Position numbers and translations under genes: made by a program
Part shown: in pieces, positions 1 to 64,000 of the stretch
Position numbering within the stretch: the stretch's first letter is position 1
Layout of the letters: each line of letters starts with the position of its first letter
Assembly (NCBI RefSeq): GCF_030818905.1
Contig: NZ_JAUTAZ010000001.1
Location: forward strand, 1,054,001 to 1,118,000
Direction of reading: 5' to 3'
Length of the DNA stretch: 64,000 bases
Origin: Microbacterium sp. SORGH_AS_0888
GTDB lineage: Bacteria > Actinomycetota > Actinomycetes > Actinomycetales > Microbacteriaceae
The notes under the pieces: model-generated
What the model was told of the DNA's origin: nothing
The model's input: the letters and a program-made list of their open reading frames with translations, nothing else
The model's database searches: none

Positions 1-620
1 CGCGGGCGCTGCACGGCCTGCTCGAGGAACACGCGGGCGTCGCCGAAGGCGCTGCCGGCCTCGCGCATCGCCTCGGCGATCGCGGGCGCGAGCTCGTCCT
101 TCGTCTCGACGCGACGCATCCCCCGCCCGCCGCCGCCGGCGACGGCCTTGACGAAGATGGGGAAGCCGATCCCGTCGGACTGCGCGACGAGCGCGTCGAC
201 GTCGTCCGACGCCTCGGTCGAGCGCAACACGGGAACCCCGGCGGCGATCGCGTGCTGCTTCGCGGTGACCTTGTTGCCCGCCATCTCCAGCACGGACGCG
301 GGTGGGCCGATGAAGACGATCCCGTTGGCGGCCGCCTTCTCGGCGAGCTCCGGGTTCTCGGAGAGGAAGCCGTAACCGGGGTAGATCGCGTCGGCGCCGG
401 CCTCGAGCGCGACGCGGATGATCTCGTCGACGTCCAGATACGCGCGGACCGGGTGCCCGCGCTCGCCGATCTCGTAGGACTCGTCGGCCTTCTGCCGGTG
501 CAGCGATCCGCGATCCTCCCACGGGAAGACGGCGACCGTGCGCGCCCCCACCTCGTAGGCCGCACGGAAGGCGCGGATCGCGATCTCACCGCGGTTGGCG
601 ACCAGGATCTTCTGGAACAT
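1..620 (-). CDS. pyc: pyruvate carboxylase, N-terminal part (cut by window edge)
   Basis: Reading right to left from an ATG at 620, the frame stays open to the window edge and gives about 206 residues of a biotin-carboxylase domain. It opens with MFQKILVANRGEIAIRAFRA and later shows the glycine-rich ATP-grasp stretch KAVAGGGGRGMR. The segments FPWEDRGSLHRQKADESY and GHPVRAYLDVDEI are more like pyruvate carboxylase than acetyl-/propionyl-CoA carboxylase alpha chains. The enzyme makes oxaloacetate from pyruvate, bicarbonate and ATP (anaplerosis). The carboxyltransferase and biotinyl domains lie outside the window. A GAGG ribosome site sits about 10 nt before the ATG. It is divergent from parA. 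The choice between Pyc and AccA-type rests on the N-terminus only. Confidence 0.85.
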   Translation of the reverse strand, partial: MFQKILVANRGEIAIRAFRAAYEVGARTVAVFPWEDRGSLHRQKADESYEIGERGHPVRAYLDVDEIIRVALEAGADAIYPGYGFLSENPELAEKAAANGIVFIGPPASVLEMAGNKVTAKQHAIAAGVPVLRSTEASDDVDALVAQSDGIGFPIFVKAVAGGGGRGMRRVETKDELAPAIAEAMREAGSAFGDARVFLEQAVQRP

Positions 621-720
621 GCAAGAACCTCGCATCCAGGGAAGGGATGTCGGACGTCCACGCCGACCGTTGCGCGGACCGAGTGTGCTCACAGCCTAGG
701 GGAAGGTAACGTAGACGATC

Positions 721-1533
721 GTGCATGTCCTTTCCGTCAGCTCGCTCAAGGGCGGTGTCGGCAAGACGACCGTCACACTGGGTCTCGCCTCCGCCGCGTT
801 CGCCCGGGGTGTGCGGACTCTCGTCGTCGACCTCGACCCGCAGTCCGACGTGTCCACCGGCATGGACATCCAGGTCGCGGGGCGCCTGAACATCGCCGAC
901 GTGCTGGCCAACCCGAAGGAGAAGGTGGTCCGCCAGGCCATCACCTCCAGCGGCTGGACCAAGGTCCATCCCGGCACGATCGACGTGCTCATCGGCAGCC
1001 CGTCGGCCATCAACTTCGATGGGCCGCACCCGAGCGTCCGCGACGTGTGGAAGCTCGAGGAGGCCCTCGCGGGCGTCGAGGCCGACTACGACCTCGTGCT
1101 CATCGACTGCGCACCCTCCCTGAACGCGCTCACCCGCACCGCGTGGGCCGCGAGCGACCGCGTGGTCGTGGTCACCGAGCCGGGCCTGTTCTCGGTCGCC
1201 GCCGCCGACCGCGCACTGCGGGCGATCGAGGAGATCCGTCGCGGGCTCTCACCGCGGCTGCAGCCGCTGGGCATCGTCGTCAACCGCGTGCGACCGCAGT
1301 CGATCGAGCACCAGTTCCGTATCAAGGAGCTGCGCGACATGTTCGGGCCGCTCGTGCTCTCCCCCCAGCTGCCGGAGCGAACCTCGCTGCAGCAGGCCCA
1401 GGGAGCGGCCAAGCCGCTGCACATCTGGCCGGGCGAGTCGGCACAGGAGCTCGCGGGCGACTTCGACGCGCTGCTGGACCGCATCATGCGCATCGGCCGC
1501 ATCCCGTCCCCCGAGGACACCCCCGCGTCCTGA
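721..1533 (+). CDS. ParA/MinD-family ATPase
   Basis: A 270-residue P-loop ATPase. The deviant Walker A motif SLKGGVGKTT is at residues 8-17, DLDPQSD follows near residue 38, and a switch-II/Walker B-like stretch LVLIDCAPSLNA is near residue 125. These are the marks of ParA/MinD/Soj ATPases that position chromosomes, plasmids or protein complexes. No ParB gene or parS-like site is visible nearby, so this is an orphan ParA rather than the chromosomal parAB pair. The start is GTG at 721, with TAACGT ending 8 nt upstream as a possible -10. A hairpin separates it from the convergent MerR gene. The cargo is unknown. Confidence 0.85.
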   Translation: MHVLSVSSLKGGVGKTTVTLGLASAAFARGVRTLVVDLDPQSDVSTGMDIQVAGRLNIADVLANPKEKVVRQAITSSGWTKVHPGTIDVLIGSPSAINFDGPHPSVRDVWKLEEALAGVEADYDLVLIDCAPSLNALTRTAWAASDRVVVVTEPGLFSVAAADRALRAIEEIRRGLSPRLQPLGIVVNRVRPQSIEHQFRIKELRDMFGPLVLSPQLPERTSLQQAQGAAKPLHIWPGESAQELAGDFDALLDRIMRIGRIPSPEDTPAS

Positions 1534-1586
1534 CGCGCCCCGTCATCCCCGTTCCTCCTTGCGAAGGCGCACGCGCATCACGAATA

Positions 1587-1613
1587 CACATCCGATCAAC
1601 GCGCTCGGATGTG
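1587..1613. terminator. hairpin between convergent parA and MerR genes
   Basis: Perfect 9-bp inverted repeat CACATCCGA / TCGGATGTG with a 9-nt loop, lying 54 bp after the parA stop and 43 bp before the end of the opposing MerR gene. The position suits a bidirectional terminator; there is no T tract. Confidence 0.5.
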
Positions 1614-1655
1614 GAGTCGGTGAGGGGATGTGGACTCGCGGGACGGTGACGCGGG

Positions 1656-2189
1656 TCAGGCCGTACGGCGCGCGCGGCGCGCTGCCAGCTCGTCGGCCTG
1701 ATCGGGAGACTGCGGGTCGAAGTCCACGAGCGTCGACTCGACCTCGCGAAGCACCTTGCCGACGGCGATGCCGAAGACGCCCTGCCCGCGGCTCACGAGG
1801 TCGATGACCTCGTCGTTCGACGTGCACAGGTACACCGAGGCGCCATCGCTCATGAGCGTCGTGCCCGTCAGGTCACGGATGCCCGCGGCGCGCAGCTGCT
1901 CGACAGCGGTCCGGATCTGCTGCAGCGAGATGCCGGTGTCCAGCAGTCGCTTGACGAGCTTCAGGACGAGGATGTCGCGGAAGCCGTAGAGCCGCTGGGA
2001 TCCCGAGCCGCTGGCACCGCGCACGGTCGGCTCGACGAGCTCCGTCCGGGCCCAGTAGTCGAGCTGGCGGTAGGTGATCCCCGCTGCGCGGGCGGCGACG
2101 GCCCCCCGGTATCCGACCTCGTCACTCATCTCGGGCAGACCGTCCGTGAAAAGGAGGTCGTCCGCGAAGCCCGAATCGCCTGCGGTCAT
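1656..2189 (-). CDS. MerR-family regulator (second of the FHA-MerR block)
   Basis: A 177-residue protein starting MTAGDSGFADDLLF. The winged-helix DNA-binding part is YRGAVAARAAGITYRQLDYWARTEL followed by SQRLYGFRDILVLKLVKRLLD. I place the start at 2189 because AAGGAGGG precedes that ATG by 7 nt; a GTG 21 nt further upstream would put this ribosome site inside the gene. It corresponds in type and order to the second MerR gene (Rv1830-like) that follows garA and the first MerR gene in mycobacteria. No effector-binding cysteines are evident. Family assignment is firm; its targets are not known from sequence. Confidence 0.8.
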   Translation of the reverse strand: MTAGDSGFADDLLFTDGLPEMSDEVGYRGAVAARAAGITYRQLDYWARTELVEPTVRGASGSGSQRLYGFRDILVLKLVKRLLDTGISLQQIRTAVEQLRAAGIRDLTGTTLMSDGASVYLCTSNDEVIDLVSRGQGVFGIAVGKVLREVESTLVDFDPQSPDQADELAARRARRTA

Positions 2190-2286
2190 ACCGGGGCCCT
2201 CCTTTTCCACATGTTCCCCTCCACGCTAGAGGAGCACCCCAGACGGAGCAATGACATCCGCGCGCAGCACCCGGCGTGTCGCCGAT

Positions 2287-2973
2287 TCATTCGAGACGGT
2301 CGAGCGCGGAGCGCACGAGCGCGTCCCGCACCTCGGCCAGCCGTCGCGCCAGTTCCGGCGCGACCTCCGCCGCACGCCCCCTGGACGCGCTGTCGGTGCG
2401 GCGCCGCAGGGGCATGAGCGCGGACTCCACCAGCGCCACGTCCCGTTCCGCGCTCTGACGCAGCGCGCGCAGATGACGCGGCTCGATGCCGTGCCGGTCG
2501 AGCGCGACGAGGGAGCGCAGCAGCGACAGCGCGCGCTCGTCGTAGCTGTCCGCGCCCGTGATGAGACCGAGACCGATCGCGTCGTTGAGCAGCTGGGGGG
2601 CGGCGCCGGCCTCGCGGAGCAGGTCGTCGCGTCGATAGCGGCGCTGCGGGGGCACGATCGAGGGGGGCACGGCGGTCGGCGTCGCGGGTGAGCGACCCGC
2701 GTCGAGGTCGTCGAGGTACTCGCGGATCACCTGCAGCGGCAGATAGTGGTCACGCTGGAGGGTGAGCGCCGCCCGCAGCCGCTCGACATCCGCCGAGGTG
2801 AACTTGCGGTACCCGGACTCGGTGCGCCGCGGGGTGACGATGCCCTGGACCTCGAGGAACCGCAGCTTGCTGGAGGTCAGCGAGGGGAACTCGGGCGAGA
2901 GCGACGCGAGCACCTGACCGATGCTCAGCAGCCCCTGCGCCGCCCCTCTGCCGCGCGCGGAGGCAGAGGCCAT
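2287..2973 (-). CDS. MerR-family regulator, FtsR-like
   Basis: A 228-residue protein with an N-terminal MerR helix-turn-helix (GLLSIGQVLASLSPEFPSLT, then LRFLEVQGIVTPRR and SGYRKFTSADVERLR). Its ATG overlaps the stop of the upstream FHA gene (ATGA at 2971-2974 read on the minus strand), so the two are translationally coupled. In corynebacteria and mycobacteria the MerR gene directly after odhI/garA is FtsR/Rv1828, an activator of the cell-division gene ftsZ; the assignment here is by gene order and domain. The C-terminal half is basic, helical and has no recognisable ligand pocket. Confidence 0.8.
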   Translation of the reverse strand: MASASARGRGAAQGLLSIGQVLASLSPEFPSLTSSKLRFLEVQGIVTPRRTESGYRKFTSADVERLRAALTLQRDHYLPLQVIREYLDDLDAGRSPATPTAVPPSIVPPQRRYRRDDLLREAGAAPQLLNDAIGLGLITGADSYDERALSLLRSLVALDRHGIEPRHLRALRQSAERDVALVESALMPLRRRTDSASRGRAAEVAPELARRLAEVRDALVRSALDRLE

Positions 2974-3443
2974 CAGGCGTCGGCCGCCAGGTCGGCGGGC
3001 GAGACGAAGAAGGTGAGGCGGAACTTGCCGATCCGGACCTCGGCACCGTTCGCGAGAGCGGAACGGTCGACGCGATCGCCGTTGACGTAGGTGCCGTTGA
3101 GGGACCGCTGATCCACGATCTCGAAAGACGTGCCCACGCGGGTGATCTCCGCGTGCCGGCGCGAGACGGTCACGTCGTCGAAGAAGATGTCGGCGTCGGG
3201 GTGGCGGCCCACCGTCGTGACGTCGGTGTCGAGCAGGTAGCGTGCGCCGGTGGTGGGGCCGGAACGGACGATCAGCAGTGCGGACCGCGTCGGCAGGGCC
3301 TCGATCGCCTCCATCTCGGCGTCGGTGAGCTCACTGCCGAACGGGACGAACGACAGGTCGGAATCATGTCCGAACGTCTGCGTCGTGTCGTGCCGCGGCT
3401 TCTCGCCGGCCCGACGGATGCCGTCATCGTGCTGCTGTTCCAT
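2973..3443 (-). CDS. FHA-domain signalling protein, GarA/OdhI-like
   Basis: A 156-residue protein with a C-terminal FHA phosphothreonine-binding domain: TTVGRHPDADIFFDDVTVSRRHAEI, then RSLNGTYVNGDRV. Its N-terminal tail carries DTTQTFG, the equivalent of the ETT phosphorylation motif of GarA/OdhI that Ser/Thr kinases modify. In that family the unphosphorylated protein inhibits 2-oxoglutarate dehydrogenase and tunes glutamate metabolism. I start at 3443 because AGGGAGG lies just before this ATG; an in-frame ATG at 3461 would bury that site. A TAGGCT -10 candidate lies at 3467-3472. It heads the MerR cluster and is coupled by a 1-nt overlap. Confidence 0.85.
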   Translation of the reverse strand: MEQQHDDGIRRAGEKPRHDTTQTFGHDSDLSFVPFGSELTDAEMEAIEALPTRSALLIVRSGPTTGARYLLDTDVTTVGRHPDADIFFDDVTVSRRHAEITRVGTSFEIVDQRSLNGTYVNGDRVDRSALANGAEVRIGKFRLTFFVSPADLAADA

Positions 3444-3604
3444 GTCGTCCTCCCTCCGCATCCCAGCCTATCGGATGTGAACCGGGGGAACGATGTCGGT
3501 CCCCCGGCCGCGGGTCCCCATTGTTGCCTCATGTGTCATCCCGGATGCGGAGCGGACGCGGCCCGCGTAGCGTCGCCGTCATCCACCGACCCCAGGAGAT
3601 CACC

Positions 3605-3955
3605 GTGTCCCGTCCGTTCCGTCCCGCCCGCCCCGTCGAGGAGCGATCGGCCGCGGAGTGCATGTGCCACGTGGGAGGTCCCTGCACCTCGTACCAGCCC
3701 GGACACGCCCTGCACCTCGTGCAGGCACGCCTCGCCGCCGCGACCCCGGGCGAGTGGGTCGACGGGTTCGTCGTGAACGCCGATCCGGATGCGGGCGTCC
3801 TCACCGTGCGCACGCTCGAGGGCGTCGTGACGACGTTCGAGAACGCCGCCGGCGCCGCGGCGTCCGTCGCCCGCGACGAGCCGGTCGCGGTGCACGCCCG
3901 CTACCGCGTGCTCGCCGTCGGCCGCCGCCGGTTCAACCTGCGTGAGATCGGCTGA
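3605..3955 (+). CDS. small hypothetical protein
   Basis: A 116-residue protein starting MSRPFRPARPVEERSAAECMCHVGG. The GTG start at 3605 is preceded by AGGAG at a 6-nt spacing, which decides against longer upstream starts. The N-terminal quarter has a CMCH/C cluster and a PGHALHLVQARL stretch; the rest is a small beta-rich region. I recognise no family. It is tail-to-tail with the copper protein gene 8 bp away. Confidence 0.6.
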   Translation: MSRPFRPARPVEERSAAECMCHVGGPCTSYQPGHALHLVQARLAAATPGEWVDGFVVNADPDAGVLTVRTLEGVVTTFENAAGAAASVARDEPVAVHARYRVLAVGRRRFNLREIG

Positions 3956-3963
3956 TCCGCCGC

Positions 3964-4356
3964 TCAGGCGGCCATCGACTCCTTGACGGCCATGCAGGCG
4001 TCCATGCACGCCTGACAGGCCTGTGCGCACATCTGGCACACGGCGTCGCCGGTGTGCTCCATGCACTCGTCCATGCACATCTGGCACATGGCGATGCAGG
4101 CGTCGAGCATCGCCATCATGACCGGCGGCGTCATGCCCTGCATGCGGAGCATCGACCGCATCATCGTGTGGCACATGTCGGCGCAGTTCATGCATGCGGG
4201 AGCGCACGACATCATCTCCATCGCGCACATCGTGCACGCCTGCTCGCAGGCGGCGCACGCATCCATGCAGGCCTGCATCATCGTCATGTCCATCGTGGCA
4301 CCGCCGGGCATCGACATCATCTCGTCGGACATCACGCCCATCATCATCGCGTCCAT
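3964..4356 (-). CDS. Met/Cys-rich four-helix copper-storage-like protein (DUF326/Csp)
   Basis: A 130-residue protein of extreme composition: by my count 35 methionines and 18 cysteines. The cysteines recur in CxxxC and CxxC helical spacing (ACMDACAACEQACTMC; CIAMCQMCMDEC; VCQMCAQACQACMDAC), the pattern of DUF326/Csp copper-storage four-helix bundles that hold Cu(I) inside the bundle. There is no signal peptide, so a cytosolic Csp3-like role is likely. The methionine-rich N-terminus (MDAMMMGVMSDEMMSM) is unusual for Csp proteins. GGAGG lies 6 nt before the ATG at 4356, ruling out a start 48 nt further out. It is divergent from copC, which supports copper handling. Confidence 0.8.
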   Translation of the reverse strand: MDAMMMGVMSDEMMSMPGGATMDMTMMQACMDACAACEQACTMCAMEMMSCAPACMNCADMCHTMMRSMLRMQGMTPPVMMAMLDACIAMCQMCMDECMEHTGDAVCQMCAQACQACMDACMAVKESMAA

Positions 4357-4384
4357 GGTTCGCCTCCGGTCTCTCGTTCGTCCC

Positions 4385-4402
4385 GCGGGCGGGGCCGCCC
4401 GC
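4385..4402. promoter_or_regulatory. palindrome in copper intergenic region
   Basis: Perfect 8-bp inverted repeat GCGGGCGG / CCGCCCGC with a 2-bp spacer between the two divergent copper genes. It could be an operator shared by both promoters. It does not match a metal-regulator consensus I can name, and GC-rich palindromes arise easily in this genome. Confidence 0.25.
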
Positions 4403-4448
4403 ACGCGCCCAGGCTATGCGTCTGAGTGTGCCCTCGGGAAGACCTGGT

Positions 4449-4454
4449 TAGGCT
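4449..4454 (+). promoter_or_regulatory. -10 element of copC (leaderless)
   Basis: TAGGCT ends exactly 6 nt before the GTG start of copC, so transcription probably begins at or next to the start codon. Confidence 0.5.
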
Positions 4455-4460
4455 CGCATC

Positions 4461-5120
4461 GTGACCGCACACCCGACTCGCAGACTCCCCCGCTCGCTCG
4501 CCTGGATCGCCGCCGTCGCCCTGGCCGGCGCGGCCGTGCTGTTCGGCGCACAGCCCGCTTCCGCCCACGACACGCTGATCTCGACCGATCCGGCCGCGGG
4601 CTCGACCGTCCAGGCCCTGCCCGCGCAGGTGACGCTCGCCTTCAACGCCGTCGTGCTCGACGAGCCGGGCGGAACGATCGTCCAGGTGCAGGATGCCGCC
4701 GGCACCTCCCTCACGGCCGGCGATCCCGTGGTGTCGCAGAACACCGTGACGCAGCCGCTCAGCGGCACCGCGTCCGGCGAGGTCACCGTCACCTGGCGCG
4801 TGGTCTCGAGCGACGGCCACCCGGTCTCGGACTCGTTCTCGTTCACGGTCGCCGGCGCCGCCTCCCCCTCCGCGGCTCCTGCGACCCCGCCGGCCTCCTC
4901 GGCTCCGGCGCCGACCGCGACGACCGAGCCGACCGCCAGCGCGGCGCCGATCTCGGCCTCCGCCGGCGGCGGATCCGACGTCCTGCCGTGGGTCATCGGA
5001 GGCATCGTCGCGGCCGCTGCCATCATCGCCGTGATCGCGCTCATGGTCGCTCGCGCACGACAGGGAAAGGACACCGTCCGCAACCGCACCGAGGGACGCG
5101 ACGATCTCGGCGGGCGATAG
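4461..5120 (+). CDS. copC: CopC-type copper-binding membrane-anchored protein
   Basis: A 219-residue exported protein. The signal peptide ends at ASA, leaving a mature N-terminus HDTLISTDP whose first residue His is the classic CopC Cu(II) ligand; a second conserved element is SSDGHPVSDSFSF near residue 118. A beta-sandwich CopC domain (about 35-130) is followed by a Pro/Ala/Thr-rich linker, one membrane helix (PWVIGGIVAAAAIIAVIALMV) and a short basic tail. It binds copper outside the membrane. No CopD-like protein is adjacent, so it may act as a scavenger or buffer rather than in uptake. The GTG start is set by TAGGCT 6 nt upstream. Its partner is the divergent Csp-like gene. Confidence 0.85.
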   Translation: MTAHPTRRLPRSLAWIAAVALAGAAVLFGAQPASAHDTLISTDPAAGSTVQALPAQVTLAFNAVVLDEPGGTIVQVQDAAGTSLTAGDPVVSQNTVTQPLSGTASGEVTVTWRVVSSDGHPVSDSFSFTVAGAASPSAAPATPPASSAPAPTATTEPTASAAPISASAGGGSDVLPWVIGGIVAAAAIIAVIALMVARARQGKDTVRNRTEGRDDLGGR

Positions 5121-5123
5121 GCT
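5118..5123 (+). promoter_or_regulatory. -10 element of lpd (leaderless)
   Basis: TAGGCT formed across the copC TAG stop codon and ending 6 nt before the ATG of the dihydrolipoamide dehydrogenase gene. This gives that gene its own promoter and supports the ATG at 5130 over the in-frame TTG at 5124. Confidence 0.45.
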
Positions 5124-5129
5124 TTGAGC

Positions 5130-6527
5130 ATGCCTCACTACGACGTCGTCATCCTTGGCGCGGGCCCCGGCGGCTATGTCGCAGCAGTCCGCAGCGCGCA
5201 GCTCGGCCTCTCGGTCGCGATCATCGAAGAGAAGTACTGGGGCGGTGTCTGCCTGAACGTCGGCTGCATCCCCTCGAAGGCGCTGCTCAAGAACGCCGAG
5301 CTCGCCCACACCTTCGCGCACAAGGCGAAGATGTTCGGCATCGAGGGCTCCGTCACCTTCGACTACGGCGTCGCGTTCGACCGCAGCCGCGAGGTCGCCG
5401 ACGGCCGCGTCAAGGGCATCCACTTCCTCATGAAGAAGAACAAGGTCACCGAGTACTCGGGACGAGGAACCTTCGTCGACGCGCACTCGATCGATGTCGC
5501 GAAGACCGACGGCACGACCGAGCGCGTCACCTTCGACAACGTCATCATCGCGACCGGGTCGACCGTGCGCCTGCTCCCCGGCGTCTCGCTCAGCGAGAAC
5601 GTGGTGACCTACGAGGAGCAGATCCTCTCGCGCGAGCTCCCCTCCTCGATCGTCATCGTGGGGGCGGGCGCCATCGGCATGGAGTTCGCCTACGTCATGT
5701 CGAACTACGGCGTGAAGGTCACGATCATCGAGTTCCTGGACCGGGCGCTTCCCAATGAGGATGCCGACGTCTCCAAGGAGATCGCGAAGCAGTACAAGAA
5801 CTACGGGATCGACATCCTGACCTCGACCAAGGTCGAGTCCGTCGTCGACAACGGGTCCTCCGTCACCGTGACCTACACCGGCAAGGACGGGGCCCGCGCC
5901 TCGATCGACGCCGACAAGGTGCTCATGTCGGTCGGGTTCGCGCCCAACGTCTCCGGGTACGGCCTCGAGAACACCGGCGTCAAGCTCACCGAGCGCGGCG
6001 CGATCGAGATCGACGACTTCATGCGCACGAACGTCGAGGGCGTCTACGCCATCGGCGACGTCACCGCGAAGCTGCAGCTCGCCCACGTGGCCGAGGCCCA
6101 GGCCGTGGTCGCGGCCGAGACCATCGGCGGCGCGGAGACCATGGCGCTCGGCGACTACCGCATGATGCCGCGTGCGACGTTCTGCTCGCCGCAGGTGGCC
6201 TCGTTCGGCCTCACCGAGGCGCAGGCGCGCGAGACGGGCCGCGAGATCAAGGTCGCGACCTTCCCCTTCATGGCCAACGGCAAGGCGCACGGTCTCGGCG
6301 AGCCCGTCGGCTTCGTCAAGCTCATCGCCGACGCCGAGCACCTCGAGCTCCTCGGCGGCCACATGATCGGCCCCGACGTCTCCGAGCTCCTCCCCGAGCT
6401 GACACTCGCCCAGAAGTGGGACCTGACGGCCCTGGAGCTCGCCCGCAACGTGCACACGCACCCGACGCTGTCGGAGGCGCTGCAGGAGGCGTTCCACGGC
6501 CTCGCCGGTCACATGATCAACTTCTGA
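5130..6527 (+). CDS. lpdA: dihydrolipoamide dehydrogenase (E3)
   Basis: A 465-residue class I flavoprotein disulfide reductase. The FAD-binding GAGPGG is near residue 10, the redox-active pair is [11 protein letters not shown] (Cys-x4-Cys near residue 40), the NAD-binding fold is [12 protein letters not shown], and the dimer-interface active-site pair is HTHPTLSE near residue 445. It reoxidises dihydrolipoamide in pyruvate and 2-oxoglutarate dehydrogenase complexes. Full length for the family, ending in GLAGHMINF. The gene follows copC by 9 bp but probably has its own promoter. A GarA-like regulator of 2-oxoglutarate dehydrogenase is encoded 2 kb away. Confidence 0.95.
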
Positions 6528-6539
6528 GGCTCCCCGAAC

Positions 6540-6581
6540 GATGAGAGGCGCGCCGCCCACGAGGGCGGCGCGCCTCTCATC
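6540..6581. terminator. strong bidirectional terminator hairpin
   Basis: Perfect 19-bp stem (GATGAGAGGCGCGCCGCCC and its complement) with a 4-nt loop, 12 bp after the lpd stop and 16 bp before the end of the convergent CYTH gene. Confidence 0.8.
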
Positions 6582-6597
6582 GTCGGTCCGGGCAGGC

Positions 6598-7218
6598 TCA
6601 GAGGCCGAGGGTACGGGCGAGCTTCGAGTCGGACGCCGCGACACGACCGCCCGCGGCGGCGACGAGGCCGTCGACGGCCTCGAAGAACGCGGCCTGCCAC
6701 TGCGGGTCGTCGGGAGCTGCCGGGCCGAGCTCGACCTCCCACTCGCGCCAGGAGGTGACCCGGCCGGTGCGCTCGGCGGTCGCGGTGACGTGATCGTCGA
6801 CCATCTCGGCCACGACCGCGCCGTCGGCGTCGCGGAGCGCGTAGGCGATCCGGCGGTTGCGGATGCGGGCGAGCGGTGTGAACGGACCCGTCGCCGTGTC
6901 GGCGAGCAGGGCCGCGAGCTCTGCGGGGACGTCGTCGCCGTCGCCGAGCGGCCAGTGCCACTCGTGTCGACCCTCCACGCCGGAGACCTTGACGTGCCAG
7001 CCCTCATCCGGTCCGCCCGTGCGCCGACGGAGCGCGGTGCGCGCCCGCCCGAGGGCCAGGTCGTCGGTGTCGAGGTAGCGCGCGTCGAGCTCGCGCACCT
7101 CCGCCTCGTCGACCCGCGAGACGCCGGGCAGGACCGCCCAGTCCGGCAGCGCGACCGAATCGTCGACGTCGTAGCTGCGCTCGATCTCGACGCTGTGCGC
7201 CGGTTCGGCTCGGCTCAC
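6598..7218 (-). CDS. CYTH-domain protein (ThTPase/adenylate cyclase fold)
   Basis: A 206-residue protein beginning MSRAEPAHSVEIERSYDVDD. The VEIERSY near the start is the ExExK-like hallmark strand of the CYTH fold, with Arg replacing Lys; further charged strands follow (ELDARYLDTDDLALGR, LRRRTGGPDEGWHVK, EWEVELG). CYTH enzymes bind triphosphates in a tunnel with divalent metal (thiamine triphosphatase, tripolyphosphatase). There is no C-terminal CHAD domain, so this is the short type. The GTG start overlaps the stop of the preceding small gene (GTGA), giving translational coupling. The substrate is unassigned. Confidence 0.8.
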   Translation of the reverse strand: MSRAEPAHSVEIERSYDVDDSVALPDWAVLPGVSRVDEAEVRELDARYLDTDDLALGRARTALRRRTGGPDEGWHVKVSGVEGRHEWHWPLGDGDDVPAELAALLADTATGPFTPLARIRNRRIAYALRDADGAVVAEMVDDHVTATAERTGRVTSWREWEVELGPAAPDDPQWQAAFFEAVDGLVAAAGGRVAASDSKLARTLGL

Positions 7219-7442
7219 TCGTCGCGACCGTCGGGGTCGGGGTCGATGTCCTCCGTCGCCTCGACGTAGGCGAACGACGCCTCGGTCGGACCGTCGCCGG
7301 AACCCGTGTGGATGTCGTCGCCCTCCCGACGGTAGACGAGCTGCCCCTCGCCGTAGGGGACGATGTAGGCGTCGTCGACGGTGTCGTCGAGGGGGATCAC
7401 CTGCCCGTCGAGCGGGCCTCCGGAAAGACGTGCGATAGCCAT
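7215..7442 (-). CDS. small conserved hypothetical protein
   Basis: A 75-residue acidic protein, MAIARLSGGPLDGQVIPLDD onward. The pattern GGPLDGQ...YIVPYGEGQLVYRREG resembles short beta proteins common in actinobacteria that I cannot name functionally. TACGCT ends 6 nt before its ATG (7449-7454), indicating a leaderless message. Its stop overlaps the CYTH gene start, so the two form an operon. Confidence 0.65.
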   Translation of the reverse strand: MAIARLSGGPLDGQVIPLDDTVDDAYIVPYGEGQLVYRREGDDIHTGSGDGPTEASFAYVEATEDIDPDPDGRDE

Positions 7443-7484
7443 GGACCCAGCGTAGCGAGCGGTGCCGACACGGGTCCGGCCCTT

Positions 7485-7490
7485 TACAAT
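7485..7490 (+). promoter_or_regulatory. -10 element of the GATase gene (leaderless)
   Basis: TACAAT, a near-consensus -10, ends 7 nt before the GTG start at 7498. Confidence 0.5.
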
Positions 7491-7497
7491 CGGGCGG

Positions 7498-8229
7498 GTG
7501 AAGCCCTTCGTCCTGCTCGCGACCCGTGCCGAGGACGGTCCGGCCGACGAGGAGTACGAGCTGTTCCTGCGACACACGGGCCTGCGCGAGTCGGAGCTCC
7601 GCCGCATCCGGATGGAGGCCGGCCCGCTGCCGGACCTGGACCTCGACGGGCTCTCGGGCATCTTCGTCGGCGGCGGTCCTTTCAACGCCTCGGATCCCGA
7701 GGCGGCGAAGTCGCACGTGCAACGGCGCGTCGAGGCCGAGTTCGACGTCCTGCTGGATCGGGTCCTGGCGCGCGACTTCCCGTTCCTGGGCGCCTGCTAC
7801 GGCGTGGGGACCGTGGGGGCGCACGAGGAGGCGGAGATCGACCGCACCTACGGGGAGCCGATCTCGATCGTGCCGGTCACCCTCACCGCCGACGGCCGCG
7901 CCGACCCCCTCTTCGCCGGGATGCCGGCCTCCTTCGCCGCGTTCGTCGGCCACAAGGAGGCGGTCCGGCGCCTGCCCTCGCACCTGACGCTCCTCGCCTC
8001 TTCCCCGACCTGCCCCGTCCAGGCGTTCCGCGCCGGGACGAACGTGTACGCGACGCAGTTCCACCCCGAGCTCGACGTGGACGGGATCACGACCCGCATC
8101 CACGCCTATGCCGGATTCGGCTACTTCGCCGCCGACGAGCTCGATCACACGCTCGCCGCTGTCCGGAGGACGTCCGTGACCGAGCCGTCGCGGATGCTCC
8201 GCACCTTCGTCGGACGCTACGCCCGCTGA
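7498..8229 (+). CDS. class I glutamine amidotransferase-domain protein
   Basis: A 243-residue protein starting MKPFVLLATRAEDGPADEEY. The nucleophile elbow is FLGACYGVGTVG (Cys near residue 100) and the catalytic His-Glu occurs in TQFHPELD near residue 190, so the Cys-His-Glu triad is complete. It is a stand-alone GuaA-N/YxeK-like amidotransferase that releases ammonia from glutamine or hydrolyses a gamma-glutamyl amide; no synthase partner lies next to it. The GTG start is supported by TACAAT 7 nt upstream. The 3' end overlaps the convergent BrkB-type gene by 13 bp. Confidence 0.8.
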   Translation: MKPFVLLATRAEDGPADEEYELFLRHTGLRESELRRIRMEAGPLPDLDLDGLSGIFVGGGPFNASDPEAAKSHVQRRVEAEFDVLLDRVLARDFPFLGACYGVGTVGAHEEAEIDRTYGEPISIVPVTLTADGRADPLFAGMPASFAAFVGHKEAVRRLPSHLTLLASSPTCPVQAFRAGTNVYATQFHPELDVDGITTRIHAYAGFGYFAADELDHTLAAVRRTSVTEPSRMLRTFVGRYAR

Positions 8230-9275
8230 TCCCGGGCGGACTTGCGGGGCGCGGCCGCCGTGACACGCTCCTCGTGTTCCGCCTCCTGCGCCGCACGCAG
8301 CTCGTCCGCCGCCGCCTGGACGGCGGCCTCGGCGCGCCGCACGCGCCGCTGCGCGAACGTCGCCGCCCCGTACCGCTCGCGCACCCTGTCCTCGTGCTCC
8401 TCGGCGCCGGTGACGATGTAGGCGGCGGCGATGAGGATGACCTGTGCCGACAGGTTGAGCCACAGCAGCAGGGCGATGAGGGAGGCGAAGGTGGCCAGCA
8501 GCGGGTTGGCGGCGGCGCCGCCGACGAACAGGCCCGAGAGCCGCTGCAGGACCACCAGGCCCACGCCGCCCCAGAGCGCGCCCGTCCAGAGCGCCCGGGC
8601 CGGCGCCCGGACGCCGGCGAGAAAGCGGAACGCGACGACGATCGTCACGGTGTTCAGCGCGAGCATCACCACGAGCGTGGCGGCCTGCCCGGCAGCCTGC
8701 GCGATCCAGGAGTCCGACGAGAGGCCGAGCCAGCCCGTCACGGTCGCGATCGACAACGACGCGACGAAGCCGACGACGGCGGAGGCGACCAGGAGCGCAC
8801 CGAGGATGACCGCCAGCAGGAGGTTGCGCAAGAGCACCCAGAGGAAGAACGTGTCGTCGTGCACCTTGCCCGCGATCGTGCGGAACGCGGCCCGCAGCGA
8901 CCCGATGGCCCCGATGGCCGCGCCGACCAGACCGATGATCGAGACGATCCCGGCCGTGGCGAGCCCGCTCGAGGCGGCACCGAAGTCGATGACGTCACCG
9001 ATGCCGGGGATCGTGCGCTGGATCGCCTCCTGCAAGGCCTCCAGCGCGTCGGGGTTCCCCGCCAGCCACAGCCCGGCGAACGAGAAGCCGAGCAGCACGG
9101 CCGCGAAGAGACTGAACAGCGCACGGTAGGTGACGCTGTCGGCGAGCGCCGGCCCGCGGCTCTCGCTGTAGCGCAGGAAGGCACGCACCGCCGTGCGCTG
9201 CAGGGCCCAGGCGATGATCCGCGGGATCGGGCCCGGACGCGCGCCGGAGGGGGCGGGGATGTCGCGCTCGCTCAT
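8217..9275 (-). CDS. YihY/BrkB-family membrane protein
   Basis: A 352-residue inner-membrane protein. A conserved N-terminal stretch (RYSESRGPALADSVTYRALFSLF) leads into about six membrane helices, followed by a charged, probably coiled-coil tail (residues about 300-352, ending KSARDQRA). YihY/BrkB proteins are widespread but functionally unsettled; the old ribonuclease BN label is not reliable. TAGCGT ends exactly 6 nt before the ATG (9282-9287), so the transcript is probably leaderless. Confidence 0.85.
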   Translation of the reverse strand: MSERDIPAPSGARPGPIPRIIAWALQRTAVRAFLRYSESRGPALADSVTYRALFSLFAAVLLGFSFAGLWLAGNPDALEALQEAIQRTIPGIGDVIDFGAASSGLATAGIVSIIGLVGAAIGAIGSLRAAFRTIAGKVHDDTFFLWVLLRNLLLAVILGALLVASAVVGFVASLSIATVTGWLGLSSDSWIAQAAGQAATLVVMLALNTVTIVVAFRFLAGVRAPARALWTGALWGGVGLVVLQRLSGLFVGGAAANPLLATFASLIALLLWLNLSAQVILIAAAYIVTGAEEHEDRVRERYGAATFAQRRVRRAEAAVQAAADELRAAQEAEHEERVTAAAPRKSARDQRA

Positions 9276-9338
9276 GCGTTCACGCTAGCGCCGGTCGGCC
9301 CGCGGCACGGATGCGCTTGACAGCGGCGTGCACCGCGC

Positions 9339-9821
9339 TCAGGTCGGCAGCGCGTGCGAGGCGATGCCGATCCAGGCGCCCAGCAGCATCCAGGGCCCGA
9401 ACGGGATGCGGGTGCGCCGGTCGCCGCGCCGGGTCGCGAGCACGACGAGCGAGAACATCCCGCCGACGAGGAATCCCGCGACCGCGCCGATCAGCAACGG
9501 ATCCCAGCCGAGATAGGCGAGGAGGAGGCCGATGAGCCCGGCGAGAGTGACGTCTCCCCCGCCCAGTCCCCCCGGCTGCGCCAGCCGCAGCGCCAGGTAG
9601 AAGGCGAACAGGGCGAGCATGCCCCCGAGCGCCCGCAGGAACGCCCCGCCGTCGCCCCGGGCGACCGAGGCCGCTCCCAGCAGCAGCCAGGCGACCGGGT
9701 AGGAGGGCAGCACGATCGCATGCGGCAGCCGGTGGACGCGCAGGTCGATGAGGGCGAGCACGACGCTCACGACGGCGAAGGCCGCGTAGGCGACGAGCGT
9801 CGCGAGGTCCCCGACGTCCAT
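9339..9821 (-). CDS. A24-type prepilin peptidase, short form
   Basis: A 160-residue polytopic protein with both aspartates of the A24 aspartic protease family: ALIDLRVHRLP early and PGGLGGGDVTLAGLIGLL (GxGD motif) in the middle. It lacks the N-terminal cysteine methylase domain, as do CpaA/TadV-like peptidases. It cleaves type IV or Tad prepilins at the membrane. No pilus gene is in the window. The start lies 2 bp after the glycosyltransferase stop, so the two are co-transcribed. Confidence 0.8.
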   Translation of the reverse strand: MDVGDLATLVAYAAFAVVSVVLALIDLRVHRLPHAIVLPSYPVAWLLLGAASVARGDGGAFLRALGGMLALFAFYLALRLAQPGGLGGGDVTLAGLIGLLLAYLGWDPLLIGAVAGFLVGGMFSLVVLATRRGDRRTRIPFGPWMLLGAWIGIASHALPT

Positions 9822-9823
9822 GG

Positions 9824-10609
9824 TCAGCGCCCGTAGTGCGGAGCCAGGTCGTCCGGCTCGCCCCAGGGCTCGGGGGGCTGGTCCTCCCGCACCGCCGCGC
9901 GGAACCGCCCCCGCGGCCAGCTGGCGGCGAACGTCGGCACGACGCGCCACACCCGGCGGGCGAGCGCCCGCACCGAGGTGATCGGCCGCGCCGACACCGG
10001 CATCCGCAGATCCCTGTCCCATCGGACGCCGTCGGACGCGCGCAGATGGATGGTCAGGTCGAGGTCGTCGTGGACGCGGGCGTCGTCACGCCGGACCTCT
10101 GTGCGCACGCGTTCCCAGATCGCGGTCCGCATCGCGAAGTTCGACCCGAACACGAGCGGGATCCCCAGCCAGGCCTTGACCCAGAACCGGCCCCCGCCGA
10201 TGTACCAGTGCGCGCCGAGGTACGCCCGCACGGGATCGACGTCGTAGAACTGTGCGCCGCCGGTGAGCACACCGAGCCCGGGGTCGGCGAGGAAGGCCCG
10301 CTCGATGCGCGCGATCCAGTCCGGGTGCGGCCGCGAATCGGCGTCGATCCGGGCGATCACGTCCGCGCGGTCACGGACCAGGTCGTAGCCGGTGGCCGCG
10401 GCCGGCCAGATCCCGACCCGCGGCTGCTCCGCCAGCTCGACCCCGTGTCGACGCGCGACGTCGGCGGAGTCGTCGGTGCTCGCGTTGTCGACCACCAGCA
10501 CGAGATCCGCCGGCCGGGTCTGCGCCGCGAGCGCCGTCAGACAGGCATCGAGCATATGGGCGTCGTCACGACACGGGATGACGACCGCGATGCGGATCGG
10601 GCTCGGCAC
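9824..10609 (-). CDS. family 2 glycosyltransferase
   Basis: A 261-residue GT-A fold enzyme. It opens with IAVVIPCRDDAHML, shows VVDNASTDDSADVAR, and has the metal-binding acidic motif ARIDADSRP near residue 95 with a later acidic HDDLDL. It uses an activated sugar to build a cell-surface glycan or glycolipid; the acceptor is unknown. The GTG start is set by TAGGGT (10616-10621) ending 6 nt upstream, indicating a leaderless mRNA. The prepilin peptidase gene follows immediately. Confidence 0.8.
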   Translation of the reverse strand: MPSPIRIAVVIPCRDDAHMLDACLTALAAQTRPADLVLVVDNASTDDSADVARRHGVELAEQPRVGIWPAAATGYDLVRDRADVIARIDADSRPHPDWIARIERAFLADPGLGVLTGGAQFYDVDPVRAYLGAHWYIGGGRFWVKAWLGIPLVFGSNFAMRTAIWERVRTEVRRDDARVHDDLDLTIHLRASDGVRWDRDLRMPVSARPITSVRALARRVWRVVPTFAASWPRGRFRAAVREDQPPEPWGEPDDLAPHYGR

Positions 10610-10638
10610 AGCCTCACCCTACCCGCGGCTGCGGGGAC

Positions 10639-11547
10639 TCAGCCCGTGATGTACACAGGCGTTCCGAGCGGCAGCTGCGACAGCCGGGCGGTTGTCGCCG
10701 CATCCACGCGGATGCAGCCGTTGGAGATCGCCCCCGAGCGGTCGTCGTGATAGTGCAGCGCCGTGACCGCCACGGCGGCGCCGTCGAAGCCCGCAAGGGT
10801 GGGCGACTGGATGCCGAGGTAGATCAGCGGATTGCCGCGCGTGTAGCCGAAGGCGGGCACGACCGCGGTGTGCATGATGAACGTCCTCCCGAGCGGCGTC
10901 GGCGTGCCGTCCGCGCCGGAGCCGAAGTCGGTCGCCACCGTCTCCACCCCGGCAGGGGTCACGATCGCGATGGTGCGCGTCGAGAGATTGACCTCGACGT
11001 GCGCGTCGTTGCTCTGCACGACGACGTCCGCCGCGCGCAGCCACCCCGTGAGCTGGGCGGGGTTGCCCTCGGGAGGGGTCCCCTGCCGGCCGCTGAGCAT
11101 GACACGGACCCAGTTGTCCTCGCGCCGGATGACGGGGACGGTCGTGCCGCCGAAGGTGAGAGCGGCCGGCAGCACGGCGACCGGCTTCCCGCCGGGCTCG
11201 GCGAACACCGGGATCGCGTCCGTCGCGGGGTGGGCCATGAGGCCGGTCGGGGCGCCGCGCGGATCGTCGTCGACCGGGAGCGCGGGGTTGACGGCGAACA
11301 CATCGGCGGTCGGCAGGCCCGCGAGGTCGTACGCCGCCGTGTCGGCGGCGGGCCCGGTCGGGGTGGGCGCCGGCGTGGGCGAGGCGGCGACGGTCGGGGT
11401 CACCGTCGACGCGGGCGCCGCCACGGCCGGCGGAGCGCTGCGCGAGACTGCGACGCCGATGCCGAGCGCGCCCGCGGCGGCGACCACGATCGCGGCGGCG
11501 ATGGCCAGCGGGACGACGCGGCGGCGTGCGCTCGAGACGGGAGGCAT
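10639..11547 (-). CDS. L,D-transpeptidase (YkuD), exported
   Basis: A 302-residue protein with an N-terminal membrane/signal segment (VVPLAIAAAIVVAAAGALGI), an Ala/Pro/Thr-rich spacer, an SH3-like region (about 85-175) and a C-terminal YkuD domain with the catalytic signature ALHYHDDRSGAISNGCIRV (Cys near residue 278). It forms 3-3 peptidoglycan cross-links or attaches proteins to the wall. The start is uncertain: GGAGG lies 12 nt before this ATG, and a nearer ATG is out of frame. It is separated from the glycosyltransferase by about 30 bp. Confidence 0.85.
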   Translation of the reverse strand: MPPVSSARRRVVPLAIAAAIVVAAAGALGIGVAVSRSAPPAVAAPASTVTPTVAASPTPAPTPTGPAADTAAYDLAGLPTADVFAVNPALPVDDDPRGAPTGLMAHPATDAIPVFAEPGGKPVAVLPAALTFGGTTVPVIRREDNWVRVMLSGRQGTPPEGNPAQLTGWLRAADVVVQSNDAHVEVNLSTRTIAIVTPAGVETVATDFGSGADGTPTPLGRTFIMHTAVVPAFGYTRGNPLIYLGIQSPTLAGFDGAAVAVTALHYHDDRSGAISNGCIRVDAATTARLSQLPLGTPVYITG

Positions 11548-11606
11548 GCTTCCATGGTCGCCTCCGATCCCCCACCGTGCAATCCGATGCGGCGTGGCGG
11601 GCTCGC

Positions 11607-12629
11607 TCAGCCGGCGCGAGGACGGCGGATCGCCGCGGAGCCGACCGCGACGGCCGTGCCGATGAGGACCCCGATCACGGTGTCCAGCACGCGGTCCCGC
11701 AGCAGCTGGGCGGGATCGGCGGGCACCGCCAGCTCGATCATGAGCAGCGCGAGCGGGGTGATGAAGACCATCGCGATGCCGTAGTTGCGGCTGATGAAGA
11801 GCTCGGCACCCATCTGGCACAGGACGGCGACGGCGATGGTCGCGACCGGGGGCAGGTGGAGGGAGAGGAGCCCGGCCGCGACGAGGACGCCCGCGAGCGT
11901 GCCCGCGAGCCGCTGCACGCCCCGCGCGATGCGGGCGTTCACGTGCGGGCCGCCGAGCGCCGCGACGGCGGCGACCATCGCCCAGTACCAGTGCGTGCCG
12001 ACGAAGGTGAGCCCCGCGATGCCCGCGAGCGCGGCGCCGACCCCCACGGTCGCCGCGACGACGGCGTCGACGGGTGCGGGACGCCGTTCCGCGGGCGCGA
12101 GGAGGACCCTCGGCCCGCGCCGGACCGCGGCGATCGTCGCCGTCACGAGCACGCTGAACACGGCGCCGGCGCCGCCGACCACGAGAACCTCGACGAAGCC
12201 GAGCGGGTCCGCCGGCAGGGTCGCCGTGGCCCCCGCCGCGAACACCGCGAACAGGGCCCCCGGCGGGTGCCAGCGCGCCGCCTGCGCGAGGGCGGTCACG
12301 GCAGCGGCGACGGCGGCCACCACGATGACGGAGACGATGGCGGGAACGCCGGACACGGCGAGCGCGGTGCCGATGAGCATGGCGGCGATCATCGTCCCGC
12401 CCGCGGCCAGCTGCATCCGGACCCTGTCCGCGTAACGGTCGAACCGACCGTAGAGCCCGGCGAACGCGCCGAAGGTCGCGTAGACGCTGAGGTCGAGCCG
12501 GCCGAGGGCCCACAGTGCGAGCAGCGGAACCGCGACGCTCACGGCGGCGCGGATCGCGACGCGGTGGTCACCGCGGTGGGGGGCGATGCGGACGGTTCCG
12601 GTCCAGATCCGCTGCAGTCGATCGCCCAC
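11607..12629 (-). CDS. FUSC-family membrane protein
   Basis: A 340-residue protein with two sets of membrane helices separated by a soluble linker (RRGPRVLLAPAERRPAPVDA), the repeat layout of the FUSC/aromatic-acid exporter family. The second half has the typical GPHVNARIARGVQRLAGTLAGV and ISRNYGIAMVFITPLAL stretches. It probably exports small aromatic or amphipathic compounds; the substrate is unknown. I choose GTG at 12629 because TACCAT (12636-12641) ends exactly 6 nt upstream; an ATG at 12725 would overlap the divergent gene start and promoter. Confidence 0.75.
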   Translation of the reverse strand: MGDRLQRIWTGTVRIAPHRGDHRVAIRAAVSVAVPLLALWALGRLDLSVYATFGAFAGLYGRFDRYADRVRMQLAAGGTMIAAMLIGTALAVSGVPAIVSVIVVAAVAAAVTALAQAARWHPPGALFAVFAAGATATLPADPLGFVEVLVVGGAGAVFSVLVTATIAAVRRGPRVLLAPAERRPAPVDAVVAATVGVGAALAGIAGLTFVGTHWYWAMVAAVAALGGPHVNARIARGVQRLAGTLAGVLVAAGLLSLHLPPVATIAVAVLCQMGAELFISRNYGIAMVFITPLALLMIELAVPADPAQLLRDRVLDTVIGVLIGTAVAVGSAAIRRPRAG

Positions 12630-12711
12630 CTCCCGATGGTAGCCCGGCTCCCTGCTCCCCCGGCCGCGCCCTCGTTCGCCGCGCGCGTGCGCCCCGCGCC
12701 CGGACGCCGGG

Positions 12712-12717
12712 TAGGCT
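12712..12717 (+). promoter_or_regulatory. -10 element of the 12724 gene (leaderless)
   Basis: TAGGCT ends exactly 6 nt before the ATG at 12724. Confidence 0.5.
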
Positions 12718-12723
12718 CGCGGC

Positions 12724-13023
12724 ATGCACTGGACGGATGAGGCGGCGGAGCAGCTCGAGAAGATCCTGCACGACCCGCTGGCGGACGCCGTGAGGGGCCA
12801 GGCCGAGGTCGTCTCCGTCTCCGCGCCGTCGGGCCGCGGCCGCTACCAGGAGGCGACGGTCGAGCTCGAGCTCTCCGCGCCGGGGCTGCCCGGAAGCCGG
12901 ATCACGACGACCGGCGTGTTCGCCGTGAAGGCGTGGCCGACCGTCGGCTTCCGTGCGCCCGCCAGGGTCCCGCCCTCCGATCCGGCCTCGGCCGAGGTCG
13001 ACTGGAGCGCGCTCGCCGGCTGA
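12724..13023 (+). CDS. conserved hypothetical protein
   Basis: A 99-residue soluble protein, MHWTDEAAEQLEKILHDPLA at the N-terminus, then a beta-rich middle (ATVELELSAPGLPGSRITTTGVFAVKAWPTVGF). No membrane segment, metal motif or known domain is evident. The start is well supported by TAGGCT 6 nt upstream. It stands alone between the divergent FUSC gene and the amine oxidase. Confidence 0.7.
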   Translation: MHWTDEAAEQLEKILHDPLADAVRGQAEVVSVSAPSGRGRYQEATVELELSAPGLPGSRITTTGVFAVKAWPTVGFRAPARVPPSDPASAEVDWSALAG

Positions 13024-13112
13024 GCACGCGCCCGCGCTTCGCGCGCGGTGGACGCGGTCCCCCCCGGGCGTCTCGGCGCTAAGGTCGATGCCACCGGCGA
13101 AGGGGGCCTGGG

Positions 13113-14453
13113 GTGGAACGGGTGGACACGATCGTGGTCGGCGCCGGCGTGGCGGGGCTCGCCGCCGCTCGCGTGCTCGCCGGGGCGGGCCGGCGCGTGG
13201 CGGTGCTCGAGGCCCGTGACCGCGTGGGGGGACGGGTCTGGACCGTCCGCGACGGCGACGAGGCGACGGATCTCGGCGCCTCCTGGATCCACGGCGTCGC
13301 CGGCAGCCCGGTCGCCGCCGCCGCCGAGGCGCTCGGCATGCGCACGGTGGAGTTCACGGTCGGCGGCTACCAGCCCGACAGCCGCCCCATCGCCTACTAC
13401 GGTCCGGACGCTGCGCGGCTGACGGATGCCGAGGCGCGGCGGTTCGCGGACGACATCCACGCCGTCGACGCCACGCTCGGCCCCGTCATCGCCCGCTCGC
13501 CGAGCCATGCCTCCTACCGCGACGTGACGGAGGAGGCGCTCGGCGCGCAGGGGTGGGACGCACAGCGCATCGAGCGGGTGCGCGAGTACCTGCAGCACCG
13601 CAGCGAGGAGCAGTACGGGGTAGCGATCGAGGACCTCGCCGCCCACGGTCTGGACGACGACGCGATCGACGGCGACGAGGTCGTGTTCCCGGACGGGTAC
13701 GACGCGCTTCCCCGCGCGCTCGCCAGCGGACTCGACATCCGGCTCTCGACGCCCGTCTCGCACCTGCGGTGGTCGCCCGCGGGCGTCGAGGCGACGACGT
13801 CCGCGGGCGTCCTCTCTGCCGCGCACGCGATCGTGACGCTGCCGGTGGGCGTGTTGCGATCGGGGGACGTCGTGATCGAGCCGCCGCTGCCGGAGCCGGT
13901 CGCCGGAGCTCTCTCACGGCTCGAGATGAACGCCTTCGAGAAGGTGTTCCTGCGCTTCGACACGCGGTTCTGGGACGAGGACGTGTACGCGATCCGGCAA
14001 CAGGGGCCGGCGGGGGCCTGGTGGCATTCCTGGTACGACCTCACGGCGCTGCACGGGACGCCCACGCTGCTGACCTTCGCGGCCGGTCCCGCGGCCAGGG
14101 CGGTGCGCGCCTGGTCGGACCGGCGCATCGCGGACGCGGTGCTCGCCCCGCTGCGCCGACTGTACGGCGAGCGGGTACCCGGTCCCCGGCGCGTGCACGT
14201 CACCCGTTGGCAGGACGATCCCTTCGCTCGCGGTTCCTACGCCTACATGACGCGGGGATCCACGACCGCGGACCACGACGACCTGGCGACCCCCGTCGGC
14301 GGGGTCCTCCACCTGGCGGGCGAGGCGACCTGGACGGACGATCCCGCGACCGTCACCGCCGCCCTGTGCTCGGGCCATCGCGCCGCATGCCGCGTGCTGG
14401 GCACGGCCCTCCCGATCCGACGGGTCTGGCGGGACGCCCCCGCGGCACCCTGA
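13113..14453 (+). CDS. FAD-dependent amine oxidase
   Basis: A 446-residue flavoprotein of the monoamine/polyamine oxidase family. The dinucleotide-binding motif VVGAGVAGLAAARVLAGAG is at residues 8-26, followed by LEARDRVGGRVWT and TDLGASWIHG, both typical of the family. Near the C-terminus HLAGEATWTDDPATVTAAL is the second FAD-contact motif. It oxidises a primary, secondary or polyamine to aldehyde and hydrogen peroxide; the substrate cannot be read. The GTG start has GAAGGGGG upstream, with a possible TAAGGT -10 at about 13081. It lies 50 bp ahead of the siderophore-interacting gene, which has its own -10. Confidence 0.85.
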   Translation: MERVDTIVVGAGVAGLAAARVLAGAGRRVAVLEARDRVGGRVWTVRDGDEATDLGASWIHGVAGSPVAAAAEALGMRTVEFTVGGYQPDSRPIAYYGPDAARLTDAEARRFADDIHAVDATLGPVIARSPSHASYRDVTEEALGAQGWDAQRIERVREYLQHRSEEQYGVAIEDLAAHGLDDDAIDGDEVVFPDGYDALPRALASGLDIRLSTPVSHLRWSPAGVEATTSAGVLSAAHAIVTLPVGVLRSGDVVIEPPLPEPVAGALSRLEMNAFEKVFLRFDTRFWDEDVYAIRQQGPAGAWWHSWYDLTALHGTPTLLTFAAGPAARAVRAWSDRRIADAVLAPLRRLYGERVPGPRRVHVTRWQDDPFARGSYAYMTRGSTTADHDDLATPVGGVLHLAGEATWTDDPATVTAALCSGHRAACRVLGTALPIRRVWRDAPAAP

Positions 14454-14491
14454 GCCGCGCGGGCGGACGTCCGGGGCCGACACGACCGGAG

Positions 14492-14497
14492 TAGGTT
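14492..14497 (+). promoter_or_regulatory. -10 element of the siderophore-interacting gene
   Basis: TAGGTT ends 6 nt before a GTG at 14504. This selects 14504 over the GTG at 14498, which directly abuts the motif. Confidence 0.45.
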
Positions 14498-14503
14498 GTG
14501 AGG

Positions 14504-15295
14504 GTGACCTTACCCACGCCTCGTTTCACGCTCGAGCGGCACCCCCTCGACCTGCGATTCCGGTTCGCCCGACTTGTGGAGCGCGTGTCGCTGAGCCCCG
14601 ACTACGTGCGACTCCGTGTCGGCGGCGGCGATCTGGAGGGGTTCGGCGCGGCGAGCGCGGACGACGACCACGTGCGGCTCTTCTTCCCCTCGGAGGACGT
14701 CGACACGGTCGACGCGATGCGCGCGCAGCCGAGCCGTGAGTTCACGCCGCTCGCGTGGGGCGGGTCCGGCGAGCGGGCGTGGCTCGACCTGGAGTTCGCG
14801 CTCCACGGCGACGACGGCGTCGCCGGCGTGTGGGCGGCCACCGCCCCGATCGGCGCACAGATCGGTGTCGGCGGGCCGCGGGGGACGATCGCGATCGATG
14901 GCGAGCCCGATGCCTGGTTCCTCGCCGCGGACGAGACCGCGATCGCACAGGTCCGCCGCTACTGCCGACGGATGTCGCCATCGAGCACGGGGCGCGTGCT
15001 CATCGAGGTGGCGGACGCCGCGCGCGAGCTCGCGATCGAGTCCCCCGTCCCGGTGGAGTTCGTGCACCGCGGCGCTGACGCGCCGGGCTCCGCCCTCATC
15101 CGCCGCCTCGAGGCGCTCGATGCCGTCGACCGACCCGGCGGGGACGTGTTCGTCTTCGTCGCCGCGGAGCAGTCGATCGTCAGGACGGGCAGGGCGCTCG
15201 CACTGGAGCGGTGGGGGCTCGACGCCGAGAAGGTCGTCATCAAGGGGTACTGGAAGTCGGAGGAGACCGGCGCGAGCTTCCACGCCGCGCACTGA
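14504..15295 (+). CDS. siderophore-interacting protein (ferric-siderophore reductase family)
   Basis: A 263-residue FAD/NAD(P)H oxidoreductase of the SIP/ViuB family. The FAD-binding beta-barrel covers roughly residues 10-125 (SPDYVRLRVGGGDLEGF, DHVRLFFP, FTPLAW) and the SIP domain covers 130-260 (WFLAADETAIAQVRRYC, FVFVAAEQSIVRTGR, IKGYWKSEETGASFH). YWKxGE-like C-terminal motifs are standard for the family. It reduces Fe(III)-siderophore in the cytosol to release Fe(II). Convergent with the HtaA gene, it belongs to an iron-acquisition neighbourhood. I find no full DtxR box in front of it. Confidence 0.9.
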   Translation: MTLPTPRFTLERHPLDLRFRFARLVERVSLSPDYVRLRVGGGDLEGFGAASADDDHVRLFFPSEDVDTVDAMRAQPSREFTPLAWGGSGERAWLDLEFALHGDDGVAGVWAATAPIGAQIGVGGPRGTIAIDGEPDAWFLAADETAIAQVRRYCRRMSPSSTGRVLIEVADAARELAIESPVPVEFVHRGADAPGSALIRRLEALDAVDRPGGDVFVFVAAEQSIVRTGRALALERWGLDAEKVVIKGYWKSEETGASFHAAH

Positions 15296-15297
15296 CG

Positions 15298-15337
15298 GCG
15301 CTCGCCCGGCCCCCGGCATCCGGGACCGGGCGAGCGC
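15298..15337. terminator. bidirectional terminator hairpin
   Basis: Outer stem GCGCTCGCCCGG (15298-15309) pairs perfectly with 15326-15337, and an inner CCCGG/CCGGG pair extends it. It lies between the convergent siderophore-interacting and HtaA genes. Confidence 0.7.
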
Positions 15338-15342
15338 GCGTC

Positions 15343-18300
15343 TCAGCGCTGGGGCCGAGCGCGGCGGGCGAGCAGGAGCCCGCCCCCGACGAGGACGAGC
15401 AGCACGGCCCACGCCACGCCGGGTGCCGGGTCGGAGCCGCCGGTGACGGCCAGCTGGCGCCCGGAGACGGTGCTGACCGGCGCCTGGGTCGACGTCGACG
15501 TCACCTCGAACGCGGCCCATCCGACGAGCGTGCCGGAGGCGTCCTGGACGGCGACCCGGTGCGGCCCCGCGCCGATGCCCTGCGGCAGCGTGAGCGCGAC
15601 CGTGCCGGTCGCGGACGACCGCGACCACCCGAGCGGCGTCGGCGACGAGTAGGCCGTGAGGTGGAACCAGGCGTCCGGCGCCAGGCCCGAGACCGTGAGG
15701 GTGCCGCCCGCGAATGCGGCGGTGATGCCGCCGCGCGGCAGACCGTCGAGCTGGGAACCCTCCGCGACCGGAGCGGCCGGGGCGCCGTCGGGCGCGGGAG
15801 TCGCCGTGCCCTCCCCGGGTCCCGGCCCGGTCGAGGGCTCGGGGCGAGGGATCGATCCGGTCAGGGTGACGGCGTCGCTCGTGGCGCTTCCGGCGCGGCT
15901 GGTCGCCCGTGCCCGAAGCGTCTGCGTGCCCGCCGCGACGTCCTCGACGCGCAGCACGGACGTCGTCGCCCCGGCGATGTCGATCCAGGTGTCGCCGACG
16001 AGCTGCTGCCAGGTCACCTCGGGGGCGGGGATGCCGTCCGCCGCGACCTCGAAGGTGGCGGCGCCGCCCGCGGCGACGGTGACCGGCACGGGCTGCGCGG
16101 TGATCAGGGGCGCGGAGTCGGCGAAGTGCTGCGCGCCGTCGGCCAGCGGGTCGGTCGCGCTGACGACCGCCCCCTCGCGCGAGGCGGCGACGGTGGTCGC
16201 GGCGAAGGACGCCGTGATCTGCCGGGGCGCCTTCTCCGGGTCCCTCGAGTTGCCCGTGGTCAGGAACCACCCGCGCAGGTCGTCGTCGAGGTAGTCCAGG
16301 AACGAGGCCGGGTAGCTGTGCGTGTAGGTGCGCGCATCGCCCAGCCCGGGCTTCACGTAGGGGCGGTCGGCCCACTCCGGCGTGCAGGCGAACCGGAACG
16401 TGCCGTCCGCGTCCGCCACCGGGGCGGCACCGGTGAACGTCGCGACGACCACGCGGCGCGCGCCTCCGCTGTCCTTGTTGCCCTGTGCGCCGCCCATGCC
16501 GCCGCCGTTGTTCCACGAGACCTCCGCCGTGAGCGTGCCGCGTCCCTCGCCGTCGATCGCCAGGTAGGGGTTCGTGAAGGTGAGATGGAGACCGTTCAGC
16601 CCGCCGTAGGGGCGATAGATCGCGCTGCCCTCCCAGACCGCCTGGAACTCCCCCGTGAGGGGGTCACGCCATCCGCTGCCGCCGTCGAAGACGAACCCGC
16701 GGTCCGCGAGACGGACGCCCGGGCCCGAGACTGCGCGCGCCCAGTCCCGGCCGTAGTCGTTGAGGTCGAAGGTCGCCTCGACGTTCGCGAGGCTCACCGC
16801 GCCCTCCGGAGCCGCGCCGACCACGGGCGCCGGCGCCGGCGCCACCGTCAGCAGAGCCGCCTCCGACGTCGTGGAGAGCCCGTTCGCCGTGAAGACGGCA
16901 CGGAACCGGCTGCCGCTGTCGCCGAGCGTCGCGGGCAGCGACAGCGTCGTGGAGGAGCCCCCCGCCACCGCCGTCCAGGTCGTGCCGTCCGAGGACCGCT
17001 CCCAGGAGATCGCGGGCGCGGGGTCGCCACTGGCCGCGGCCTGGAAGGTCGCCGTGGTGCCGGCGACGGCGTGGGCCGGGGCGGGGTGCCGCGTGATGAC
17101 CGGCGCGCCGTCGGACTGCGGCGGCGTGACGAGCGAGATGGTCTGCACCGGACCGGTCACGGATCCGAGCGCGCTGGTGAAGCGGGGCCGCCAGCTGGCA
17201 CCGTATCCGCTCGAAGGGAGGGACACGGCGTACTCGCCCTGTCCGAACGTGCTCCAGGCGAGCGGCACCGGGACCTGCTCGGAGCGGAAGGAGGGGGCGA
17301 CGCCGTCGAGCGGCGCGGGGAGCGCCGGCCGCTCGGCGACGACGTCCCCGGTGTCGGGGACGGCCGTCTCCCAGGTCGCGCCGCGCGCGGCCCAGTGGGC
17401 GCCGCCGTCGAGACTGTACTCCCACACTCCGTCGACGTCGCCGGACGCGTAGGCGGACATCGACCAGTCCATCGGATCGCCGACCCTCTCGGGTGACGAG
17501 ATCGTCGCCTCCGCCGGGACCGGGGCGAGCAGATAGGCATCGGTGTAGCGATAGGTGGCGTCGCCGGCCGCCGCGATGAAGCTCGACGCGTGCTCGTACC
17601 ACCTCCCGCTGGTGAGCGATCCCTCGACGATGCGGATCCCGTCGAACGACCGCGACGGGCGCTCGTCACCCTCCCCCACGGGGAAGCGACGGACCGTGTG
17701 GCCGTCGGCGGTGACGATCACGAGCTCGTCGAAGGCGTCCTTGACGTCGAGGGCACGCGGCGCGGCGTCGAGCGAGAGCGAGCGACGCACGATCGGCGCG
17801 CCGTCGGCATCCGTCTCGACGAGGACGACGTTCCCGGAGGCGTCGGCCAGCGCGACACGGGCGCCGTCGACGCGCACCCGCGCAGGCACGCCGACGCCCG
17901 GCAGATCCGTCGACCGCGCCGTGGCGGGGTCGTAGATCGAGACGACGTCGACGCCGCCCTCTCGGAAGGAGAAGAGGCTGCCGGTGTCGGGCGACATCGC
18001 GAACGTCCGCGTCCCGGCGCCGCGCAACGGCAGCGTCACGGCGCTGCGGACCGGGCGGAGCGCGTAGGAGATGCGCTGCGCCGAGTACGTGCCGTCGTCG
18101 GCGCGGTGAACCGCGAGCAACCCGCTGGAGGCGCCGTCGAGGAGGACCAGACGGGCGGGGTCGACGGCGGTCCCGGTGGGCTCGTCGACGGTCGCGCCCC
18201 GGAGCGAGTCCTGGCCGGTCGCGGTCACGCGCAGCAGCCGTGGCGCTCCCTCACGCGTTCCCCGGAGGAAGACCACGAGACGGCCGCCGTTGTCGTCGTC

Positions 18301-18654
18301 GTTGACCTGGGTGATCGCGACGACGGTGTCCAGCCGCCCCGTGAGGTCGAGTGCCGAGCGCACCTCGCCCGTCTCGGAGCCGACGACCTCGACGCGCACG
18401 CCGTTCGCGGGATCCACGACGGCCCGCAGACCGCTCCCGCCGAGGGCGAGCGGCCCCGTCCCGTCGCTGCGGGCGTAGGTGATCGTCGCGTTCGCGGAGA
18501 CCGCGGAGCGCGCGAGGGGCGTCGTCTCGAAGACGGAGAGCGATGCGGGGGCAGTGGCTGCGTCCGCCGTCGCGGGAGCGGCGACGGAGGCGAGGAGCCC
18601 GACGATGCCGATCATGGCGAGCGGCAGACGTCGGGACGATGGAGCACGTGACAC
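15343..18654 (-). CDS. large cell-wall-anchored HtaA-domain haem-uptake protein
   Basis: A 1103-residue secreted surface protein. Signal peptide about 1-32; residues 35-330 look like repeated beta-propeller-type strands; Ig-like repeats near 520-600 and 858-930 (ITRHPAPAHAVAGTTATFQA and a similar copy); one HtaA domain at about 625-820, opening ATFDLNDYGRDWARAVSGPG and including TFTNPYLAIDG. The C-terminus has LAVTGG near residue 1067, a hydrophobic helix and RRARPQR, matching a sortase signal. HtaA domains bind haem in corynebacterial haem uptake. GAGAGG precedes the GTG start by 5 nt and a DtxR/IdeR box lies just upstream. It is much longer than classical HtaA. No HmuTUV transporter is adjacent. 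Confidence 0.85.
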   Translation of the reverse strand: MSRAPSSRRLPLAMIGIVGLLASVAAPATADAATAPASLSVFETTPLARSAVSANATITYARSDGTGPLALGGSGLRAVVDPANGVRVEVVGSETGEVRSALDLTGRLDTVVAITQVNDDDNGGRLVVFLRGTREGAPRLLRVTATGQDSLRGATVDEPTGTAVDPARLVLLDGASSGLLAVHRADDGTYSAQRISYALRPVRSAVTLPLRGAGTRTFAMSPDTGSLFSFREGGVDVVSIYDPATARSTDLPGVGVPARVRVDGARVALADASGNVVLVETDADGAPIVRRSLSLDAAPRALDVKDAFDELVIVTADGHTVRRFPVGEGDERPSRSFDGIRIVEGSLTSGRWYEHASSFIAAAGDATYRYTDAYLLAPVPAEATISSPERVGDPMDWSMSAYASGDVDGVWEYSLDGGAHWAARGATWETAVPDTGDVVAERPALPAPLDGVAPSFRSEQVPVPLAWSTFGQGEYAVSLPSSGYGASWRPRFTSALGSVTGPVQTISLVTPPQSDGAPVITRHPAPAHAVAGTTATFQAAASGDPAPAISWERSSDGTTWTAVAGGSSTTLSLPATLGDSGSRFRAVFTANGLSTTSEAALLTVAPAPAPVVGAAPEGAVSLANVEATFDLNDYGRDWARAVSGPGVRLADRGFVFDGGSGWRDPLTGEFQAVWEGSAIYRPYGGLNGLHLTFTNPYLAIDGEGRGTLTAEVSWNNGGGMGGAQGNKDSGGARRVVVATFTGAAPVADADGTFRFACTPEWADRPYVKPGLGDARTYTHSYPASFLDYLDDDLRGWFLTTGNSRDPEKAPRQITASFAATTVAASREGAVVSATDPLADGAQHFADSAPLITAQPVPVTVAAGGAATFEVAADGIPAPEVTWQQLVGDTWIDIAGATTSVLRVEDVAAGTQTLRARATSRAGSATSDAVTLTGSIPRPEPSTGPGPGEGTATPAPDGAPAAPVAEGSQLDGLPRGGITAAFAGGTLTVSGLAPDAWFHLTAYSSPTPLGWSRSSATGTVALTLPQGIGAGPHRVAVQDASGTLVGWAAFEVTSTSTQAPVSTVSGRQLAVTGGSDPAPGVAWAVLLVLVGGGLLLARRARPQR

Positions 18655-18679
18655 GGGAACCTCTCAGATGGGGAGGTTC

Positions 18680-18698
18680 TTAGGTTAGCCTAACCTTT
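18680..18698. promoter_or_regulatory. DtxR/IdeR iron box of the HtaA gene
   Basis: TTAGGTTAGCCTAACCTTT matches the 19-bp DtxR/IdeR consensus TTAGGTTAGSCTAACCTAA at 18 of 19 positions. It begins 26 bp upstream of the HtaA start and, read on the minus strand, contains a TAGGCT -10 candidate. Iron-bound repressor would therefore cover the promoter. This is the clearest regulatory site in the window. Confidence 0.85.
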
Positions 18699-18718
18699 CT
18701 CATGGCCCGCGACCTGCG

Positions 18719-19282
18719 TCAGTGCGAGGATGTTCCGAACGCGACGTCGATGAGCATCGCGGCCGCCGCCCGGGCCTGACTCGCCGCATCCGGGGTGCCG
18801 GCGATCGCCGCCGTCGTCTGCGCCCCTTCGGCGAGGATCGCGAGCTGGGGCGCCAGCGACTCCGGCCCCCCGGCGTCCCGTACGAGACCGGCGACGTATC
18901 GCTGGAAGTCGGACTTGTGCGCACGGACGACGCGTGCCACGTCCGCATTGGCGGCGCCGAGCTCGCCGAAGGCGTTGATGAATCCGCAGCCCCGGAAGTC
19001 GGCCTCGTCGAACCAGCCGGCGAGGTAGTCGTAGACGGCGAGCAGACGCTCACGCGCGTCCTCGATCCGCTCCACCGCGGTCGTCACGCCGTCCACCCAC
19101 ATGCGGTGGCGCTTCTCGAGCACCGCGACGATCAGATCGTCCTTGGAGGGGAACTCCTTGTACAGGGCGCGCAGCGAGACCCCCGCCGCGTCGCGCACGG
19201 CGTCCATCCCGACCTGGCCGATCCCCCTCCTGTAGTAGAGGGCGTCGGCAGCATCGACGATACGGAGGCGGAGGTCGGTCAC
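18719..19282 (-). CDS. TetR-family repressor of the adjacent esterase
   Basis: A 187-residue TetR protein. The N-terminal HTH is LRIVDAADALYYRRGIGQVGMDAVRDAAGVSLRALYKEFPSKDDL and the C-terminal ligand domain contains WFDEADFRGCGFINAFGELG, a motif seen in a common TetR subgroup. The GTG start at 19282 is preceded by TAGACT with a 6-nt spacer, so the mRNA is probably leaderless. It is divergent from an esterase gene, and two near-identical long palindromes lie between them, pointing to autoregulation and local repression. Confidence 0.85.
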   Translation of the reverse strand: MTDLRLRIVDAADALYYRRGIGQVGMDAVRDAAGVSLRALYKEFPSKDDLIVAVLEKRHRMWVDGVTTAVERIEDARERLLAVYDYLAGWFDEADFRGCGFINAFGELGAANADVARVVRAHKSDFQRYVAGLVRDAGGPESLAPQLAILAEGAQTTAAIAGTPDAASQARAAAAMLIDVAFGTSSH

Positions 19283-19288
19283 GTCGAC

Positions 19289-19294
19289 AGTCTA
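19289..19294 (-). promoter_or_regulatory. -10 element of the tetR gene
   Basis: TAGACT (minus strand) ends 6 nt before the GTG at 19282. Operator 1 lies directly upstream, where it would overlap RNA-polymerase contacts. Confidence 0.45.
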
Positions 19295-19295
19295 C

Positions 19296-19324
19296 TTGAC
19301 GCGAGAACGATCGTTCTCTAGAGT
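19296..19324 (+). promoter_or_regulatory. esterase promoter
   Basis: TTGACG (19296-19301), a 17-nt spacer and TAGAGT (19319-19324). Operator 1 (19303-19318) fills the spacer almost exactly, an ideal repression geometry. Confidence 0.6.
19303..19318. promoter_or_regulatory. TetR operator 1
   Basis: Perfect 16-bp palindrome GAGAACGATCGTTCTC. The same 16 bp recur in operator 2, with centres 35 bp apart. Confidence 0.7.
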
Positions 19325-19333
19325 TCCCAAAGA

Positions 19334-19357
19334 CGGTGAGAACGATCGTTCTCACCG
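19334..19357. promoter_or_regulatory. TetR operator 2
   Basis: A perfect 24-bp palindrome, from CGGTGAGAACGA to its complement, containing the 16-bp core of operator 1. It lies downstream of the esterase -10 and before its ribosome site. Confidence 0.7.
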
Positions 19358-19386
19358 CGTCGACACCCCACGAAAGGGAGACGATC

Positions 19387-20346
19387 ATGTCCGGAAACCC
19401 GCACGCCCTCGCCCTCGAACCCGCTGCGCAGGAGTTCGTCGATGCGACCAGCGAGCCGCCCTTCCTCTATCAGCTGCCGCCCGCCGAGGGTCGGGCCGCG
19501 GTCGACCAGGTGCAGGACGCCCCGATCTTCCTGCCCGAGATCGACGAAGAGTGGATCGAGGTGCCCGGTGGCCCGAGCGGCTCGGTGCGGGTGCGGATCG
19601 TCCGCCCGCGCGGCGCCACCGGCGCACTGCCCGTCGTGCTCTACCTCCACGGTGCCGGGTGGGTGTTCGGCAACGCACACACGCACGACCGCCTCGTCCG
19701 CGACCTGGCGGTCGGGGTCGGCGCGGCCGTCGTCTTCCCCGAATACGATCGATCGCCCGAGGTGCGCTACCCGCACGCGATCGAGCAGGCATGGGCGACC
19801 GCACGGTGGATCGTCGATACGGGAGCATCGAAGGACCTGGATGCCGCCCGCGTCGCCGTGGCCGGCGACTCGGTGGGCGGCAACATGTCGGCCGCGCTGA
19901 CCCTGCTCGCCAAGGAACGCGGGGGCCTCGACCTCGCCGCACAGGTCCTGTTCTACCCGGTGACGGACGCCGCCTTCGAGACCGAGTCCTACGACCGGTT
20001 CGCCGAAGGCTACTTCCTCTCGCGCGAGGGGATGCGGTGGTTCTGGGACCAGTACACGACGAGCGACGCCGACCGCGCTCAGATCACCGCCTCGCCCCTG
20101 CGAGCCAGCCTCGAGCAGCTCGCCGGCCTTCCGCAGGCGCTCGTGATCACCGCCGAGGCCGATGTGCTGCGCGATGAGGGCGAGGCGTATGCCGCCAAGC
20201 TGCGCCGCGCGGGCGTGCCGACGACCGCGGTGCGGTATCAGGGGATCGTGCACGACTTCGTGATGGTCAACGCACTGCACGACACGCAGGCGGCCAAGGC
20301 CGCCGTCGCTCAGGCGGTGGGCTTCCTCTCCGAGGCGCTGGCCTGA
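19387..20346 (+). CDS. alpha/beta-hydrolase esterase (hormone-sensitive-lipase type)
   Basis: A 319-residue hydrolase with the HGAG oxyanion motif (VLYLHGAGWVFGNAHTHDR), the nucleophile elbow GDSVGGNMSAAL (Ser near residue 161), acidic EADVLRDEGEAYA and the catalytic His in GIVHDFVMVNAL. This is the HSL/family IV carboxylesterase layout, acting on short acyl esters or acetylated compounds in the cytosol. GGGAG precedes the ATG at 19387. It is controlled by the divergent TetR repressor through two operators, so its substrate or product is probably the inducer. Confidence 0.85.
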   Translation: MSGNPHALALEPAAQEFVDATSEPPFLYQLPPAEGRAAVDQVQDAPIFLPEIDEEWIEVPGGPSGSVRVRIVRPRGATGALPVVLYLHGAGWVFGNAHTHDRLVRDLAVGVGAAVVFPEYDRSPEVRYPHAIEQAWATARWIVDTGASKDLDAARVAVAGDSVGGNMSAALTLLAKERGGLDLAAQVLFYPVTDAAFETESYDRFAEGYFLSREGMRWFWDQYTTSDADRAQITASPLRASLEQLAGLPQALVITAEADVLRDEGEAYAAKLRRAGVPTTAVRYQGIVHDFVMVNALHDTQAAKAAVAQAVGFLSEALA

Positions 20347-20352
20347 GCGACC

Positions 20353-20392
20353 CGTGCCGCCCCCGCGCCGTGCACCGGCCGAGGGCGGCACG
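20353..20392. terminator. hairpin between convergent esterase and phosphatase genes
   Basis: CGTGCCGCCC (20353-20362) and GGGCGGCACG (20383-20392) form a perfect 10-bp stem around a 20-nt loop, directly after the esterase stop. Confidence 0.45.
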
Positions 20393-20427
20393 CGGACCCG
20401 CCCTCGCCGACGGGCGACGCGCCACCG

Positions 20428-21096
20428 CTACGCGGGCGTCGAGCGGTCCCCCGCGAGCAGGAGCTGCGGCATCTGGGCGAAGGACCAGGACCCGCCGCCG
20501 TTCGGCGCGAAGCACCAGACCAGATCGAACCGATCGTCCGGCCATGCGTCGGGCGGGGCCGGGTCGACGGCGCCCAGGTGCGCGACGATCGCGGGAATCG
20601 CCTCGTGCTCCCACGAGACGAGCGTGGGCGAGGTGACGCGCCGCAGCCGCTCGGCGAGGTCCTTCTCCTGCCCCTTGGCCAGATCGGTCGCGAGCGTGAC
20701 ACCCAGTGCTGCGGCGAGCGGTGCCACGGTCTGCGCCGGCCGTCTGCTCGCGCCGGCCGGGTTCGCGGCGATGACGGCCGCGGGTCGCGAGAGCCCGGTG
20801 CGCACCGGCACGGGCCCCGCCGCCGTGCGCGGATCGAACAGGTCGACCAGCGCGCCCGCGCGCGTCCAGCCGGTGACGGTGAGCGAGTGGTCGTCCGCAG
20901 CGCCCGAGGGAAGCACTCCGAGCGTCCCACCGTCATCCGGCTTCTCGCCGTGGCGGATGAGCATGACCAGCGGCCCGGCGTTGCCCGGCGACGTCCCCTC
21001 GGCGGCGACGTCCGGCGATGTCCCCGATGCGCAGCCCGCCAGGAGCAGCCCCGCTGCCGCCGTGCCCGAGACGAGGAACGCGCGTCGTGTCTGCAT
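20428..21096 (-). CDS. histidine-phosphatase-family lipoprotein
   Basis: A 222-residue protein. A twin-arginine-like N-terminus (MQTRRAFLVSGTAAAG) runs into a lipobox LLAGC with Cys22, so it should be a membrane-anchored lipoprotein. LIRHGEKPDD (His49) carries the phospho-acceptor RHG motif, and SWEHEAIPAI supplies the second catalytic His. It resembles the histidine phosphatase superfamily, but the C-terminal part is short and the substrate is unknown. Transcribed toward the esterase. Confidence 0.75.
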   Translation of the reverse strand: MQTRRAFLVSGTAAAGLLLAGCASGTSPDVAAEGTSPGNAGPLVMLIRHGEKPDDGGTLGVLPSGAADDHSLTVTGWTRAGALVDLFDPRTAAGPVPVRTGLSRPAAVIAANPAGASRRPAQTVAPLAAALGVTLATDLAKGQEKDLAERLRRVTSPTLVSWEHEAIPAIVAHLGAVDPAPPDAWPDDRFDLVWCFAPNGGGSWSFAQMPQLLLAGDRSTPA

Positions 21097-21144
21097 CCGC
21101 CCACTGTGCGCGTCGCGGCTATGCGTTCACCGCGGGGCGGCCCC

Positions 21145-21753
21145 TCAGTGCAGCGAGGCGTCGGGCGCGCCGACCCGCCAGTCGTAGAACGGCACCTCGA
21201 GTCCGCCGCGGGTCGGCGCGCAGAGGAAGGGCCCCGCGGTCACGCCGCGCCGCGCGTCGAGGGGCAGCAGCCGCACGAGCTGCCAGGCCGCGTCCTCGAC
21301 GCGCGCACGCACCGTGAGCGCGTCACCGGCCCAGCTCACGCGGAACGTCACACGCCGGTCGAGCCACTCCGGAGCCGGTGTCGCCGACCAGTCCGAGCGA
21401 CCGTGCGTGACCACCGCGCCGATCGCCGGCACCCCGTCCGCGAACTCGATGCCCGCCTTGACCCAGTGCTCGTCGGACGCGCGGACGAAGATGCCCGCCT
21501 GGTCGAACTGCGTCGTCAACGGCGTGCCGAACTCGACCTCCATCGCGCTGTCGTGCTCGAAGGGGACCACGAGGGCGTGCTCGCTGTCGTGGACGAAGCC
21601 GTAGGCCGTGTGACGCCATGCATCGCTGCCTTCGACGGCGGTGACCAGGAGCGCGCCGTCGTGCGTCCTTCGGGTCGCGACGGGCGGATGCGTCCACGCG
21701 CCCGCTCGCCAGTCGATGCGCCGCGTCGCCTCTGAGTCACCGGTCCGAGCCAT
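21145..21753 (-). CDS. DUF1349 (concanavalin-like beta-sandwich) protein
   Basis: A 202-residue beta-rich protein with the DUF1349 signature regions FDQAGIFVRASDEHWVKAGIEFADGVPAIGAVVT and the C-terminal FLCAPTRGGLEVPFYDWRVG. The fold resembles lectin/glucanase sandwiches, and a carbohydrate-related role is often suspected but unproven. TACGGT (21761-21766) ends 7 nt before the ATG, suggesting a leaderless transcript. No partner gene is evident. Confidence 0.75.
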   Translation of the reverse strand: MARTGDSEATRRIDWRAGAWTHPPVATRRTHDGALLVTAVEGSDAWRHTAYGFVHDSEHALVVPFEHDSAMEVEFGTPLTTQFDQAGIFVRASDEHWVKAGIEFADGVPAIGAVVTHGRSDWSATPAPEWLDRRVTFRVSWAGDALTVRARVEDAAWQLVRLLPLDARRGVTAGPFLCAPTRGGLEVPFYDWRVGAPDASLH

Positions 21754-21853
21754 GGCTTCGACCGTACCGAGATGTGCGCCGCTTCACGACCCGCCGCGCA
21801 GGGACACGAGGACGGAGGCCGTGGCTCAGGGGCGGCGAGCGCGCGGCCGTGGC

Positions 21854-23908
21854 TCAGGGGCACGAGTAGAGCGTGAATCCGAGCGCCTGAGAGGATCCGC
21901 CGCGCGACCCGGCGTCGGCGTCGCGGCTGCGGACCCCGGCGCGGGCCGAGGACGCGGCATCCCCGTCGTCACGCACGGAGACCTGCTCGTGCGACGACTG
22001 GTCCGCGACCGGCCCCTCGCCCACGGGGGACTCCCAGGACTGCACGGTCGCGCACGCGTCGTCGTCGACGGCCTGGCGGACGGGGTCGTTCTGCGCGGCA
22101 TGGTCCTTCACGACGACGAGATGGACCTCCCCGGAGGCGAGGAGCGAACGCACCTGCGCCTCCGTGAAGACCTCCGCCTGGCCCGAGTAGCCTCCGTCGG
22201 TGAGCACGTCCTGTCCGGTGGCATCGATGAGGGGAGCCGCCACGCTCCACGCATCGGTGATCAGCAGCGGAGCGCCGTCGGATCCGCCCCCGTGCGCGCG
22301 GACGTCCGTGAGCAGCTGGCTCATCGACGTCGACAGAGCCGAGTCGCCGCCCCACATCGCGGGTGCCGAGATCGTGAAGCCCGGGGTCTCCGATCCCGAG
22401 ACCTCGCCGAAGCGCGCCGCCGCGCTGCGGACTCCGACCGAGGCGTCACCCCCCGAGCCGTCGCGCGCGGCATCGAGCACCTGCGCGCTGAAGAGCGCCG
22501 GCCCCGCCACGACGGCGATCAGCGCGGCTGCGGCGAGCGCGGGCGCCCCGCGACGAGAGGCCGGGACCGGCCCGCGCACGGCCGCGGCGACGGCAGCGAG
22601 GAGGCCGAGGGCGAACAGCACGTACATCGGCGCCGCGAGCGCGATCGGCATCTCCCCCGCGGCCGCGAGCACGGCGCCCCAGACCCCCTGCACCAGGATG
22701 AGGGCGGGGAGCACGCACCGCGCGGCGACGTGCGGGGAGCGTCGGAGCCGGAGCCCCTCGGCCGCCGCGAGTGCCGTGAGGAGCGTGAGCTGGACGCCGA
22801 GAGCCGCGAGATATGCCGTGTGCGGCATGCGCGCGGCCGAGAGCACGCCCGCGGCCGTCACGAGCCACACCGACAGCGTGACGACGCTCGCGAAGCCGAC
22901 TCGATCGGCCGGGGTGCGCGCGGCCGCGGCCCGACGCGGCCACCACCGCCAGAGCCCGAGGGCGATCCCGGCGAGCGCTGCCGGGTACAGCCAGCCGATC
23001 TGCGTCGTGTACAGCGGATCGAGGAGCTTGACGAAGGAGTCCTGCGGGCCCGTGCCGTGGCCCGCGCCACCGCCCGCCTCCACGGCGCCGGCGACGGCGT
23101 TGGGCAGCAGACGGTCGATGCCGTTGTACCCGAAGACCATCGCGAAGACGTCGTCGTTCGTGGAGCCGTCGACGAAGGGTCGTGAGGATGCGGGGATGAG
23201 CTCCACGACCACCATCCAGGCGATCGAGGAGACCACCGCGGCACCGGTCACCGTCGCGGCGCGCCCGATCCTGCGGCCCCAGGGACAGCCGAGCGCGAGC
23301 AACGTGCCGAGGGCGAGCGCGGGCAGGAGGAACCAGGCCTGCATCATCTTGGCCTGGAATCCGATCCCCACGAACAGCCCGGCCAGCAGCAGCGGCCACC
23401 AGCGCGCCGTGAGAGCCGCGCGCTGCCACCACACGAGCGCGACGGCGAGCGACATCGTCAGCAGGCCGTCCTCCATCGGGTGCCCGAACATCGAGACGAA
23501 GATGGGCGTCGAGGCGGCGGCCGCCGCGGCGAGAAGCCCGCCCGCACGGCCGAGCCAGCGCAGGGCCACGAGCGAGCATGCCCAGACGGTGACGAGTCCT
23601 TCGACGACCTGCGGCAGCGCGAGAGCGGACGTCGAGTCGCCGAAGAGGCGGAGGCTGAGCGCCTGCGGCACCGCGAATCCGCTCAGCTTGTCCAGGGTCA
23701 CGGTCGCGCCCGGGTCGAACGCTCCGAAGAAGAGCGCCTTCCACGACTCCGACATCGATCGGGCGGACGCCTCATAGAAGGCGAAGTCGCCGCCGCGGGC
23801 GAGGTTCCAGGACATGAGCACCATGGCGGCCAGGAGGATGGCGGCGAGCGTGAGGCGCGCCCACCAGGACTCGCGCCACCAGCGCGGAAGAGTCGCGTGT
23901 TCGGACAC
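21854..23908 (-). CDS. GT39-type membrane glycosyltransferase
   Basis: A 684-residue polytopic membrane protein of the ArnT/PMT superfamily. Near the N-terminus is GGDFAFYEASARSM (the conserved acidic loop after the first helix), followed by DKLSGFAVPQALSLRLFG and about 11 membrane helices, then a soluble C-terminal domain with DAWSVAAPLIDATGQDVLTDGGYSG. It resembles YkcB-like proteins that move a polyprenyl-linked sugar to an extracytoplasmic acceptor. TACGTT (23916-23921) ends 7 nt before the GTG start. No prenyl-phosphoglycosyltransferase partner is adjacent. Confidence 0.8.
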   Translation of the reverse strand: MSEHATLPRWWRESWWARLTLAAILLAAMVLMSWNLARGGDFAFYEASARSMSESWKALFFGAFDPGATVTLDKLSGFAVPQALSLRLFGDSTSALALPQVVEGLVTVWACSLVALRWLGRAGGLLAAAAAASTPIFVSMFGHPMEDGLLTMSLAVALVWWQRAALTARWWPLLLAGLFVGIGFQAKMMQAWFLLPALALGTLLALGCPWGRRIGRAATVTGAAVVSSIAWMVVVELIPASSRPFVDGSTNDDVFAMVFGYNGIDRLLPNAVAGAVEAGGGAGHGTGPQDSFVKLLDPLYTTQIGWLYPAALAGIALGLWRWWPRRAAAARTPADRVGFASVVTLSVWLVTAAGVLSAARMPHTAYLAALGVQLTLLTALAAAEGLRLRRSPHVAARCVLPALILVQGVWGAVLAAAGEMPIALAAPMYVLFALGLLAAVAAAVRGPVPASRRGAPALAAAALIAVVAGPALFSAQVLDAARDGSGGDASVGVRSAAARFGEVSGSETPGFTISAPAMWGGDSALSTSMSQLLTDVRAHGGGSDGAPLLITDAWSVAAPLIDATGQDVLTDGGYSGQAEVFTEAQVRSLLASGEVHLVVVKDHAAQNDPVRQAVDDDACATVQSWESPVGEGPVADQSSHEQVSVRDDGDAASSARAGVRSRDADAGSRGGSSQALGFTLYSCP

Positions 23909-24014
23909 GACGGCGAACGTAGGGGCGCCCGCTCGGGGCTTTCCCTGTGCGAGCTATCCGCGGGATGTGAGCGACCAGGTCCGGCCCGAGGCACTCTCGG
24001 AGCGCGGCCGCCGG

Positions 24015-24830
24015 CTACACGGCGCGCGAGTGCGCGGAGGCGCGGACGATCTGTTCCGGCGTCGGCGTGACACCGGTGTAGCGGGCGAACTGGGACGCCG
24101 CCTGCAGAGCGATCACCTCGGCGCCCGTGATCACCTCGACCCCGGCGGCGCGGGCCGCGCGGATGAGCGGCGTCTCGGCCGGGAAGGCCACGACATCGAA
24201 GACCGTGCGCGCCGCGGCGACGTGCTCCGCGCCGAACGCGAGGACATCCGCATCCGGTCCGTCCATGCCCAGGGGCGTCACGTTCACGATGATCGCCGCA
24301 CCCGGCGGGGGATCCTGCGGAACCCACCGGTAGCCGTACGCGGCGGCCAGCGCGCGACCGCTCTCCGCGTTGCGGGCGAGCACGGTGACGTCGGCGAAGC
24401 CGGCCCCGTGGAAGGCCGCGACGACGGCCTTGGCCATGCCGCCCGAGCCACGCACGAGGACGGCGGACGCCGGGTGGAGCGCGTGTCGGGCGATGAGCTC
24501 CGCGATGGCCTCGTAGTCGGTGTTCGAGGCGACGAGCCGACCGTCACGGTTGACGATCGTGTTGACGGAGCCGATCGCCGCAGCGGAGGGCTCGATCTCG
24601 TCGACGAGCGGGATCACGGCCTCCTTGAAGGGCATGGAGACGGAACAGCCCCGGATGCCGAGAGCTCGCACTCCCCCGATGGCGCCGGCGATGTCGGTCG
24701 TCGTGAACGCCTTGTAGACGAAGTCGAGGCCGAGCTCGGCGTAGAGGTAGTTGTGGAACCGGGTGCCGATGTTCGAGGGCCGGCCGGCCAGCGAGATGCA
24801 CAGCGTGGTGTCCTTGCTCAGCTCGGGCAT
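24015..24830 (-). CDS. shikimate 5-dehydrogenase family protein
   Basis: A 271-residue AroE-family enzyme. Substrate-domain motifs are SLAGRPSNIGTRFHNYLY, GCSVSMPFKEAVIPLVDE (catalytic Lys), GSVNTIV and NTDYEAI; the NADP fold has VLVRGSGGMAKAVVAAFHGAG and VNVTPLGMDG. SLAGRPSN replaces the usual SLSPxMHN, suggesting a shikimate/quinate dehydrogenase paralogue rather than the housekeeping AroE. AGGAGGGGAG precedes the ATG. It is isolated from other aromatic-pathway genes. Confidence 0.85.
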   Translation of the reverse strand: MPELSKDTTLCISLAGRPSNIGTRFHNYLYAELGLDFVYKAFTTTDIAGAIGGVRALGIRGCSVSMPFKEAVIPLVDEIEPSAAAIGSVNTIVNRDGRLVASNTDYEAIAELIARHALHPASAVLVRGSGGMAKAVVAAFHGAGFADVTVLARNAESGRALAAAYGYRWVPQDPPPGAAIIVNVTPLGMDGPDADVLAFGAEHVAAARTVFDVVAFPAETPLIRAARAAGVEVITGAEVIALQAASQFARYTGVTPTPEQIVRASAHSRAV

Positions 24831-24934
24831 GTCGGACGCTCCCCTCCTGGTGGGTCTGCGCGGTTCGCGGCGACGGGGCCGTCGCGCCTTCACGATACCG
24901 TCGCCCGGGTCGCGGGGCGCCGCGGAACGCGACA

Positions 24935-24974
24935 GCGGGCGCCGCGCGAGCACAGAGGCTCGCGGGGCGCCCGC
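24935..24974. terminator. terminator hairpin of the cold-shock gene
   Basis: 17-bp stem with one mismatch (24935-24951 with 24958-24974) and a 6-nt loop, 11 bp beyond the csp stop codon on the minus strand. Confidence 0.65.
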
Positions 24975-24985
24975 TGCGGTGGGTG

Positions 24986-25189
24986 TCAGACCAGCTGGAT
25001 GTTGGCGGCCTGCATGCCCTTCGGGCCGCGCTCGGCGTCGAAGGAGACCTTCTGGTTCTCCTCGAGGCTGCGGTAGCCGCTGCTGTTGATCGCGCTGTAG
25101 TGCGCGAACACGTCGGCGGATCCGTCGTCGGGCGCGATGAAGCCGAAGCCCTTTTCGGAGTTGAACCATTTGACGGTGCCAGTGGCCAT
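24986..25189 (-). CDS. cold-shock-domain RNA chaperone
   Basis: A 67-residue CspA-family protein, [20 protein letters not shown], with RNP1 (KGFGFI) and RNP2-like (DVFAHYSAI) motifs. It binds single-stranded nucleic acid and melts mRNA structure. AAGGA lies 8 nt before the ATG. A long gene-free stretch upstream (about 570 bp) fits a long regulatory leader, as is typical of csp genes, and a strong hairpin terminates the unit. Confidence 0.95.
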
Positions 25190-25764
25190 GACGTCATTCC
25201 TTCGTTGTCTGGGACCACGGACGTGATCCGGGAGGCCGCGACGACGTCGCCGTCGCGGAGTGTGGGAGGGCAGCGGACACGCGGTTCCGGCATCGGCGAC
25301 GAGCGCGCGCGCCTCGTCGATCGAGGACGCCGCGGCGAGCAGCCGGCTGCGGGAATCGTGTGCGAGGAAGCGGCCCGCGTCCTCGGCGACGTAGCCGGCG
25401 AAGTCGCCGTCTCTCGTGCCGACGTGGACGTCGTGGGCGGCCTGCCGCCAGAGGAGGGGGGAAGAAGCTCGAAGAGCCGAGGGGGAAAAGATGAAAAACC
25501 AATCAAGAAGAGCACGTACCCGCGGACACGACGCACGCGGAGGAAGGAGATGAACGTCTGTCCGGAACGATCTCCGGACCCGAGAGCCGGTCTGGACGAG
25601 GTGTCCAGCAGAAACACGACTTCAACAACCTGACATCCACCATAGCGTACTCCGACGGCGGGGGCGAACGCCGCCACGCGGACGTGCTCGTGCGCGTGGC
25701 GCTCCCCCGATATCGTGACTGCCACACGTGCCGACGGCACGGAGCACGCATCGGAAGGTGGCCC
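25190..25764. other. gene-free stretch upstream of csp and the DHFR-like gene
   Basis: About 575 bp without a convincing gene. It must hold the csp promoter and leader (minus) and the promoter of the 25765 gene (plus). It contains a coding-like but start-less segment at 25277-25447 and an A-rich tract near 25484-25513, unusual for this GC-rich sequence. I cannot place the csp promoter with confidence. Confidence 0.4.
25277..25447 (-). pseudogene. coding-like segment without start codon
   Basis: In the csp frame upstream of csp, about 57 codons have the protein-like composition and G/C-ending codon use of real genes ([18 protein letters not shown], then [19 protein letters not shown] and [11 protein letters not shown]). 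No ATG, GTG or TTG occurs in this frame back to the preceding stop. It may be a remnant, a frameshifted small gene (a C6 run lies just upstream) or a gene with a rare start. I recognise no family. Confidence 0.3.
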
Positions 25765-26406
25765 ATGGCGGTCCGTGTCGACCTCAACATCTCGCTCGAC
25801 GGTTTCGTGACGACCACGGATCAGACCCCGGAGAACCCGTTCGGCGACGACTGGGGCCGACTCGTCTCGGCGTACGTCGGCACCCGCACGTTCCGCGAGC
25901 GGGTCCTGCACGACGACTCCGGCTCGGGGACGACGGGGGTCGACGACGCCTACGCGCAGGCCTACTTCGACGAGGTGGGCGCCGAGATCATGGGGGCGGG
26001 GATGTTCGGGCTCCACGATCACCCGGACGACCCCGACTGGCGCGGATGGTGGGGCGAGGAGCCGCCGTTCCACGTGCCGGTCTTCGTGCTGACGCACACG
26101 CCGCGCGCCTCGATCGAGATGGCCGACGGCACGACCTTCCACTTCCTCAGCGCCACTCCCCAGGAGGCCCTCGACCGCGCCCTCGAGGTCGCGGGAGGGA
26201 AGGACGTCCGGGTCGGCGGCGGGGCGACGGTCGTGCGCGATTTCCTCGCGGCAGGCCTGGTCGATCGTCTCCACGTGGGGATCGCGCCGATCCTCCTGGG
26301 TCGCGGCATCCGCCTCTGGGACGACCTGCGGGGCCTGGAGTCCGGCTACGAGGCCGCGACGGAGATCGCCGAGAGCGGCACGATCCATCTCACCTTCCGG
26401 CGGTGA
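25765..26406 (+). CDS. DHFR/RibD C-terminal-domain reductase
   Basis: A 213-residue protein of the RibD-C/dihydrofolate-reductase-like family. It begins MAVRVDLNISLDGFVTTTDQ, the common N-terminal strand, with ALEVAGGKDVRVGGGATVVRDFL as NADP-contact loop and LHVGIAPILLGRGIRLWDDL near the end. Such stand-alone proteins reduce unidentified pterin- or flavin-like substrates. I use the ATG at 25765, which has GGAAGGTGG upstream; longer in-frame starts add an unrelated basic tail. Confidence 0.8.
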   Translation: MAVRVDLNISLDGFVTTTDQTPENPFGDDWGRLVSAYVGTRTFRERVLHDDSGSGTTGVDDAYAQAYFDEVGAEIMGAGMFGLHDHPDDPDWRGWWGEEPPFHVPVFVLTHTPRASIEMADGTTFHFLSATPQEALDRALEVAGGKDVRVGGGATVVRDFLAAGLVDRLHVGIAPILLGRGIRLWDDLRGLESGYEAATEIAESGTIHLTFRR

Positions 26407-26433
26407 CCGGTCGCGCCCGCGGCCCGCGGGGGC

Positions 26434-28143
26434 TCAGGCTCCGGACGCGGCCCGTCGCGCGATCAGCTGCTCCCTGACCTCGCGTCGCAGCACCTTCCCC
26501 ACGAGCGAGCGCGGCAGCTCGTCGAGGATCACGACGGTCCGCGGCACCTTGTACGCGGTGAGCGAGGCGCGGCAGAAGCCGCGCACGACATCCGGGGTCA
26601 GCGAGATGCCCGCGCGGACGACGACCGCCGCCGCCACCGACTCCGACCCGTCCTCACGCGGAAGGGCGACGACGGCGGCATCCTCGATGTCGGGATGCGA
26701 GCGCAACACCTCCTCGACCTCCGAGGGCGAGACGTTGAAGCCGCCCGTGATGATCAGCTCCTTGCGACGGTCGACCACCGTGACGAAGCCGTCGGGCGAC
26801 ACGGTGACGATGTCGCCGGTGCGCAGCCAGCCGTCGTCGAGCAGCGTCTCCGCCGTCTCGGCCGGGCGGTTCCAGTAGCCCGCGAACACCTGCGGCCCGC
26901 GCAGCAGGAGCTCGCCCGGCTCACCCGGCGGCAGGTCCCGGGCCGTGTCGTCTGGGTCGACGACACGGATCTCGGTGGAGGGGAACGGGACGCCGACCGT
27001 GCCGGCACGGCGGGTGGGTCCCATGGGGTTCCCGAGCGCCACGGGCGAGGTCTCCGTCATCCCGTACCCCTCGACGAGAAGCCCGCCGGTGACGTCCTCC
27101 CAGCGCCGGATCGTCGCCGCGGGAAGGCTCATGGCGCCCGAGATCGCGAAGCGGACCCGGGACAGGTCGAGCCCGCCGTCGACCGCCGCGCGCGCCAGAC
27201 GGTCGTAGATCGGCGGCACCGCCGGGAGGAACGTCGTCGGATGCTTGGCGTTCGCCGCCGCGAACAGGTCGACGTCGAAGGTCGGCTGCAGCACGATGCG
27301 CGCCCCGATGCTGATCGCGAACGTGAGACAGAGCGTCAGACCGTACGCATGGAAGAGCGGAAGCACGGCGGCGAAGACCTCCTGGCCCTCCCGAAGGCCC
27401 GGCACCCACGCCCGCCCCTGCATCGCGTTCGCACGCAGATTGCGATGCGTGAGGATGGCGCCCTTCGGCGTTCCGGTGGTGCCGCTGGTGTACTGCAGCA
27501 GGGCGGTGTCCTCCAGCGTCGGCCCCGGCACCCGCCGGGAGAGGCGGCCGTGATCGAGGAGGCTCTGCCACCGCAGGGTCCGCCGGACCCGTGCGGAGGC
27601 CCTGAGCCTGTCGCGCGCGGCCCGTGCCGCGGGGAGCGGCAGCCGCAGCGCGAAACGCTTGCCGAACGGCATCGCCTCGGTCATGTCGACCGTGACGATC
27701 CGCCGGGGCCGCACCGCGGCCGGGAACCCCGCGACGGTCGCCGCGGACTTGTCCCAGACGATCGCCACCTGTGCGCCGTGGTCCTCGAACTGATGACGCA
27801 GCTCGGACGCCGTGTAGAGCGGGTTGTGCTCGACGACGATGGCGCCCAGCCGCAGCACCGCGTAGAAGGCGATGACGTGCTGCGGGCAGTTCGGCAGGAC
27901 CAGGGCGACGCGGTCGCCGGCCCGGACACCGAGCCGGCGCAGCCCCTCCGCGGCGCGCGCGACCTGGTCGCCGAGCTCCCGGTAGGTGGTCGTCGCGCCG
28001 AAGAACACGAGCGCCGTGCGGCGTCCGTGGTGCGCGACGGCCTGTGCGAGCATGTCGGGCAGCGTCTGGGTCACCGGCTCGATCTCGTGGGGCACACCCT
28101 CCGCGTACGCGGAGAGCCAGGGACGTGAGGCATAGGAGGACAT
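26434..28143 (-). CDS. long-chain acyl-CoA synthetase (AMP-forming)
   Basis: A 569-residue ANL-superfamily ligase. Motifs in order: LLQYTSGTTGTPKGAILTH (AMP/phosphate loop), LVEGYGMTETSP, WLRTGDIVTV, VVDRRKELIITGGFNVSPSEVEE and a terminal GKVLRRE whose Lys closes the adenylation site. It activates fatty or related acids to CoA thioesters. The start is uncertain: ATG at 28143 begins the conserved MSSYASRPWLSAYAEG, and an in-frame ATG lies at 28161. A long hairpin separates it from the flavin monooxygenase gene, so it is probably a separate unit from the siderophore operon. Confidence 0.85.
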   Translation of the reverse strand: MSSYASRPWLSAYAEGVPHEIEPVTQTLPDMLAQAVAHHGRRTALVFFGATTTYRELGDQVARAAEGLRRLGVRAGDRVALVLPNCPQHVIAFYAVLRLGAIVVEHNPLYTASELRHQFEDHGAQVAIVWDKSAATVAGFPAAVRPRRIVTVDMTEAMPFGKRFALRLPLPAARAARDRLRASARVRRTLRWQSLLDHGRLSRRVPGPTLEDTALLQYTSGTTGTPKGAILTHRNLRANAMQGRAWVPGLREGQEVFAAVLPLFHAYGLTLCLTFAISIGARIVLQPTFDVDLFAAANAKHPTTFLPAVPPIYDRLARAAVDGGLDLSRVRFAISGAMSLPAATIRRWEDVTGGLLVEGYGMTETSPVALGNPMGPTRRAGTVGVPFPSTEIRVVDPDDTARDLPPGEPGELLLRGPQVFAGYWNRPAETAETLLDDGWLRTGDIVTVSPDGFVTVVDRRKELIITGGFNVSPSEVEEVLRSHPDIEDAAVVALPREDGSESVAAAVVVRAGISLTPDVVRGFCRASLTAYKVPRTVVILDELPRSLVGKVLRREVREQLIARRAASGA

Positions 28144-28167
28144 CGGCAGCAATGATGTCATCGCTCC

Positions 28168-28232
28168 CCGCCGAGCCGTCGCTGAACGCGCCATCCCCGC
28201 CTCGTTTGGCGCGTTCAGTGACGGCTCGGCGG
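28168..28232. repeat. long inverted repeat / hairpin
   Basis: Arms 28168-28192 and 28208-28232 (25 bp, one mismatch) around a 15-nt loop. It overlaps the last codons of the flavin monooxygenase gene and ends 25 bp before the acyl-CoA ligase start. It may be a terminator for the siderophore operon or a copy of a dispersed palindromic repeat. Confidence 0.6.
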
Positions 28233-29294
28233 CGGGGGCAGGGGACCGACGAGCCCCAGCTCGCGCAGCCTCGGCAGGACGACCTCGCACACCAGCTCCA
28301 CCGATCGCCAGGAGCCGATCGGGAACGCGATGAATCCGTCGATCGCCTGGGCACGGGCACGTGCGGCGATGGATGCGACGGCATCGGCGGGCGTGCCGAC
28401 GACCGACCAGTGCGGGCCGATCGCGCGGCGCCCCGGCTCGTACGTCTCACGCGCGATCTCGACGGCCTCCTCGCGCGTGTCGGCGAGGAGCAGGCTGAGC
28501 CCCGGGAGGAACAGCGGGATGCGGGAACGTCCCTCCTCCGCGGCCGCCGCCCGGATGGCCTCCCGCTGCGTGACGCTGTCGGCCGTCTCGACCGCGGCGC
28601 CGAACACGGCGTCCGCGCGACGCGCCGCGAGCGCGACCGTCGCGGCCCCGCCGCCGGCGACCAGCAGCGGAAGCGGCTCCCGCGTGCGCGCCGGCAGGGG
28701 CAGTGGGCCGGCGACGCGGAAGCTCTCGCCGACGTGGTCGATTCCGTGCACCTGATCGAGATCCACCAGCGTCCCGCTCTCGCGATCGGCGATGAGCGCG
28801 CCGTCCGGAAAGCTCGCGCGCAGCGCCTCGACCACGTCGATGAGCTCCGCCGCGCGGCGCCAGCGCGCGGCGGAGTCCGGCAGCCGCGCGACGGAGAACT
28901 GGTCGTCTCCGGATCGGGAGGTCACGACGTTCCACCCGACCCTGCCCGGTGCGAGATGCTCCAGCGACACGAGCTGCCGAGCGAGCGGATACGGCTCCGT
29001 GAAGGTCGCCGACACCGTCGTGATCAGGGTGATCCGGCTGGTGGCCCCCGCGAGCTGGGCCGCCTGCACGATCGGGTCGAGCCCCAGGTGCGCGGGGTCG
29101 TGGCCGATCGTCTCGCGCGGCAGCGTGAGGGCATCCGGGCGGAAGCAGAGGTCGAAGCCGGCCCGCTCGGCCCGGACGACGGCCTCGACGATCGGCGTCC
29201 CGGACAGAAGATGCTCGACGCGCGAGTCCGCACGACGCCACGCCGCTGCCCGCATCCAGGTGGGCGCGGCGGAGAAGCCCGTCACGAGGCTCAT
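28215..29294 (-). CDS. NtaA/EmoA-type FMN-dependent monooxygenase (LLM class)
   Basis: A 359-residue bacterial-luciferase-like protein. VGWNVVTSRSGDDQFS is the signature of the NtaA/SnaA/DszA subgroup; LVAGGGAATVALAARRADAVFGA and FIAFPIGSWRSVELVCEVVLPRL are typical later elements. Subgroup members oxidise chelators and related compounds with FMNH2 (nitrilotriacetate, EDTA, sulfones). It is shorter than classical NtaA. Its ATG overlaps the stop of the siderophore-ABC ATPase gene (ATGA, 29291-29294), so it is translated with the importer. My inference is that it modifies the imported ferric chelate to free iron; no flavin reductase is adjacent. Confidence 0.8.
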   Translation of the reverse strand: MSLVTGFSAAPTWMRAAAWRRADSRVEHLLSGTPIVEAVVRAERAGFDLCFRPDALTLPRETIGHDPAHLGLDPIVQAAQLAGATSRITLITTVSATFTEPYPLARQLVSLEHLAPGRVGWNVVTSRSGDDQFSVARLPDSAARWRRAAELIDVVEALRASFPDGALIADRESGTLVDLDQVHGIDHVGESFRVAGPLPLPARTREPLPLLVAGGGAATVALAARRADAVFGAAVETADSVTQREAIRAAAAEEGRSRIPLFLPGLSLLLADTREEAVEIARETYEPGRRAIGPHWSVVGTPADAVASIAARARAQAIDGFIAFPIGSWRSVELVCEVVLPRLRELGLVGPLPPPPSRH

Positions 29295-30103
29295 GCGATC
29301 GCCCCCTCCGCGGCAGGGGCCAGCGGCGCGATGGGGACGACCATCGGTGTTCCCGCCACGGGGTGGGGCACCACGAGCGCCTCCAGGCCGAAGGCGTCCG
29401 CGACGAGCCGCTCCGACATCACCTCCGCCGGCGGGCCGGCGTCGATGATGCGGCCTTCCCGCATGACGACGAGGTGATCGGCGTACCGACACGCCTGATC
29501 GAGGTCGTGCAGCACGAGCACGACGGTGCGCCCCTGTTCGCGGTTGAGCCGTCGGCACAGCTCGAGCACCTCGAGCTGGTGGACGACATCCAGGTAGGTC
29601 GTCGGCTCGTCCAGCAGCATCACGGGGGTCTGCTGCGCGAGGAGCATCGCGATCCAGGCGCGCTGGCGCTGGCCGCCGGACAGCTCGTCGATGGGCCGAT
29701 CGGCGAGGCCGGCGACGCCCGTGGCGCGCAACGCGTCGTTCACCGCGTCCGCGTCGGCGGGCGACCACTGCTGCAGCAGCCGCTGATGCGGGTAGCGACC
29801 GCGGGCGACGAGCTCCGCCACCGTGACGCCGCCGGGAGCCGACGCCGCCTGCGGGAGGAAGCCGACCCGGCGCGCGAGCGCCTTCGGGGCGAGATCCCGG
29901 ATGTCGTCCCCGCCGAGCAGGACCCGTCCCGATGACGGACTGAGGAGCCGGGCGAGACCGCGCAGCAACGTCGACTTGCCGCACGCGTTGGCGCCGAGGA
30001 TCACGGTGATCCTCCCCTCCGGCAGAGTCACCGTGAGCCCGTCCACGATGACGCGGTCGGCGTAGCGCAGGCTGAGCCCCTCGGCCGCGAGCGAGTCGGA
30101 CAT
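29291..30103 (-). CDS. ferric-siderophore ABC transporter ATPase
   Basis: A 270-residue FepC/FecE-type ATPase: Walker A LGANACGKST (note Ala-Cys in place of Gly-Ser/Ala), signature DELSGGQRQRAWIAM, Walker B VMLLDEPTTYLD and the switch His in LVLHDLDQACRYAD. It powers import of iron-chelate. The ATG at 30103 overlaps the permease stop and has AGGGG 9 nt upstream; an ATG at 30112 sits too close to that site. Third of a tightly coupled SBP-permease-permease-ATPase-monooxygenase operon. Confidence 0.9.
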   Translation of the reverse strand: MSDSLAAEGLSLRYADRVIVDGLTVTLPEGRITVILGANACGKSTLLRGLARLLSPSSGRVLLGGDDIRDLAPKALARRVGFLPQAASAPGGVTVAELVARGRYPHQRLLQQWSPADADAVNDALRATGVAGLADRPIDELSGGQRQRAWIAMLLAQQTPVMLLDEPTTYLDVVHQLEVLELCRRLNREQGRTVVLVLHDLDQACRYADHLVVMREGRIIDAGPPAEVMSERLVADAFGLEALVVPHPVAGTPMVVPIAPLAPAAEGAIA

Positions 30104-31182
30104 CAACGCCATCCCCTTCCTTCGGCCGAGCCTCGGCTCGGCATGAGCAGCCACAACAGGTACACGCCGCCGATGACCCCCGTCATCCGCCCGATCGGCA
30201 CGGCGAAGGTGACCGGCAGCACCTGCGTCACGACGTCGGCAGCGAGCAGCAGCACCGCTCCCATGGCCGCGGAGCTCACCGTCGGCGGTGCCGCGCTGCG
30301 CAGCAGCCGCCGCGCCAGCTGCGGGGCGGCGAGCGCGATGAAGGCGATGGGCCCGACCGCGGCCGTGGCGAGCGCTGCCAGCACCACGGCGCAGACGATG
30401 AGGACGAGCCGCGTGCGCTCCACCCGCACACCGAGCTGTTCGGCGGTGTCGTCGCCGAGCTCCATGAGGCCCGCGCGTCGCGACAGGATCAGCACGATCG
30501 GCAGCACGAGGCCGACCCCGGCGAGCACGGGCAGCGCATGGCCCCACTGGCGCGCGTCGAGCGAGCCGGAGAGCCACAGGTTGGCCTGGCTCGAGGCATC
30601 GATCGTGCCACGCACGAGCAGCAGACCGTTCACGGCCGAGGCGATGGCCCCGACACCGATTCCCACGAGGATCAGCTGGCGGCCCGGCAGTCCCCCGCCC
30701 CGGCGTGCGAGCAGCAGCACGATGCCGGCGGTCACCAGCCCGCCGAGGATCGTGCCGGCGGCGACCTGCGTCGGCGGCGCCCCGAAGAGCACGATCTGGA
30801 TGAGGGCACCGGTTGCGGCGCCCGTGGTGAATCCGATCACGTCGGGCGAGCCGAGCGCGTTCCGGGCGAGGGATTGGAAGATCGCCCCCGAGATGCCGAG
30901 CGCCGCCCCCGCCCCGATCGCGCTCAGCACGCGCGGCAGGCGGATGCCCTGGATCACCCGCACGATCGTCGGGTCGTCCGACACGCCGAGGATGCCGGCC
31001 GGAACCTCGGAGAGAGGCACGGGAAAGGTCCCCACCGTGATCGCCGTCGCGCCGGCCGAGAGCGCCGCGAGAACGAGGACCGCGGTGACGATCGCCGTGC
31101 GCGGACGGACGAGGATGACCACGTTCCCGACACGGAGTGCGCGCCGAGCGCCCGGTGCGCGCTGGGCCGTGATCCCGGTCAC
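30103..31182 (-). CDS. ferric-siderophore ABC permease, FecD-like
   Basis: A 359-residue FecCD-family permease with about 10 membrane helices. Family landmarks are IRLPRVLSAIGAGAALGISGAIFQSLARNALGSPDVIGFTTGA and the ATPase-coupling loop GPIAFIALAAPQLARRL. It pairs with the upstream permease to form the channel for siderophore import. The GTG start overlaps the stop of the first permease (GTGA, 31179-31182). Confidence 0.9.
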   Translation of the reverse strand: MTGITAQRAPGARRALRVGNVVILVRPRTAIVTAVLVLAALSAGATAITVGTFPVPLSEVPAGILGVSDDPTIVRVIQGIRLPRVLSAIGAGAALGISGAIFQSLARNALGSPDVIGFTTGAATGALIQIVLFGAPPTQVAAGTILGGLVTAGIVLLLARRGGGLPGRQLILVGIGVGAIASAVNGLLLVRGTIDASSQANLWLSGSLDARQWGHALPVLAGVGLVLPIVLILSRRAGLMELGDDTAEQLGVRVERTRLVLIVCAVVLAALATAAVGPIAFIALAAPQLARRLLRSAAPPTVSSAAMGAVLLLAADVVTQVLPVTFAVPIGRMTGVIGGVYLLWLLMPSRGSAEGRGWR

Positions 31183-32240
31183 AGCAGCGCCATCCGGCGC
31201 CGCCGCACGAGGGCGACGAAGAAGGGTCCCCCCAGGAGCGCCACCATGATGCCCACCCCCACCTCGCCCGGGGGCGCGACGACGCGTCCCAGCAGGTCGG
31301 CGATCAGCACGAGCGCCGCCCCCAGCGCCATCGCGACCGGCAGCATGCGTCCGTGACGGGAGCCGACGAGCAGGCGCGCCACGTGCGGCGCGGTCAGGCC
31401 GACGAAGGCGATGGGCCCCGCCGCCGCGGTCGCCGCGCCGGAGAGCACGACGACGGCGACCCCGGCCGCCGCCCAGACCGCCGCGGGACGCGCGCCCAGC
31501 GCGCGCGAGGTCTCGGTGCCGAGGGCTGCGGCATCGAGAGCACGCGACAGCAGCAACGACAGCACGACGCCCAGACCGATCAACGCCGCGGCGGCGGGAA
31601 GCACGTCCAGGTCGCGTCCCGCCAGCGACCCGACCGCCCAGGCCCGGTAACGGTCGAAGATCTGGTCGTCGCCGTTGACGATCACGATCTGCGCGACGGC
31701 GCCGAGCACGACCGAGAGAGTGGCTCCCGCCAGCACGAGCCGGACGGGGTCGGACCCTCGACGGACGCCGCCCAGAAGCATCACGAGCGTTCCGGCGATC
31801 GCCGCCCCCACCAGCGCCGCGCCGAAGTAGGCGACCGGCGTGACGATCCCGAACGCCGCGACCGCCACGGCGACCGCGACGGCCGCCCCGGCGCTCACCC
31901 CCAGCAGGCCCGGCTCGGCGATGGGGTTCCGGGTGAGCGACTGCATCACGACACCTGCGGCACCGAGCGCAGCGCCCACGAGCACGGCCAGCGCGGCGCG
32001 AGGCAGGCGACGGTTGAGCAGGAGCAGGTGGGCGTCATCGGTGGGATCGAACGCCGTGATCGCACGCCAGAGATCGAGCGGGCCGAGCATGCGGGTTCCG
32101 ACGACCGAGCTGAGCACCACGAGCAGGACGATGCCGAGCGCGACGGCCACGGACACGACGAGCAGTCGCCGGCGGGCACGGGGCCGCGCCGGTGCGGGCG
32201 TCGCGGAAAGGGATGAGGGCGAGGAGGAGAGCGCAGTCAT
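31179..32240 (-). CDS. ferric-siderophore ABC permease, FecC-like
   Basis: A 353-residue FecCD-family permease. After a basic cytoplasmic N-terminus come about 10 helices, with NRRLPRAALAVLVGAALGAAGVVMQSLTRNPIAEPGLLGVS and GPIAFVGLTAPHVARLLVG as family marks. It is the first permease of the operon, 45 bp behind the binding-protein gene and a strong stem-loop, and it overlaps the second permease gene. Confidence 0.9.
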   Translation of the reverse strand: MTALSSSPSSLSATPAPARPRARRRLLVVSVAVALGIVLLVVLSSVVGTRMLGPLDLWRAITAFDPTDDAHLLLLNRRLPRAALAVLVGAALGAAGVVMQSLTRNPIAEPGLLGVSAGAAVAVAVAVAAFGIVTPVAYFGAALVGAAIAGTLVMLLGGVRRGSDPVRLVLAGATLSVVLGAVAQIVIVNGDDQIFDRYRAWAVGSLAGRDLDVLPAAAALIGLGVVLSLLLSRALDAAALGTETSRALGARPAAVWAAAGVAVVVLSGAATAAAGPIAFVGLTAPHVARLLVGSRHGRMLPVAMALGAALVLIADLLGRVVAPPGEVGVGIMVALLGGPFFVALVRRRRMALL

Positions 32241-32250
32241 GAGGGGGTGG

Positions 32251-32280
32251 TCGCCGCCCTCCGCGAGCGGAGGGCGGCGA
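32251..32280 (-). terminator. stem-loop between binding-protein and permease genes
   Basis: Perfect inverted repeat TCGCCGCCCTCCGC / GCGGAGGGCGGCGA (32251-32264 and 32267-32280) in the gap after the binding-protein gene. At this position such stems usually stabilise the upstream mRNA or attenuate downstream genes, giving more binding protein than membrane parts. Confidence 0.6.
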
Positions 32281-32285
32281 GAGGG

Positions 32286-33278
32286 TCAGGAGAACAGGTC
32301 CTTCACGTGCTCCACGATCTCGCGGGAGCTGTACGGGTCCATCCGGAACGAGTTCTTGCCGAGCCCGTACACCTGGCCGGCCGCGACCGAGGGCACATTG
32401 GCCAGCACCGGGTCGGTGGCGAACGCCTGCGCCTTCTCGTCGTCGACGGAGAGGATGAAGGTCGTGCGGCTCGTGAGCTTCAGCAGGTTCTCGTACGTCG
32501 CCCAGACGAAGTCGGACCGCTGCTGCGCCTGGGTATGCCACGACGGATCGGGGTCCTCGACACGGAAGCCGAGCGAGGCGAGCAGGTCGGCGTGCGGTCC
32601 GCCCGCGCGGGCGATCGGGTTGTCCTGCCCCGGTCCGTTGAACGAGATGACGTTGACCGTGCCCTCGGGCACCGTGATCGCCGAGGCCGTCTCGCGCACG
32701 ACGGCGTCGAAGTCGTCCACGGCCTTCTTGGCCTGCGCCTCGAGCCCGGTGGCGTGGCCGAGCTCGACCGCGAGGTCCTGCCAGGTCTGCCCGCCGTAGT
32801 CGACGACGATCGTCGGGGCGATGGCGCTCAGGTCGCCCACGTTCCCGGTGAGGGCGTCACGTCCGCTGGTGGCCACGACGATCAGATCGGGGTCCTGCGC
32901 GATGACCGCTTCGAGGTTGAACTCGCCGACGCTCCACAGGTTGGCGACGCCTCGCTCGGTCGCGACATCGGCCCACTGGTCGAACCAGACGCCCCCGAGC
33001 TGCGACCCGCTCGCCACCACCGGGGCGTCGATCGCGAGCAGCGTGCCCGTCACCGAGACGGCGGTCGAGACGACGCGCTCGGGCTTCGCCGGGATCTCCG
33101 TCGTGGTGCCGTCGGCGTTGGTGAAGGTGCGGGGCCACGCCGCCTCATCCGACGAGCTCGACGCGGGGGCCGTGTCGGAGGCCGCTGTCGATGCGCACCC
33201 GCTCAGGGCGAGAGCGCTCGCGACGGCGAGCGTGATCAGTGCCGTGAGGCGACGGCGCAGTGGTCGCTGTGAGGACAT
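32286..33278 (-). CDS. ferric-siderophore-binding lipoprotein
   Basis: A 330-residue FepB/FecB-type solute-binding lipoprotein. The lipobox LALSGCAS near residue 27 marks acylation; PKRVV-like start of the domain is PAKPERVVSTAVSVTGTLLAI, with later NLEAVIAQDPDLIVVATSG and a C-terminal DPYSSREIVEHVKDLFS. The sequence PIARAGGPHADLLASLGF resembles enterobactin/catecholate-binding members. GGGAAGGAA precedes the ATG. Divergent from an AraC-type regulator; a partial DtxR-like box lies in the gap, so iron repression is likely. Confidence 0.9.
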   Translation of the reverse strand: MSSQRPLRRRLTALITLAVASALALSGCASTAASDTAPASSSSDEAAWPRTFTNADGTTTEIPAKPERVVSTAVSVTGTLLAIDAPVVASGSQLGGVWFDQWADVATERGVANLWSVGEFNLEAVIAQDPDLIVVATSGRDALTGNVGDLSAIAPTIVVDYGGQTWQDLAVELGHATGLEAQAKKAVDDFDAVVRETASAITVPEGTVNVISFNGPGQDNPIARAGGPHADLLASLGFRVEDPDPSWHTQAQQRSDFVWATYENLLKLTSRTTFILSVDDEKAQAFATDPVLANVPSVAAGQVYGLGKNSFRMDPYSSREIVEHVKDLFS

Positions 33279-33380
33279 GTTTCCTTCCCATCGCACCGCC
33301 GACCTGATCGACGGTGCCGTCATCCGCCGGGGGCGGGGCTGTGGCGCGGCATCTTCGACGCGGAGCATGGAGGCTCATCT

Positions 33381-33399
33381 AAAGGTTAGGATGCCCTTA
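33381..33399. promoter_or_regulatory. partial DtxR/IdeR box-like sequence
   Basis: AAAGGTTAGGATGCCCTTA matches the 19-bp iron-box consensus at 13 positions, with a perfect left half AGGTTAGG, in the gap between the siderophore-binding protein gene and the AraC-type gene. Much weaker than the HtaA box. Confidence 0.35.
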
Positions 33400-33430
33400 C
33401 CTCACTGGTTTCACCCGGATCGGCGAATCC

Positions 33431-34897
33431 TTGACCTCACTCCGCCTCCAGCCCGCAGCGATTCCCCCCGCATCCACCCGCACCGCCGTCGACACCACCG
33501 CTCCCACGCTGGTCTGGGTGCGAACGGGCACGGCCGAGGTCACGGTCGACGGCGTGCCGCAGCGACTCGCCTCGGGTCAGGCGCTGTGGCTTCCGGCGTC
33601 GCGCCACGTCGTCGTCCGCGGCGCAGCGGGCTCGAGCGTGCTGCCCGTGCGCGTGCGCGGCTCCGACCGCGATGCGGGACCGCTGGCGGTGACGAGGTTC
33701 GCGGTGGCGAGCGAGCAGGAGCCGCTGCTGCTCGCCGCCTTCGCCCGCAGTCTCGGCGTGCTCCACGGCGGCGGTGTCCGCGCCGCCGCGCTGCTGCACG
33801 GGCTGGGACAGCACCAGCACGGGATCGCGGCGCCCGCCCTGCCCCGCTCTCCCGATCTGCTCCGCGTCGCGGAGAGCCTGCTGGGCTCCCCGACGGCCTC
33901 GCCGTCCGACGTCGCCGGCGCCCAGGGACTCGGCGAGAGTGCGCTGACGCGACGTTTCCGTGTCGAGACGGGCTGGACGCCCCGGCGCTGGCAGACGCGC
34001 AGCGTGCTGGCGCGTGCGGCGGCACGCATCCGGGAGGAAGGCGGCGTCGCGGCCGGTCTGGCGGTGACGGGATACTCGGGACCACAGGCGTTCGCGCGGG
34101 CGTTCCGTCGAGAGTGGGGCATCTCGCCGAGCGAGCTGCTCGCCACGCGGTGCGCGGCCGTCGTGGCCGACCGGCGCGCCGCCGTTCTCGGTCCGCAGTG
34201 CACCGGCTATCACGTGGTGCTGTGGGTCGCCGCCGGATGTGCGACCCTGCAGATCGACGACACGGTCACCGCGGCGCACGCCGGGGACCTCGTCTGTCTC
34301 CCTGCCGGAGCGATCATCGGCTACCGCGCCGAGCCGGGGTCCGCGGTGGTGCCGCTGGGATGGCTGCCCGGCGGCACCGCGCTCCCGGCCGGCATCGTCG
34401 CTCACGCCGGTCCCGAGAGCACGGATGCGCTCATCCGGCTCGCGGCCTGGACCTACACCGGGCTCGGTCCGATCGGCGCCGGTGATCCTCGTCACACCCT
34501 GGAGGCGCTCCTCGGCGTCGGAGCGGCAGAGGGCCTGGCCCCGCACGTCGCCGACGCCGCGCACGCCGTCCTCGCGCAGCTCAGCAGCGATCCGGCCGAC
34601 GATCGCACGACGTTCGAGCTCGCGCACGAGAACGCGCTCGAACCCGACGAGCTGCGCACCGCGATCGGCGCGCTCACCGGGACGACCCTGCCGGTCTGGC
34701 GGGCGCGCACGCGGATGGGCTGGGCGCGACGCCTTCTCCGCGACGGCGTGCCGACCACGCAGGTGGCACGACGGCTCGGGTTCGCCGACGCGGCCTCGTT
34801 CAGCCGCGCGTTCACGCGCGCCCACGGATGTCCGCCGTCGCGCTATCGCCAGCGCGAGCTGCGCGAGGCTCACCCGGAGTACGCGCGGACATCGTGA
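33431..34897 (+). CDS. double AraC-family regulator (two cupin-HTH units)
   Basis: A 488-residue regulator, about twice the usual length. Unit 1: cupin-like sensor (about 27-75, TGTAEVTVDGVPQRLASGQALWLPA) and AraC HTH pair (about 143-240, ending AFARAFRREWGISPSELLATR). Unit 2: a second cupin (about 257-300, GCATLQIDDTVTAAHAGDLVCLPAG) and a second AraC HTH pair (about 378-480, VARRLGFADAASFSRAFTRAHGCPPSRYR). It looks like an internal duplication or fusion. Divergent from the siderophore operon, it probably activates that operon in response to the siderophore. The TTG start at 33431 lacks a clear ribosome site. Confidence 0.75.
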   Translation: MTSLRLQPAAIPPASTRTAVDTTAPTLVWVRTGTAEVTVDGVPQRLASGQALWLPASRHVVVRGAAGSSVLPVRVRGSDRDAGPLAVTRFAVASEQEPLLLAAFARSLGVLHGGGVRAAALLHGLGQHQHGIAAPALPRSPDLLRVAESLLGSPTASPSDVAGAQGLGESALTRRFRVETGWTPRRWQTRSVLARAAARIREEGGVAAGLAVTGYSGPQAFARAFRREWGISPSELLATRCAAVVADRRAAVLGPQCTGYHVVLWVAAGCATLQIDDTVTAAHAGDLVCLPAGAIIGYRAEPGSAVVPLGWLPGGTALPAGIVAHAGPESTDALIRLAAWTYTGLGPIGAGDPRHTLEALLGVGAAEGLAPHVADAAHAVLAQLSSDPADDRTTFELAHENALEPDELRTAIGALTGTTLPVWRARTRMGWARRLLRDGVPTTQVARRLGFADAASFSRAFTRAHGCPPSRYRQRELREAHPEYARTS

Positions 34898-35020
34898 CGC
34901 ACGCCGATCGGGCCCCGGTCGACGGTGCCGTCGCCCGGCGGATGCGGCGGAGGCGTCCCTCGGCCGGCGCGACGCCTCGACGGACCGCGACGGCTGCGGC
35001 ACACCGGGGCCTCGGTCTCG

Positions 35021-35551
35021 TCAGCGCGCGAGGGCACCCCCACGGCGGCCACCGCCGACGGGCAGGTTCCCCAGGCGTGCCGCGAGCACGGCGTTGCGTG
35101 CGCCGCGGTTGGCGGCCAGGACGAGCAGGATGACGCCGGCGCCGCCGATCGCCTTGGCGCCCAGCGCGGTCGCGCCGACGTCGAGCCCGATCCGCACGAG
35201 CAGCAGGACCACCCAGAGGGCCAGTCCCCACCAGCCGGTGCGGGACTCGAAGACGGCGCGCTCCCCACGGCGGCCCACGACGGGCGGATCGAGCGGCCGG
35301 AAATGCGCGAGCGAGCCCATCCACGCGCCGACCCCGAGGGAGAGCACGAGCTGGATCACCAGGACGGCGACGTCGAGCGCGCCGATCGCGACGCCGCCGT
35401 GCGCCAGGACGACCACTCCGATCACGGCCAGGACGAGGGGCGTGCGCCACATGCGCGAGGGCACGACCGGCCGCCAGGTGGTCTGACGGTACCCGAGCCA
35501 GCCGACGAGCAGGACGACGAGGACGATGTCTCCGAGGATGTCGAGGTTCAT
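35021..35551 (-). CDS. hypothetical membrane protein
   Basis: A 176-residue protein, MNLDILGDIVLVVLLVGWLG at the N-terminus, with about five hydrophobic helices and a cytoplasmic loop RPLDPPVVGRRGERAVFESR. The layout resembles short DUF1453-like/CcdC-like membrane proteins, but I cannot assign it. A longer in-frame start adds 14 polar residues; the ATG at 35551 is preferred because it begins the first helix. The roughly 120 bp after it, before the AraC-type gene end, hold nothing I recognise. Confidence 0.6.
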   Translation of the reverse strand: MNLDILGDIVLVVLLVGWLGYRQTTWRPVVPSRMWRTPLVLAVIGVVVLAHGGVAIGALDVAVLVIQLVLSLGVGAWMGSLAHFRPLDPPVVGRRGERAVFESRTGWWGLALWVVLLLVRIGLDVGATALGAKAIGGAGVILLVLAANRGARNAVLAARLGNLPVGGGRRGGALAR

Positions 35552-35700
35552 GGCTCGAGCCTCGTCCGGCGGGCGCAGCTCCGCCTCCCCCACCGGGGTG
35601 GAGATCGGGTGGAGATCGCGACGGGTCCGGATTTAACACGGCCGCAATCCCCGCAGGAACGTCAGCGAAACACGTCGAGCGTTTACTGATCGAAAGTGAT

Positions 35701-35715
35701 GTTGGTCATACCAAC
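35701..35715. promoter_or_regulatory. GntR-type operator candidate
   Basis: Perfect palindrome GTTGGTCATACCAAC, 27 bp before the deaminase start. TTGGTxATACCAA-like palindromes are typical FadR/FCD-type GntR sites. No GntR gene is adjacent; candidates in the window lie at 43976 and 49052. Confidence 0.45.
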
Positions 35716-35742
35716 AGCGTTGCGGAGCGAGGAGACGAACCG

Positions 35743-37026
35743 ATGGATGCGGAACTCCTCGAGCCCGGACAGCGGATCGGGAGGATCACCGGGCTCGCCG
35801 CCACCGGGGATGTCGCCGACACGCTCACGTTCGCGGAGGGTCGCGTCGTCGACGCGACCTCCTTCCCCCACCCGATGGGCGAGACGGTCGACGCCTCGGG
35901 GTGGGTCGCCCTTCCACCGCTCGCCGACCTGCATGCCCACCTCGACAAGGGCTACACGTGGAGCGCCTTCGGTCAGCCGGAGGGCTCGCTCGACGACGCG
36001 ATCACCTGCTGGATGGACCACGGCGCGAGCCACTCCTTCGCCGACATCAAAGCCGGTGCCCGCCGCCATCTGCTCGCAGCCCTGCACTCCGGGGTGACGG
36101 CCGTGCGTTCGCACGCCAACTACCACCTGGGCGATGACCCGCTGCGCGGCGTCCGGGCCCTCGTCGAGCTCCGGGAGGAGTTCGCCGGTCTCGTCGACCT
36201 GCAGATCGTCGCCAGCCCCGGCCCCTCCGACGGCCCCGATGACCTGGGACGCGCAGCCGTGATGCTCGGCATCGACCTGGTCGGCGGCTTCCCCCATCTC
36301 GCGGAGGACCCGAGCGCAGACCTGGAGCGGACGGCCGCCTTCGCGGAGGAGTTCGGGCTCGGCGTCGACCTCCACACCGACGAGACCCTCGATCCGGCCT
36401 CGCACGGCCTCGCGGACCTGGCGGCACGCACACGGCACTGGCCGGCGGAGGTCATCCGCTCCGCGGGACACTGCGTGAGCCTGTCCACCCAGGATGCCGC
36501 CACGCGCGCCCGCACGCTCGCCGCCGTGGCCGAGGCCGGCGTCTCGATCGTCACCAATCCGCTGACGAACCTCTACCTCCAGGGCTGGCAGCACCCGGTC
36601 GGCACGCCCCGGGGGATCCCGCCGCTGCGCGAGATCCTGGATGCCGGAATCGTCCTGGCCGCGGGCGGCGACAATGTGCAAGACCCGTTCAACCCCCTCG
36701 GCAACGCCGACATGGTCGACGTCGCGGCCGAGCTCGTCACCGCCGGCCACCTGACGCCCGCCGAGGCGTGGCACGTCAGCTCCGGCGGCGGTCGCGCCGC
36801 CTTCGGGCTGCCGCCGGCGCGCGGGCGGGTCGGCGAGGTCGCCGATGTCGTGCTCGTCCGGGCCGCTCACGCCGCCGAGGCGCTGGCCGAGCGGGCTCCG
36901 GATCGGATCGTCGTCCGTGACGGCCGGGTGATCGCCGTACGACGCCGCATCACCCGCAGCGTGCTCGACCGGCCACCGATGTCGGCCCCGTCCTCCGCGC
37001 CGACCTCCGAAGGAGCCCTGATATGA
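35743..37026 (+). CDS. cytosine-deaminase-like amidohydrolase
   Basis: A 427-residue metal-dependent hydrolase of the CodA/AtzC-type branch. Metal ligands are visible in PPLADLHAHLDKG (His64, His66), AVRSHANYH, VDLHTDETLDP and the characteristic AAGGDNVQDPFNPLGNADM (catalytic Asp). It hydrolyses an amino or imino group on a heterocycle; the actual substrate is unknown. It leads an operon: the stop overlaps the ABC ATPase start by 4 bp, so the importer probably brings in its substrate. Confidence 0.8.
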   Translation: MDAELLEPGQRIGRITGLAATGDVADTLTFAEGRVVDATSFPHPMGETVDASGWVALPPLADLHAHLDKGYTWSAFGQPEGSLDDAITCWMDHGASHSFADIKAGARRHLLAALHSGVTAVRSHANYHLGDDPLRGVRALVELREEFAGLVDLQIVASPGPSDGPDDLGRAAVMLGIDLVGGFPHLAEDPSADLERTAAFAEEFGLGVDLHTDETLDPASHGLADLAARTRHWPAEVIRSAGHCVSLSTQDAATRARTLAAVAEAGVSIVTNPLTNLYLQGWQHPVGTPRGIPPLREILDAGIVLAAGGDNVQDPFNPLGNADMVDVAAELVTAGHLTPAEAWHVSSGGGRAAFGLPPARGRVGEVADVVLVRAAHAAEALAERAPDRIVVRDGRVIAVRRRITRSVLDRPPMSAPSSAPTSEGALI

Positions 37027-37823
37027 GCACGACCGCCGTCGACGGCAGCACCGAGCCCGTCGGGTCCGTGACGAGCGGGGCCGGCGCCGCCGTGGCCCCG
37101 ACGCTGTCCTTCACGGACGTCGCCAAGGTCTTCGACACCGGCACCCGCGCGCTCGAGGAGGTGTCACTGGACGTCCGGCCGGGTGAGTTCGTCTCGGTCG
37201 TCGGTCCCTCGGGCTGCGGAAAGTCCACGCTGCTGCGTCTGGCCGCCGGACTCGACGGCGCGACCGAGGGCACGGTCGAGGTCCGCGCCGACACGACGAG
37301 CTTCGTCTTCCAGGAGGCGACGCTGCTGGAGTGGCGCACCGCCCAGCGCAACGTGGAGCTCGTCGGCGAGCTCGACGGGGTCGGCAGAGCCGAACGCCGT
37401 CGCCGCGCCTCCGAGGCGCTCGAGCTCGTGGGGCTCACGGGCTTCGAGAATCAGCATCCGCGTGCACTGTCGGGCGGCATGCGGATGCGCGTGTCGATCG
37501 CCCGTGCCCTGGTCGCGGAGCCGCAGCTCGCACTGTTCGACGAGCCGTTCGGGGCGCTCGACGAGATCACCCGGCTCAAGATGCAGACCGAGCTGCAGCG
37601 GCTGTTCCAGCTCAAGGGCTTCGCCGCCATGTTCATCACGCACTCGATCTCGGAGGCCGTCTACCTCTCGAGCCGGGTCGTCGTCATGAGCGGCCGTCCG
37701 GGACGCATCGTCGACGACATCGACCTGCCCTGGTCCTACCCCCGGTCCCCCGAGCTGCGCTACGAACCCGAGTTCGGGCGGATCGTCGGCCACCTCTCGC
37801 ACGCCTTGGAGGCGCACTCGTGA
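37023..37823 (+). CDS. NitT/TauT-type ABC transporter ATPase
   Basis: A 266-residue SsuB/TauB-like ATPase: Walker A GPSGCGKST, Q-loop TSFVFQEATLLEW, signature ALSGGMRMRVSIARAL, Walker B LALFDEPFGALDE and switch His in ITHSISEAVYLS. It powers import of a small organic solute with the permease and binding protein that follow. Overlaps neighbours at both ends (4 bp with each), so translation is coupled. Confidence 0.9.
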   Translation: MSTTAVDGSTEPVGSVTSGAGAAVAPTLSFTDVAKVFDTGTRALEEVSLDVRPGEFVSVVGPSGCGKSTLLRLAAGLDGATEGTVEVRADTTSFVFQEATLLEWRTAQRNVELVGELDGVGRAERRRRASEALELVGLTGFENQHPRALSGGMRMRVSIARALVAEPQLALFDEPFGALDEITRLKMQTELQRLFQLKGFAAMFITHSISEAVYLSSRVVVMSGRPGRIVDDIDLPWSYPRSPELRYEPEFGRIVGHLSHALEAHS

Positions 37824-38734
37824 GCCATGACCTCGTCCTCACCCCACCCGCCGCCCCGGAGGACCGACCGCTCGCGCCATCGACTCCGCACGCCGGCGGC
37901 GGGGCGCCGGCCGCGCCTCGGCCGCGGTCGCGTGGCGCCGCCGGCGTCGTTCGCGGCATCTGGTCGCGGACGATGCCGATCATCGCCGCCGTGATCGGGA
38001 TCATCGCGATCTGGTACGCCGTGTCGTACCTCCTGCTGAGCGAGAGCCGCCGCTTCCTGCTGCCCCCTCCGCATCAGGTGCTGACCGAGACGGTGGGCAA
38101 CGACAAGGTGATCGGTCCGATGATCGCCGCTCTCGGGCAGACGATCACCGTCGCCCTCATCGGGCTCGCGATCGCCGTCGTGATCGGCATGGGATGGGCG
38201 ATCGTGATGTCGCAATGGCGCCTCGCCGAGAAGATCCTCTACCCCTACGCCGTCATCCTGCAGACGATCCCCATCCTCGCCCTGACCCCGCTCATCGGAA
38301 TCTGGATGGGCTACGGGCTGCCGGCGCGCATCGTGGTGTGCGTCATCATCGCGGTGTTCCCGATGATCTCGAACACGCTGTTCGGGCTGCAGTCGGCGAC
38401 CCCGGCGGCGCACGATCTGTTCACCCTGCAGAAGGCCGGCAAGTGGCAGCGGATGACCAAGCTCATGCTTCCCGCCGCCATCCCCTCGGTCTTCACGGGC
38501 CTGCGCCAGTCCGCGGGCCTCGCCGTGATCGGTGCGATCGTCGGCGACTTCTTCTTCCAGCAGGGCAGTCAGGGGATCGGCGGTCTGCTCCGGACCTACA
38601 CGCTGCGCCTCAACATGGAGCCCCTCTTCCTCGCGATCATCTTCACGGCCCTCTTCGGCGTGATCGTCTTCTCCGTCTTCGCCGCCCTCGACCGCCTCAT
38701 CGTCGGGCGCCTGTTCGGCGTCGCCGCCCGCTGA
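37820..38734 (+). CDS. NitT/TauT-type ABC transporter permease
   Basis: A 304-residue BPD-type permease. A Pro-rich cytoplasmic N-terminus precedes about six helices; the EAA-like coupling loop is DLFTLQKAGKWQRMTKLMLPAAIPSVFTGLRQSAGLAVIGAIVGDFFF. The GTG start at 37820 overlaps the ATPase stop. Partner of the adjacent ATPase and lipoprotein. Confidence 0.9.
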   Translation: MSHDLVLTPPAAPEDRPLAPSTPHAGGGAPAAPRPRSRGAAGVVRGIWSRTMPIIAAVIGIIAIWYAVSYLLLSESRRFLLPPPHQVLTETVGNDKVIGPMIAALGQTITVALIGLAIAVVIGMGWAIVMSQWRLAEKILYPYAVILQTIPILALTPLIGIWMGYGLPARIVVCVIIAVFPMISNTLFGLQSATPAAHDLFTLQKAGKWQRMTKLMLPAAIPSVFTGLRQSAGLAVIGAIVGDFFFQQGSQGIGGLLRTYTLRLNMEPLFLAIIFTALFGVIVFSVFAALDRLIVGRLFGVAAR

Positions 38735-38846
38735 CCGCCGCACGCCCGGCGCACGGCGCCGCCCCATCGCGTCTCCGACCCGCACGACCGTACGACCCGC
38801 ACCACCCGCCCGTCCCCACCCGCCCGAAGCCCTCCAGGAGGACACC

Positions 38847-40052
38847 GTGTCACAGCCCACCCCGCTCCCCCGCCGCGCCACCGTGCGCGCCCTCGCGATC
38901 GGCGCCATCGCCGCATCCGTCATCGTGGTCGCCGGATGCTCCGGCGCCGACCCCGCGGCCCCGTCGTCGGCCGCCGCCGGCACGGCCGCCGAGAAGGGCG
39001 GACCCCTCGACCTCGCGAGCGTCTGCCCCGCGACGATCGTGATGCAGCAGGACTGGCAGCCCGAGTCGGAGCACGGCGCCATGTACAACCTCGTCGGCGA
39101 CGGCTACACCGTCGACACCGACAAGAAGACCGTGACGGGGCCGCTCGTCGTGAACGGCACCGACACGGGGGTGAAGATCGAGGTCCGCTCCGGCGGTCCG
39201 GCGGTCAACTTCCAGCCGGTCCCCGCACTCATGTACCTCGACACCGACATCCTGATCGGCGCCGTCAACACGGACGCGGCGATCGTCGCGGACGCGGACC
39301 AGCCCACGGTCGCCGTGACGTCGCAGCTCACCTACAGCCCGCAGATCCTCATGTGGGACCCGGAGAGCCACAACGGTGCGACGACCATCAAGGAGGCGGC
39401 GGCGGGCGGCGACCCGGTCGTCACCTCGGGAGACGTCATCCCGAACCTGCTGCTGTCGCAGGGCGTCATCACCTCGTCCCAGATCGACACGAGCTACGAG
39501 GGCACCCCGCAGCGGTTCGTCTCCGACCCGAAGATCCTGCAGCAGGGCTTCGCGACCGCCGAGCCGTACATCTACGAGAACGAGATCTCGCAGTGGGGCA
39601 AGCCGGTCGGCTACCAGCTGCTGTCCGAGCTCGGCTACAACATCTACCCCGAGCCGCTGGCGGTGCGGAAGGCCGACGTGACCGACAAGGCGGACTGCCT
39701 GAAGAAGCTCGTCCCGATCATGCAGCAGTCGCAGATCGACTTCCTCAACGCCCCCGAGCACGGCAACGCCGTGATCCTCGACCTCGTCGAGAAGTACGAC
39801 ACCGGATGGACCTACTCGGAGGGCGTCGCCCAGTTCTCGGTCGAGCAGCAGAAGAAGCTGGGTCTGGTCACGAACGACACGGCGTCGGGCGTGTTCGGCC
39901 AGTTCGACCCTGAGCGCATGTCCGCGATCGTGAAGGACTTCACGCCCTTCCTCGTGACGGCCGGAAGCATCACGCAGGCGGCCGCGTCGGCGATCGATCC
40001 GTCCGCGCTCTACACGAACGAGTTCATCGACACCTCGATCAAGATGGGCTGA
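38847..40052 (+). CDS. ABC substrate-binding lipoprotein (NMT1/SsuA-like)
   Basis: A 401-residue lipoprotein with lipobox VVAGCSG near residue 30. The domain body has MYLDTDILIGAVNTDAAIVADADQPTV and EPYIYENEISQWGKPVGYQLLSELGYNIYPEP, in the style of NitT/TauT/NMT1 binding proteins that recognise pyrimidine-like or sulfonate ligands. AGGAGGACACC precedes the GTG start. It lies 112 bp after the permease, unlike the overlapping genes before it, and is followed by a long stem-loop. Confidence 0.85.
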   Translation: MSQPTPLPRRATVRALAIGAIAASVIVVAGCSGADPAAPSSAAAGTAAEKGGPLDLASVCPATIVMQQDWQPESEHGAMYNLVGDGYTVDTDKKTVTGPLVVNGTDTGVKIEVRSGGPAVNFQPVPALMYLDTDILIGAVNTDAAIVADADQPTVAVTSQLTYSPQILMWDPESHNGATTIKEAAAGGDPVVTSGDVIPNLLLSQGVITSSQIDTSYEGTPQRFVSDPKILQQGFATAEPYIYENEISQWGKPVGYQLLSELGYNIYPEPLAVRKADVTDKADCLKKLVPIMQQSQIDFLNAPEHGNAVILDLVEKYDTGWTYSEGVAQFSVEQQKKLGLVTNDTASGVFGQFDPERMSAIVKDFTPFLVTAGSITQAAASAIDPSALYTNEFIDTSIKMG

Positions 40053-40060
40053 CCCGGTCG

Positions 40061-40105
40061 CGTCGATGCCCCGCCTCCCGAGCTCGAGGGGGCGGGGCAT
40101 CGACG
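40061..40105 (+). terminator. stem-loop after the binding-protein gene
   Basis: 18-bp arms 40061-40078 and 40088-40105 with one mismatch and a 9-nt loop, 8 bp after the stop. No T run follows. It could terminate, or attenuate, transcription into the MetV-MetF-like genes. Confidence 0.65.
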
Positions 40106-40130
40106 AGCCCTCACCGCGAAAGGAAGCGCT

Positions 40131-41264
40131 GTGACGCTCGATCTGCGCCTGCGTGACGCATCGCGACGCTGCCCCAAGCGCATGGTCTACGGCCCGTGCG
40201 GCGGGGTGTCCGCACAGGGCGGATGCGAGATCCCCGACCTCCGGTGCTCGTTCGTCGACGACGGCGAGCTCCTGGACGGCCTCGCCTTCGCCCCCTCCGA
40301 CGTCGCGGTGCCGGAGAGCGCCCGGGAGAGCGGCGACGCACTCGCCGTCGGGACGAGACGCCCGGCCTCCGCCGCCTTCGCCGCCCGCATCGGCGACGGT
40401 CCCATGATCACCGCCGACCTCCCGGTCCGTGGCACCGATCCGGGTCTGCTGACCGAGGCGGGCGTCCGGCTGGCCGGCCTCACGGCGGTCATCGCCGGCG
40501 AGCCGCCGGGCCTGCGCGACGCCCTCAGCCCGACGCACAAGGCACTCGTCCTCGTCGCGGCGGGAGCGACCGTCATCGCCGGCATGACGTGCCGCGACCG
40601 CAACCGGGTCGCGATCGAGGGCGAGCTCGCCGCCCTCGCCGATCTCGGAGTGGCCGGCGTCCTCGCCGTCACCGGCGACCATCCCGCATCCACCGCCCTT
40701 CCGCACGCGAGGCCGGTCTTCGACCTGGACTCGACGCGCGTCGCCGCTCTCGCCCGCCGCGCGGGTCTGTTCGTCGCCGTCGCCGAGCAGCCGGCCGCAC
40801 CCCCGGTCGCCTACCGTCCGGCGCGGCTCGCCCTCAAGGCGCAGGCCGGGGCTGAGCTCGGCATCCTGAACCTCTGCGGCGACATCGAGGACATCGCACG
40901 CTTCGCGGCGGGGGTGGCACGGACGGCCGCGCCCCTCCCCATCAGCGTGTCGGTGCCGGTGCTCGCCTCGCGTGCCGCGACGCGCCGGCTCGGCACACTG
41001 CCCGGCGTGTCGTTGCCCGCCGACCTCATGGCGGCGGTGGCCTCAGCCGATGCCCATGACGCCGCGGAGTCCGGCGCGCGTGCCGCCGCGGAGTGGGCGC
41101 GGCGCGCTCTGGCCGTGCCCGGGGTGGTCGGGGTGCACCTGTCGGCCGTCGTCGACGACAGTGATCCGACGGGGATGTCGGCCGTGACGGCGATCGTCCG
41201 GACGAACACTCTGTTGCGCGAGCGGTTGCTCACCGATGCGGAGGCCAGGGAGCCGACGCGATGA
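40131..41264 (+). CDS. MetV-MetF-like fusion protein, copy 1
   Basis: A 377-residue protein. Residues 10-45 hold a zinc-type cysteine module (CPKRMVYGPCGGVSAQGGCE; Cys14, 23, 32, 39) like MetV/MTHFR C-terminal-domain proteins. The rest is a methylenetetrahydrofolate-reductase-like barrel: TCRDRNRVAIEGELAALADLGV, VLAVTGDHPAS, PVFDLDSTR, PISVSVPVLAS. The catalytic Glu seen in MetF proteins (EFFPP or ELDPP) is not present; that strand reads MITADLPVRG. A C1-folate-related role with flavin is likely. AAAGGAAG precedes the GTG; it overlaps copy 2 by 4 bp. Confidence 0.75.
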   Translation: MTLDLRLRDASRRCPKRMVYGPCGGVSAQGGCEIPDLRCSFVDDGELLDGLAFAPSDVAVPESARESGDALAVGTRRPASAAFAARIGDGPMITADLPVRGTDPGLLTEAGVRLAGLTAVIAGEPPGLRDALSPTHKALVLVAAGATVIAGMTCRDRNRVAIEGELAALADLGVAGVLAVTGDHPASTALPHARPVFDLDSTRVAALARRAGLFVAVAEQPAAPPVAYRPARLALKAQAGAELGILNLCGDIEDIARFAAGVARTAAPLPISVSVPVLASRAATRRLGTLPGVSLPADLMAAVASADAHDAAESGARAAAEWARRALAVPGVVGVHLSAVVDDSDPTGMSAVTAIVRTNTLLRERLLTDAEAREPTR

Positions 41265-42331
41265 CGACACCGACCGTTCCGGACGCGGGCCGCACGCATC
41301 CGCCCGTGCGCCTGGCCGCATGCCCGAAAGCCATGGCCTACGGGCCGTGCGGCGGCGTGAACGCCGACGAGACGTGCGAGGTCGAGCCCGCGCCCTGCGT
41401 GTTCCTGCAGCGGGATCTGCCCGTGCGGTGGGACGGCGACGACCGCGCGGACCTCGACGAGATCACGACCGCATCCGGCCGGGAACTGCAGGCGATCGCC
41501 CGGCGGCGTCCGCTCGTGATGACGGGATTCCCCGTTCGTGCCCTGCATTCGGACGCCGTCGGTGCGACCGCCGCCGCGCTCTCGGGCAGCACGGATGCCG
41601 TGCTCTCCGGCGACGCCGGCCGCTCGCGCGTGCAGTTCCCGCCCTCCTACCGTGCCGCGCTCATCACCGCGACGGGGCTGCGCCTGTGGATGGGGTTCAA
41701 CGCCCGCGACCGCAATCGCACCGCCCTGGACCGGGAGCTGGCGTCGCTCCAGGCCCTCGGCGTCGCCGGCGTCCACTGCGTGACCGGCGACCACACGCGA
41801 ACCGGCGATCGTCCCGACGCGAGACCCGTGTTCGATCTCGAGTCGACCACGGTGCTCCCCCGCGCTCGCGCGCTCGGGCTGCTCACGTCGTTCGCGGAGT
41901 CGCCGGCGGCTCCTCCGATCGCCGAGCGCGGCGCCCGGGTCGCGCAGAAGCAGCGCGCCGGGGGCAGGATGTGCCTCACGCAGTATGCCGGGGATGCGGA
42001 CGAGGTCGCCGCCTTCGTCGAGCTCTGCCGGGCGGCCGGAGCGAGCGCTCCCGTTCTGCCCGGAGTACCGCTCGTCGTCGACCGCGACGGCGCGGCGCTG
42101 CTCGCCTCGTTCCATGCCGCCAAGCTGCCCGTCGGCTTCATCGACCGCCTCTTCTCGGCGCGCGACATCCGCGCGGAGGGCATCCGGCGCGCGGTCGGGT
42201 ACGGTCACGCACTGCTGGGCACGGGCCTGGTCGGGGGCGTCGTGATCGCGGGCGGCGCGCGACTGGGAGAGGAGGTCGCGTACGCCTCCGACCTCGCAAC
42301 CGTGGCGCGCGAGCTCGGAGGCGGTTCGTGA
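41261..42331 (+). CDS. MetV-MetF-like fusion protein, copy 2
   Basis: A 356-residue paralogue of the upstream gene. The cysteine module (CPKAMAYGPCGGVNADETCE; Cys21, 30, 39, 46) keeps the spacing of copy 1. The barrel has FNARDRNRTALDRELASLQALGV, HCVTGDH, PVFDLESTTV, GGRMCLTQYAGD and PVLPGVPLVVD. The acidic catalytic position is again absent (LVMTGFPVRAL). Tandem overlapping arrangement suggests a hetero-oligomer, with one or both subunits acting in methyl or methylene transfer to folate during catabolism of the imported compound. It ends 6 bp from the convergent XRE gene. Confidence 0.75.
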   Translation: MTTPTVPDAGRTHPPVRLAACPKAMAYGPCGGVNADETCEVEPAPCVFLQRDLPVRWDGDDRADLDEITTASGRELQAIARRRPLVMTGFPVRALHSDAVGATAAALSGSTDAVLSGDAGRSRVQFPPSYRAALITATGLRLWMGFNARDRNRTALDRELASLQALGVAGVHCVTGDHTRTGDRPDARPVFDLESTTVLPRARALGLLTSFAESPAAPPIAERGARVAQKQRAGGRMCLTQYAGDADEVAAFVELCRAAGASAPVLPGVPLVVDRDGAALLASFHAAKLPVGFIDRLFSARDIRAEGIRRAVGYGHALLGTGLVGGVVIAGGARLGEEVAYASDLATVARELGGGS

Positions 42332-42337
42332 CGGGTC

Positions 42338-42964
42338 TCAGTGCGACCCCGGGCTGCCTTCCTTGACGGTCAGAACCCGCGTCGTCTCGCCCGGCTCGGT
42401 GCGCCAGCGATGGCGCACACCGCCCTGGTAGTACACGGCGTCGCCGACCTCGAGGGCCAGCTCCTCACCGTCGAGCACGACGACGAGGCGTCCCTCGAGC
42501 ACGTAGACGAACTCCTCCTCGTCGTGGACCCACCACAGGTCCTCGGCGAAGGTTCCCGACATGACCATGGGCACGAACCGCGGATGGTCCCGCGCGAGCA
42601 CGCGCACGGGGCTGCCGCCGGCGTCCAGTGGCGTCGCCTCGCTCGCCCGGAAGACGTGGAACGCGCCTGCGCTCCGGGGCGCGGCATCCGTGTCGTCTGT
42701 GAGCAGAGCCTGCTGCGTGGTGCCGAGCGCCTGGGCGACACGGAACAGCGAGGTCATGCTCATGCGCTCGAGCCCACGCTCGACCTGGCTGAGGAACGAG
42801 TGCGAGAGATCGGCCTCCGCGGCCATCTGCGTCAGCGTCATGCCTCGGCTCTGACGCAGCGCCCTGATGCGGGCTCCGAGCACGCGGGCCGCCGCTGCGG
42901 GACCGTCCTCGTCCGCGCGGCGCCGGGCTGACACACCCCGGCGCGAGGAGGCGGCTTCCGACAT
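42338..42964 (-). CDS. XRE-family regulator with cupin sensor
   Basis: A 208-residue protein: N-terminal HTH (LGARIRALRQSRGMTLTQMAAEADLSHSFLSQVERGLERMSMTSLFRVAQAL) and C-terminal cupin (LWWVHDEEEFVYVLEGRLVVVLDGEELALEVGDAVYYQGGVRHRWR). Such regulators sense small ligands of catabolic pathways. TAGTCT (42971-42976) ends 6 nt before the ATG, so the mRNA is probably leaderless. It is convergent with the MetV-MetF-like operon and divergent from the ketopantoate-reductase-like gene; either may be its target. Confidence 0.85.
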   Translation of the reverse strand: MSEAASSRRGVSARRRADEDGPAAAARVLGARIRALRQSRGMTLTQMAAEADLSHSFLSQVERGLERMSMTSLFRVAQALGTTQQALLTDDTDAAPRSAGAFHVFRASEATPLDAGGSPVRVLARDHPRFVPMVMSGTFAEDLWWVHDEEEFVYVLEGRLVVVLDGEELALEVGDAVYYQGGVRHRWRTEPGETTRVLTVKEGSPGSH

Positions 42965-43033
42965 GAGTGAAGACTATGACACGATGCAGTCCGCCGTGGT
43001 GGAGGACCGTTGTGGTGCACGAGCCGGCGTGAG

Positions 43034-43039
43034 TAGCGT
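43034..43039 (+). promoter_or_regulatory. -10 element of the 43047 gene
   Basis: TAGCGT ends 7 nt before the GTG at 43047, selecting that start among several nearby GTG codons. Confidence 0.4.
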
Positions 43040-43046
43040 GGTGGCC

Positions 43047-43970
43047 GTGACGAGCGTCGATCGGGTCTCCGGAGCACATCCGAGGGAGACCGTCGCGATC
43101 GTCGGCCCCGGGGCGATCGGAACCACGATCGCGGCGGCGCTGCACGAAGCCGGTCGCACGCCGTTGCTGTGCGGGCGGTCGCGACGCGATCGCCTGGAGC
43201 TGATCGCGGGCGACGACGTGATCGTCGTTCCCGGCCCGGTGAACACGCATCCGGAGACCTCGGCCGCAGCAGTGGACGTCGTCTTCCTCGCGGTGAAGGC
43301 GACACAGCTCGAGGCGGCCGCGTCGTCCTGGCTGCCGGCGCTGTGCCGCCCCGGAACCGTCGTGTGCGTCCTGGAGAACGGGGTCGAGCAGACGTCGATG
43401 GTCGCCCCCCACCTGCCCGAGGGAACGGAGGCCATCGCTTCCGTCGTCTGGTTCCCCGCACAGGCGCGGGCCGACGGCACGGTGCTGCTGCGCGGCGAGC
43501 CGCGCCTGAGCGTCCCCGTGTCGGCCGCATCGCAGCGGGTCGTCGAGGCTCTCGGCGGGACGCGATGCCGGGCGGAGATCGCCCCGGACTTCCGCACCCT
43601 CGCGTGGCGGAAGCTCCTTCAGAACGCGGCAGCCGGATGGATGGCGCTGACCGGCCGCCGCGCCGGCATGTTCACCCGGAAGGACATCGCCGAGCTCACG
43701 CTCTCGTATCTGCGCGAGTGCCTGGCCGTCGCCCGCGCCGAGGGGGCCGAGCTGGACGACACCGTCCCCGCCGAGATCCTGGCGCTGTTCCAGGGCTTCC
43801 CGCCGGACATGAGCACCTCGATCCTCACGGACCGCGAAGCCGGCAGGCCGCTGGAGTGGGACATCCGCAACGGAGTGATCTCACGCCTCGGCCGGCGCCA
43901 CGACATCCCCACCCCGATCAGCGATCTGGTCGTGGCGCTGCTCGCCGCGTCGAGCGACGGGCCGGGCTGA
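43047..43970 (+). CDS. ketopantoate-reductase-family dehydrogenase (PanE/ApbA-like)
   Basis: A 307-residue protein with the NADP fold VAIVGPGAIGTTIAAALHEAGR near residue 16, VFLAVKATQLEAAA, VCVLENGVEQ and the C-terminal KLLQNAAAGWMALTGRRAG (catalytic Lys region). It reduces 2-oxo acids such as ketopantoate, but no other pantothenate gene is near. Placement beside the XRE-cupin regulator suggests a catabolic dehydrogenase. Confidence 0.8.
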   Translation: MTSVDRVSGAHPRETVAIVGPGAIGTTIAAALHEAGRTPLLCGRSRRDRLELIAGDDVIVVPGPVNTHPETSAAAVDVVFLAVKATQLEAAASSWLPALCRPGTVVCVLENGVEQTSMVAPHLPEGTEAIASVVWFPAQARADGTVLLRGEPRLSVPVSAASQRVVEALGGTRCRAEIAPDFRTLAWRKLLQNAAAGWMALTGRRAGMFTRKDIAELTLSYLRECLAVARAEGAELDDTVPAEILALFQGFPPDMSTSILTDREAGRPLEWDIRNGVISRLGRRHDIPTPISDLVVALLAASSDGPG

Positions 43971-43975
43971 CCGGA

Positions 43976-44716
43976 TCACCCCGCGGCGGCCTCCGCGCGT
44001 CGGCGCGCGAACTCACGCGCCTCGGTGAACAGCTCGAGGTCGATCCCGACGTGCCGTCGCGCGAGATCGGCTGCAGCGTCGGGAGACGCGGACACGATCG
44101 CCTCGACGATCGCGTCGTGCTCGCGGGCCGCCCGCGACTCCATCCGCCGGTGGCTCTCGCGGTCGCCCCACGGATGCGCCGGAGCCGACAGCGAGAGGCG
44201 GCTCTCGTGTCCCAGGACGATGTCGCGGAGCGCGGCATTGTGGGCGGAGTCGATGATCGCGAGGTGGAGCAGGCTGTCCGCGCGTTGCTTCGCGTCGCCG
44301 GACTCGGCCGCGTGGAACGCCGCCAGCCGATCCCGCATCGCGACGATGTCGGCGTCCGTCCGCCGCTCCGCGGCCAGACGCGCGATCGAGGAGTGCAGAA
44401 GCGAGCTCGCCGTGCAGGCATCGACGATCTCGTCCCACCGCTCGGCGAACCACCGGTCGACGCCCACGACGACCGACGCCGGCCATTCCTCGGCCACGAA
44501 CGTCCCGCCCGCACGCCCGCGGCGGCGTTCGATGAGCCCCCGCGCCGAGAGGTCGTCGAGCGCGGCGCGCACGGTGGTTCGACCGACGCCGAGCAGGGGC
44601 GAGAGATCTCGTTCGGGCGGGAGCCGCGTGCCGGGAAGGAACTCGCCGACCGCGACCGCGGTTATCAGTCGCTCTGTCACCCGCTCCACGAGGGATGCGT
44701 CGTCGGTGTCGGTCAT
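43976..44716 (-). CDS. GntR-family (FCD) repressor
   Basis: A 246-residue regulator: winged HTH VTERLITAVAVGEFLPGTRLPPERDLSPLLGVGRTTVRAALDDLSARGLIERR and an FCD ligand domain with three-His-type helices (FHAAESGDAKQRADSLLHLAIIDSAHN, REHDAIVEAIVSA). GGGGAG lies before the ATG. It is divergent from the amidase-permease-formamidase operon, and inverted repeats occupy the gap, so local repression is likely. Confidence 0.85.
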   Translation of the reverse strand: MTDTDDASLVERVTERLITAVAVGEFLPGTRLPPERDLSPLLGVGRTTVRAALDDLSARGLIERRRGRAGGTFVAEEWPASVVVGVDRWFAERWDEIVDACTASSLLHSSIARLAAERRTDADIVAMRDRLAAFHAAESGDAKQRADSLLHLAIIDSAHNAALRDIVLGHESRLSLSAPAHPWGDRESHRRMESRAAREHDAIVEAIVSASPDAAADLARRHVGIDLELFTEAREFARRRAEAAAG

Positions 44717-44753
44717 GCGCTCCCCGTCATTTCTTTCATGTTAAATCCGACAA

Positions 44754-44775
44754 AAAGGTTTGCCAACGAACCTTT
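44754..44775. promoter_or_regulatory. inverted repeats before the amidase operon
   Basis: AAAGGTT (44754-44760) and AACCTTT (44769-44775) are perfect arms with an 8-nt spacer; GAACCT/AGGTTC (44768-44773 and 44779-44784) is an overlapping second pair. Candidate GntR operator. Confidence 0.4.
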
Positions 44776-44795
44776 AAGAGGTTCACGATGACTGC

Positions 44796-45686
44796 ATGCA
44801 ACGCGAGATCACGGTTCCATTCGACGAAGGCTTCACCTGGGCCCGGCTGACGGAGCCCGCCGCCCCGACCGGGCGAGCGCCGCTGTTCATCCTGCACGGC
44901 GGCCCCGGAATGGCACACGACTACGTGGCGAACCTCTCAGCCCTCGCCGACATCACCGGCCGCACGGTGGTGCACTACGACCAGATCGGCTGCGGACGCA
45001 GCTCCCACCACCCCGACGCCCCCGTCTCCCGCTGGGTGCCGCAGCTGTTCGTCGACGAGTTCCACAGCCTGCGCACCGCGCTCGGAATCGACGAGTACCA
45101 CGTGCTCGGACAGTCCTGGGGTGGAATGCTCGGCGCAGAGATCGCGGTGCGGCGACCCGCGGGGCTGCGGAGCCTGGAGATCTGCAACTCGCCCGCGTCC
45201 ATGGCCCTCTGGCTCGCCGGCGCCGCACGGCTGCGTTCCGAGCTGCCCGCCGACGCGCGAGAAGCACTCGATCGTCACGAGGCCGACGGCACCATCGACC
45301 ACCCCGACTACGTCGACGCCACTCGACAGTTCTACGAGCGACACGTGTGCCGCATCACCCCCATGCCGCAGGACTTCGTCGACAGCGAGACGCAGATGCT
45401 GGCCGATCCGACGGTCTACCACACGATGAACGGCCCCAACGAGTTCCATGTCGTCGGAACCGGTCGTGACTGGACGATCATCGACCGCCTGCCGCAGGTC
45501 GCCGTGCCCGCTCTCGTCGTCGCGGGCGAGTTCGACGAGGCGACGCCCGAGACCTGGCAGCCGTTCGTCGACCACATCCCCGGCGCCCGCTCGCACGTCT
45601 TCCCCGGCGCCAGCCACTGCACGCATCTCGAGATGCCCGAGGAGTTCTTCGCCGTGATCGCCGACTTCCTCGCCCCGCTGCCCTGA
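44796..45686 (+). CDS. proline-iminopeptidase-type alpha/beta hydrolase
   Basis: A 296-residue serine hydrolase of the prolyl-iminopeptidase/amino-acid-amidase branch: oxyanion motif LFILHGGPGMAHDY, YDQIGCGRS, nucleophile elbow HVLGQSWGGMLGAE (Ser near residue 107), acidic GEFDEATPETW and His in ASHCTHLEMPEE. It removes N-terminal residues or hydrolyses amino-acid amides. First gene of an operon with an amino-acid permease and a formamidase-like enzyme. No strong ribosome site precedes the ATG. Confidence 0.8.
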   Translation: MQREITVPFDEGFTWARLTEPAAPTGRAPLFILHGGPGMAHDYVANLSALADITGRTVVHYDQIGCGRSSHHPDAPVSRWVPQLFVDEFHSLRTALGIDEYHVLGQSWGGMLGAEIAVRRPAGLRSLEICNSPASMALWLAGAARLRSELPADAREALDRHEADGTIDHPDYVDATRQFYERHVCRITPMPQDFVDSETQMLADPTVYHTMNGPNEFHVVGTGRDWTIIDRLPQVAVPALVVAGEFDEATPETWQPFVDHIPGARSHVFPGASHCTHLEMPEEFFAVIADFLAPLP

Positions 45687-45736
45687 TCCGCTCCGCCAAC
45701 GCCCGCCCCGCTCCACCTCACCCGAACAGGAGTCCC

Positions 45737-47161
45737 ATGTCGAACGACGCTCCCGAGACCCAGCAGCAGCTGGAGTCCTTCGGCTACAAGCAAGAGCTCA
45801 AGCGCTCCATGTCCACCCTCGACCTCGTCGTGTACGGCCTCGTCTTCATGGTGCCCATCGCGCCGTGGGCGATCTTCGGCGTCGTCTACAACGCCGCCTC
45901 CGGGATGGTGCCGCTGGTCTACCTGGTCGGCGTGGTCGCGATGATCTTCACCGCCCTCGCCTACGCCCAGATGTCCAAGGCCTTCCCGATCGCCGGGTCG
46001 GTGTTCTCCTATGTCGGTCGCGGCATCCATCCCACGGTCGGCTTCTTCGCCGGGTGGGCGATCCTGCTCGACTACCTGCTCGTCCCGACTCTGCTGTATG
46101 TCTTCGCGGCGTCGTCGATGGCGGGCATCTTCCCGGACGTGCCGCAGTGGATCTGGGCGGTGGCCTTCGTCATCGTCAACACCGCCATCAACGTCGCCGG
46201 CATCGGCTCGATCAAGCTGGCAAACCGCGTCATGCTCGTGGTGCAGCTGGCGTTCATCGTGATCTTCGTCGCGATCGCCATGATCGCGCTCGGCGCCGGC
46301 ACCGTCCCCGGTGCCGAGTTCACGATGGCTCCGCTGTGGGATGCCGGCAAGGTCGATCCCGCTCTCATCGCCACGGCGCTCTCGATCGCGGTTCTGAGCT
46401 TCCTCGGTTTCGACGGCATCTCGACGATGGCCGAGGAGTCCACCGGCACGCGCACCTCGGGGGGCAGGGCGATGATCATCGCGCTGCTCGTCGTCGCCGT
46501 CCTCTTCATCGTCCAGACGTGGTTCGCCAGCGCGCTCGCGGCCGGCACCGTGTCGTTCTCGGACGACGACGTGAACAACGCGTTCTTCCTGCTGGTCGCC
46601 CAGGCCGCCGGCAGCGGGTGGGCCACCGCCTTCCTCGCCGTCAACGTCATCGCGGTCGGAATCGCCAACGCCGTCGCCGCTCAGGCGGCGACCTCGCGCC
46701 TGCTGTACTCGATGAGTCGCGACAGGCGCCTCCCCGCATTCCTGTCGAAGGTGAACGCCCGTCAGGTGCCGCTCGCGGCCATCCTCCTGGTCAGCGGCAT
46801 CTCGCTGGTGCTCGTGCTGTTCTTCGTCGGACAGATCGCGGTCATCTCGTCATTGGTGAACTTCGGCGCCCTGCTCGGTTTCCTCCTGCTGCACGTCTCG
46901 GTGGCGGTGTACTACCTCGGCAAGAAGCGATCGAAGAACTATCTGCTGCACCTGGTGGTGCCTGCGATCGGATTCGTCATCATCGGCTATGTGCTGCTCA
47001 ACGCCGACGTCGCGGCGAAGATCGGCGGCATCGTCTGGCTCGTGATCGGCGGGGTGGTCTATCTGTTCTTCGCCCGCAAGTACGGCGTGAGCCCCGCGCC
47101 CGCTCCCGAGCACGCGGCCTCGGTGGCGGGCGAAGGCGGCGCGGAGGTCGATGCACGGTGA
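45737..47161 (+). CDS. APC-family amino-acid/amide permease
   Basis: A 474-residue transporter with about 12 helices. The start MSNDAPETQQQLESFGYKQELKRSMSTLDLVVYGLVFMVP and TALAYAQMSKAFPIAGSVFSYVGRGIHP are typical of APC-superfamily amino-acid permeases. AGGAGTCCC precedes the ATG. It overlaps the formamidase gene by 4 bp (GTGA). The ligand is probably an amino acid, amide or small peptide handled by its neighbours. Confidence 0.85.
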   Translation: MSNDAPETQQQLESFGYKQELKRSMSTLDLVVYGLVFMVPIAPWAIFGVVYNAASGMVPLVYLVGVVAMIFTALAYAQMSKAFPIAGSVFSYVGRGIHPTVGFFAGWAILLDYLLVPTLLYVFAASSMAGIFPDVPQWIWAVAFVIVNTAINVAGIGSIKLANRVMLVVQLAFIVIFVAIAMIALGAGTVPGAEFTMAPLWDAGKVDPALIATALSIAVLSFLGFDGISTMAEESTGTRTSGGRAMIIALLVVAVLFIVQTWFASALAAGTVSFSDDDVNNAFFLLVAQAAGSGWATAFLAVNVIAVGIANAVAAQAATSRLLYSMSRDRRLPAFLSKVNARQVPLAAILLVSGISLVLVLFFVGQIAVISSLVNFGALLGFLLLHVSVAVYYLGKKRSKNYLLHLVVPAIGFVIIGYVLLNADVAAKIGGIVWLVIGGVVYLFFARKYGVSPAPAPEHAASVAGEGGAEVDAR

Positions 47162-48108
47162 GGATCGACCACCGCCTCGGCAAAGAGCACGGCCGCGCGG
47201 GCCACGACGCCCGAGTCCCCCCGGTCCTGCGCATCGCGCCGGGCACCGGTGAGACCATCGCGTTCCAGACGGATGACGCGGTCTATCGCGAGCTCCACAC
47301 GCACGGCAGCCTGGCGGCCCTGTCGGCCCCGATGAACCCTGTCACAGGGCCCGTGTACGTCGAGGGTGCACGGCCGGGCGACGCGCTGGCGGTGACGATC
47401 CACCAGATCCGGCTGACCGACACCGGGTGGGCGATGAGCCTGCCCGGTGTCGGGGCGCTCCGCGACCGGATGCCGGACCAGGTCGTCACCCGCCGCATCC
47501 CGATCGATGCGGCCGGTGTGCATCTCACGGAGTCGCTCGCGGTGCCGGCTCGCCCCATGGTCGGCTGCATCGGGACCGCGCCGGCGTCGGGCACCGCCTC
47601 GACCGTCATGCCCGCACACGCGATCGGCGGCAACATGGACGTCCCCGACATCGCTCCCGGGGCCACCGTGCTGCTGCCGGTCGAGGTCGAGGGCGCCCTG
47701 CTCGCGATCGGCGACGTGCACGCGATCATGGCTCGGGGCGAGTCCTCGTTCGTCGCGATCGAGGCCGAGGGCACCGTCGTCGTGAGCGTCGACGTGGTGT
47801 CGTCGCTGCGGCTGCGTGCGCCACGGATCCGAACGGCCGAGGAGTGGATCTTCGTCGGCCTCGGCGCCACCGTTCAGGAGAGCGTGCAGCGAGGGTACGA
47901 GGACGCGTTCGACGCGTTCGTCGCGAGCGGATGGGAGACCATGGACGCGTACACGGTCATGAGCGCGCTCGCCCATTCCGAGCTCGGCGGCCCGACCGGC
48001 GCGTGCGAGCCCGACCCATTGCATCCGTTCGATGCCGTGGGAGCGGTCACTCTGCACCGCGTCCCTCGCGACCTGCTGTGGGATGGGGCCACCGCGGACA
48101 TCCCCTGA
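47158..48108 (+). CDS. acetamidase/formamidase-family amidase
   Basis: A 316-residue FmdA/AmdA-family enzyme. Recognisable segments are PVTGPVYVEGARPGDALAVTIHQI, HAIGGNMDVPDIAPGATVLLPVEVEGALLAIGDVHAIMARGE and YTVMSALAHSEL. It hydrolyses short amides to ammonia and acid. With the upstream peptidase/amidase and permease it forms a plausible nitrogen-salvage route. GTG start coupled to the permease stop. Confidence 0.85.
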   Translation: MRIDHRLGKEHGRAGHDARVPPVLRIAPGTGETIAFQTDDAVYRELHTHGSLAALSAPMNPVTGPVYVEGARPGDALAVTIHQIRLTDTGWAMSLPGVGALRDRMPDQVVTRRIPIDAAGVHLTESLAVPARPMVGCIGTAPASGTASTVMPAHAIGGNMDVPDIAPGATVLLPVEVEGALLAIGDVHAIMARGESSFVAIEAEGTVVVSVDVVSSLRLRAPRIRTAEEWIFVGLGATVQESVQRGYEDAFDAFVASGWETMDAYTVMSALAHSELGGPTGACEPDPLHPFDAVGAVTLHRVPRDLLWDGATADIP

Positions 48109-48257
48109 GCACGCGGCAGCGGTGCGCGAGGGGCCGGAGCCGTCCGACGGGAACGCGCCCGATCGTCCCGGTGGACGGCGCGCAGACCCCTGCGCGATCG
48201 GAGCCGATGAGGAGCGTGCGGCCCGAGGTGAGCGCCCGGTGACGCCCTGCACGATCT

Positions 48258-49055
48258 CTAGCGTGCCGAGCGGAGACTGCGCGCCCGCCATCGACCGTCA
48301 CTGCGGTCGACGACGATGGGGTGCTCGAAAGCCCGGCTGACGAGCTCCGTGGTGAGCGTGTCAGCGACCGGACCGGCGGCGACGACGGAGCCGTGGGCGA
48401 GCAGGAGCGCGTGGCTCGCGGCTTCGGGGATCTCCTCGAGGTGGTGGGTCACGAGGACGGACGCGAGATCAGGACGGCTCGCGGCGAGGTGGTCGAAGGT
48501 CTCGAGCAGCTGTTCCCGGGCTGCGACATCCAGGCCGGTCGACGGCTCGTCGAGCAGCAGCAGCGCGGGCTCGCCCATGAGCGCGCGGGCGATCAGCGCG
48601 CGCCCCCGTTCCCCCTGCGACAGCGTCGGCCACGTGCACTCGGCCTTGTCGCCGAGGCCGAGGAGCTCGATCAGCTCCGCGGCGCGGCACCGAGCGACCT
48701 CATCCGGCTCCCACCGCATCATGAGCTCGGTCGTGCCGGTGATGCCGGTCAGCACGACCTCGGTGATGGTGAGCGGAGAATCGAGCGGATGCCGGGGGTT
48801 CACGTGGCCGATACGTCGGCGAAGCGCCAACAGCTCGACCCGGCCGATCCGCTGCCCGAGCAGGTCGACCGTGCCGCTGGTCGGAAAGGTCTGCGCGCCC
48901 ACGAACCGGAGGATCGTGCTCTTCCCCGCCCCGTTCGGGCCGATCAGCACCCAGTGCTCGCCGGGCAGGATCCGCAGCGACACGCGGTCGAGGATGTTGC
49001 GGTCGCCCCGGCGGAAGGTCACGTCCTCGAGCACGACGACGGGATCGGCGCTCAC
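48258..49055 (-). CDS. stand-alone ABC ATPase (ModF-like)
   Basis: A 265-residue ATPase: Walker A GPNGAGKSTILRFV, signature TLSQGERGRALIARAL (SQGE in place of SGGQ, as in ModF/YhaQ-like proteins), Walker B LLLLDEPSTGLD and HHLEEIPEAASHALLL. No permease is adjacent, so it may be a regulatory or soluble ABC protein or pair with distant membrane subunits. Its ATG overlaps the stop of the upstream GntR gene, forming a two-gene operon. Confidence 0.8.
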   Translation of the reverse strand: MSADPVVVLEDVTFRRGDRNILDRVSLRILPGEHWVLIGPNGAGKSTILRFVGAQTFPTSGTVDLLGQRIGRVELLALRRRIGHVNPRHPLDSPLTITEVVLTGITGTTELMMRWEPDEVARCRAAELIELLGLGDKAECTWPTLSQGERGRALIARALMGEPALLLLDEPSTGLDVAAREQLLETFDHLAASRPDLASVLVTHHLEEIPEAASHALLLAHGSVVAAGPVADTLTTELVSRAFEHPIVVDRSDGRWRARSLRSAR

Positions 49056-49720
49056 GCGAATCCCGCCTTCAGCGCGGCCAGGTGTGCGCGGCTCGCCCGC
49101 GTCGCGTCCTCCGGCCGACGATCGAGGATCGCCGCCACGATCGCCGCGTGGGCGTCGTGGTCGGCGTCCTCATCGGCGACGGGGCGGATGCGGAGCATGT
49201 CGACCATCGCGCGACGGACCCGCGGGACGAACCCGTCGAACAGCTCGGTGAGGACCTCGTTGTGCGCGGCGACGACGATCGTCCGGTGCAGCACCATGTC
49301 GGCGTCCACGTGCTCCTCCACGCTCTGGCCCGGCGCCGTGCGGGTCTGGAGCGCCCGCCGGATCGCGCGCAGGTCGGCGGGGGTGCGACGCTCCGCGGCG
49401 AGCCCGGCCGCCTCGACCTCGATGGCGGTGCGCGCCTCGATCACCGTCACGATGTCCGCACGGCGGAGCACATGGTCCCAGTCCTCGGGGACATCGAGGG
49501 CCGTCACATAGACACCCGAGCCCTGCCGCGAGTCGAGGATGCCGCGGCCCGCGAGCTGGCGGATCGCCTCCCGCACGGTCGAACGCCCCACGCCGAGCTG
49601 CGGCGCGAGCGTCGTCTCACCGGGAAGCTTCGACCCGAGCGTCCACTCCCCCGCCCGGATGCGGTCGAGCAGCACCTCGGCCGCCTGATCGGCGAGCGGC
49701 ACACGTCTGAGCTGAGTCAT
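49052..49720 (-). CDS. GntR-family (FadR/FCD) regulator
   Basis: A 222-residue regulator: winged [63 protein letters not shown] and an FCD domain ([35 protein letters not shown]). GAGGAG precedes the ATG. Divergent from leuA and overlapping the ABC ATPase gene. It may respond to a branched-chain-acid intermediate, but that is inference from position. Confidence 0.85.
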
Positions 49721-49765
49721 CGACGTCTCCTCTACTTGTCTGCGGACTTATGTTACAGTTCGTAC

Positions 49766-49813
49766 GTGTCCACCCTCGCACTCCTCCTTCTTCGCCGCCA
49801 CGGCGGGGCATAG
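49766..49813 (+). CDS. leu leader peptide (attenuator)
   Basis: A 15-codon open frame GTG...TAG encoding [15 protein letters not shown] with five leucine codons, four of them consecutive (CTC CTC CTT CTT). It sits 74 bp before leuA. Tandem codons of the regulated amino acid are the hallmark of attenuation: ribosome stalling on them when leucyl-tRNA is scarce would favour leuA expression. Confidence 0.75.
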
Positions 49814-49854
49814 CCGGACCGGCTCCCCGTCGTGGAGCCCAACGCTGCGCCGGT
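49804..49854 (+). promoter_or_regulatory. leuA attenuator RNA structures
   Basis: Mutually exclusive pairings after the leader codons: CGGGG/CCCCG with GCC/GGC (49804-49829), GGCTCC/GGAGCC (49821-49826 with 49834-49839), and ACCGGC/GCCGGT (49818-49823 with 49849-49854). They share bases, as terminator and antiterminator forms would. No T run is seen. Confidence 0.5.
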
Positions 49855-49887
49855 CACCTCCCGTACCGCACTGAAGGAACCGACGAC

Positions 49888-51690
49888 ATGGACACGACCA
49901 CCCCCGCCTGGAACCGGCAGCGCCCCTCCGGCATGCCCTCGCACCGCTACGCCGACGTCTACTCACGCGTGGACATCCCCCTCACCGACGCCGAGCGACG
50001 GTGGCCGACCCGCCGGATCAGCCAGGCGCCGCTGTGGGTCCCGGTCGATCTGCGCGACGGCAATCAGGCTCTCGCCGAGCCCATGGACCCCGCCCGCAAG
50101 CGCCGGTTCTTCGAGCTCATGGTACGGATGGGGTACACCGAGATCGAAGTCGGCTACCCGTCCGCTTCCCAGACCGACTACGACTTCGTCCGGCTCATCG
50201 CGGCCGGCGGCCTCGCCCCCGACGACGTCACGATCGTCGTGTTCACCCCGGCACGTCGAGACCTGATCGAACGGACCGTTGAGTCGATCCGCGGCATCCC
50301 CAACGACGTCGTCATCCACCTGTACACGGCCACCGCGCCGACCTGGCGCGACACCGTGCTGGGCAAGGACCGCACAGAGCTGCGCGAGCTGATCCTGGCG
50401 GGCGGGCGGGACGTGTGGGAGCTGGCGGGCGACCTGCCGAACGTCCGGTTCGAGTTCTCGCCCGAGGTCTTCACCCTGACCGAGCCCGACTACGCCCTCG
50501 AGATCTGCGACGCGATGACCGAGCTGTGGGAGGCGCGCCCCGACCGTCCCGTCATCCTCAACCTGCCCGCCACGGTCGAGGTCGCCACGCCGAACGTCTA
50601 CGCCGACCAGATCGAGTACATGCACACCCGACTCGCTCGCCGGGATGCGGTCATCCTCTCCGTGCACCCGCACAACGACCGCGGCACGGGTGTCGCGTGT
50701 GCCGAGCTGGCGGTCCTGGCCGGCGCCCAGCGCGTGGAGGGCTGCATCTTCGGGAACGGCGAGCGTACCGGCAACGTCGACCTCGCGACGCTCGCCCTGA
50801 ACCTGCACGCGCAGGGCGTGGACCCGATGATCGACTTCTCGGACATCGACGCCATCCGCCGCACGGTCGAGCACTGCAACCGCATCGAGATCCACCCTCG
50901 CCACCCCTACGTGGGAGATCTCGTGCACACCGCGTTCAGCGGCACCCACCAGGACGCCATCAAGAAGGGCTTCGCCGAACATCGGGCGCGCGCCGCCGCC
51001 ACAGGTCGGCCCGAGCGGGAGATCGACTGGCGTGTCCCCTATCTCCCGATCGACCCCGCCGACATCGGGCGCACCTACGACGCCGTCATCCGCGTCAACT
51101 CGCAGTCCGGGAAGGGCGGCATCGCGTACCTGCTCGGCGCCGAGTACGGCATCGAGCTGCCCCGGCGCCTGCAGATCGACCTCTCCCGCCGCGTGCAGCA
51201 CCACACCGATGCGACCGGCGACGAGGTCACCGCTGACGAGATCTGGGCGATCTTCACCGCCGGCTATCTGACCGAGTCCGCCGACGGCGCTGTCCGCCTA
51301 GCGGCGCTGCGTGTCGACGAGGCTGCCGCCCTCACGGAGGTCACGGTCGTCGTCGACGGCGTTGAACACCACCGCGCGCACGAGGGAACGGGGCCGGTCG
51401 ACGCGATCGTCCGCACGCTCGCCGAGGTCGGAATCGAACTGGAGATCCTGTCACTGCATCAGAGTTCGATGCGTTCCGGGGCGGATGCCGATGCCCTCAC
51501 CCTCGTCGAGTACCGCTCCTCCGACGGCCCTGCATGGACCGCCGGACGCGACGGCTCGACGCTGAGCGCGACCGTCGACGCGGTCGTACGCGCCGCGAAC
51601 GCCGTGGCCGCCGCGCAGCCCTCGGCGCAGCGGGTCTCCGCCGCCATCACGACGGCGCCGCGGCGAGGAGCCGATCGATCTCGGCGGTGA
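49888..51690 (+). CDS. leuA: 2-isopropylmalate synthase
   Basis: A 600-residue LeuA. The HMGL-like TIM barrel has [21 protein letters not shown] (metal/acceptor site), [34 protein letters not shown] and [22 protein letters not shown]; the C-terminal LeuA dimer domain (about 430-565, [28 protein letters not shown]) binds leucine for feedback control. It condenses 2-oxoisovalerate and acetyl-CoA, the first step of leucine synthesis. AAGGA precedes the ATG. A leucine-rich leader peptide upstream suggests attenuation. The 3' end overlaps the convergent amidohydrolase by 44 bp. Confidence 0.9.
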
Positions 51691-53101
51691 GCGTCTCGCG
51701 CGGGAGATGGTGCCCGCCCCGCACGACGGCGGCGATCGCGGCGAGATTGTCGACGTGCTGCAGCGGATCGGCATCGAGCAGGACCAGATCGGCGTCCATC
51801 CCCTCGGCGACGGCGCCCATGCGATCGGCGCGCCCGAGGAACTCCGCAGGAAGCGTCGTGGCCGCCCGCAAGATGTCGAGCGGCGCGATCCCTGCCGCTG
51901 CGAGCTCGCGGAACTCGGACTGCAGATCCTGCCCCGGATTGCCTCCGGGACCGTCGGTCCCCGACAGGAGGGGGACGCCGGCATCGTGCATCCGCTTCAC
52001 CATCATCAGGGTCATCTCGTAGTACTGGTGATAGGTCTCCCGCGTCGAGGCGGGCAACGCCATGAACCTCTCGCGCGCCTCGAGGAAGTCCGCACGTGCC
52101 CGCGGAGACATCATCCTCATCCACGGATGGTCCGCGTAGGCGGGATCGTCGACGCGATACTCGGTGCGCAGCCGTACCAGGGTCGGCGTCTGCCACGTGC
52201 GGTTCGTCGCGAACACCTCCACCAGCCGGTCCGCGGCATCCTCGTCGAACGAGTCCAACGCGCGCTGCAGGATCGTCACGAGCTCCGCCGAGTTGGACAG
52301 AGCCGGATTGATCAAGGTCTTCGCGATGGCCTTCGCCGCCAGCTCACTGGAGAAGATCTTCTGGGCGAAGGGCACATACCCGAGCCAGTTCGGGAAAGGT
52401 CCCGAGGTGTCCTCCTCGCGGCGCAGCACGACCCGCTCTGCAGAGGTCTCGATCCAGAGGTTGCTGCTCGTGCCGAGGTGCTCCAGGGAGTCGAAGCCGG
52501 CTTCCGACGCCTCTCGCGGGCTCACCGAGGGCGGCAGATGCCCCGCCACCCGCAGGCCGTTGCGGTGCGCCCAGTCCACCGCCTCGAAGAACACCTCGCG
52601 CTCGACCTGGATCAGCTTGATGAAGTCGGCACCGAGCTCGCGTTGACGGCTGATCTCCTTCCGGGCGCGGCGGGCATCGGGCGCGTTGAAGGGCATCAGG
52701 AGCGCGCCCGGAAGGGCGAGCAGCCCGGGGGCGCCGTCCCCGAGGCCCAGCCGGTTCTCGGCGCGACGACGCAGCATCGTCTTCGAGCCCGCCATCTGGC
52801 GCATGCCGGTCGTCCCCTCCGCGAGCATCGTGGCGAGGAACAGGCTCGACCGCTTCTCCTGCAGCACGTGCGTATGCATGTTGATGTACCCGGGCACGAT
52901 GTAGCGACCGCGCCCGTCGATCACGCGCACGCCCGCGACGGCGGACGTCTCGGCCGTCGGGATCACCTGCGCGATCCGGCCCTCGCGCATCAGCACGGAC
53001 GTGCCGGGCCGGATGCTGCCGTCCCGGGGATCGATCACGGTCACCTCGTCGATCCGCAGGGGCGGGGCCGGCGTCATCGTGGATCGGGGCGGCTCTGCCA
53101 T
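51647..53101 (-). CDS. imidazolonepropionase/prolidase-type amidohydrolase
   Basis: A 484-residue metal-dependent hydrolase: [10 protein letters not shown] (His76, His78), [35 protein letters not shown] and [20 protein letters not shown] are the expected metal and catalytic elements. Members include Xaa-Pro dipeptidases and imidazolonepropionases; the substrate is unknown. GGGGAGG lies close before the ATG at 53101. It is divergent from a TetR gene with a long palindrome in between, pointing to local repression. Confidence 0.8.
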
Positions 53102-53133
53102 GGACCTCCCCTTCCTCGTCGGGGCTACGCTAT

Positions 53134-53163
53134 CTGAATACAACCCATCTGGGAAGTATTCAG
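53134..53163. promoter_or_regulatory. TetR operator candidate
   Basis: A 30-bp imperfect palindrome: CTGAATAC (53134-53141) and GTATTCAG (53156-53163) are perfect 8-bp arms, with an inner CCCA/TGGG pair; 24 of 30 positions are symmetric. It lies in the 120-bp divergent gap. Confidence 0.65.
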
Positions 53164-53221
53164 TTCCACGCCGTCGGCATCCGGGTCCGCGGGTAGGCTC
53201 GGGCGGGCATGAGGAGGCGAT

Positions 53222-53818
53222 GTGTCCGGGGCACGATCGGCGGGCTACCTGCGGGGACGGCGGACGCGGGAGGCGATCCTGGACGCGGCTTTCTCGCACT
53301 TCGCGGCCCACGGCTACCACGGCGCCTCCTTGCGGGACATGGCGGCCGAGTCCGGGGTGTCGCATCCCGGTCTCCGGCACCATTTCGCCACCAAGGACGA
53401 GCTGCTCCTCGCAGTGCTGCAGCGCCGCGAGGAGCGCAGCCGCGCGCGCGTCTCCGCCCAGCTCGAGCGCGGCGAGTCCCCGCGCGAACGCATCCTGGGC
53501 GTGGCGGCGTTCAACACCGCCGAGCCCGGCCTCATCCAGCTCTTCGCCCGCCTCTCGGTCGAGGCAGCCGATCCGGCCCACCCCGCCCACGAGTACTTCC
53601 GGGCCCGGTACGAACGCACCCGGCGCATCGTCGCGTCCTGGCTGGAGGAGGACGGCGTGGCGCGGAGCCGCGCCGACAGCGTCGCGACCACCCTGCTCGC
53701 GACACAGGACGGGCTGCAGGTCCAGTGGCTGCTCACACCGGGGAGCATCGACATCCGCGGGCGACTGAGCGAGGTCTACGACGTCCTGGTGGAGCACGCG
53801 CGGAGCTCGGCCGACTGA
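53222..53818 (+). CDS. TetR-family regulator
   Basis: A 198-residue TetR protein with HTH RRTREAILDAAFSHFAAHGYHGASLRDMAAESGVSHPGLRHHFATKDELLLAVL. The C-terminal domain has FNTAEPGLIQLFARLSVEAADPAHPAHEYFRARY. GAGGAGG precedes the GTG start by 4 nt; a nearby ATG is out of frame. Probably represses the divergent amidohydrolase through the 53134 palindrome. Confidence 0.85.
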   Translation: MSGARSAGYLRGRRTREAILDAAFSHFAAHGYHGASLRDMAAESGVSHPGLRHHFATKDELLLAVLQRREERSRARVSAQLERGESPRERILGVAAFNTAEPGLIQLFARLSVEAADPAHPAHEYFRARYERTRRIVASWLEEDGVARSRADSVATTLLATQDGLQVQWLLTPGSIDIRGRLSEVYDVLVEHARSSAD

Positions 53819-53840
53819 CGCACCGAGGACCGGCCGCCGA

Positions 53841-54335
53841 TCACGCGCCCCCGGGATCCTCCGCGCTCAGCTCCCGACCGAAGCAGACGGAGTTGTCCGA
53901 ACCCGCATAGGAGCCGAAGAGCGGGATCGGGCCGTACCCCTCCCGCTGATAGAAGCGGATCGCGTCGGGCTGAGCGGTGCCGGTCTCGAGGACGAGGCGG
54001 CGCGCGCCGAGGCGGCGCGCCTCGCTCTCGAGCGCACGGAGCACCGCCGCCGCCACACCGCTCCCGCGCGCGGACGGCACGGTGTACATGCGCTTGATCT
54101 CGACCACGCCGGCACCGAGCACCGCGTCCGGAAGCGGACGCAGCCCGCCGCAGGCGATCGCGGAGCCGTCCGCATCTCTCGCGACGAGGAACACCGGGAC
54201 CTCGGCGGCCGACGGTGGGACACCCGGCTCGTGATCGCTCGTGCCGTAGCGCGCATCGAGCTCCTTCCGCTGCGCACGCCGAAGCGAGTCCGCATCCGGG
54301 TCGTCGAACGGGGTAGGGGTGATGGTCCAGCGCAT
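53841..54335 (-). CDS. GNAT-family N-acetyltransferase
   Basis: A 164-residue acyltransferase. The acetyl-CoA loop is VEIKRMYTVPSARGSGVAAAVLRALE (motif A with the R/Q-x-x-G-x-A-like turn) and the C-terminal motif B region is AQPDAIRFYQREGYGPIPLFGSY. It transfers an acetyl group to an unknown amine. The ATG at 54335 has TAGCGT about 11 nt upstream. The downstream side converges on the TetR gene. Confidence 0.8.
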   Translation of the reverse strand: MRWTITPTPFDDPDADSLRRAQRKELDARYGTSDHEPGVPPSAAEVPVFLVARDADGSAIACGGLRPLPDAVLGAGVVEIKRMYTVPSARGSGVAAAVLRALESEARRLGARRLVLETGTAQPDAIRFYQREGYGPIPLFGSYAGSDNSVCFGRELSAEDPGGA

Positions 54336-54406
54336 GTCGATCCGTAACGCTACCCGTCGTCCCGCCGCGAGCTCGCCGAGGCGCGTCGAACTCCCGTCGA
54401 TACGCG

Positions 54407-54721
54407 TCAGGAGAACGTCTTCAGGTTCTTCTCGATCGCGTCGAACGCTCCGAGCGCGTCGGAGCACGAACCGAGGAGGACGTCGGAGGTGCCGACCTCG
54501 TGCCCGGCGGCGACGGCGGGCAGATCCTGGTAGCTCTTCAGCGCGAACAGCTCGTCGATGTTGCTCGCCGGCGTGCCGTCGTTGTTCGTGTAATAGATCA
54601 GTGCGTCGGCGTCGGCCAGCAGATCGGTCATCTCGCACGAGACCGACTGGTTCTGACCGGCCGCCATGCCGGCGGTGGCGGCGGCGGACCTCGCACCGAG
54701 CTGAGTCAGGATCGCCCCGAC
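54407..54721 (-). pseudogene. 3' remnant of a siderophore-binding-protein gene
   Basis: About 104 codons ending at a stop at 54407 match only the C-terminal third of FepB-type binding proteins (LTQLGARSAAATAG, EMTDLLADADALIYYTNNDGT, FALKSYQDLPAVAAGHE, SDALGAFDAIEKNLK). There is no start, signal peptide or N-lobe; the upstream frame runs into unrelated sequence. A leftover of deletion or rearrangement. Confidence 0.7.
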
Positions 54722-54794
54722 CGGCAAGAGCGGGCGGACGAGTCGCCGACCGGGGCGAAGGCCGTCCGAGATCTCCCGCGCCGACGGCGCTCGT

Positions 54795-55150
54795 TTCCTT
54801 GCCGTGAAGCCTGCGCCATCCTGGCTGCGACGCAGGACCTGTTGGCGGATCACGGCTACGCCGGCACCACCATCGAGGCGGCGGCCCGCCGCGCACGATG
54901 CGGCAAGTCGGCGATACACCGCAGACGGACGACCAACGCCGACCTGGTCGTCGCGGCAGTGTCCGCCGTCCAACGGCGTATCGATCCCCCCGACACCGGC
55001 GACCTCCGCGAAGACCTCCTCACCGTGTCCCTGCACCTCTCCGAGACGGGCGACCGGGCAAGCCTGCTCCTCGCCCGCGTGCTCAGCGAGATCGCACACG
55101 ACCGCGAACTGCAGGAGGCCGCCAAGGAGACCATGGGCGGGCCGCGCCGC
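54795..55150 (+). pseudogene. TetR-family gene remnant
   Basis: A TetR-like stretch without a proper start: CAILAATQDLLADHGYAGTT, then AARRARCGKSAIHRR and LLLARVLSEIAHDRELQEAAKETMGGP. The N-terminal end is atypical and the frame degenerates after GGPR into arginine-rich non-homologous sequence. It overlaps nothing functional and follows the binding-protein remnant. Confidence 0.5.
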
Positions 55151-55249
55151 CGCCAACGCGGCGCGCCGGTCCCCGGTCAGCGCCCGAGACGGCGAGGCGG
55201 CGGCGACCTCGGCTGCCTTCCGGACCCGGGCGTCCTCGGCCCGGCGACC

Positions 55250-55933
55250 TCAGTGGTCCCGGTCCTCGATCCGTCGTCTCACTCCGTCGATGACGAGATC
55301 GACCTTCTCGATCCACCAGGTGCTCGGGACGCCGGGTTCACCCATGGCGTCGCGGAGGGCGTCGACGTACTCCGACGCCACGGCACCGCGCCCCGTGACG
55401 GGTCCTGCCGCCTCGATCGCGGCGAGCGTACGCTCGCGAAGGGTGCGCTCGCCGTCCACCCGACGGTCGAGCGCAGCCACGGTCAGATAGGAGTCGGCGG
55501 TCATGTCCCCGATCGTGTCGACGACGAGCGCGGCCTCCCTGACCGGGATCCCGAGCCGCCGATGGAGATACTCGACCACGCGATAGGCCTGGGATGCGAG
55601 GCTCTCCGGTGCGGACATCGCACCGCGAAGACGCTGGGCGAGCCCCGGCGTCGACGAGAACATCGTCCACATGGTGTGCGCGCACTCCCGCAGGTACTGC
55701 GCCCAGTCATCGCCCGGCTCCGGCCAGACCGCACGGTCGACGGCGACCTCGACCGCCGCGTCGAGCATCTCCTCACGGTTCGCGATGTACCGGTAGAGCG
55801 TGGACTGGTCGACGCCGAGCCGATGGGCCACCGCCGAGGTCGTGGCCCGATCGAGCCCGAGCTCCAGCACGGCGTCCAGAATCGCCGTGCGAGAGGTGAG
55901 CGGCGGTCGTCCGCGACGAGGTGAGGTCGACAT
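55250..55933 (-). CDS. TetR-family regulator beside the PKS operon
   Basis: A 227-residue TetR protein starting MSTSPRRGRPPLTSRTAILDAVLELGLDRATTSAVAHRLGVDQSTLYRYIANREEML, with a C-terminal domain of the TetR_C type (ECAHTMWTMFSSTPGLAQRLRG). TACGAT (55941-55946) ends 7 nt before the ATG at 55933, which supports that start over two upstream ones. Its base composition is host-like, unlike the lower-GC operon it faces. It is the only regulator next to the polyketide operon, so it is the prime candidate to control it. Confidence 0.8.
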   Translation of the reverse strand: MSTSPRRGRPPLTSRTAILDAVLELGLDRATTSAVAHRLGVDQSTLYRYIANREEMLDAAVEVAVDRAVWPEPGDDWAQYLRECAHTMWTMFSSTPGLAQRLRGAMSAPESLASQAYRVVEYLHRRLGIPVREAALVVDTIGDMTADSYLTVAALDRRVDGERTLRERTLAAIEAAGPVTGRGAVASEYVDALRDAMGEPGVPSTWWIEKVDLVIDGVRRRIEDRDH

Positions 55934-56057
55934 CCGATTCATCGTACGTCGCAGCCGCGGGACGGACGGCGCCATCCAACGATTAAGCCAAGGCTACAGG
56001 TTCGAAAACGCGAGCGGTGACGCCTGTCTACCGACGACCCGAACGAGGAGTTCACGT

Positions 56058-57548
56058 ATGCCCCACCGCAAGAAGTTGTCCGCGGACGTCCTGGTGGTGG
56101 GTGCTGGGCCCTCCGGGCTCTCTCTTGCCACAGAGTTGGAGCTCCGTGGCATTTCTGTCGTGCTCGTGGACCGTGAGCATCGTGCGACCCCCGAATCCCG
56201 GGCCTTGGGTCTGACGATCGGCACCCTGGAGTATCTGCTCTCCCGAGGCCAGATCGGCAGGTTTGGAGAGCTTCGAGGGCGCGACCAGGTGCACTTCGCC
56301 GGATTCCCACTCTCAACGGCCGCGATCCCATCTGATCTCTCGCCCGCGATCGAGGTCCCTCAGTTCCGCACCGAGGAGATCCTGACAGCGTGGTTGGAGG
56401 AAGCCGGCGGTTCGATCACTCGAGGCCAGGAGCTCATCGACTTTTCACAGAACGATGACGGCGTAGTGAGCCTGCTGGCCGACGACGATGAGGTTCGGAC
56501 GGAAGTGAAGTCGAAGTTCATCGTGGGGTGCGACGGTTCAAAGAGCACCGTCCGTTCGATCGCAGGCCTCGATTTCGAGATCTCGAAGCCCTCCGTACAA
56601 ATGCTGCTTGGCGACTTCCTCGACAGCGACCTCTCCGACAACCCGTTCGGCAAGAGGAACGAGCGCGGCATGGTCATGTCGGGACCGATCGGTAACGGCG
56701 CGGTACGAGTCATCGTCGCGGAGTTCGGTGCTCCTCTTCTTGAACGTGGACAGACGCTCGAAGGAGAAGAGATCGCGGACGCCTACGAACGCGTGCTCGG
56801 TGAGAGGTTCACCTGGAAGGCCCTTCACTGGGGCAGCTCCTTCACCGACTCGTCGGGTCTGGCCGAGTCGCTTGTTGACCGACGCGCGATCCTCATCGGC
56901 GACGCCGCACACATTCACCTTCCTGCGGGAGGTCAGGGGATGAACGTGTCCATCCTGGATGCGGCGGGGCTTGGCTGGCGGCTCGCCCAGGCCGTTCGTC
57001 ATGACTCGCCAGATCTCCTAAGTACGTTCGATGACGAGAGGTCGGCTGCGGCGCGCGCTCTCATCACGAACACGCAGGCTCAAGGGCAGCTCTTCCTGCG
57101 TGGCGCCGAAGTGGACTCGCTACGAGGGGTGTTCGCGACACTGCTCGATGAGCCTCGCAGTGCCGCGAAACTCGCGCGGGCGGTGAGCAGCATCGACGTC
57201 AAGTATGCCTTCGATTACGCGGAGGACGACGACGCGATTGGGTGGCAGGCGCTGTCGGGGAGCTTCCCCGCTGTGACGCGCGAGGAGAAAGCCTCCGGTC
57301 TGCAGAGGAACGGCGAATGGTTGTTCGTCTCGACCGATAGGCCCGATCCGGAGCAGAGCGCTCTGCTGACGGGTGCCGATGTCCGTTGTCTTGAGACGAG
57401 CGCCATCCTGCTCGAGACGGGACGAGGGCAACAGGATCGCCTCGCGGTCCTGTTGCGTCCCGACGGTGTCGTCGCATGGACCGATCGTACAAACGCTTCG
57501 ATCGATGCGGTCCTTCGCCATTGGGCCATCGGAATCGATCACGACTAA
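56058..57548 (+). CDS. FAD-dependent aromatic monooxygenase of the PKS operon
   Basis: A 496-residue class A flavoprotein monooxygenase (PheA/TfdB type). FAD motifs in order: VLVVGAGPSGLSLATELELRG, IVGCDGSKSTVRSIAG (DG motif) and AILIGDAAHIHLPAGGQGMNVSILDA (GD motif), plus a C-terminal thioredoxin-like tail. Relatives hydroxylate or oxidise polycyclic aromatic polyketides. GAGGAG lies 7 nt before the ATG. It is the first gene of the low-GC operon and is followed 15 bp later by the cyclase. Confidence 0.85.
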   Translation: MPHRKKLSADVLVVGAGPSGLSLATELELRGISVVLVDREHRATPESRALGLTIGTLEYLLSRGQIGRFGELRGRDQVHFAGFPLSTAAIPSDLSPAIEVPQFRTEEILTAWLEEAGGSITRGQELIDFSQNDDGVVSLLADDDEVRTEVKSKFIVGCDGSKSTVRSIAGLDFEISKPSVQMLLGDFLDSDLSDNPFGKRNERGMVMSGPIGNGAVRVIVAEFGAPLLERGQTLEGEEIADAYERVLGERFTWKALHWGSSFTDSSGLAESLVDRRAILIGDAAHIHLPAGGQGMNVSILDAAGLGWRLAQAVRHDSPDLLSTFDDERSAAARALITNTQAQGQLFLRGAEVDSLRGVFATLLDEPRSAAKLARAVSSIDVKYAFDYAEDDDAIGWQALSGSFPAVTREEKASGLQRNGEWLFVSTDRPDPEQSALLTGADVRCLETSAILLETGRGQQDRLAVLLRPDGVVAWTDRTNASIDAVLRHWAIGIDHD

Positions 57549-57563
57549 GAAAGGAATCGCTCC

Positions 57564-57899
57564 ATGCCGCTTCACACGTCTCTCATCGTCGCAAAACTGA
57601 ACACGGATCGGCTCGACGAAATCGGAAACCTGTTCACCGAGTTCGACCGATCACACATGCCAGAACGAATGGGCACCGTGCGGCGGCAACTCTTCACTTT
57701 CCACGACCTCTACTTTCACCTGCAGGATTTCGAGACCGAAGACGGCACTGATCGCATCGAATCCGCAAAGACGGACCCGGCTTTCGTGCAGATCAGCAAG
57801 GATCTTCGCCAGTACTTCGAGCCCTATGACCCGAACTGGCAGAGCCCGAAGGACGCGATCGCGAACCGCTTTTACCACTGGGAGCGTTCTCGTGGGTGA
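57564..57899 (+). CDS. TcmI-family type II polyketide cyclase
   Basis: A 111-residue protein of the TcmI/ActVA-like cyclase family: LHTSLIVAKLNTDRLDEIGNLF, FDRSHMPERMGTVRRQLFTFHDLYFHLQDF and FEPYDPNWQSPKDAIANRFYHW, with the YDP/W..P elements typical of the family. It directs ring closure of aromatic polyketides. AAGGAATCG precedes the ATG. The stop overlaps the KS-alpha start by 8 bp. Confidence 0.9.
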   Translation: MPLHTSLIVAKLNTDRLDEIGNLFTEFDRSHMPERMGTVRRQLFTFHDLYFHLQDFETEDGTDRIESAKTDPAFVQISKDLRQYFEPYDPNWQSPKDAIANRFYHWERSRG

Positions 57900-59160
57900 C
57901 CGGCTTGACGCGATCGTCACAGGCGTAGGCATCGTCGCACCTGGAGGGGCCACCCGGGAGAGCTTCTGGGAAAACACGCGCCGCGGCCAGCCTGCGACAA
58001 GGACAACCACGCTCTGCGATCCTTCTCCGTTCCGGTCAAAGATCGCTGGTGAGGTGGACTTCGACCCGATCGCCGGCGGACTCTCTTCAGAAGAGGCTGA
58101 GTTTCTCGATCGTGCTGCACAACTCCTCGTTACCGCGGCCGCCGAAGCGGTTGCGGACTCGAGCGGAGCTCTAGACGATGTGCGTCCTGAGCGAATCGGC
58201 GTCTACATCGGGTCAGCGGTGGGAGCAACGATGTCGATGGAGGAGATATACCGGCTCACGTCACGAGACGGTGAACTGATTGAGGTCGACGAGATCTTGG
58301 ATCGTGACCTCTACCAGTACTTTGTCCCCAGCTCGTTCGTGGCGGAGATCGCCCGCCGGTTCGGGGCTCGTGGACCGGGAGAACTGATCTCGAACGGTTG
58401 CACCTCGGGTATCGACGCGCTTGCTCAAGCGATGGAGGCAGTGCGTCGAGGCGATGTCGACGTAGCGATCGCAGGAGCGACGGAAGCCCCGATCGCACCG
58501 ATCACCTTCGCGTGTTTCGACTCCATCATGGCTACCTCCAATCTCAACGACACCCCCGAGTCGGCATCTCGGCCCTACGACGCCACGCGCGCGGGCTTCG
58601 TGCTGGCAGAAGGCGCCGCCGTGATGATCGTCGAAAGCCGTGAGCACGCAGAGCGTAGGACCGCGAGTACATACGCCACCATCTCCGGCTACGGTGCTCG
58701 AGCGAATGCCTTTCACATGACGGGCCTGAAGAACGACGGCACCGAGCTCGCGGAGGCTATCTCTGCCTCGCTCGCCTACGCCGGCATCGAACCTGATCAG
58801 ATTGACTACGTCAACGCGCACGGCTCGGGTACCACCCAAAACGACATTCACGAGACAGAGGCGATAAAGAAGGCGCTGGGGGCGCGGGCCTACGACGTAC
58901 CAGTCAGCTCACTGAAGTCAATGACGGGGCATTCTATGGGCTCAATCGGTGCGATCGAAGTGGCGGTATGTGTCCTCGCCATCCGGGACAGCTTTATCCC
59001 GCCGACCGCGAACCTCAATGAGATCGACCCTGTTCTCGACCTCGACTACGTGCCGAACGAGGGCCGCTCGGAGAAGGTCGATCGTGTGGTGTCGATTGCG
59101 AGCGGGTTCGGCGGGTTTCAGAGCGCACTCGTGATCGAAAGGGCTGAATATGCCGAGTGA
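57892..59160 (+). CDS. type II PKS ketosynthase alpha
   Basis: A 422-residue KAS II-like condensing enzyme with the full catalytic set: Cys170 in ISNGCTSGIDALAQA, His310 in YVNAHGSGTTQND, Lys342 and His347 in SSLKSMTGHSMGSIGA. With the chain-length factor and ACP it forms the minimal PKS that iteratively extends malonyl units. GGGAG lies 7 nt before the GTG at 57892. Its 3' end overlaps the chain-length-factor gene by 11 bp, the usual coupling of this heterodimer. Confidence 0.95.
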   Translation: MGDRLDAIVTGVGIVAPGGATRESFWENTRRGQPATRTTTLCDPSPFRSKIAGEVDFDPIAGGLSSEEAEFLDRAAQLLVTAAAEAVADSSGALDDVRPERIGVYIGSAVGATMSMEEIYRLTSRDGELIEVDEILDRDLYQYFVPSSFVAEIARRFGARGPGELISNGCTSGIDALAQAMEAVRRGDVDVAIAGATEAPIAPITFACFDSIMATSNLNDTPESASRPYDATRAGFVLAEGAAVMIVESREHAERRTASTYATISGYGARANAFHMTGLKNDGTELAEAISASLAYAGIEPDQIDYVNAHGSGTTQNDIHETEAIKKALGARAYDVPVSSLKSMTGHSMGSIGAIEVAVCVLAIRDSFIPPTANLNEIDPVLDLDYVPNEGRSEKVDRVVSIASGFGGFQSALVIERAEYAE

Positions 59161-60352
59161 ATCGCACGCTTGGATCTCCGGAGTGGGCGTGGCAAGTCCT
59201 CATGGCAGCACCGTCACGAAACTGTGGCGGAGCGCGCTACGCGGTGACGTCACCATCAACGAGGTCAGTGCATTCGACGCATCGTCTTACCGTGCCTCGC
59301 TGGGGGGTGAGGTATCAGACTTTTCTCTCGAGGACGTGCCAGGGATGCTCCGTCCCCGTACCGACCGCTCCACCCAGCTGGCGCTCGTCGCTGCCCAGCG
59401 TGCCCTTGAGAGCGCGGCCGATGACTATCACCAAACGGACCCGTATCGCCGTTCCATCGTGACGGCAAACTCAGCCGGCGGGTATGCGTTCGGCGAGAAA
59501 GAGCTACGCCATCTCTACCAGAGGGGCCCTTCGTACGTAAGCACCGCCCAGTCTTACGCCTGGTTCTACGCGGTAAATACTGGGCAGCTTTCCATTCGAT
59601 ACGGCTTCAAGGGGAGGTGCTCGACGCTCGTCGCTGATTCGGCCGGCGGACTCGATGCGATCTGGGAGGGCGCGCGTCTGCTGCGTCAAGGCCAGGAAAT
59701 CGTCCTCGCGGGAGCAATCGAGAGCTTCTTCTCGCCATTGGCGTGGGTATCCATGGAAAGTACGGGTCGGGTAAGTGAGCGGCGCAATCCCTCAGAGTCG
59801 TATCTTCCCTTCGACGAACGCGCAGGAGGATTCGTTCCAGCTGAAGGTGGCGCCTATCTCCTCCTAAGTCCAAATCGACCTGATGAGAAGGTCGGCAAAG
59901 CGCTTCGCATCAGCGGTCACGGTAAGACGATGACGGTTGACGAGCTAGGTTCGCAGGCGCTTGCTAGAGCGATCCGACTCGCGCTGGAAAGTGCGGAGCT
60001 GACGCCGCAAGACATCGATATCGTCTTCGCCGACGGAGCCGGAGTGAAGTCCGAAGACGATCAGGAGGCAGCGGCGATCACTGAGGTCTTTGGAGAACAG
60101 GGCGTCCCCGTAACCGCGCCGAAGACTGGCTTCGGTCGCGCCGGCTCGGGAGTGGGCGCTCTCGATTCCGTACTCGCGGCGCTCACATTGCGGTCCAAGA
60201 CGATCCCTCCGACACCCGGGGTGTCCATCAAGAACGGAACAGGACTCGATCTCGTTACGGCTCGCAGGAAGCTACCATCTGCGCGTCATGCGCTTGTATT
60301 GGCGCGCGGAGTGCCGATATTCAATTCCGCGCTAGTCATCAGCGCGGAATAA
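59150..60352 (+). CDS. type II PKS chain-length factor (KS beta)
   Basis: A 400-residue KS homologue lacking the nucleophile: the active-site region reads LVADSAGGLDA with Ser164 where KS-alpha has Cys and where most chain-length factors have Gln (EQAGGLDA). The later catalytic His motifs are also lost (VFADGAGVKSEDDQEAAA, APKTGFGRAGSG). It sets the number of extensions and primes by decarboxylation in this family. The product length cannot be inferred by eye. It overlaps KS-alpha. Confidence 0.9.
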   Translation: MPSESHAWISGVGVASPHGSTVTKLWRSALRGDVTINEVSAFDASSYRASLGGEVSDFSLEDVPGMLRPRTDRSTQLALVAAQRALESAADDYHQTDPYRRSIVTANSAGGYAFGEKELRHLYQRGPSYVSTAQSYAWFYAVNTGQLSIRYGFKGRCSTLVADSAGGLDAIWEGARLLRQGQEIVLAGAIESFFSPLAWVSMESTGRVSERRNPSESYLPFDERAGGFVPAEGGAYLLLSPNRPDEKVGKALRISGHGKTMTVDELGSQALARAIRLALESAELTPQDIDIVFADGAGVKSEDDQEAAAITEVFGEQGVPVTAPKTGFGRAGSGVGALDSVLAALTLRSKTIPPTPGVSIKNGTGLDLVTARRKLPSARHALVLARGVPIFNSALVISAE

Positions 60353-60389
60353 CCCGACATAACCCACCACAAGCAGGGAGAAGGAAGCA

Positions 60390-60671
60390 ATGAGTACGAA
60401 CATCGACATCAAGGACGTCTGGACCGCGCTGGTCGAAGGTTCGGGCACAGACGACGCGGACGCCCTCCTCACCGCACTCGAGACAAGGTCCTTCGACGAA
60501 CTCGGGTACGACTCGCTGGCCGTCCTCGAGACGGGGCTGCGGCTGCGCCGCGACAGTGGTGCCGATGTCCCCGACACGCAGATCGCCAACGCCCAGACGG
60601 CCCAGGAGCTGATCAACCTGATCAACTCTCACCTCCCGGCGAAAACCGCCGAAGGGGCACAGCAGCAATGA
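60390..60671 (+). CDS. type II PKS acyl carrier protein
   Basis: A 93-residue ACP with the phosphopantetheine site FDELGYDSLAVLETGLRLRR (Ser42). AGGGAGAAGGAAGCA provides a strong ribosome site before the ATG, fitting the high ACP demand of the system. It lies 37 bp after the chain-length factor and overlaps the ketoreductase by 4 bp (ATGA). A phosphopantetheinyl transferase is not seen in the window. Confidence 0.95.
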   Translation: MSTNIDIKDVWTALVEGSGTDDADALLTALETRSFDELGYDSLAVLETGLRLRRDSGADVPDTQIANAQTAQELINLINSHLPAKTAEGAQQQ

Positions 60672-61468
60672 GCATTCCCAACACGAGAGCGAAGGAAGAG
60701 CCCGCAAGAACTGCGGTCGTCACCGGCGGGACGAGCGGGATAGGACTGTCGATCGTTGAGCGACTGGCCACCTTGGGATACCGAATCTACTTCTGCGCAC
60801 GATCGGCGGATGCTGTTCGTGACGTCCAGGAACGATTCCGAAAGGAGGGCGTCTCGATCGAAGGAACCACCGTCGACGTGTCCAACTCTTCAGAAGTGGA
60901 CTCCTGGATCACATCGATCTCTGAACGAGAAACCATCATCGACGCTGTCATCAACAACGCCGGAACCAACGGTGGAGGTGAGCTGGGCAACATTAGCGAT
61001 CAGGATTGGAACCGTATCCTGTCGACAAACCTCAACTCTGTCTTCTTTGTCACACGGGCCCTGTCCCGTGCGGATCTCATCCCCGACTTCGGGCGCATCG
61101 TCAACATCGCTTCCACTGCCGGCAAACAGGGGATCGCATATGCGACGCCATACTCGGCGTCAAAGCACGCGGTGATCGGCTTTACCAAGTCGCTCGCCAA
61201 AGAACTCGCTCCGCGTGGCGTCACCGTCAATGCGGTATGCCCCGGATATGTGGAAACCCCCATGGCTCAACGCGTTCGAGAGGGGTATGCCGAGCACTAC
61301 AAGAAGACCGAGGCGGAGATCCTCGACACATTCTCGGCCAAGATCCCGCTGGGACGTTACAGCACGCCCGAGGAGGTCGCTGGTCTCGTGCTCTACCTAC
61401 TGACTCGAGATGCGGCGTCGATCACTGGCCAAGCTCTGAACGTCTGCGGCGGCCTGGGCAACTACTGA
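60668..61468 (+). CDS. polyketide ketoreductase (SDR)
   Basis: A 266-residue short-chain dehydrogenase: NADP motif VTGGTSGIG (19-26), NNAGTNGGG, Ser149 in VNIASTAGKQG, and YSASKHAVIGF with Tyr162 and Lys166; it ends with GQALNVCGGLGNY like actIII-type polyketide ketoreductases. In reduced aromatic pathways this enzyme usually reduces the C-9 ketone of the nascent chain. Its presence indicates a reduced, actinorhodin- or angucycline-like first-ring pattern. Confidence 0.9.
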   Translation: MSIPNTRAKEEPARTAVVTGGTSGIGLSIVERLATLGYRIYFCARSADAVRDVQERFRKEGVSIEGTTVDVSNSSEVDSWITSISERETIIDAVINNAGTNGGGELGNISDQDWNRILSTNLNSVFFVTRALSRADLIPDFGRIVNIASTAGKQGIAYATPYSASKHAVIGFTKSLAKELAPRGVTVNAVCPGYVETPMAQRVREGYAEHYKKTEAEILDTFSAKIPLGRYSTPEEVAGLVLYLLTRDAASITGQALNVCGGLGNY

Positions 61469-61482
61469 ACGGACAAACTCGA

Positions 61483-62412
61483 ATGATCGAACGAGAAACC
61501 GCCCACGAGATTCGTGTCGAGGCCCGCGCTGAGCGTATCTACGACTTCCTCTCGGACGTAACTCGGTGGGCTGACATCTTTCCGCCGACCATATACGCCG
61601 AGCGAGTGGAATCGTCCGAGCGTCAGGAACTCATCCAGATCTGGGCGACGGCAAACGGCACCGTACGCACCTGGCGATCCCGCCGTACCTTCGAACCGGA
61701 GAAGCTGCGAATCACGTTTGCTCAGACGCAGTCCGCTGCGCCGGTGATCGAGATGTCGGGAACGTGGGAAATTCTCGCTGAGGGAGAAGGCACCTCAATT
61801 GTGAAACTCGGGCATGCCTTCACCGCGCACACGAAAGACGACGCCGACTTCATCGATGCAGCCGTAGACACGAACAGTCAAAAAGAGCTGGAATCTCTCC
61901 GAGAGTTCTTCGCGGTTCCGGAGGCTGAGTATCTACATGGACGTGTCGAGGAAGCGCTGCCGGTGTCAGCGTCGGCAGATGACGCGTTCGAGTTCCTTCT
62001 TCGAGCCGATCGATGGGCTGAGCGGATTCCGCATGTCGTCGATGCGACCCTGACGCGGTTCGACACCGGTGGGGAGCTACTCCGGCTCGTCACGCAGGCG
62101 AAGGATGGATCCACCCACGAGACCGCTTCGTATCGTGTGGTCTTGTCTGATTCGTCGATCGTGTACAAGCAGATAGAAACCCCTGGAGCGCTAGTCAGCC
62201 ATCGTGGAGAGTGGCACGTCTTCGCGGAAGACGGCCAGACGTTCGTGAAGAGCGTGCATGAGTACGCGGTAACCCGGGCGACTGTGACGAATCTCCTCGG
62301 CCCGGAGGCCTCACTCGCCAAGGCCATCGAAATCGCCGGCACGAACCTTATGCACAACAGCACGCAGACGATCAAACTGATCGGCTCTACAACCGCGAAG
62401 GTCGCTGAGTGA
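61483..62412 (+). CDS. di-domain aromatase/cyclase
   Basis: A 309-residue protein with two START/polyketide-cyclase-like halves. Half 1 (about 1-145): HEIRVEARAERIYDFLSDVTRWADIFPPTIYAERVE. Half 2 (about 155-300): EEALPVSASADDAFEFLLRADRWAERIPHVVDATLTRFD. Di-domain aromatase/cyclases dehydrate and aromatise the first ring of C-9-reduced polyketides, which fits the adjacent ketoreductase. The stop overlaps the next monooxygenase start (GTGA). The ribosome site is weak. Confidence 0.85.
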   Translation: MIERETAHEIRVEARAERIYDFLSDVTRWADIFPPTIYAERVESSERQELIQIWATANGTVRTWRSRRTFEPEKLRITFAQTQSAAPVIEMSGTWEILAEGEGTSIVKLGHAFTAHTKDDADFIDAAVDTNSQKELESLREFFAVPEAEYLHGRVEEALPVSASADDAFEFLLRADRWAERIPHVVDATLTRFDTGGELLRLVTQAKDGSTHETASYRVVLSDSSIVYKQIETPGALVSHRGEWHVFAEDGQTFVKSVHEYAVTRATVTNLLGPEASLAKAIEIAGTNLMHNSTQTIKLIGSTTAKVAE

Positions 62413-63788
62413 CGCAGACTCAAGCGCATGTCGACACTGAGGTGAGCGTGATCGGAGCGGGACCAGTCGGCTCCTTGCTCTCCGGGATACTCGCCCTCAA
62501 CGACATCGACGTGTGCATCTTCGACGAGAGTGTCGACGTCCTCGAAGGTCCGCGTGCTATGGCTGTGAACGCCCGCGCGGCGCAGATCTTCGATGTTCTC
62601 GATCTCAAGGATGGTCTCCTTACGGCGTCGCCGTCCGCTTTCGGCCACTACGGGCGCCAGAAGGTGGATCTCGGTTGCGTTGACACTCCGTGGCCCGGAA
62701 TGTGGCCGATTCTTCAACAGGCCCTTAACCAAGCGCTGATCGATTGGGCCCTCGAGGCGGGTGCACAACTCGTGCGCGGCACACGCTACCTGTCGTCGCG
62801 CATGCGCCCTGACGGCATGGTCCACGCTGCCTTCAGCGGCAGCCTCATCAAGTCAAGCAGCTCCCGCATCTTGGTCGGGTGCGACGGTGAAGACAGCGCG
62901 GTGCGCTTGTGGACGGGAATGGGGCAGACAGCGGTCGCCGGTGAGCGACGGTTCGTCACCGCGAATGTGCGTGCTGCAGACATGCCGACCTACAGGTTCG
63001 AGCCGTTTGCCGACGGGGCTGTGGTCAGCTCAGGACAGATCGAAGATCAGCTGCACCGGATCATGATGCATGTTCCCGCTGCGGCACCCGCTATAACTAC
63101 TGCGCGCGACGTGGAGATTGCATGGGCCCAGACGACGGGGGCACCGCTCCAAGGGAAGGTCCTCTCGTGGGGGTTACAAACGGACCGCAGAGTTGTGTCG
63201 GATTCGTTCCGTGACGGCGAGGTCGTCCTCGCCGGCGACGCGGCTCACAGTCAGCTTCCCGTGGGTGGGTGCTCGCTCAATTACGGGATAGAGGACGCCT
63301 TCAACCTCGCCTGGAGGATCAAGCACACCATCGACACAGGCACGTCGCGATTGCTCGATGACTATGCTGCCGAACGCAAATTCGCAGCGCGGCGACTCCA
63401 CGAACTGGTGAACACACAGGTGCAGGAGCTCTACGAGACTTATCTAATCGATCGTGGCTCGGCCGGTACGTCGTCGGCCACGGGAGTACAAGACCCAGCC
63501 GCGTTCCTCTCAGGTACTGACATCGACTATTCGTCGTGCGGGACGAATACCGAGAAACTGCTGTCGCCTGCCAGAGTCTCTCTTACTCACTCGCAGCTAC
63601 TCGGACTTAAGGACGCGCAAAGGTCACTCCAGTACAGCCGCATCGGCTCAATTGATGGATCCTTCCGGGCTTCTCCGTCACTGCAGAAGCTGCGCAACAT
63701 CGAGCAGCGTTCCGAACTCCATGGTCCGACTTCGGATCAGGACTTCCTTCTCGTGCGACCCGACGGGTACGTGCTGACCAATGCTTAG
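62409..63788 (+). CDS. second FAD-dependent monooxygenase of the PKS operon
   Basis: A 459-residue class A flavoprotein monooxygenase: VIGAGPVGSLLSGILALND, LVGCDGEDSAVRLW and VVLAGDAAHSQLPVGGCSLNYGIEDAFNLAWRI, with the C-terminal LLVRPDGYVLTNA common in polyketide hydroxylases. It has the same architecture as the first monooxygenase but is clearly divergent, so the two probably act at different positions or steps. GTG start coupled to the aromatase/cyclase gene. Confidence 0.85.
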   Translation: MTQTQAHVDTEVSVIGAGPVGSLLSGILALNDIDVCIFDESVDVLEGPRAMAVNARAAQIFDVLDLKDGLLTASPSAFGHYGRQKVDLGCVDTPWPGMWPILQQALNQALIDWALEAGAQLVRGTRYLSSRMRPDGMVHAAFSGSLIKSSSSRILVGCDGEDSAVRLWTGMGQTAVAGERRFVTANVRAADMPTYRFEPFADGAVVSSGQIEDQLHRIMMHVPAAAPAITTARDVEIAWAQTTGAPLQGKVLSWGLQTDRRVVSDSFRDGEVVLAGDAAHSQLPVGGCSLNYGIEDAFNLAWRIKHTIDTGTSRLLDDYAAERKFAARRLHELVNTQVQELYETYLIDRGSAGTSSATGVQDPAAFLSGTDIDYSSCGTNTEKLLSPARVSLTHSQLLGLKDAQRSLQYSRIGSIDGSFRASPSLQKLRNIEQRSELHGPTSDQDFLLVRPDGYVLTNA

Positions 63789-63815
63789 ACACAGTCTAAA
63801 AAAAGGGAGGTGAAT

Positions 63816-64000
63816 ATGACGACGCACATCGCCATCGCCCCAGGCCATGCATCATCGATGAATGATGTAATGCGGCGACTTGAGCACTATATCAGTATCC
63901 CTAATCAGCGAAATTCCATCACGGCCCTCTCGCGCGATGCTGGCTTTGACCTGAAACGCGCTCTGGCCGCATACGGAAAGGCAGAGCCTCTAGCGAATCG
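63816..64000 (+). CDS. start of a probable acyltransferase-like gene (cut by window edge)
   Basis: GGGAGG precedes an ATG at 63816; 61 codons follow to the window end (MTTHIAIAPGHASSMNDVM... DAGFDLKRALAAYGKAEPL). The spacing of IAIAPGHASS and a later GFDL segment recalls the N-terminus of malonyl-CoA:ACP acyltransferases, but the nucleophile region is outside the window, so this is tentative. Base composition is as low in GC as the rest of the operon. Confidence 0.4.
   Translation, partial: MTTHIAIAPGHASSMNDVMRRLEHYISIPNQRNSITALSRDAGFDLKRALAAYGKAEPLAN

Follow-up and report, generated by a model that had tools for sequence, protein, structure and literature searches.

Across the 3' end of the stretch of Microbacterium sp. 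SORGH_AS_0888 DNA analysed here (64,000 nucleotides, hereafter the window) lies a run of 13 genes, all on the plus strand, that is probably a horizontally acquired, apparently intact angucycline-type (benz[a]anthracene) gene set on a gilvocarcin-like, acyltransferase (AT)-primed core. On our best reading of the sequence, the pathway would lead to a decaketide angucyclinone, with an acyltransferase, not a priming ketosynthase, supplying the starter and with no gilvocarcin tailoring genes. The host is a small-genome actinobacterium that shares its GTDB order with Kineosporia rhizophila. The run extends from window position 56058 to window-equivalent 68343, with its first part in 56058-64000; coordinates past 64000 are window-equivalent (L006 coordinates plus 56000). 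An initial annotation had described nine co-directional genes here and named eight gene types. All eight types are present as plus-strand open reading frames (ORFs) with Pfam matches, and short gaps or overlaps separate the eight full genes, but the ninth is only the start of AT1, cut at the window end. The extension past 64000 that the annotation had called for, into the next 38 kb of chromosome, gave the rest of AT1 and four further genes. The order is FAD monooxygenase (E), TcmI-type cyclase (F), KS-alpha (A), chain-length factor (CLF; B), acyl carrier protein (ACP; C), ketoreductase (D), di-domain aromatase (L), second FAD monooxygenase (M), AT1, AT2, a MarR regulator, a third FAD monooxygenase and a phosphopantetheinyl transferase (Table 1), and the genes are likely co-transcribed.

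Table 1. Genes of the run and the regulator beside it, in window or window-equivalent coordinates.
Feature	Position	Strand	Matches and remarks
TetR-family regulator	55250..55975	-	ORF of 241 aa; TetR_N 27.9 bits
E: FAD monooxygenase, PgaE/CabE-like; predicted angucyclinone C-12 hydroxylase	56058..57548	+	PgaE 277 bits, CabE 274
F: TcmI-type polyketide cyclase	57564..57899	+	Cyclase_polyket 128.8 bits; PDB 8is2 'Cyclase' 74, TcmI 67 bits
A: KS-alpha	57892..59160	+	Act KS-alpha 442 bits; Cys170, His310, His347 in expected motifs
B: chain-length factor (CLF)	59150..60352	+	Act CLF 334 bits
C: acyl carrier protein	60390..60671	+	PP-binding 30.0 bits; DSL motif; GC3 0.84, host-like
D: ketoreductase, ActKR type	60668..61468	+	3sju_A 'Keto reductase' 294 bits, ActKR 263; adh_short 193.1 bits
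L: di-domain aromatase/cyclase, BexL-like	61483..62412	+	BexL 204 bits, StfQ 103; Polyketide_cyc 54.5
M: second FAD monooxygenase, very divergent	62409..63788	+	CabE 137 bits over residues 8-341
AT1: dedicated acyltransferase	63816..64712	+	ORF crossing window end (window holds 63816..64000)
AT2: acyltransferase	64754-65725	+	beyond window
MarR regulator	65725-66228	+	beyond window
Third FAD monooxygenase	66225-67640	+	beyond window
Phosphopantetheinyl transferase	67624-68343	+	beyond window

The identification of a type II aromatic polyketide synthase (PKS) in the initial annotation is upheld by a KS-alpha with Cys-His-His, a CLF with Ser where the KS has its cysteine (both match Pfam ketoacyl-synt) and adjoining discrete ACP, ketoreductase, aromatase and cyclase proteins. 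We favour the GTG at 57892 over 57826 as the KS-alpha start because it results in an 8-base overlap with the cyclase stop. The ActKR-type ketoreductase (motifs NGGG and Ser-Tyr-Lys) and di-domain aromatase proposed earlier are equally well matched. By similarity, the run also has the PgaE/UrdE-type oxygenase and the di-domain aromatase with TcmI-type cyclase expected of an angucycline pathway. Compared with 100 PDB sequences, E matched PgaE (277 bits), CabE (274), 4x4j (265), FlsO1 (248) and 6j0z (246) best, so that its first matches are, by sequence, angucycline-pathway oxygenases; PgaE and UrdE are reported as C12/C12b hydroxylases (PMC10728087). Both E and M match FAD_binding_3 (217.6 and 135.1 bits). 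M, at the place of PgaM/UrdM, is an FAD monooxygenase that lacks a reductase (SDR) domain and is highly diverged; its grouping with the M genes of loci L012, L013, L039 and L040 has 100/99 support and a long branch (2.9), a divergence that precludes assigning its reaction. Three Actinomadura loci (L016, L020, L038) have a second oxygenase that matches E, not M.

Gene order and phylogeny connect the run to gilvocarcin-like loci. Streptomyces sp. H27-S2 (L012) and Kineosporia rhizophila (L013) each carry E-F-A-B-C-D-L-M-AT1-AT2 as an unbroken block in this order. In a Propionibacteriales MAG (L041) the genes follow one another in the same sequence, with additional DNA separating L from M and AT1 from AT2; Aeromicrobium (L039) retains E to M up to the point at which its record stops. 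The CLF of the run belongs to a deep clade that falls with Aeromicrobium and the group of Q7X2H4, the S. griseoflavus CLF that we take to be gilvocarcin GilB, in one branch of the CLF tree (100/100). A four-gene tree places the run with L012, L013, L039 and L041 at 99/97, and E shares a branch (100/100) with the E genes of gilvocarcin-like loci. The closer join of the clade to the Q7X2H4 group reached only 85/60, and a join of the clade to PgaB/SaqB-type CLFs fell short of strict rejection in an AU test (p 0.06). The L012 CLF is 85.2% identical to Q7X2H4. KS/CLF lineage and core gene order are of gilvocarcin type insofar as our label for that protein holds. Among the characterised CLFs compared, the run's CLF is 46.1% identical to Q7X2H4, 46.2% to Act and 45.2% to PgaB, and identity alone therefore does not favour gilvocarcin over actinorhodin. 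KS/CLF grouping with a characterised cluster of identical gene order would have counted against the initial annotation, and this holds by half: the core order is indeed that of gilvocarcin-like loci, but CLF identity to these is 46-47%, which makes the run deeply branching rather than a duplicate of a described cluster. The CLF gate residues, Tyr/Gly/Leu (YGL), are those of Q7X2H4 (Act has FTF); YGL also occurs outside the gilvocarcin-like group (L009, L022, L030, L045) and is thus no proof of chain length. We do not count as novel the Ser at the glutamine position of the CLF, because 75 of 121 aligned CLFs have Gln and the rest vary (His in PgaB, Asp, Gly, Glu, Thr, Ala).

The two acyltransferases, with no priming ketosynthase, agree with a gilvocarcin-type system; the single KSIII match in the genome lies away from the run, beside FabD-like and FabF genes. 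At the malonate-binding Arg site of AT1, all 10 clade members have Cys and all 42 other homologues listed have Arg, and the Ser nucleophile is kept in 53/53 aligned rows. The acyltransferase comparison covered rows of at least 70 bits, which omitted one in L013 and one in L040. We rejected Arg as decisive for malonyl specificity, since AT2-position enzymes of gilvocarcin-like loci keep it. GilQ reportedly loads propionyl-CoA where no priming ketosynthase is present, and the same review calls it the only actively loading AT of its class with biochemical support (PMC12664062). Given that the AT2-position Arg is kept although GilQ loads propionate, Arg or Cys alone does not identify the starter-loading AT.

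We propose that the phosphopantetheinyl transferase activates the ACP and that a monocarboxylic starter, which by analogy with gilvocarcin could be propionyl, is loaded by one of the dedicated acyltransferases, while malonyl groups would come from the other acyltransferase or host FabD. KS/CLF would then build a ten-unit chain, the ketoreductase would reduce C-9, and the di-domain aromatase and TcmI-type cyclase would close the angular tetracycle. The PgaE-like enzyme may hydroxylate C-12, and the second and third FAD enzymes may carry out further dehydration or hydroxylation. Berberine bridge-like (BBE), methyltransferase, glycosyltransferase, P450 and UvrA-like genes lie near the L013 core, and none of these is in the run; neither a C-glycosyltransferase nor a methyltransferase or BBE oxidoreductase was found in a scan of the 13 genes and of neighbouring genes that took in some but not all small ORFs. 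For a GilOII/JadG-type ring-opening oxygenase, sought as the ABM family, five genome matches were found, none near 1.11-1.12 Mb, with a relative missed by the model being possible. With no such tailoring genes in the run, we expect as the most likely product an angucyclinone that is neither glycosylated nor rearranged. Product class, starter unit, AT1 role and each chemical step are predictions.

The run is compositionally foreign, at ∼60% GC against ∼71% around it, and the 'low GC' of the initial annotation accordingly holds relative to the host only. Per kilobase, GC ranges over 0.58-0.63 between 56001 and the window end and over 0.56-0.62 in the 6 kb that follow, compared with 0.65-0.77 in the preceding 56 kb; GC3 of the run genes is 0.59-0.74, the ACP gene excepted, and that of a leuA-like gene 5 kb away is 0.88. 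The TetR-family gene is divergent from the run, with 82 bases between the two start codons and no inverted repeat of at least 7 bases wholly inside this gap; its product is a possible regulator of the run. When the surroundings of the leuA-like neighbour were compared in relatives (six regions), no common stretch of at least 150 bases was found beyond window 51281, and the amidohydrolase neighbour is present in 1 of 58 genomes (its own), which leaves the insertion boundary undefined. To the right lie conjugation genes, an integrase and a tRNA-Pro, at which two of five relatives compared (G018, G022) have colinear DNA. We do not claim the run as cargo of an integrative element at this tRNA because 99 kb held no convincing left attachment repeat.

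At E <= 1e-40, a CLF was found in 1 of 149 sampled genomes of the genus (this one) and 4 of 398 of the family (this one included), in keeping with the earlier view that such a locus is unusual in the lineage; the other three fall in other branches of the tree. The deep clade (CLF 62-94%) comprises the run, Glutamicibacter endophyticus, Leucobacter sp. M11 and metagenome contigs, so the nearest relatives known from sequence are a few other non-Streptomyces bacteria. To our knowledge, aromatic type II polyketides come mainly from Streptomyces and kin, and, judged by titles and abstract openings, no paper on a Microbacterium angucycline or type II cluster stood out. Rothia dentocariosa, a human mouth bacterium, also carries an AT1 of this kind. 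KS-alpha peptides of its type II PKS are reported by LC-MS (PMC10668837). Two Microbacterium sponge isolates are reported as negative in KS-alpha PCR (PMC4589764), a screen that the divergent clade could escape.

Three other readings bear on these data. The same scaffold could be made with loading by AT2 or KS/CLF and with AT1 as an editing thioesterase that, without malonate binding, clears wrong (acetyl) starters from the ACP; ZhuC and EncL, which are homologous to ATs, reportedly take off short acyl groups in this way (PMC12664062). The retained Ser nucleophile and the Cys in place of Arg fit such a role; we nevertheless consider it unlikely, as AT1 occupies the place of an Arg-bearing AT1 in gilvocarcin-like loci, has no priming ketosynthase alongside, and has more distant homologues that, where named, are called malonyltransferases and carry Arg. 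Another reduced aromatic polyketide, of aureolic-acid or anthracycline type, might arise from the same early enzymes, an ActKR-type ketoreductase and di-domain aromatase being common to those classes and E also matching 4k5r and 3fmw, presumably the mithramycin Baeyer-Villiger monooxygenase. These matches reach 169 and 148 bits, and RdmE 78, against 277 for PgaE; the aromatase prefers BexL (204 bits) to StfQ (103), and gene order and trees also point elsewhere, which makes this reading quite improbable. The initial annotation had held the product to be unpredictable by eye; as to its class we do not share this view, since the oxygenase and aromatase matches, the gene order and both trees (CLF and four-gene) point together, as sequence evidence, to an angucycline-type pathway.

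That the genes are an old vertical set of the family has in its favour clade members in several genera, placed by judgement in Micrococcales; the sparse distribution of the CLF in genus and family, the separate branches of the other three and the deviating GC and GC3 render it very improbable. Beyond the horizontally acquired, AT-primed angucycline set that we prefer, we tentatively raise a bolder version: a separate Micrococcales angucycline synthase lineage, reaching a mouth bacterium, in which one Arg-to-Cys change converted the cluster's malonyl transferase to starter-unit transfer, so that chain initiation would follow a new logic and the scaffold or side chain would be undescribed. The clade is a coherent type II PKS group in small-genome relatives and, with its AT1 also in Rothia dentocariosa, points to other producers. 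It offers a natural experiment in starter choice by acyltransferase-primed synthases, with the clade-specific Arg-to-Cys change (10/10 versus 0/42) as one testable residue.

Among known systems, the closest by sequence are the clade members, compared by single genes: the Glutamicibacter endophyticus homologues are 72% (CLF), 66% (E) and 54% (AT1) identical to those of the run, and the Leucobacter sp. M11 homologues 62%, 49% and 37%. Rothia dentocariosa, compared by AT1 alone (P0126), is 51% identical and has the same Cys. PGA/urdamycin-type clusters have the gene order E-F-A-B-C-D-L-M, and the first eight run genes are of the same kinds in that order, with E best matching PgaE; the run differs in carrying two ATs and in its CLF, which the tree places apart from the PgaB group, although the AU test does not strictly reject a join. 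The gilvocarcin, chrysomycin and ravidomycin clusters are AT-primed, and the run, compared with them through the gilvocarcin-like loci L012 and L013, shares the ten-gene core order, the CLF and four-gene tree placements, two ATs without a priming ketosynthase and the YGL gate. It differs in its 46% CLF identity, the Cys for Arg in AT1 and the additional FAD monooxygenase, phosphopantetheinyl transferase and MarR genes.

The region in which the initial annotation had placed a type II polyketide synthase (PKS) operon is real: overlapping or closely spaced plus-strand genes encode a complete type II PKS together with tailoring enzymes. The genome is a single contig of 3,638,259 bases (window at 1054001-1118000), and analysis of the next 38 kb confirmed the polyketide operon but showed that the window end cuts it, so that the nine genes first counted become 13. 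We take the gene letters to follow pga/urd naming, and the spacing suggests that the run is one transcript. A divergent TetR gene lies on its left flank, and MarR, BaxI-like, and NmrA-like genes on the minus strand lie on its right. The reading frames are open; KS-alpha has Cys170, His310, and His347, and the ACP, ketoreductase, and FAD-binding motifs are present.

Features of the run and its surroundings (window or window-equivalent positions unless marked; position in DNA record L006 plus 56000 gives the window equivalent)
Gene	Name	Product or feature	Strand	Position
1	E	FAD monooxygenase	+	starts 56058
2	F	TcmI-type cyclase	+	
3	A	KS-alpha	+	
4	B	chain-length factor (CLF)	+	
5	C	ACP	+	60390-60671
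6	D	ketoreductase	+	
7	L	di-domain aromatase	+	
8	M	FAD monooxygenase	+	
9	AT1	acyltransferase	+	
10	AT2	acyltransferase	+	
11	MarR	regulator	+	
12	mono3	third FAD monooxygenase	+	
13		phosphopantetheinyl transferase	+	run end, 68343 (L006 12343)
		second LeuA-like gene		49750-51687
		TraG-type coupling protein, integrase, tRNA-Pro		94506-99396 (L053:506-5396)
		sole KSIII match of the genome		genome 779323
		intact FabF copy		genome 780368
		second FabF-like gene		G000:C1:2398122-2399338 (L003)

The low GC attributed to this region relative to its surroundings was borne out: GC per kb falls from ∼0.71 to 0.58-0.63 at 56 kb, has a minimum of 0.56, and regains 0.67-0.69 ∼18 kb further on. GC3 is 0.59-0.74 across the run genes except the ACP gene (leuA-like neighbour, 0.88), a composition consistent with acquisition from a donor of lower GC. 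Only the ACP gene departs from this, with a host-like GC3 of 0.84, as if replaced or differently selected. Upstream, the second LeuA-like gene adjoins a GntR regulator and has copies (72-75% identity) in 7 other genomes (58 searched, own included). To the right of the run, before a tRNA-Pro, lie genes for a DNA methylase, a ParB-like protein, an M23 peptidase, DUF6112, a TraG-type coupling protein, and an integrase, the last two of which, with the tRNA, delimit an integrative conjugative element on its right side. Colinear DNA occurs at that tRNA-Pro in 2 of 5 fetched relatives and partial tRNA repeats near it in several genomes of the genus; a search of 99 kb leftward gave no convincing left attachment repeat. 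In one relative (G013), segments that match window 10.7-12.6 and 29.6-31.6 kb are located less than 20 kb from that tRNA. The run thus lies in a variable chromosomal region.

A type II PKS had been considered unusual for this lineage, and a CLF search (E <= 1e-40) of overlapping genus, family, and order samples agrees: matches occur in 1 of 149 genus genomes (the query genome itself), 4 of 398 family genomes (the query genome and three at 41-45% identity), and 10 of 396 order genomes, the query genome counted. With these counts and a GC below that of its surroundings, vertical spread through the family at host-like GC, the alternative raised initially, is not seen. The three other family genomes carry other type II PKS, and the order E-F-A-B-C-D-L-M-AT1-AT2 is absent from all three of their 20-kb regions; family genomes G500 and G269 sit in a separate CLF branch, whose first gate position is Asn. 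Loci L010, L011, L046-L049, L051, and L052 form a second and separate lineage of CLFs (8 rows at 100/100, paired support values) that spans this family and other families of the order; all have Asn as the first gate residue (7 NGM, 1 NGL). In a protein search that scored 8000 candidates, the best 120 of 3959 CLF matches include 12 relatives that share 62-94% identity; Glutamicibacter endophyticus and Leucobacter sp. M11 are among these, and below them identity falls to 48%. From matching lengths of the longest contig, CLF, E, and AT1 matches were judged to share one contig in four cases (52299, 3516616, 29326, and 798511 bases), and two of the three to share three further contigs (15966, 13616, and 43671 bases). 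One CLF, P0008, is nearly identical to P0005 without 24 residues around the KS-cysteine position, which could reflect an assembly error or a real deletion.

Phylogenetic placement of the CLF among known clusters, as initially proposed, grouped this clade with the Streptomyces griseoflavus CLF (Q7X2H4) and Kineosporia, but on a deep branch of its own. In a tree of 74 rows, the 13-member clade is sister to the Q7X2H4/Kineosporia group at 93/72, within a branch (99/99) that also contains Aeromicrobium. We rebuilt the tree with 58 rows, leaving out long, redundant, or superfluous ones (loci L040, L050, L042, L034, L033, L032, L027, L023, and L017; two KS-alpha outgroups; P0008, P0013, P0017, P0094, and P0100); the clade, the Q7X2H4 group, and Aeromicrobium then unite at 100/100, with the closer join at 85/60. 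Forcing the clade together with PgaB-type CLFs costs 26 log units in this tree (p-AU 0.06), which disfavours such a grouping without formally rejecting it. A tree of concatenated KS-alpha, CLF, ketoreductase, and aromatase from the 23 loci having all four groups the query with L012, L013, L039, and L041 at 99/97; the query's own branch is long (2.0). Among 42 oxygenase rows, E clusters at 100/100 with its counterparts in these four loci and L040, together with a number of proteins from Rhodococcus, Nocardia, and elsewhere, while M groups with M of L012, L013, L039, and L040 at 100/99 (branch, 2.9 changes per column).

The top PDB matches of E are PgaE, CabE, 4x4j, FlsO1, and a "putative angucycline-like polyketide oxygenase." The L aromatase scores 204 bits against BexL versus 103 against StfQ, the F cyclase matches 8is2 and TcmI, and the D ketoreductase matches ActKR and 3sju_A, presumably HedKR. 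The mono3 protein scores about equally against rifampin monooxygenase (200 bits) and 4k2x, a "polyketide oxygenase/hydroxylase" (188 bits), and has a relative (45%) in the Antrihabitans locus L040. Passages of PMC10728087 assign C12/C12b hydroxylation to PgaE/UrdE and 2,3-dehydration to the oxygenase half of PgaM/UrdM. M of the run is a lone oxygenase, and C6 ketoreduction by a fused reductase is therefore not expected; nor is JadG/GilOII-type ring opening, since none of the genome's 5 ABM-family matches lies near the run.

According to passages of PMC12664062, GilQ uses propionyl-CoA to load the ACP, the gilvocarcin system lacks a priming KS, and ChryQ and RavQ point to AT-centred initiation as a class. 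The run encodes two ATs and no KSIII; the genome's sole KSIII match is flanked by an intact FabF and a FabD-like gene (182 bits, below the model cut-off of 261). The second FabF-like gene reads in two different frames, reflecting either a pseudogene or a sequencing error. Aligned with three FabD-type structures, without gaps downstream of the nucleophile motif, AT1 carries Cys in place of their Arg, a residue that we take to hold the malonyl carboxylate (E. coli Arg117); AT2 retains this Arg. Among 52 AT1 homologues listed (E <= 1e-20, 8000 candidates scored), Cys is found in all 10 clade members (P0121, the query, to P0130) and Arg in the 42 others (P0131-P0172). Matches of >70 bits in other loci have Arg in 6/6 AT1 and 9/9 AT2, and the Ser nucleophile is present in 53/53 aligned AT rows. 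Most clade AT1s, excepting P0129 and P0130, have an Arg one residue before the Cys. In animal fatty acid synthase, removing this Arg reportedly lowers malonyl and raises acetyl transfer, and together with the Cys-for-Arg exchange this leads us to predict that AT1 would handle a monocarboxylic acyl group, by loading or editing. This is the one clade-specific change noted in the initiation enzyme of the run.

The AT1 search also matches Rothia dentocariosa (51% identity), and human-microbiome type II clusters were reportedly the subject of a 2019 study. Sections of PMC10668837 describe a strain of R. dentocariosa with an extract active against Neisseria and a type II PKS cluster; peptides of its KS-alpha were detected by LC-MS. 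These sections do not name an angucycline for the cluster, and one peptide they list resembles the query KS-alpha by eye.

We matched the run proteins to the frames of 44 other CLF-bearing loci, 14 of which span only ∼4.2 kb, too short to show flanking genes. Six of the 44 (L012, L013, L014, L024, L030, and L041) have matches to both AT1 and AT2. L012 (Streptomyces sp. H27-S2) and L013 (Kineosporia rhizophila) carry the ten genes from E to AT2 side by side in the run's order. The relative order is also kept in L041 (Propionibacteriales MAG), where additional DNA separates L from M and AT1 from AT2; L039 (Aeromicrobium) resembles L041 as far as M, where the L039 record stops. In L024 and L030 most of the set is present in rearranged order and M has no match. 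In L040 it is likewise rearranged, with M and the mono3 relative but without an AT1 match. L013 also has BBE, methyltransferase, EryCIII-like glycosyltransferase, P450, and ABC/UvrA-like genes; L012 has genes for an ABC/UvrA-like protein, an FMN reductase, an NB-ARC regulator with a DNA-binding domain, and a sugar epimerase. The L012 CLF is 85.2% identical to Q7X2H4, which we take to be GilB of gilvocarcin (species from the database record). Judged from its genes, the run would be an angucycline-type type II PKS, an already known kind of machine in an unusual lineage, on a branch that is, as far as seen, deep and uncharacterised.
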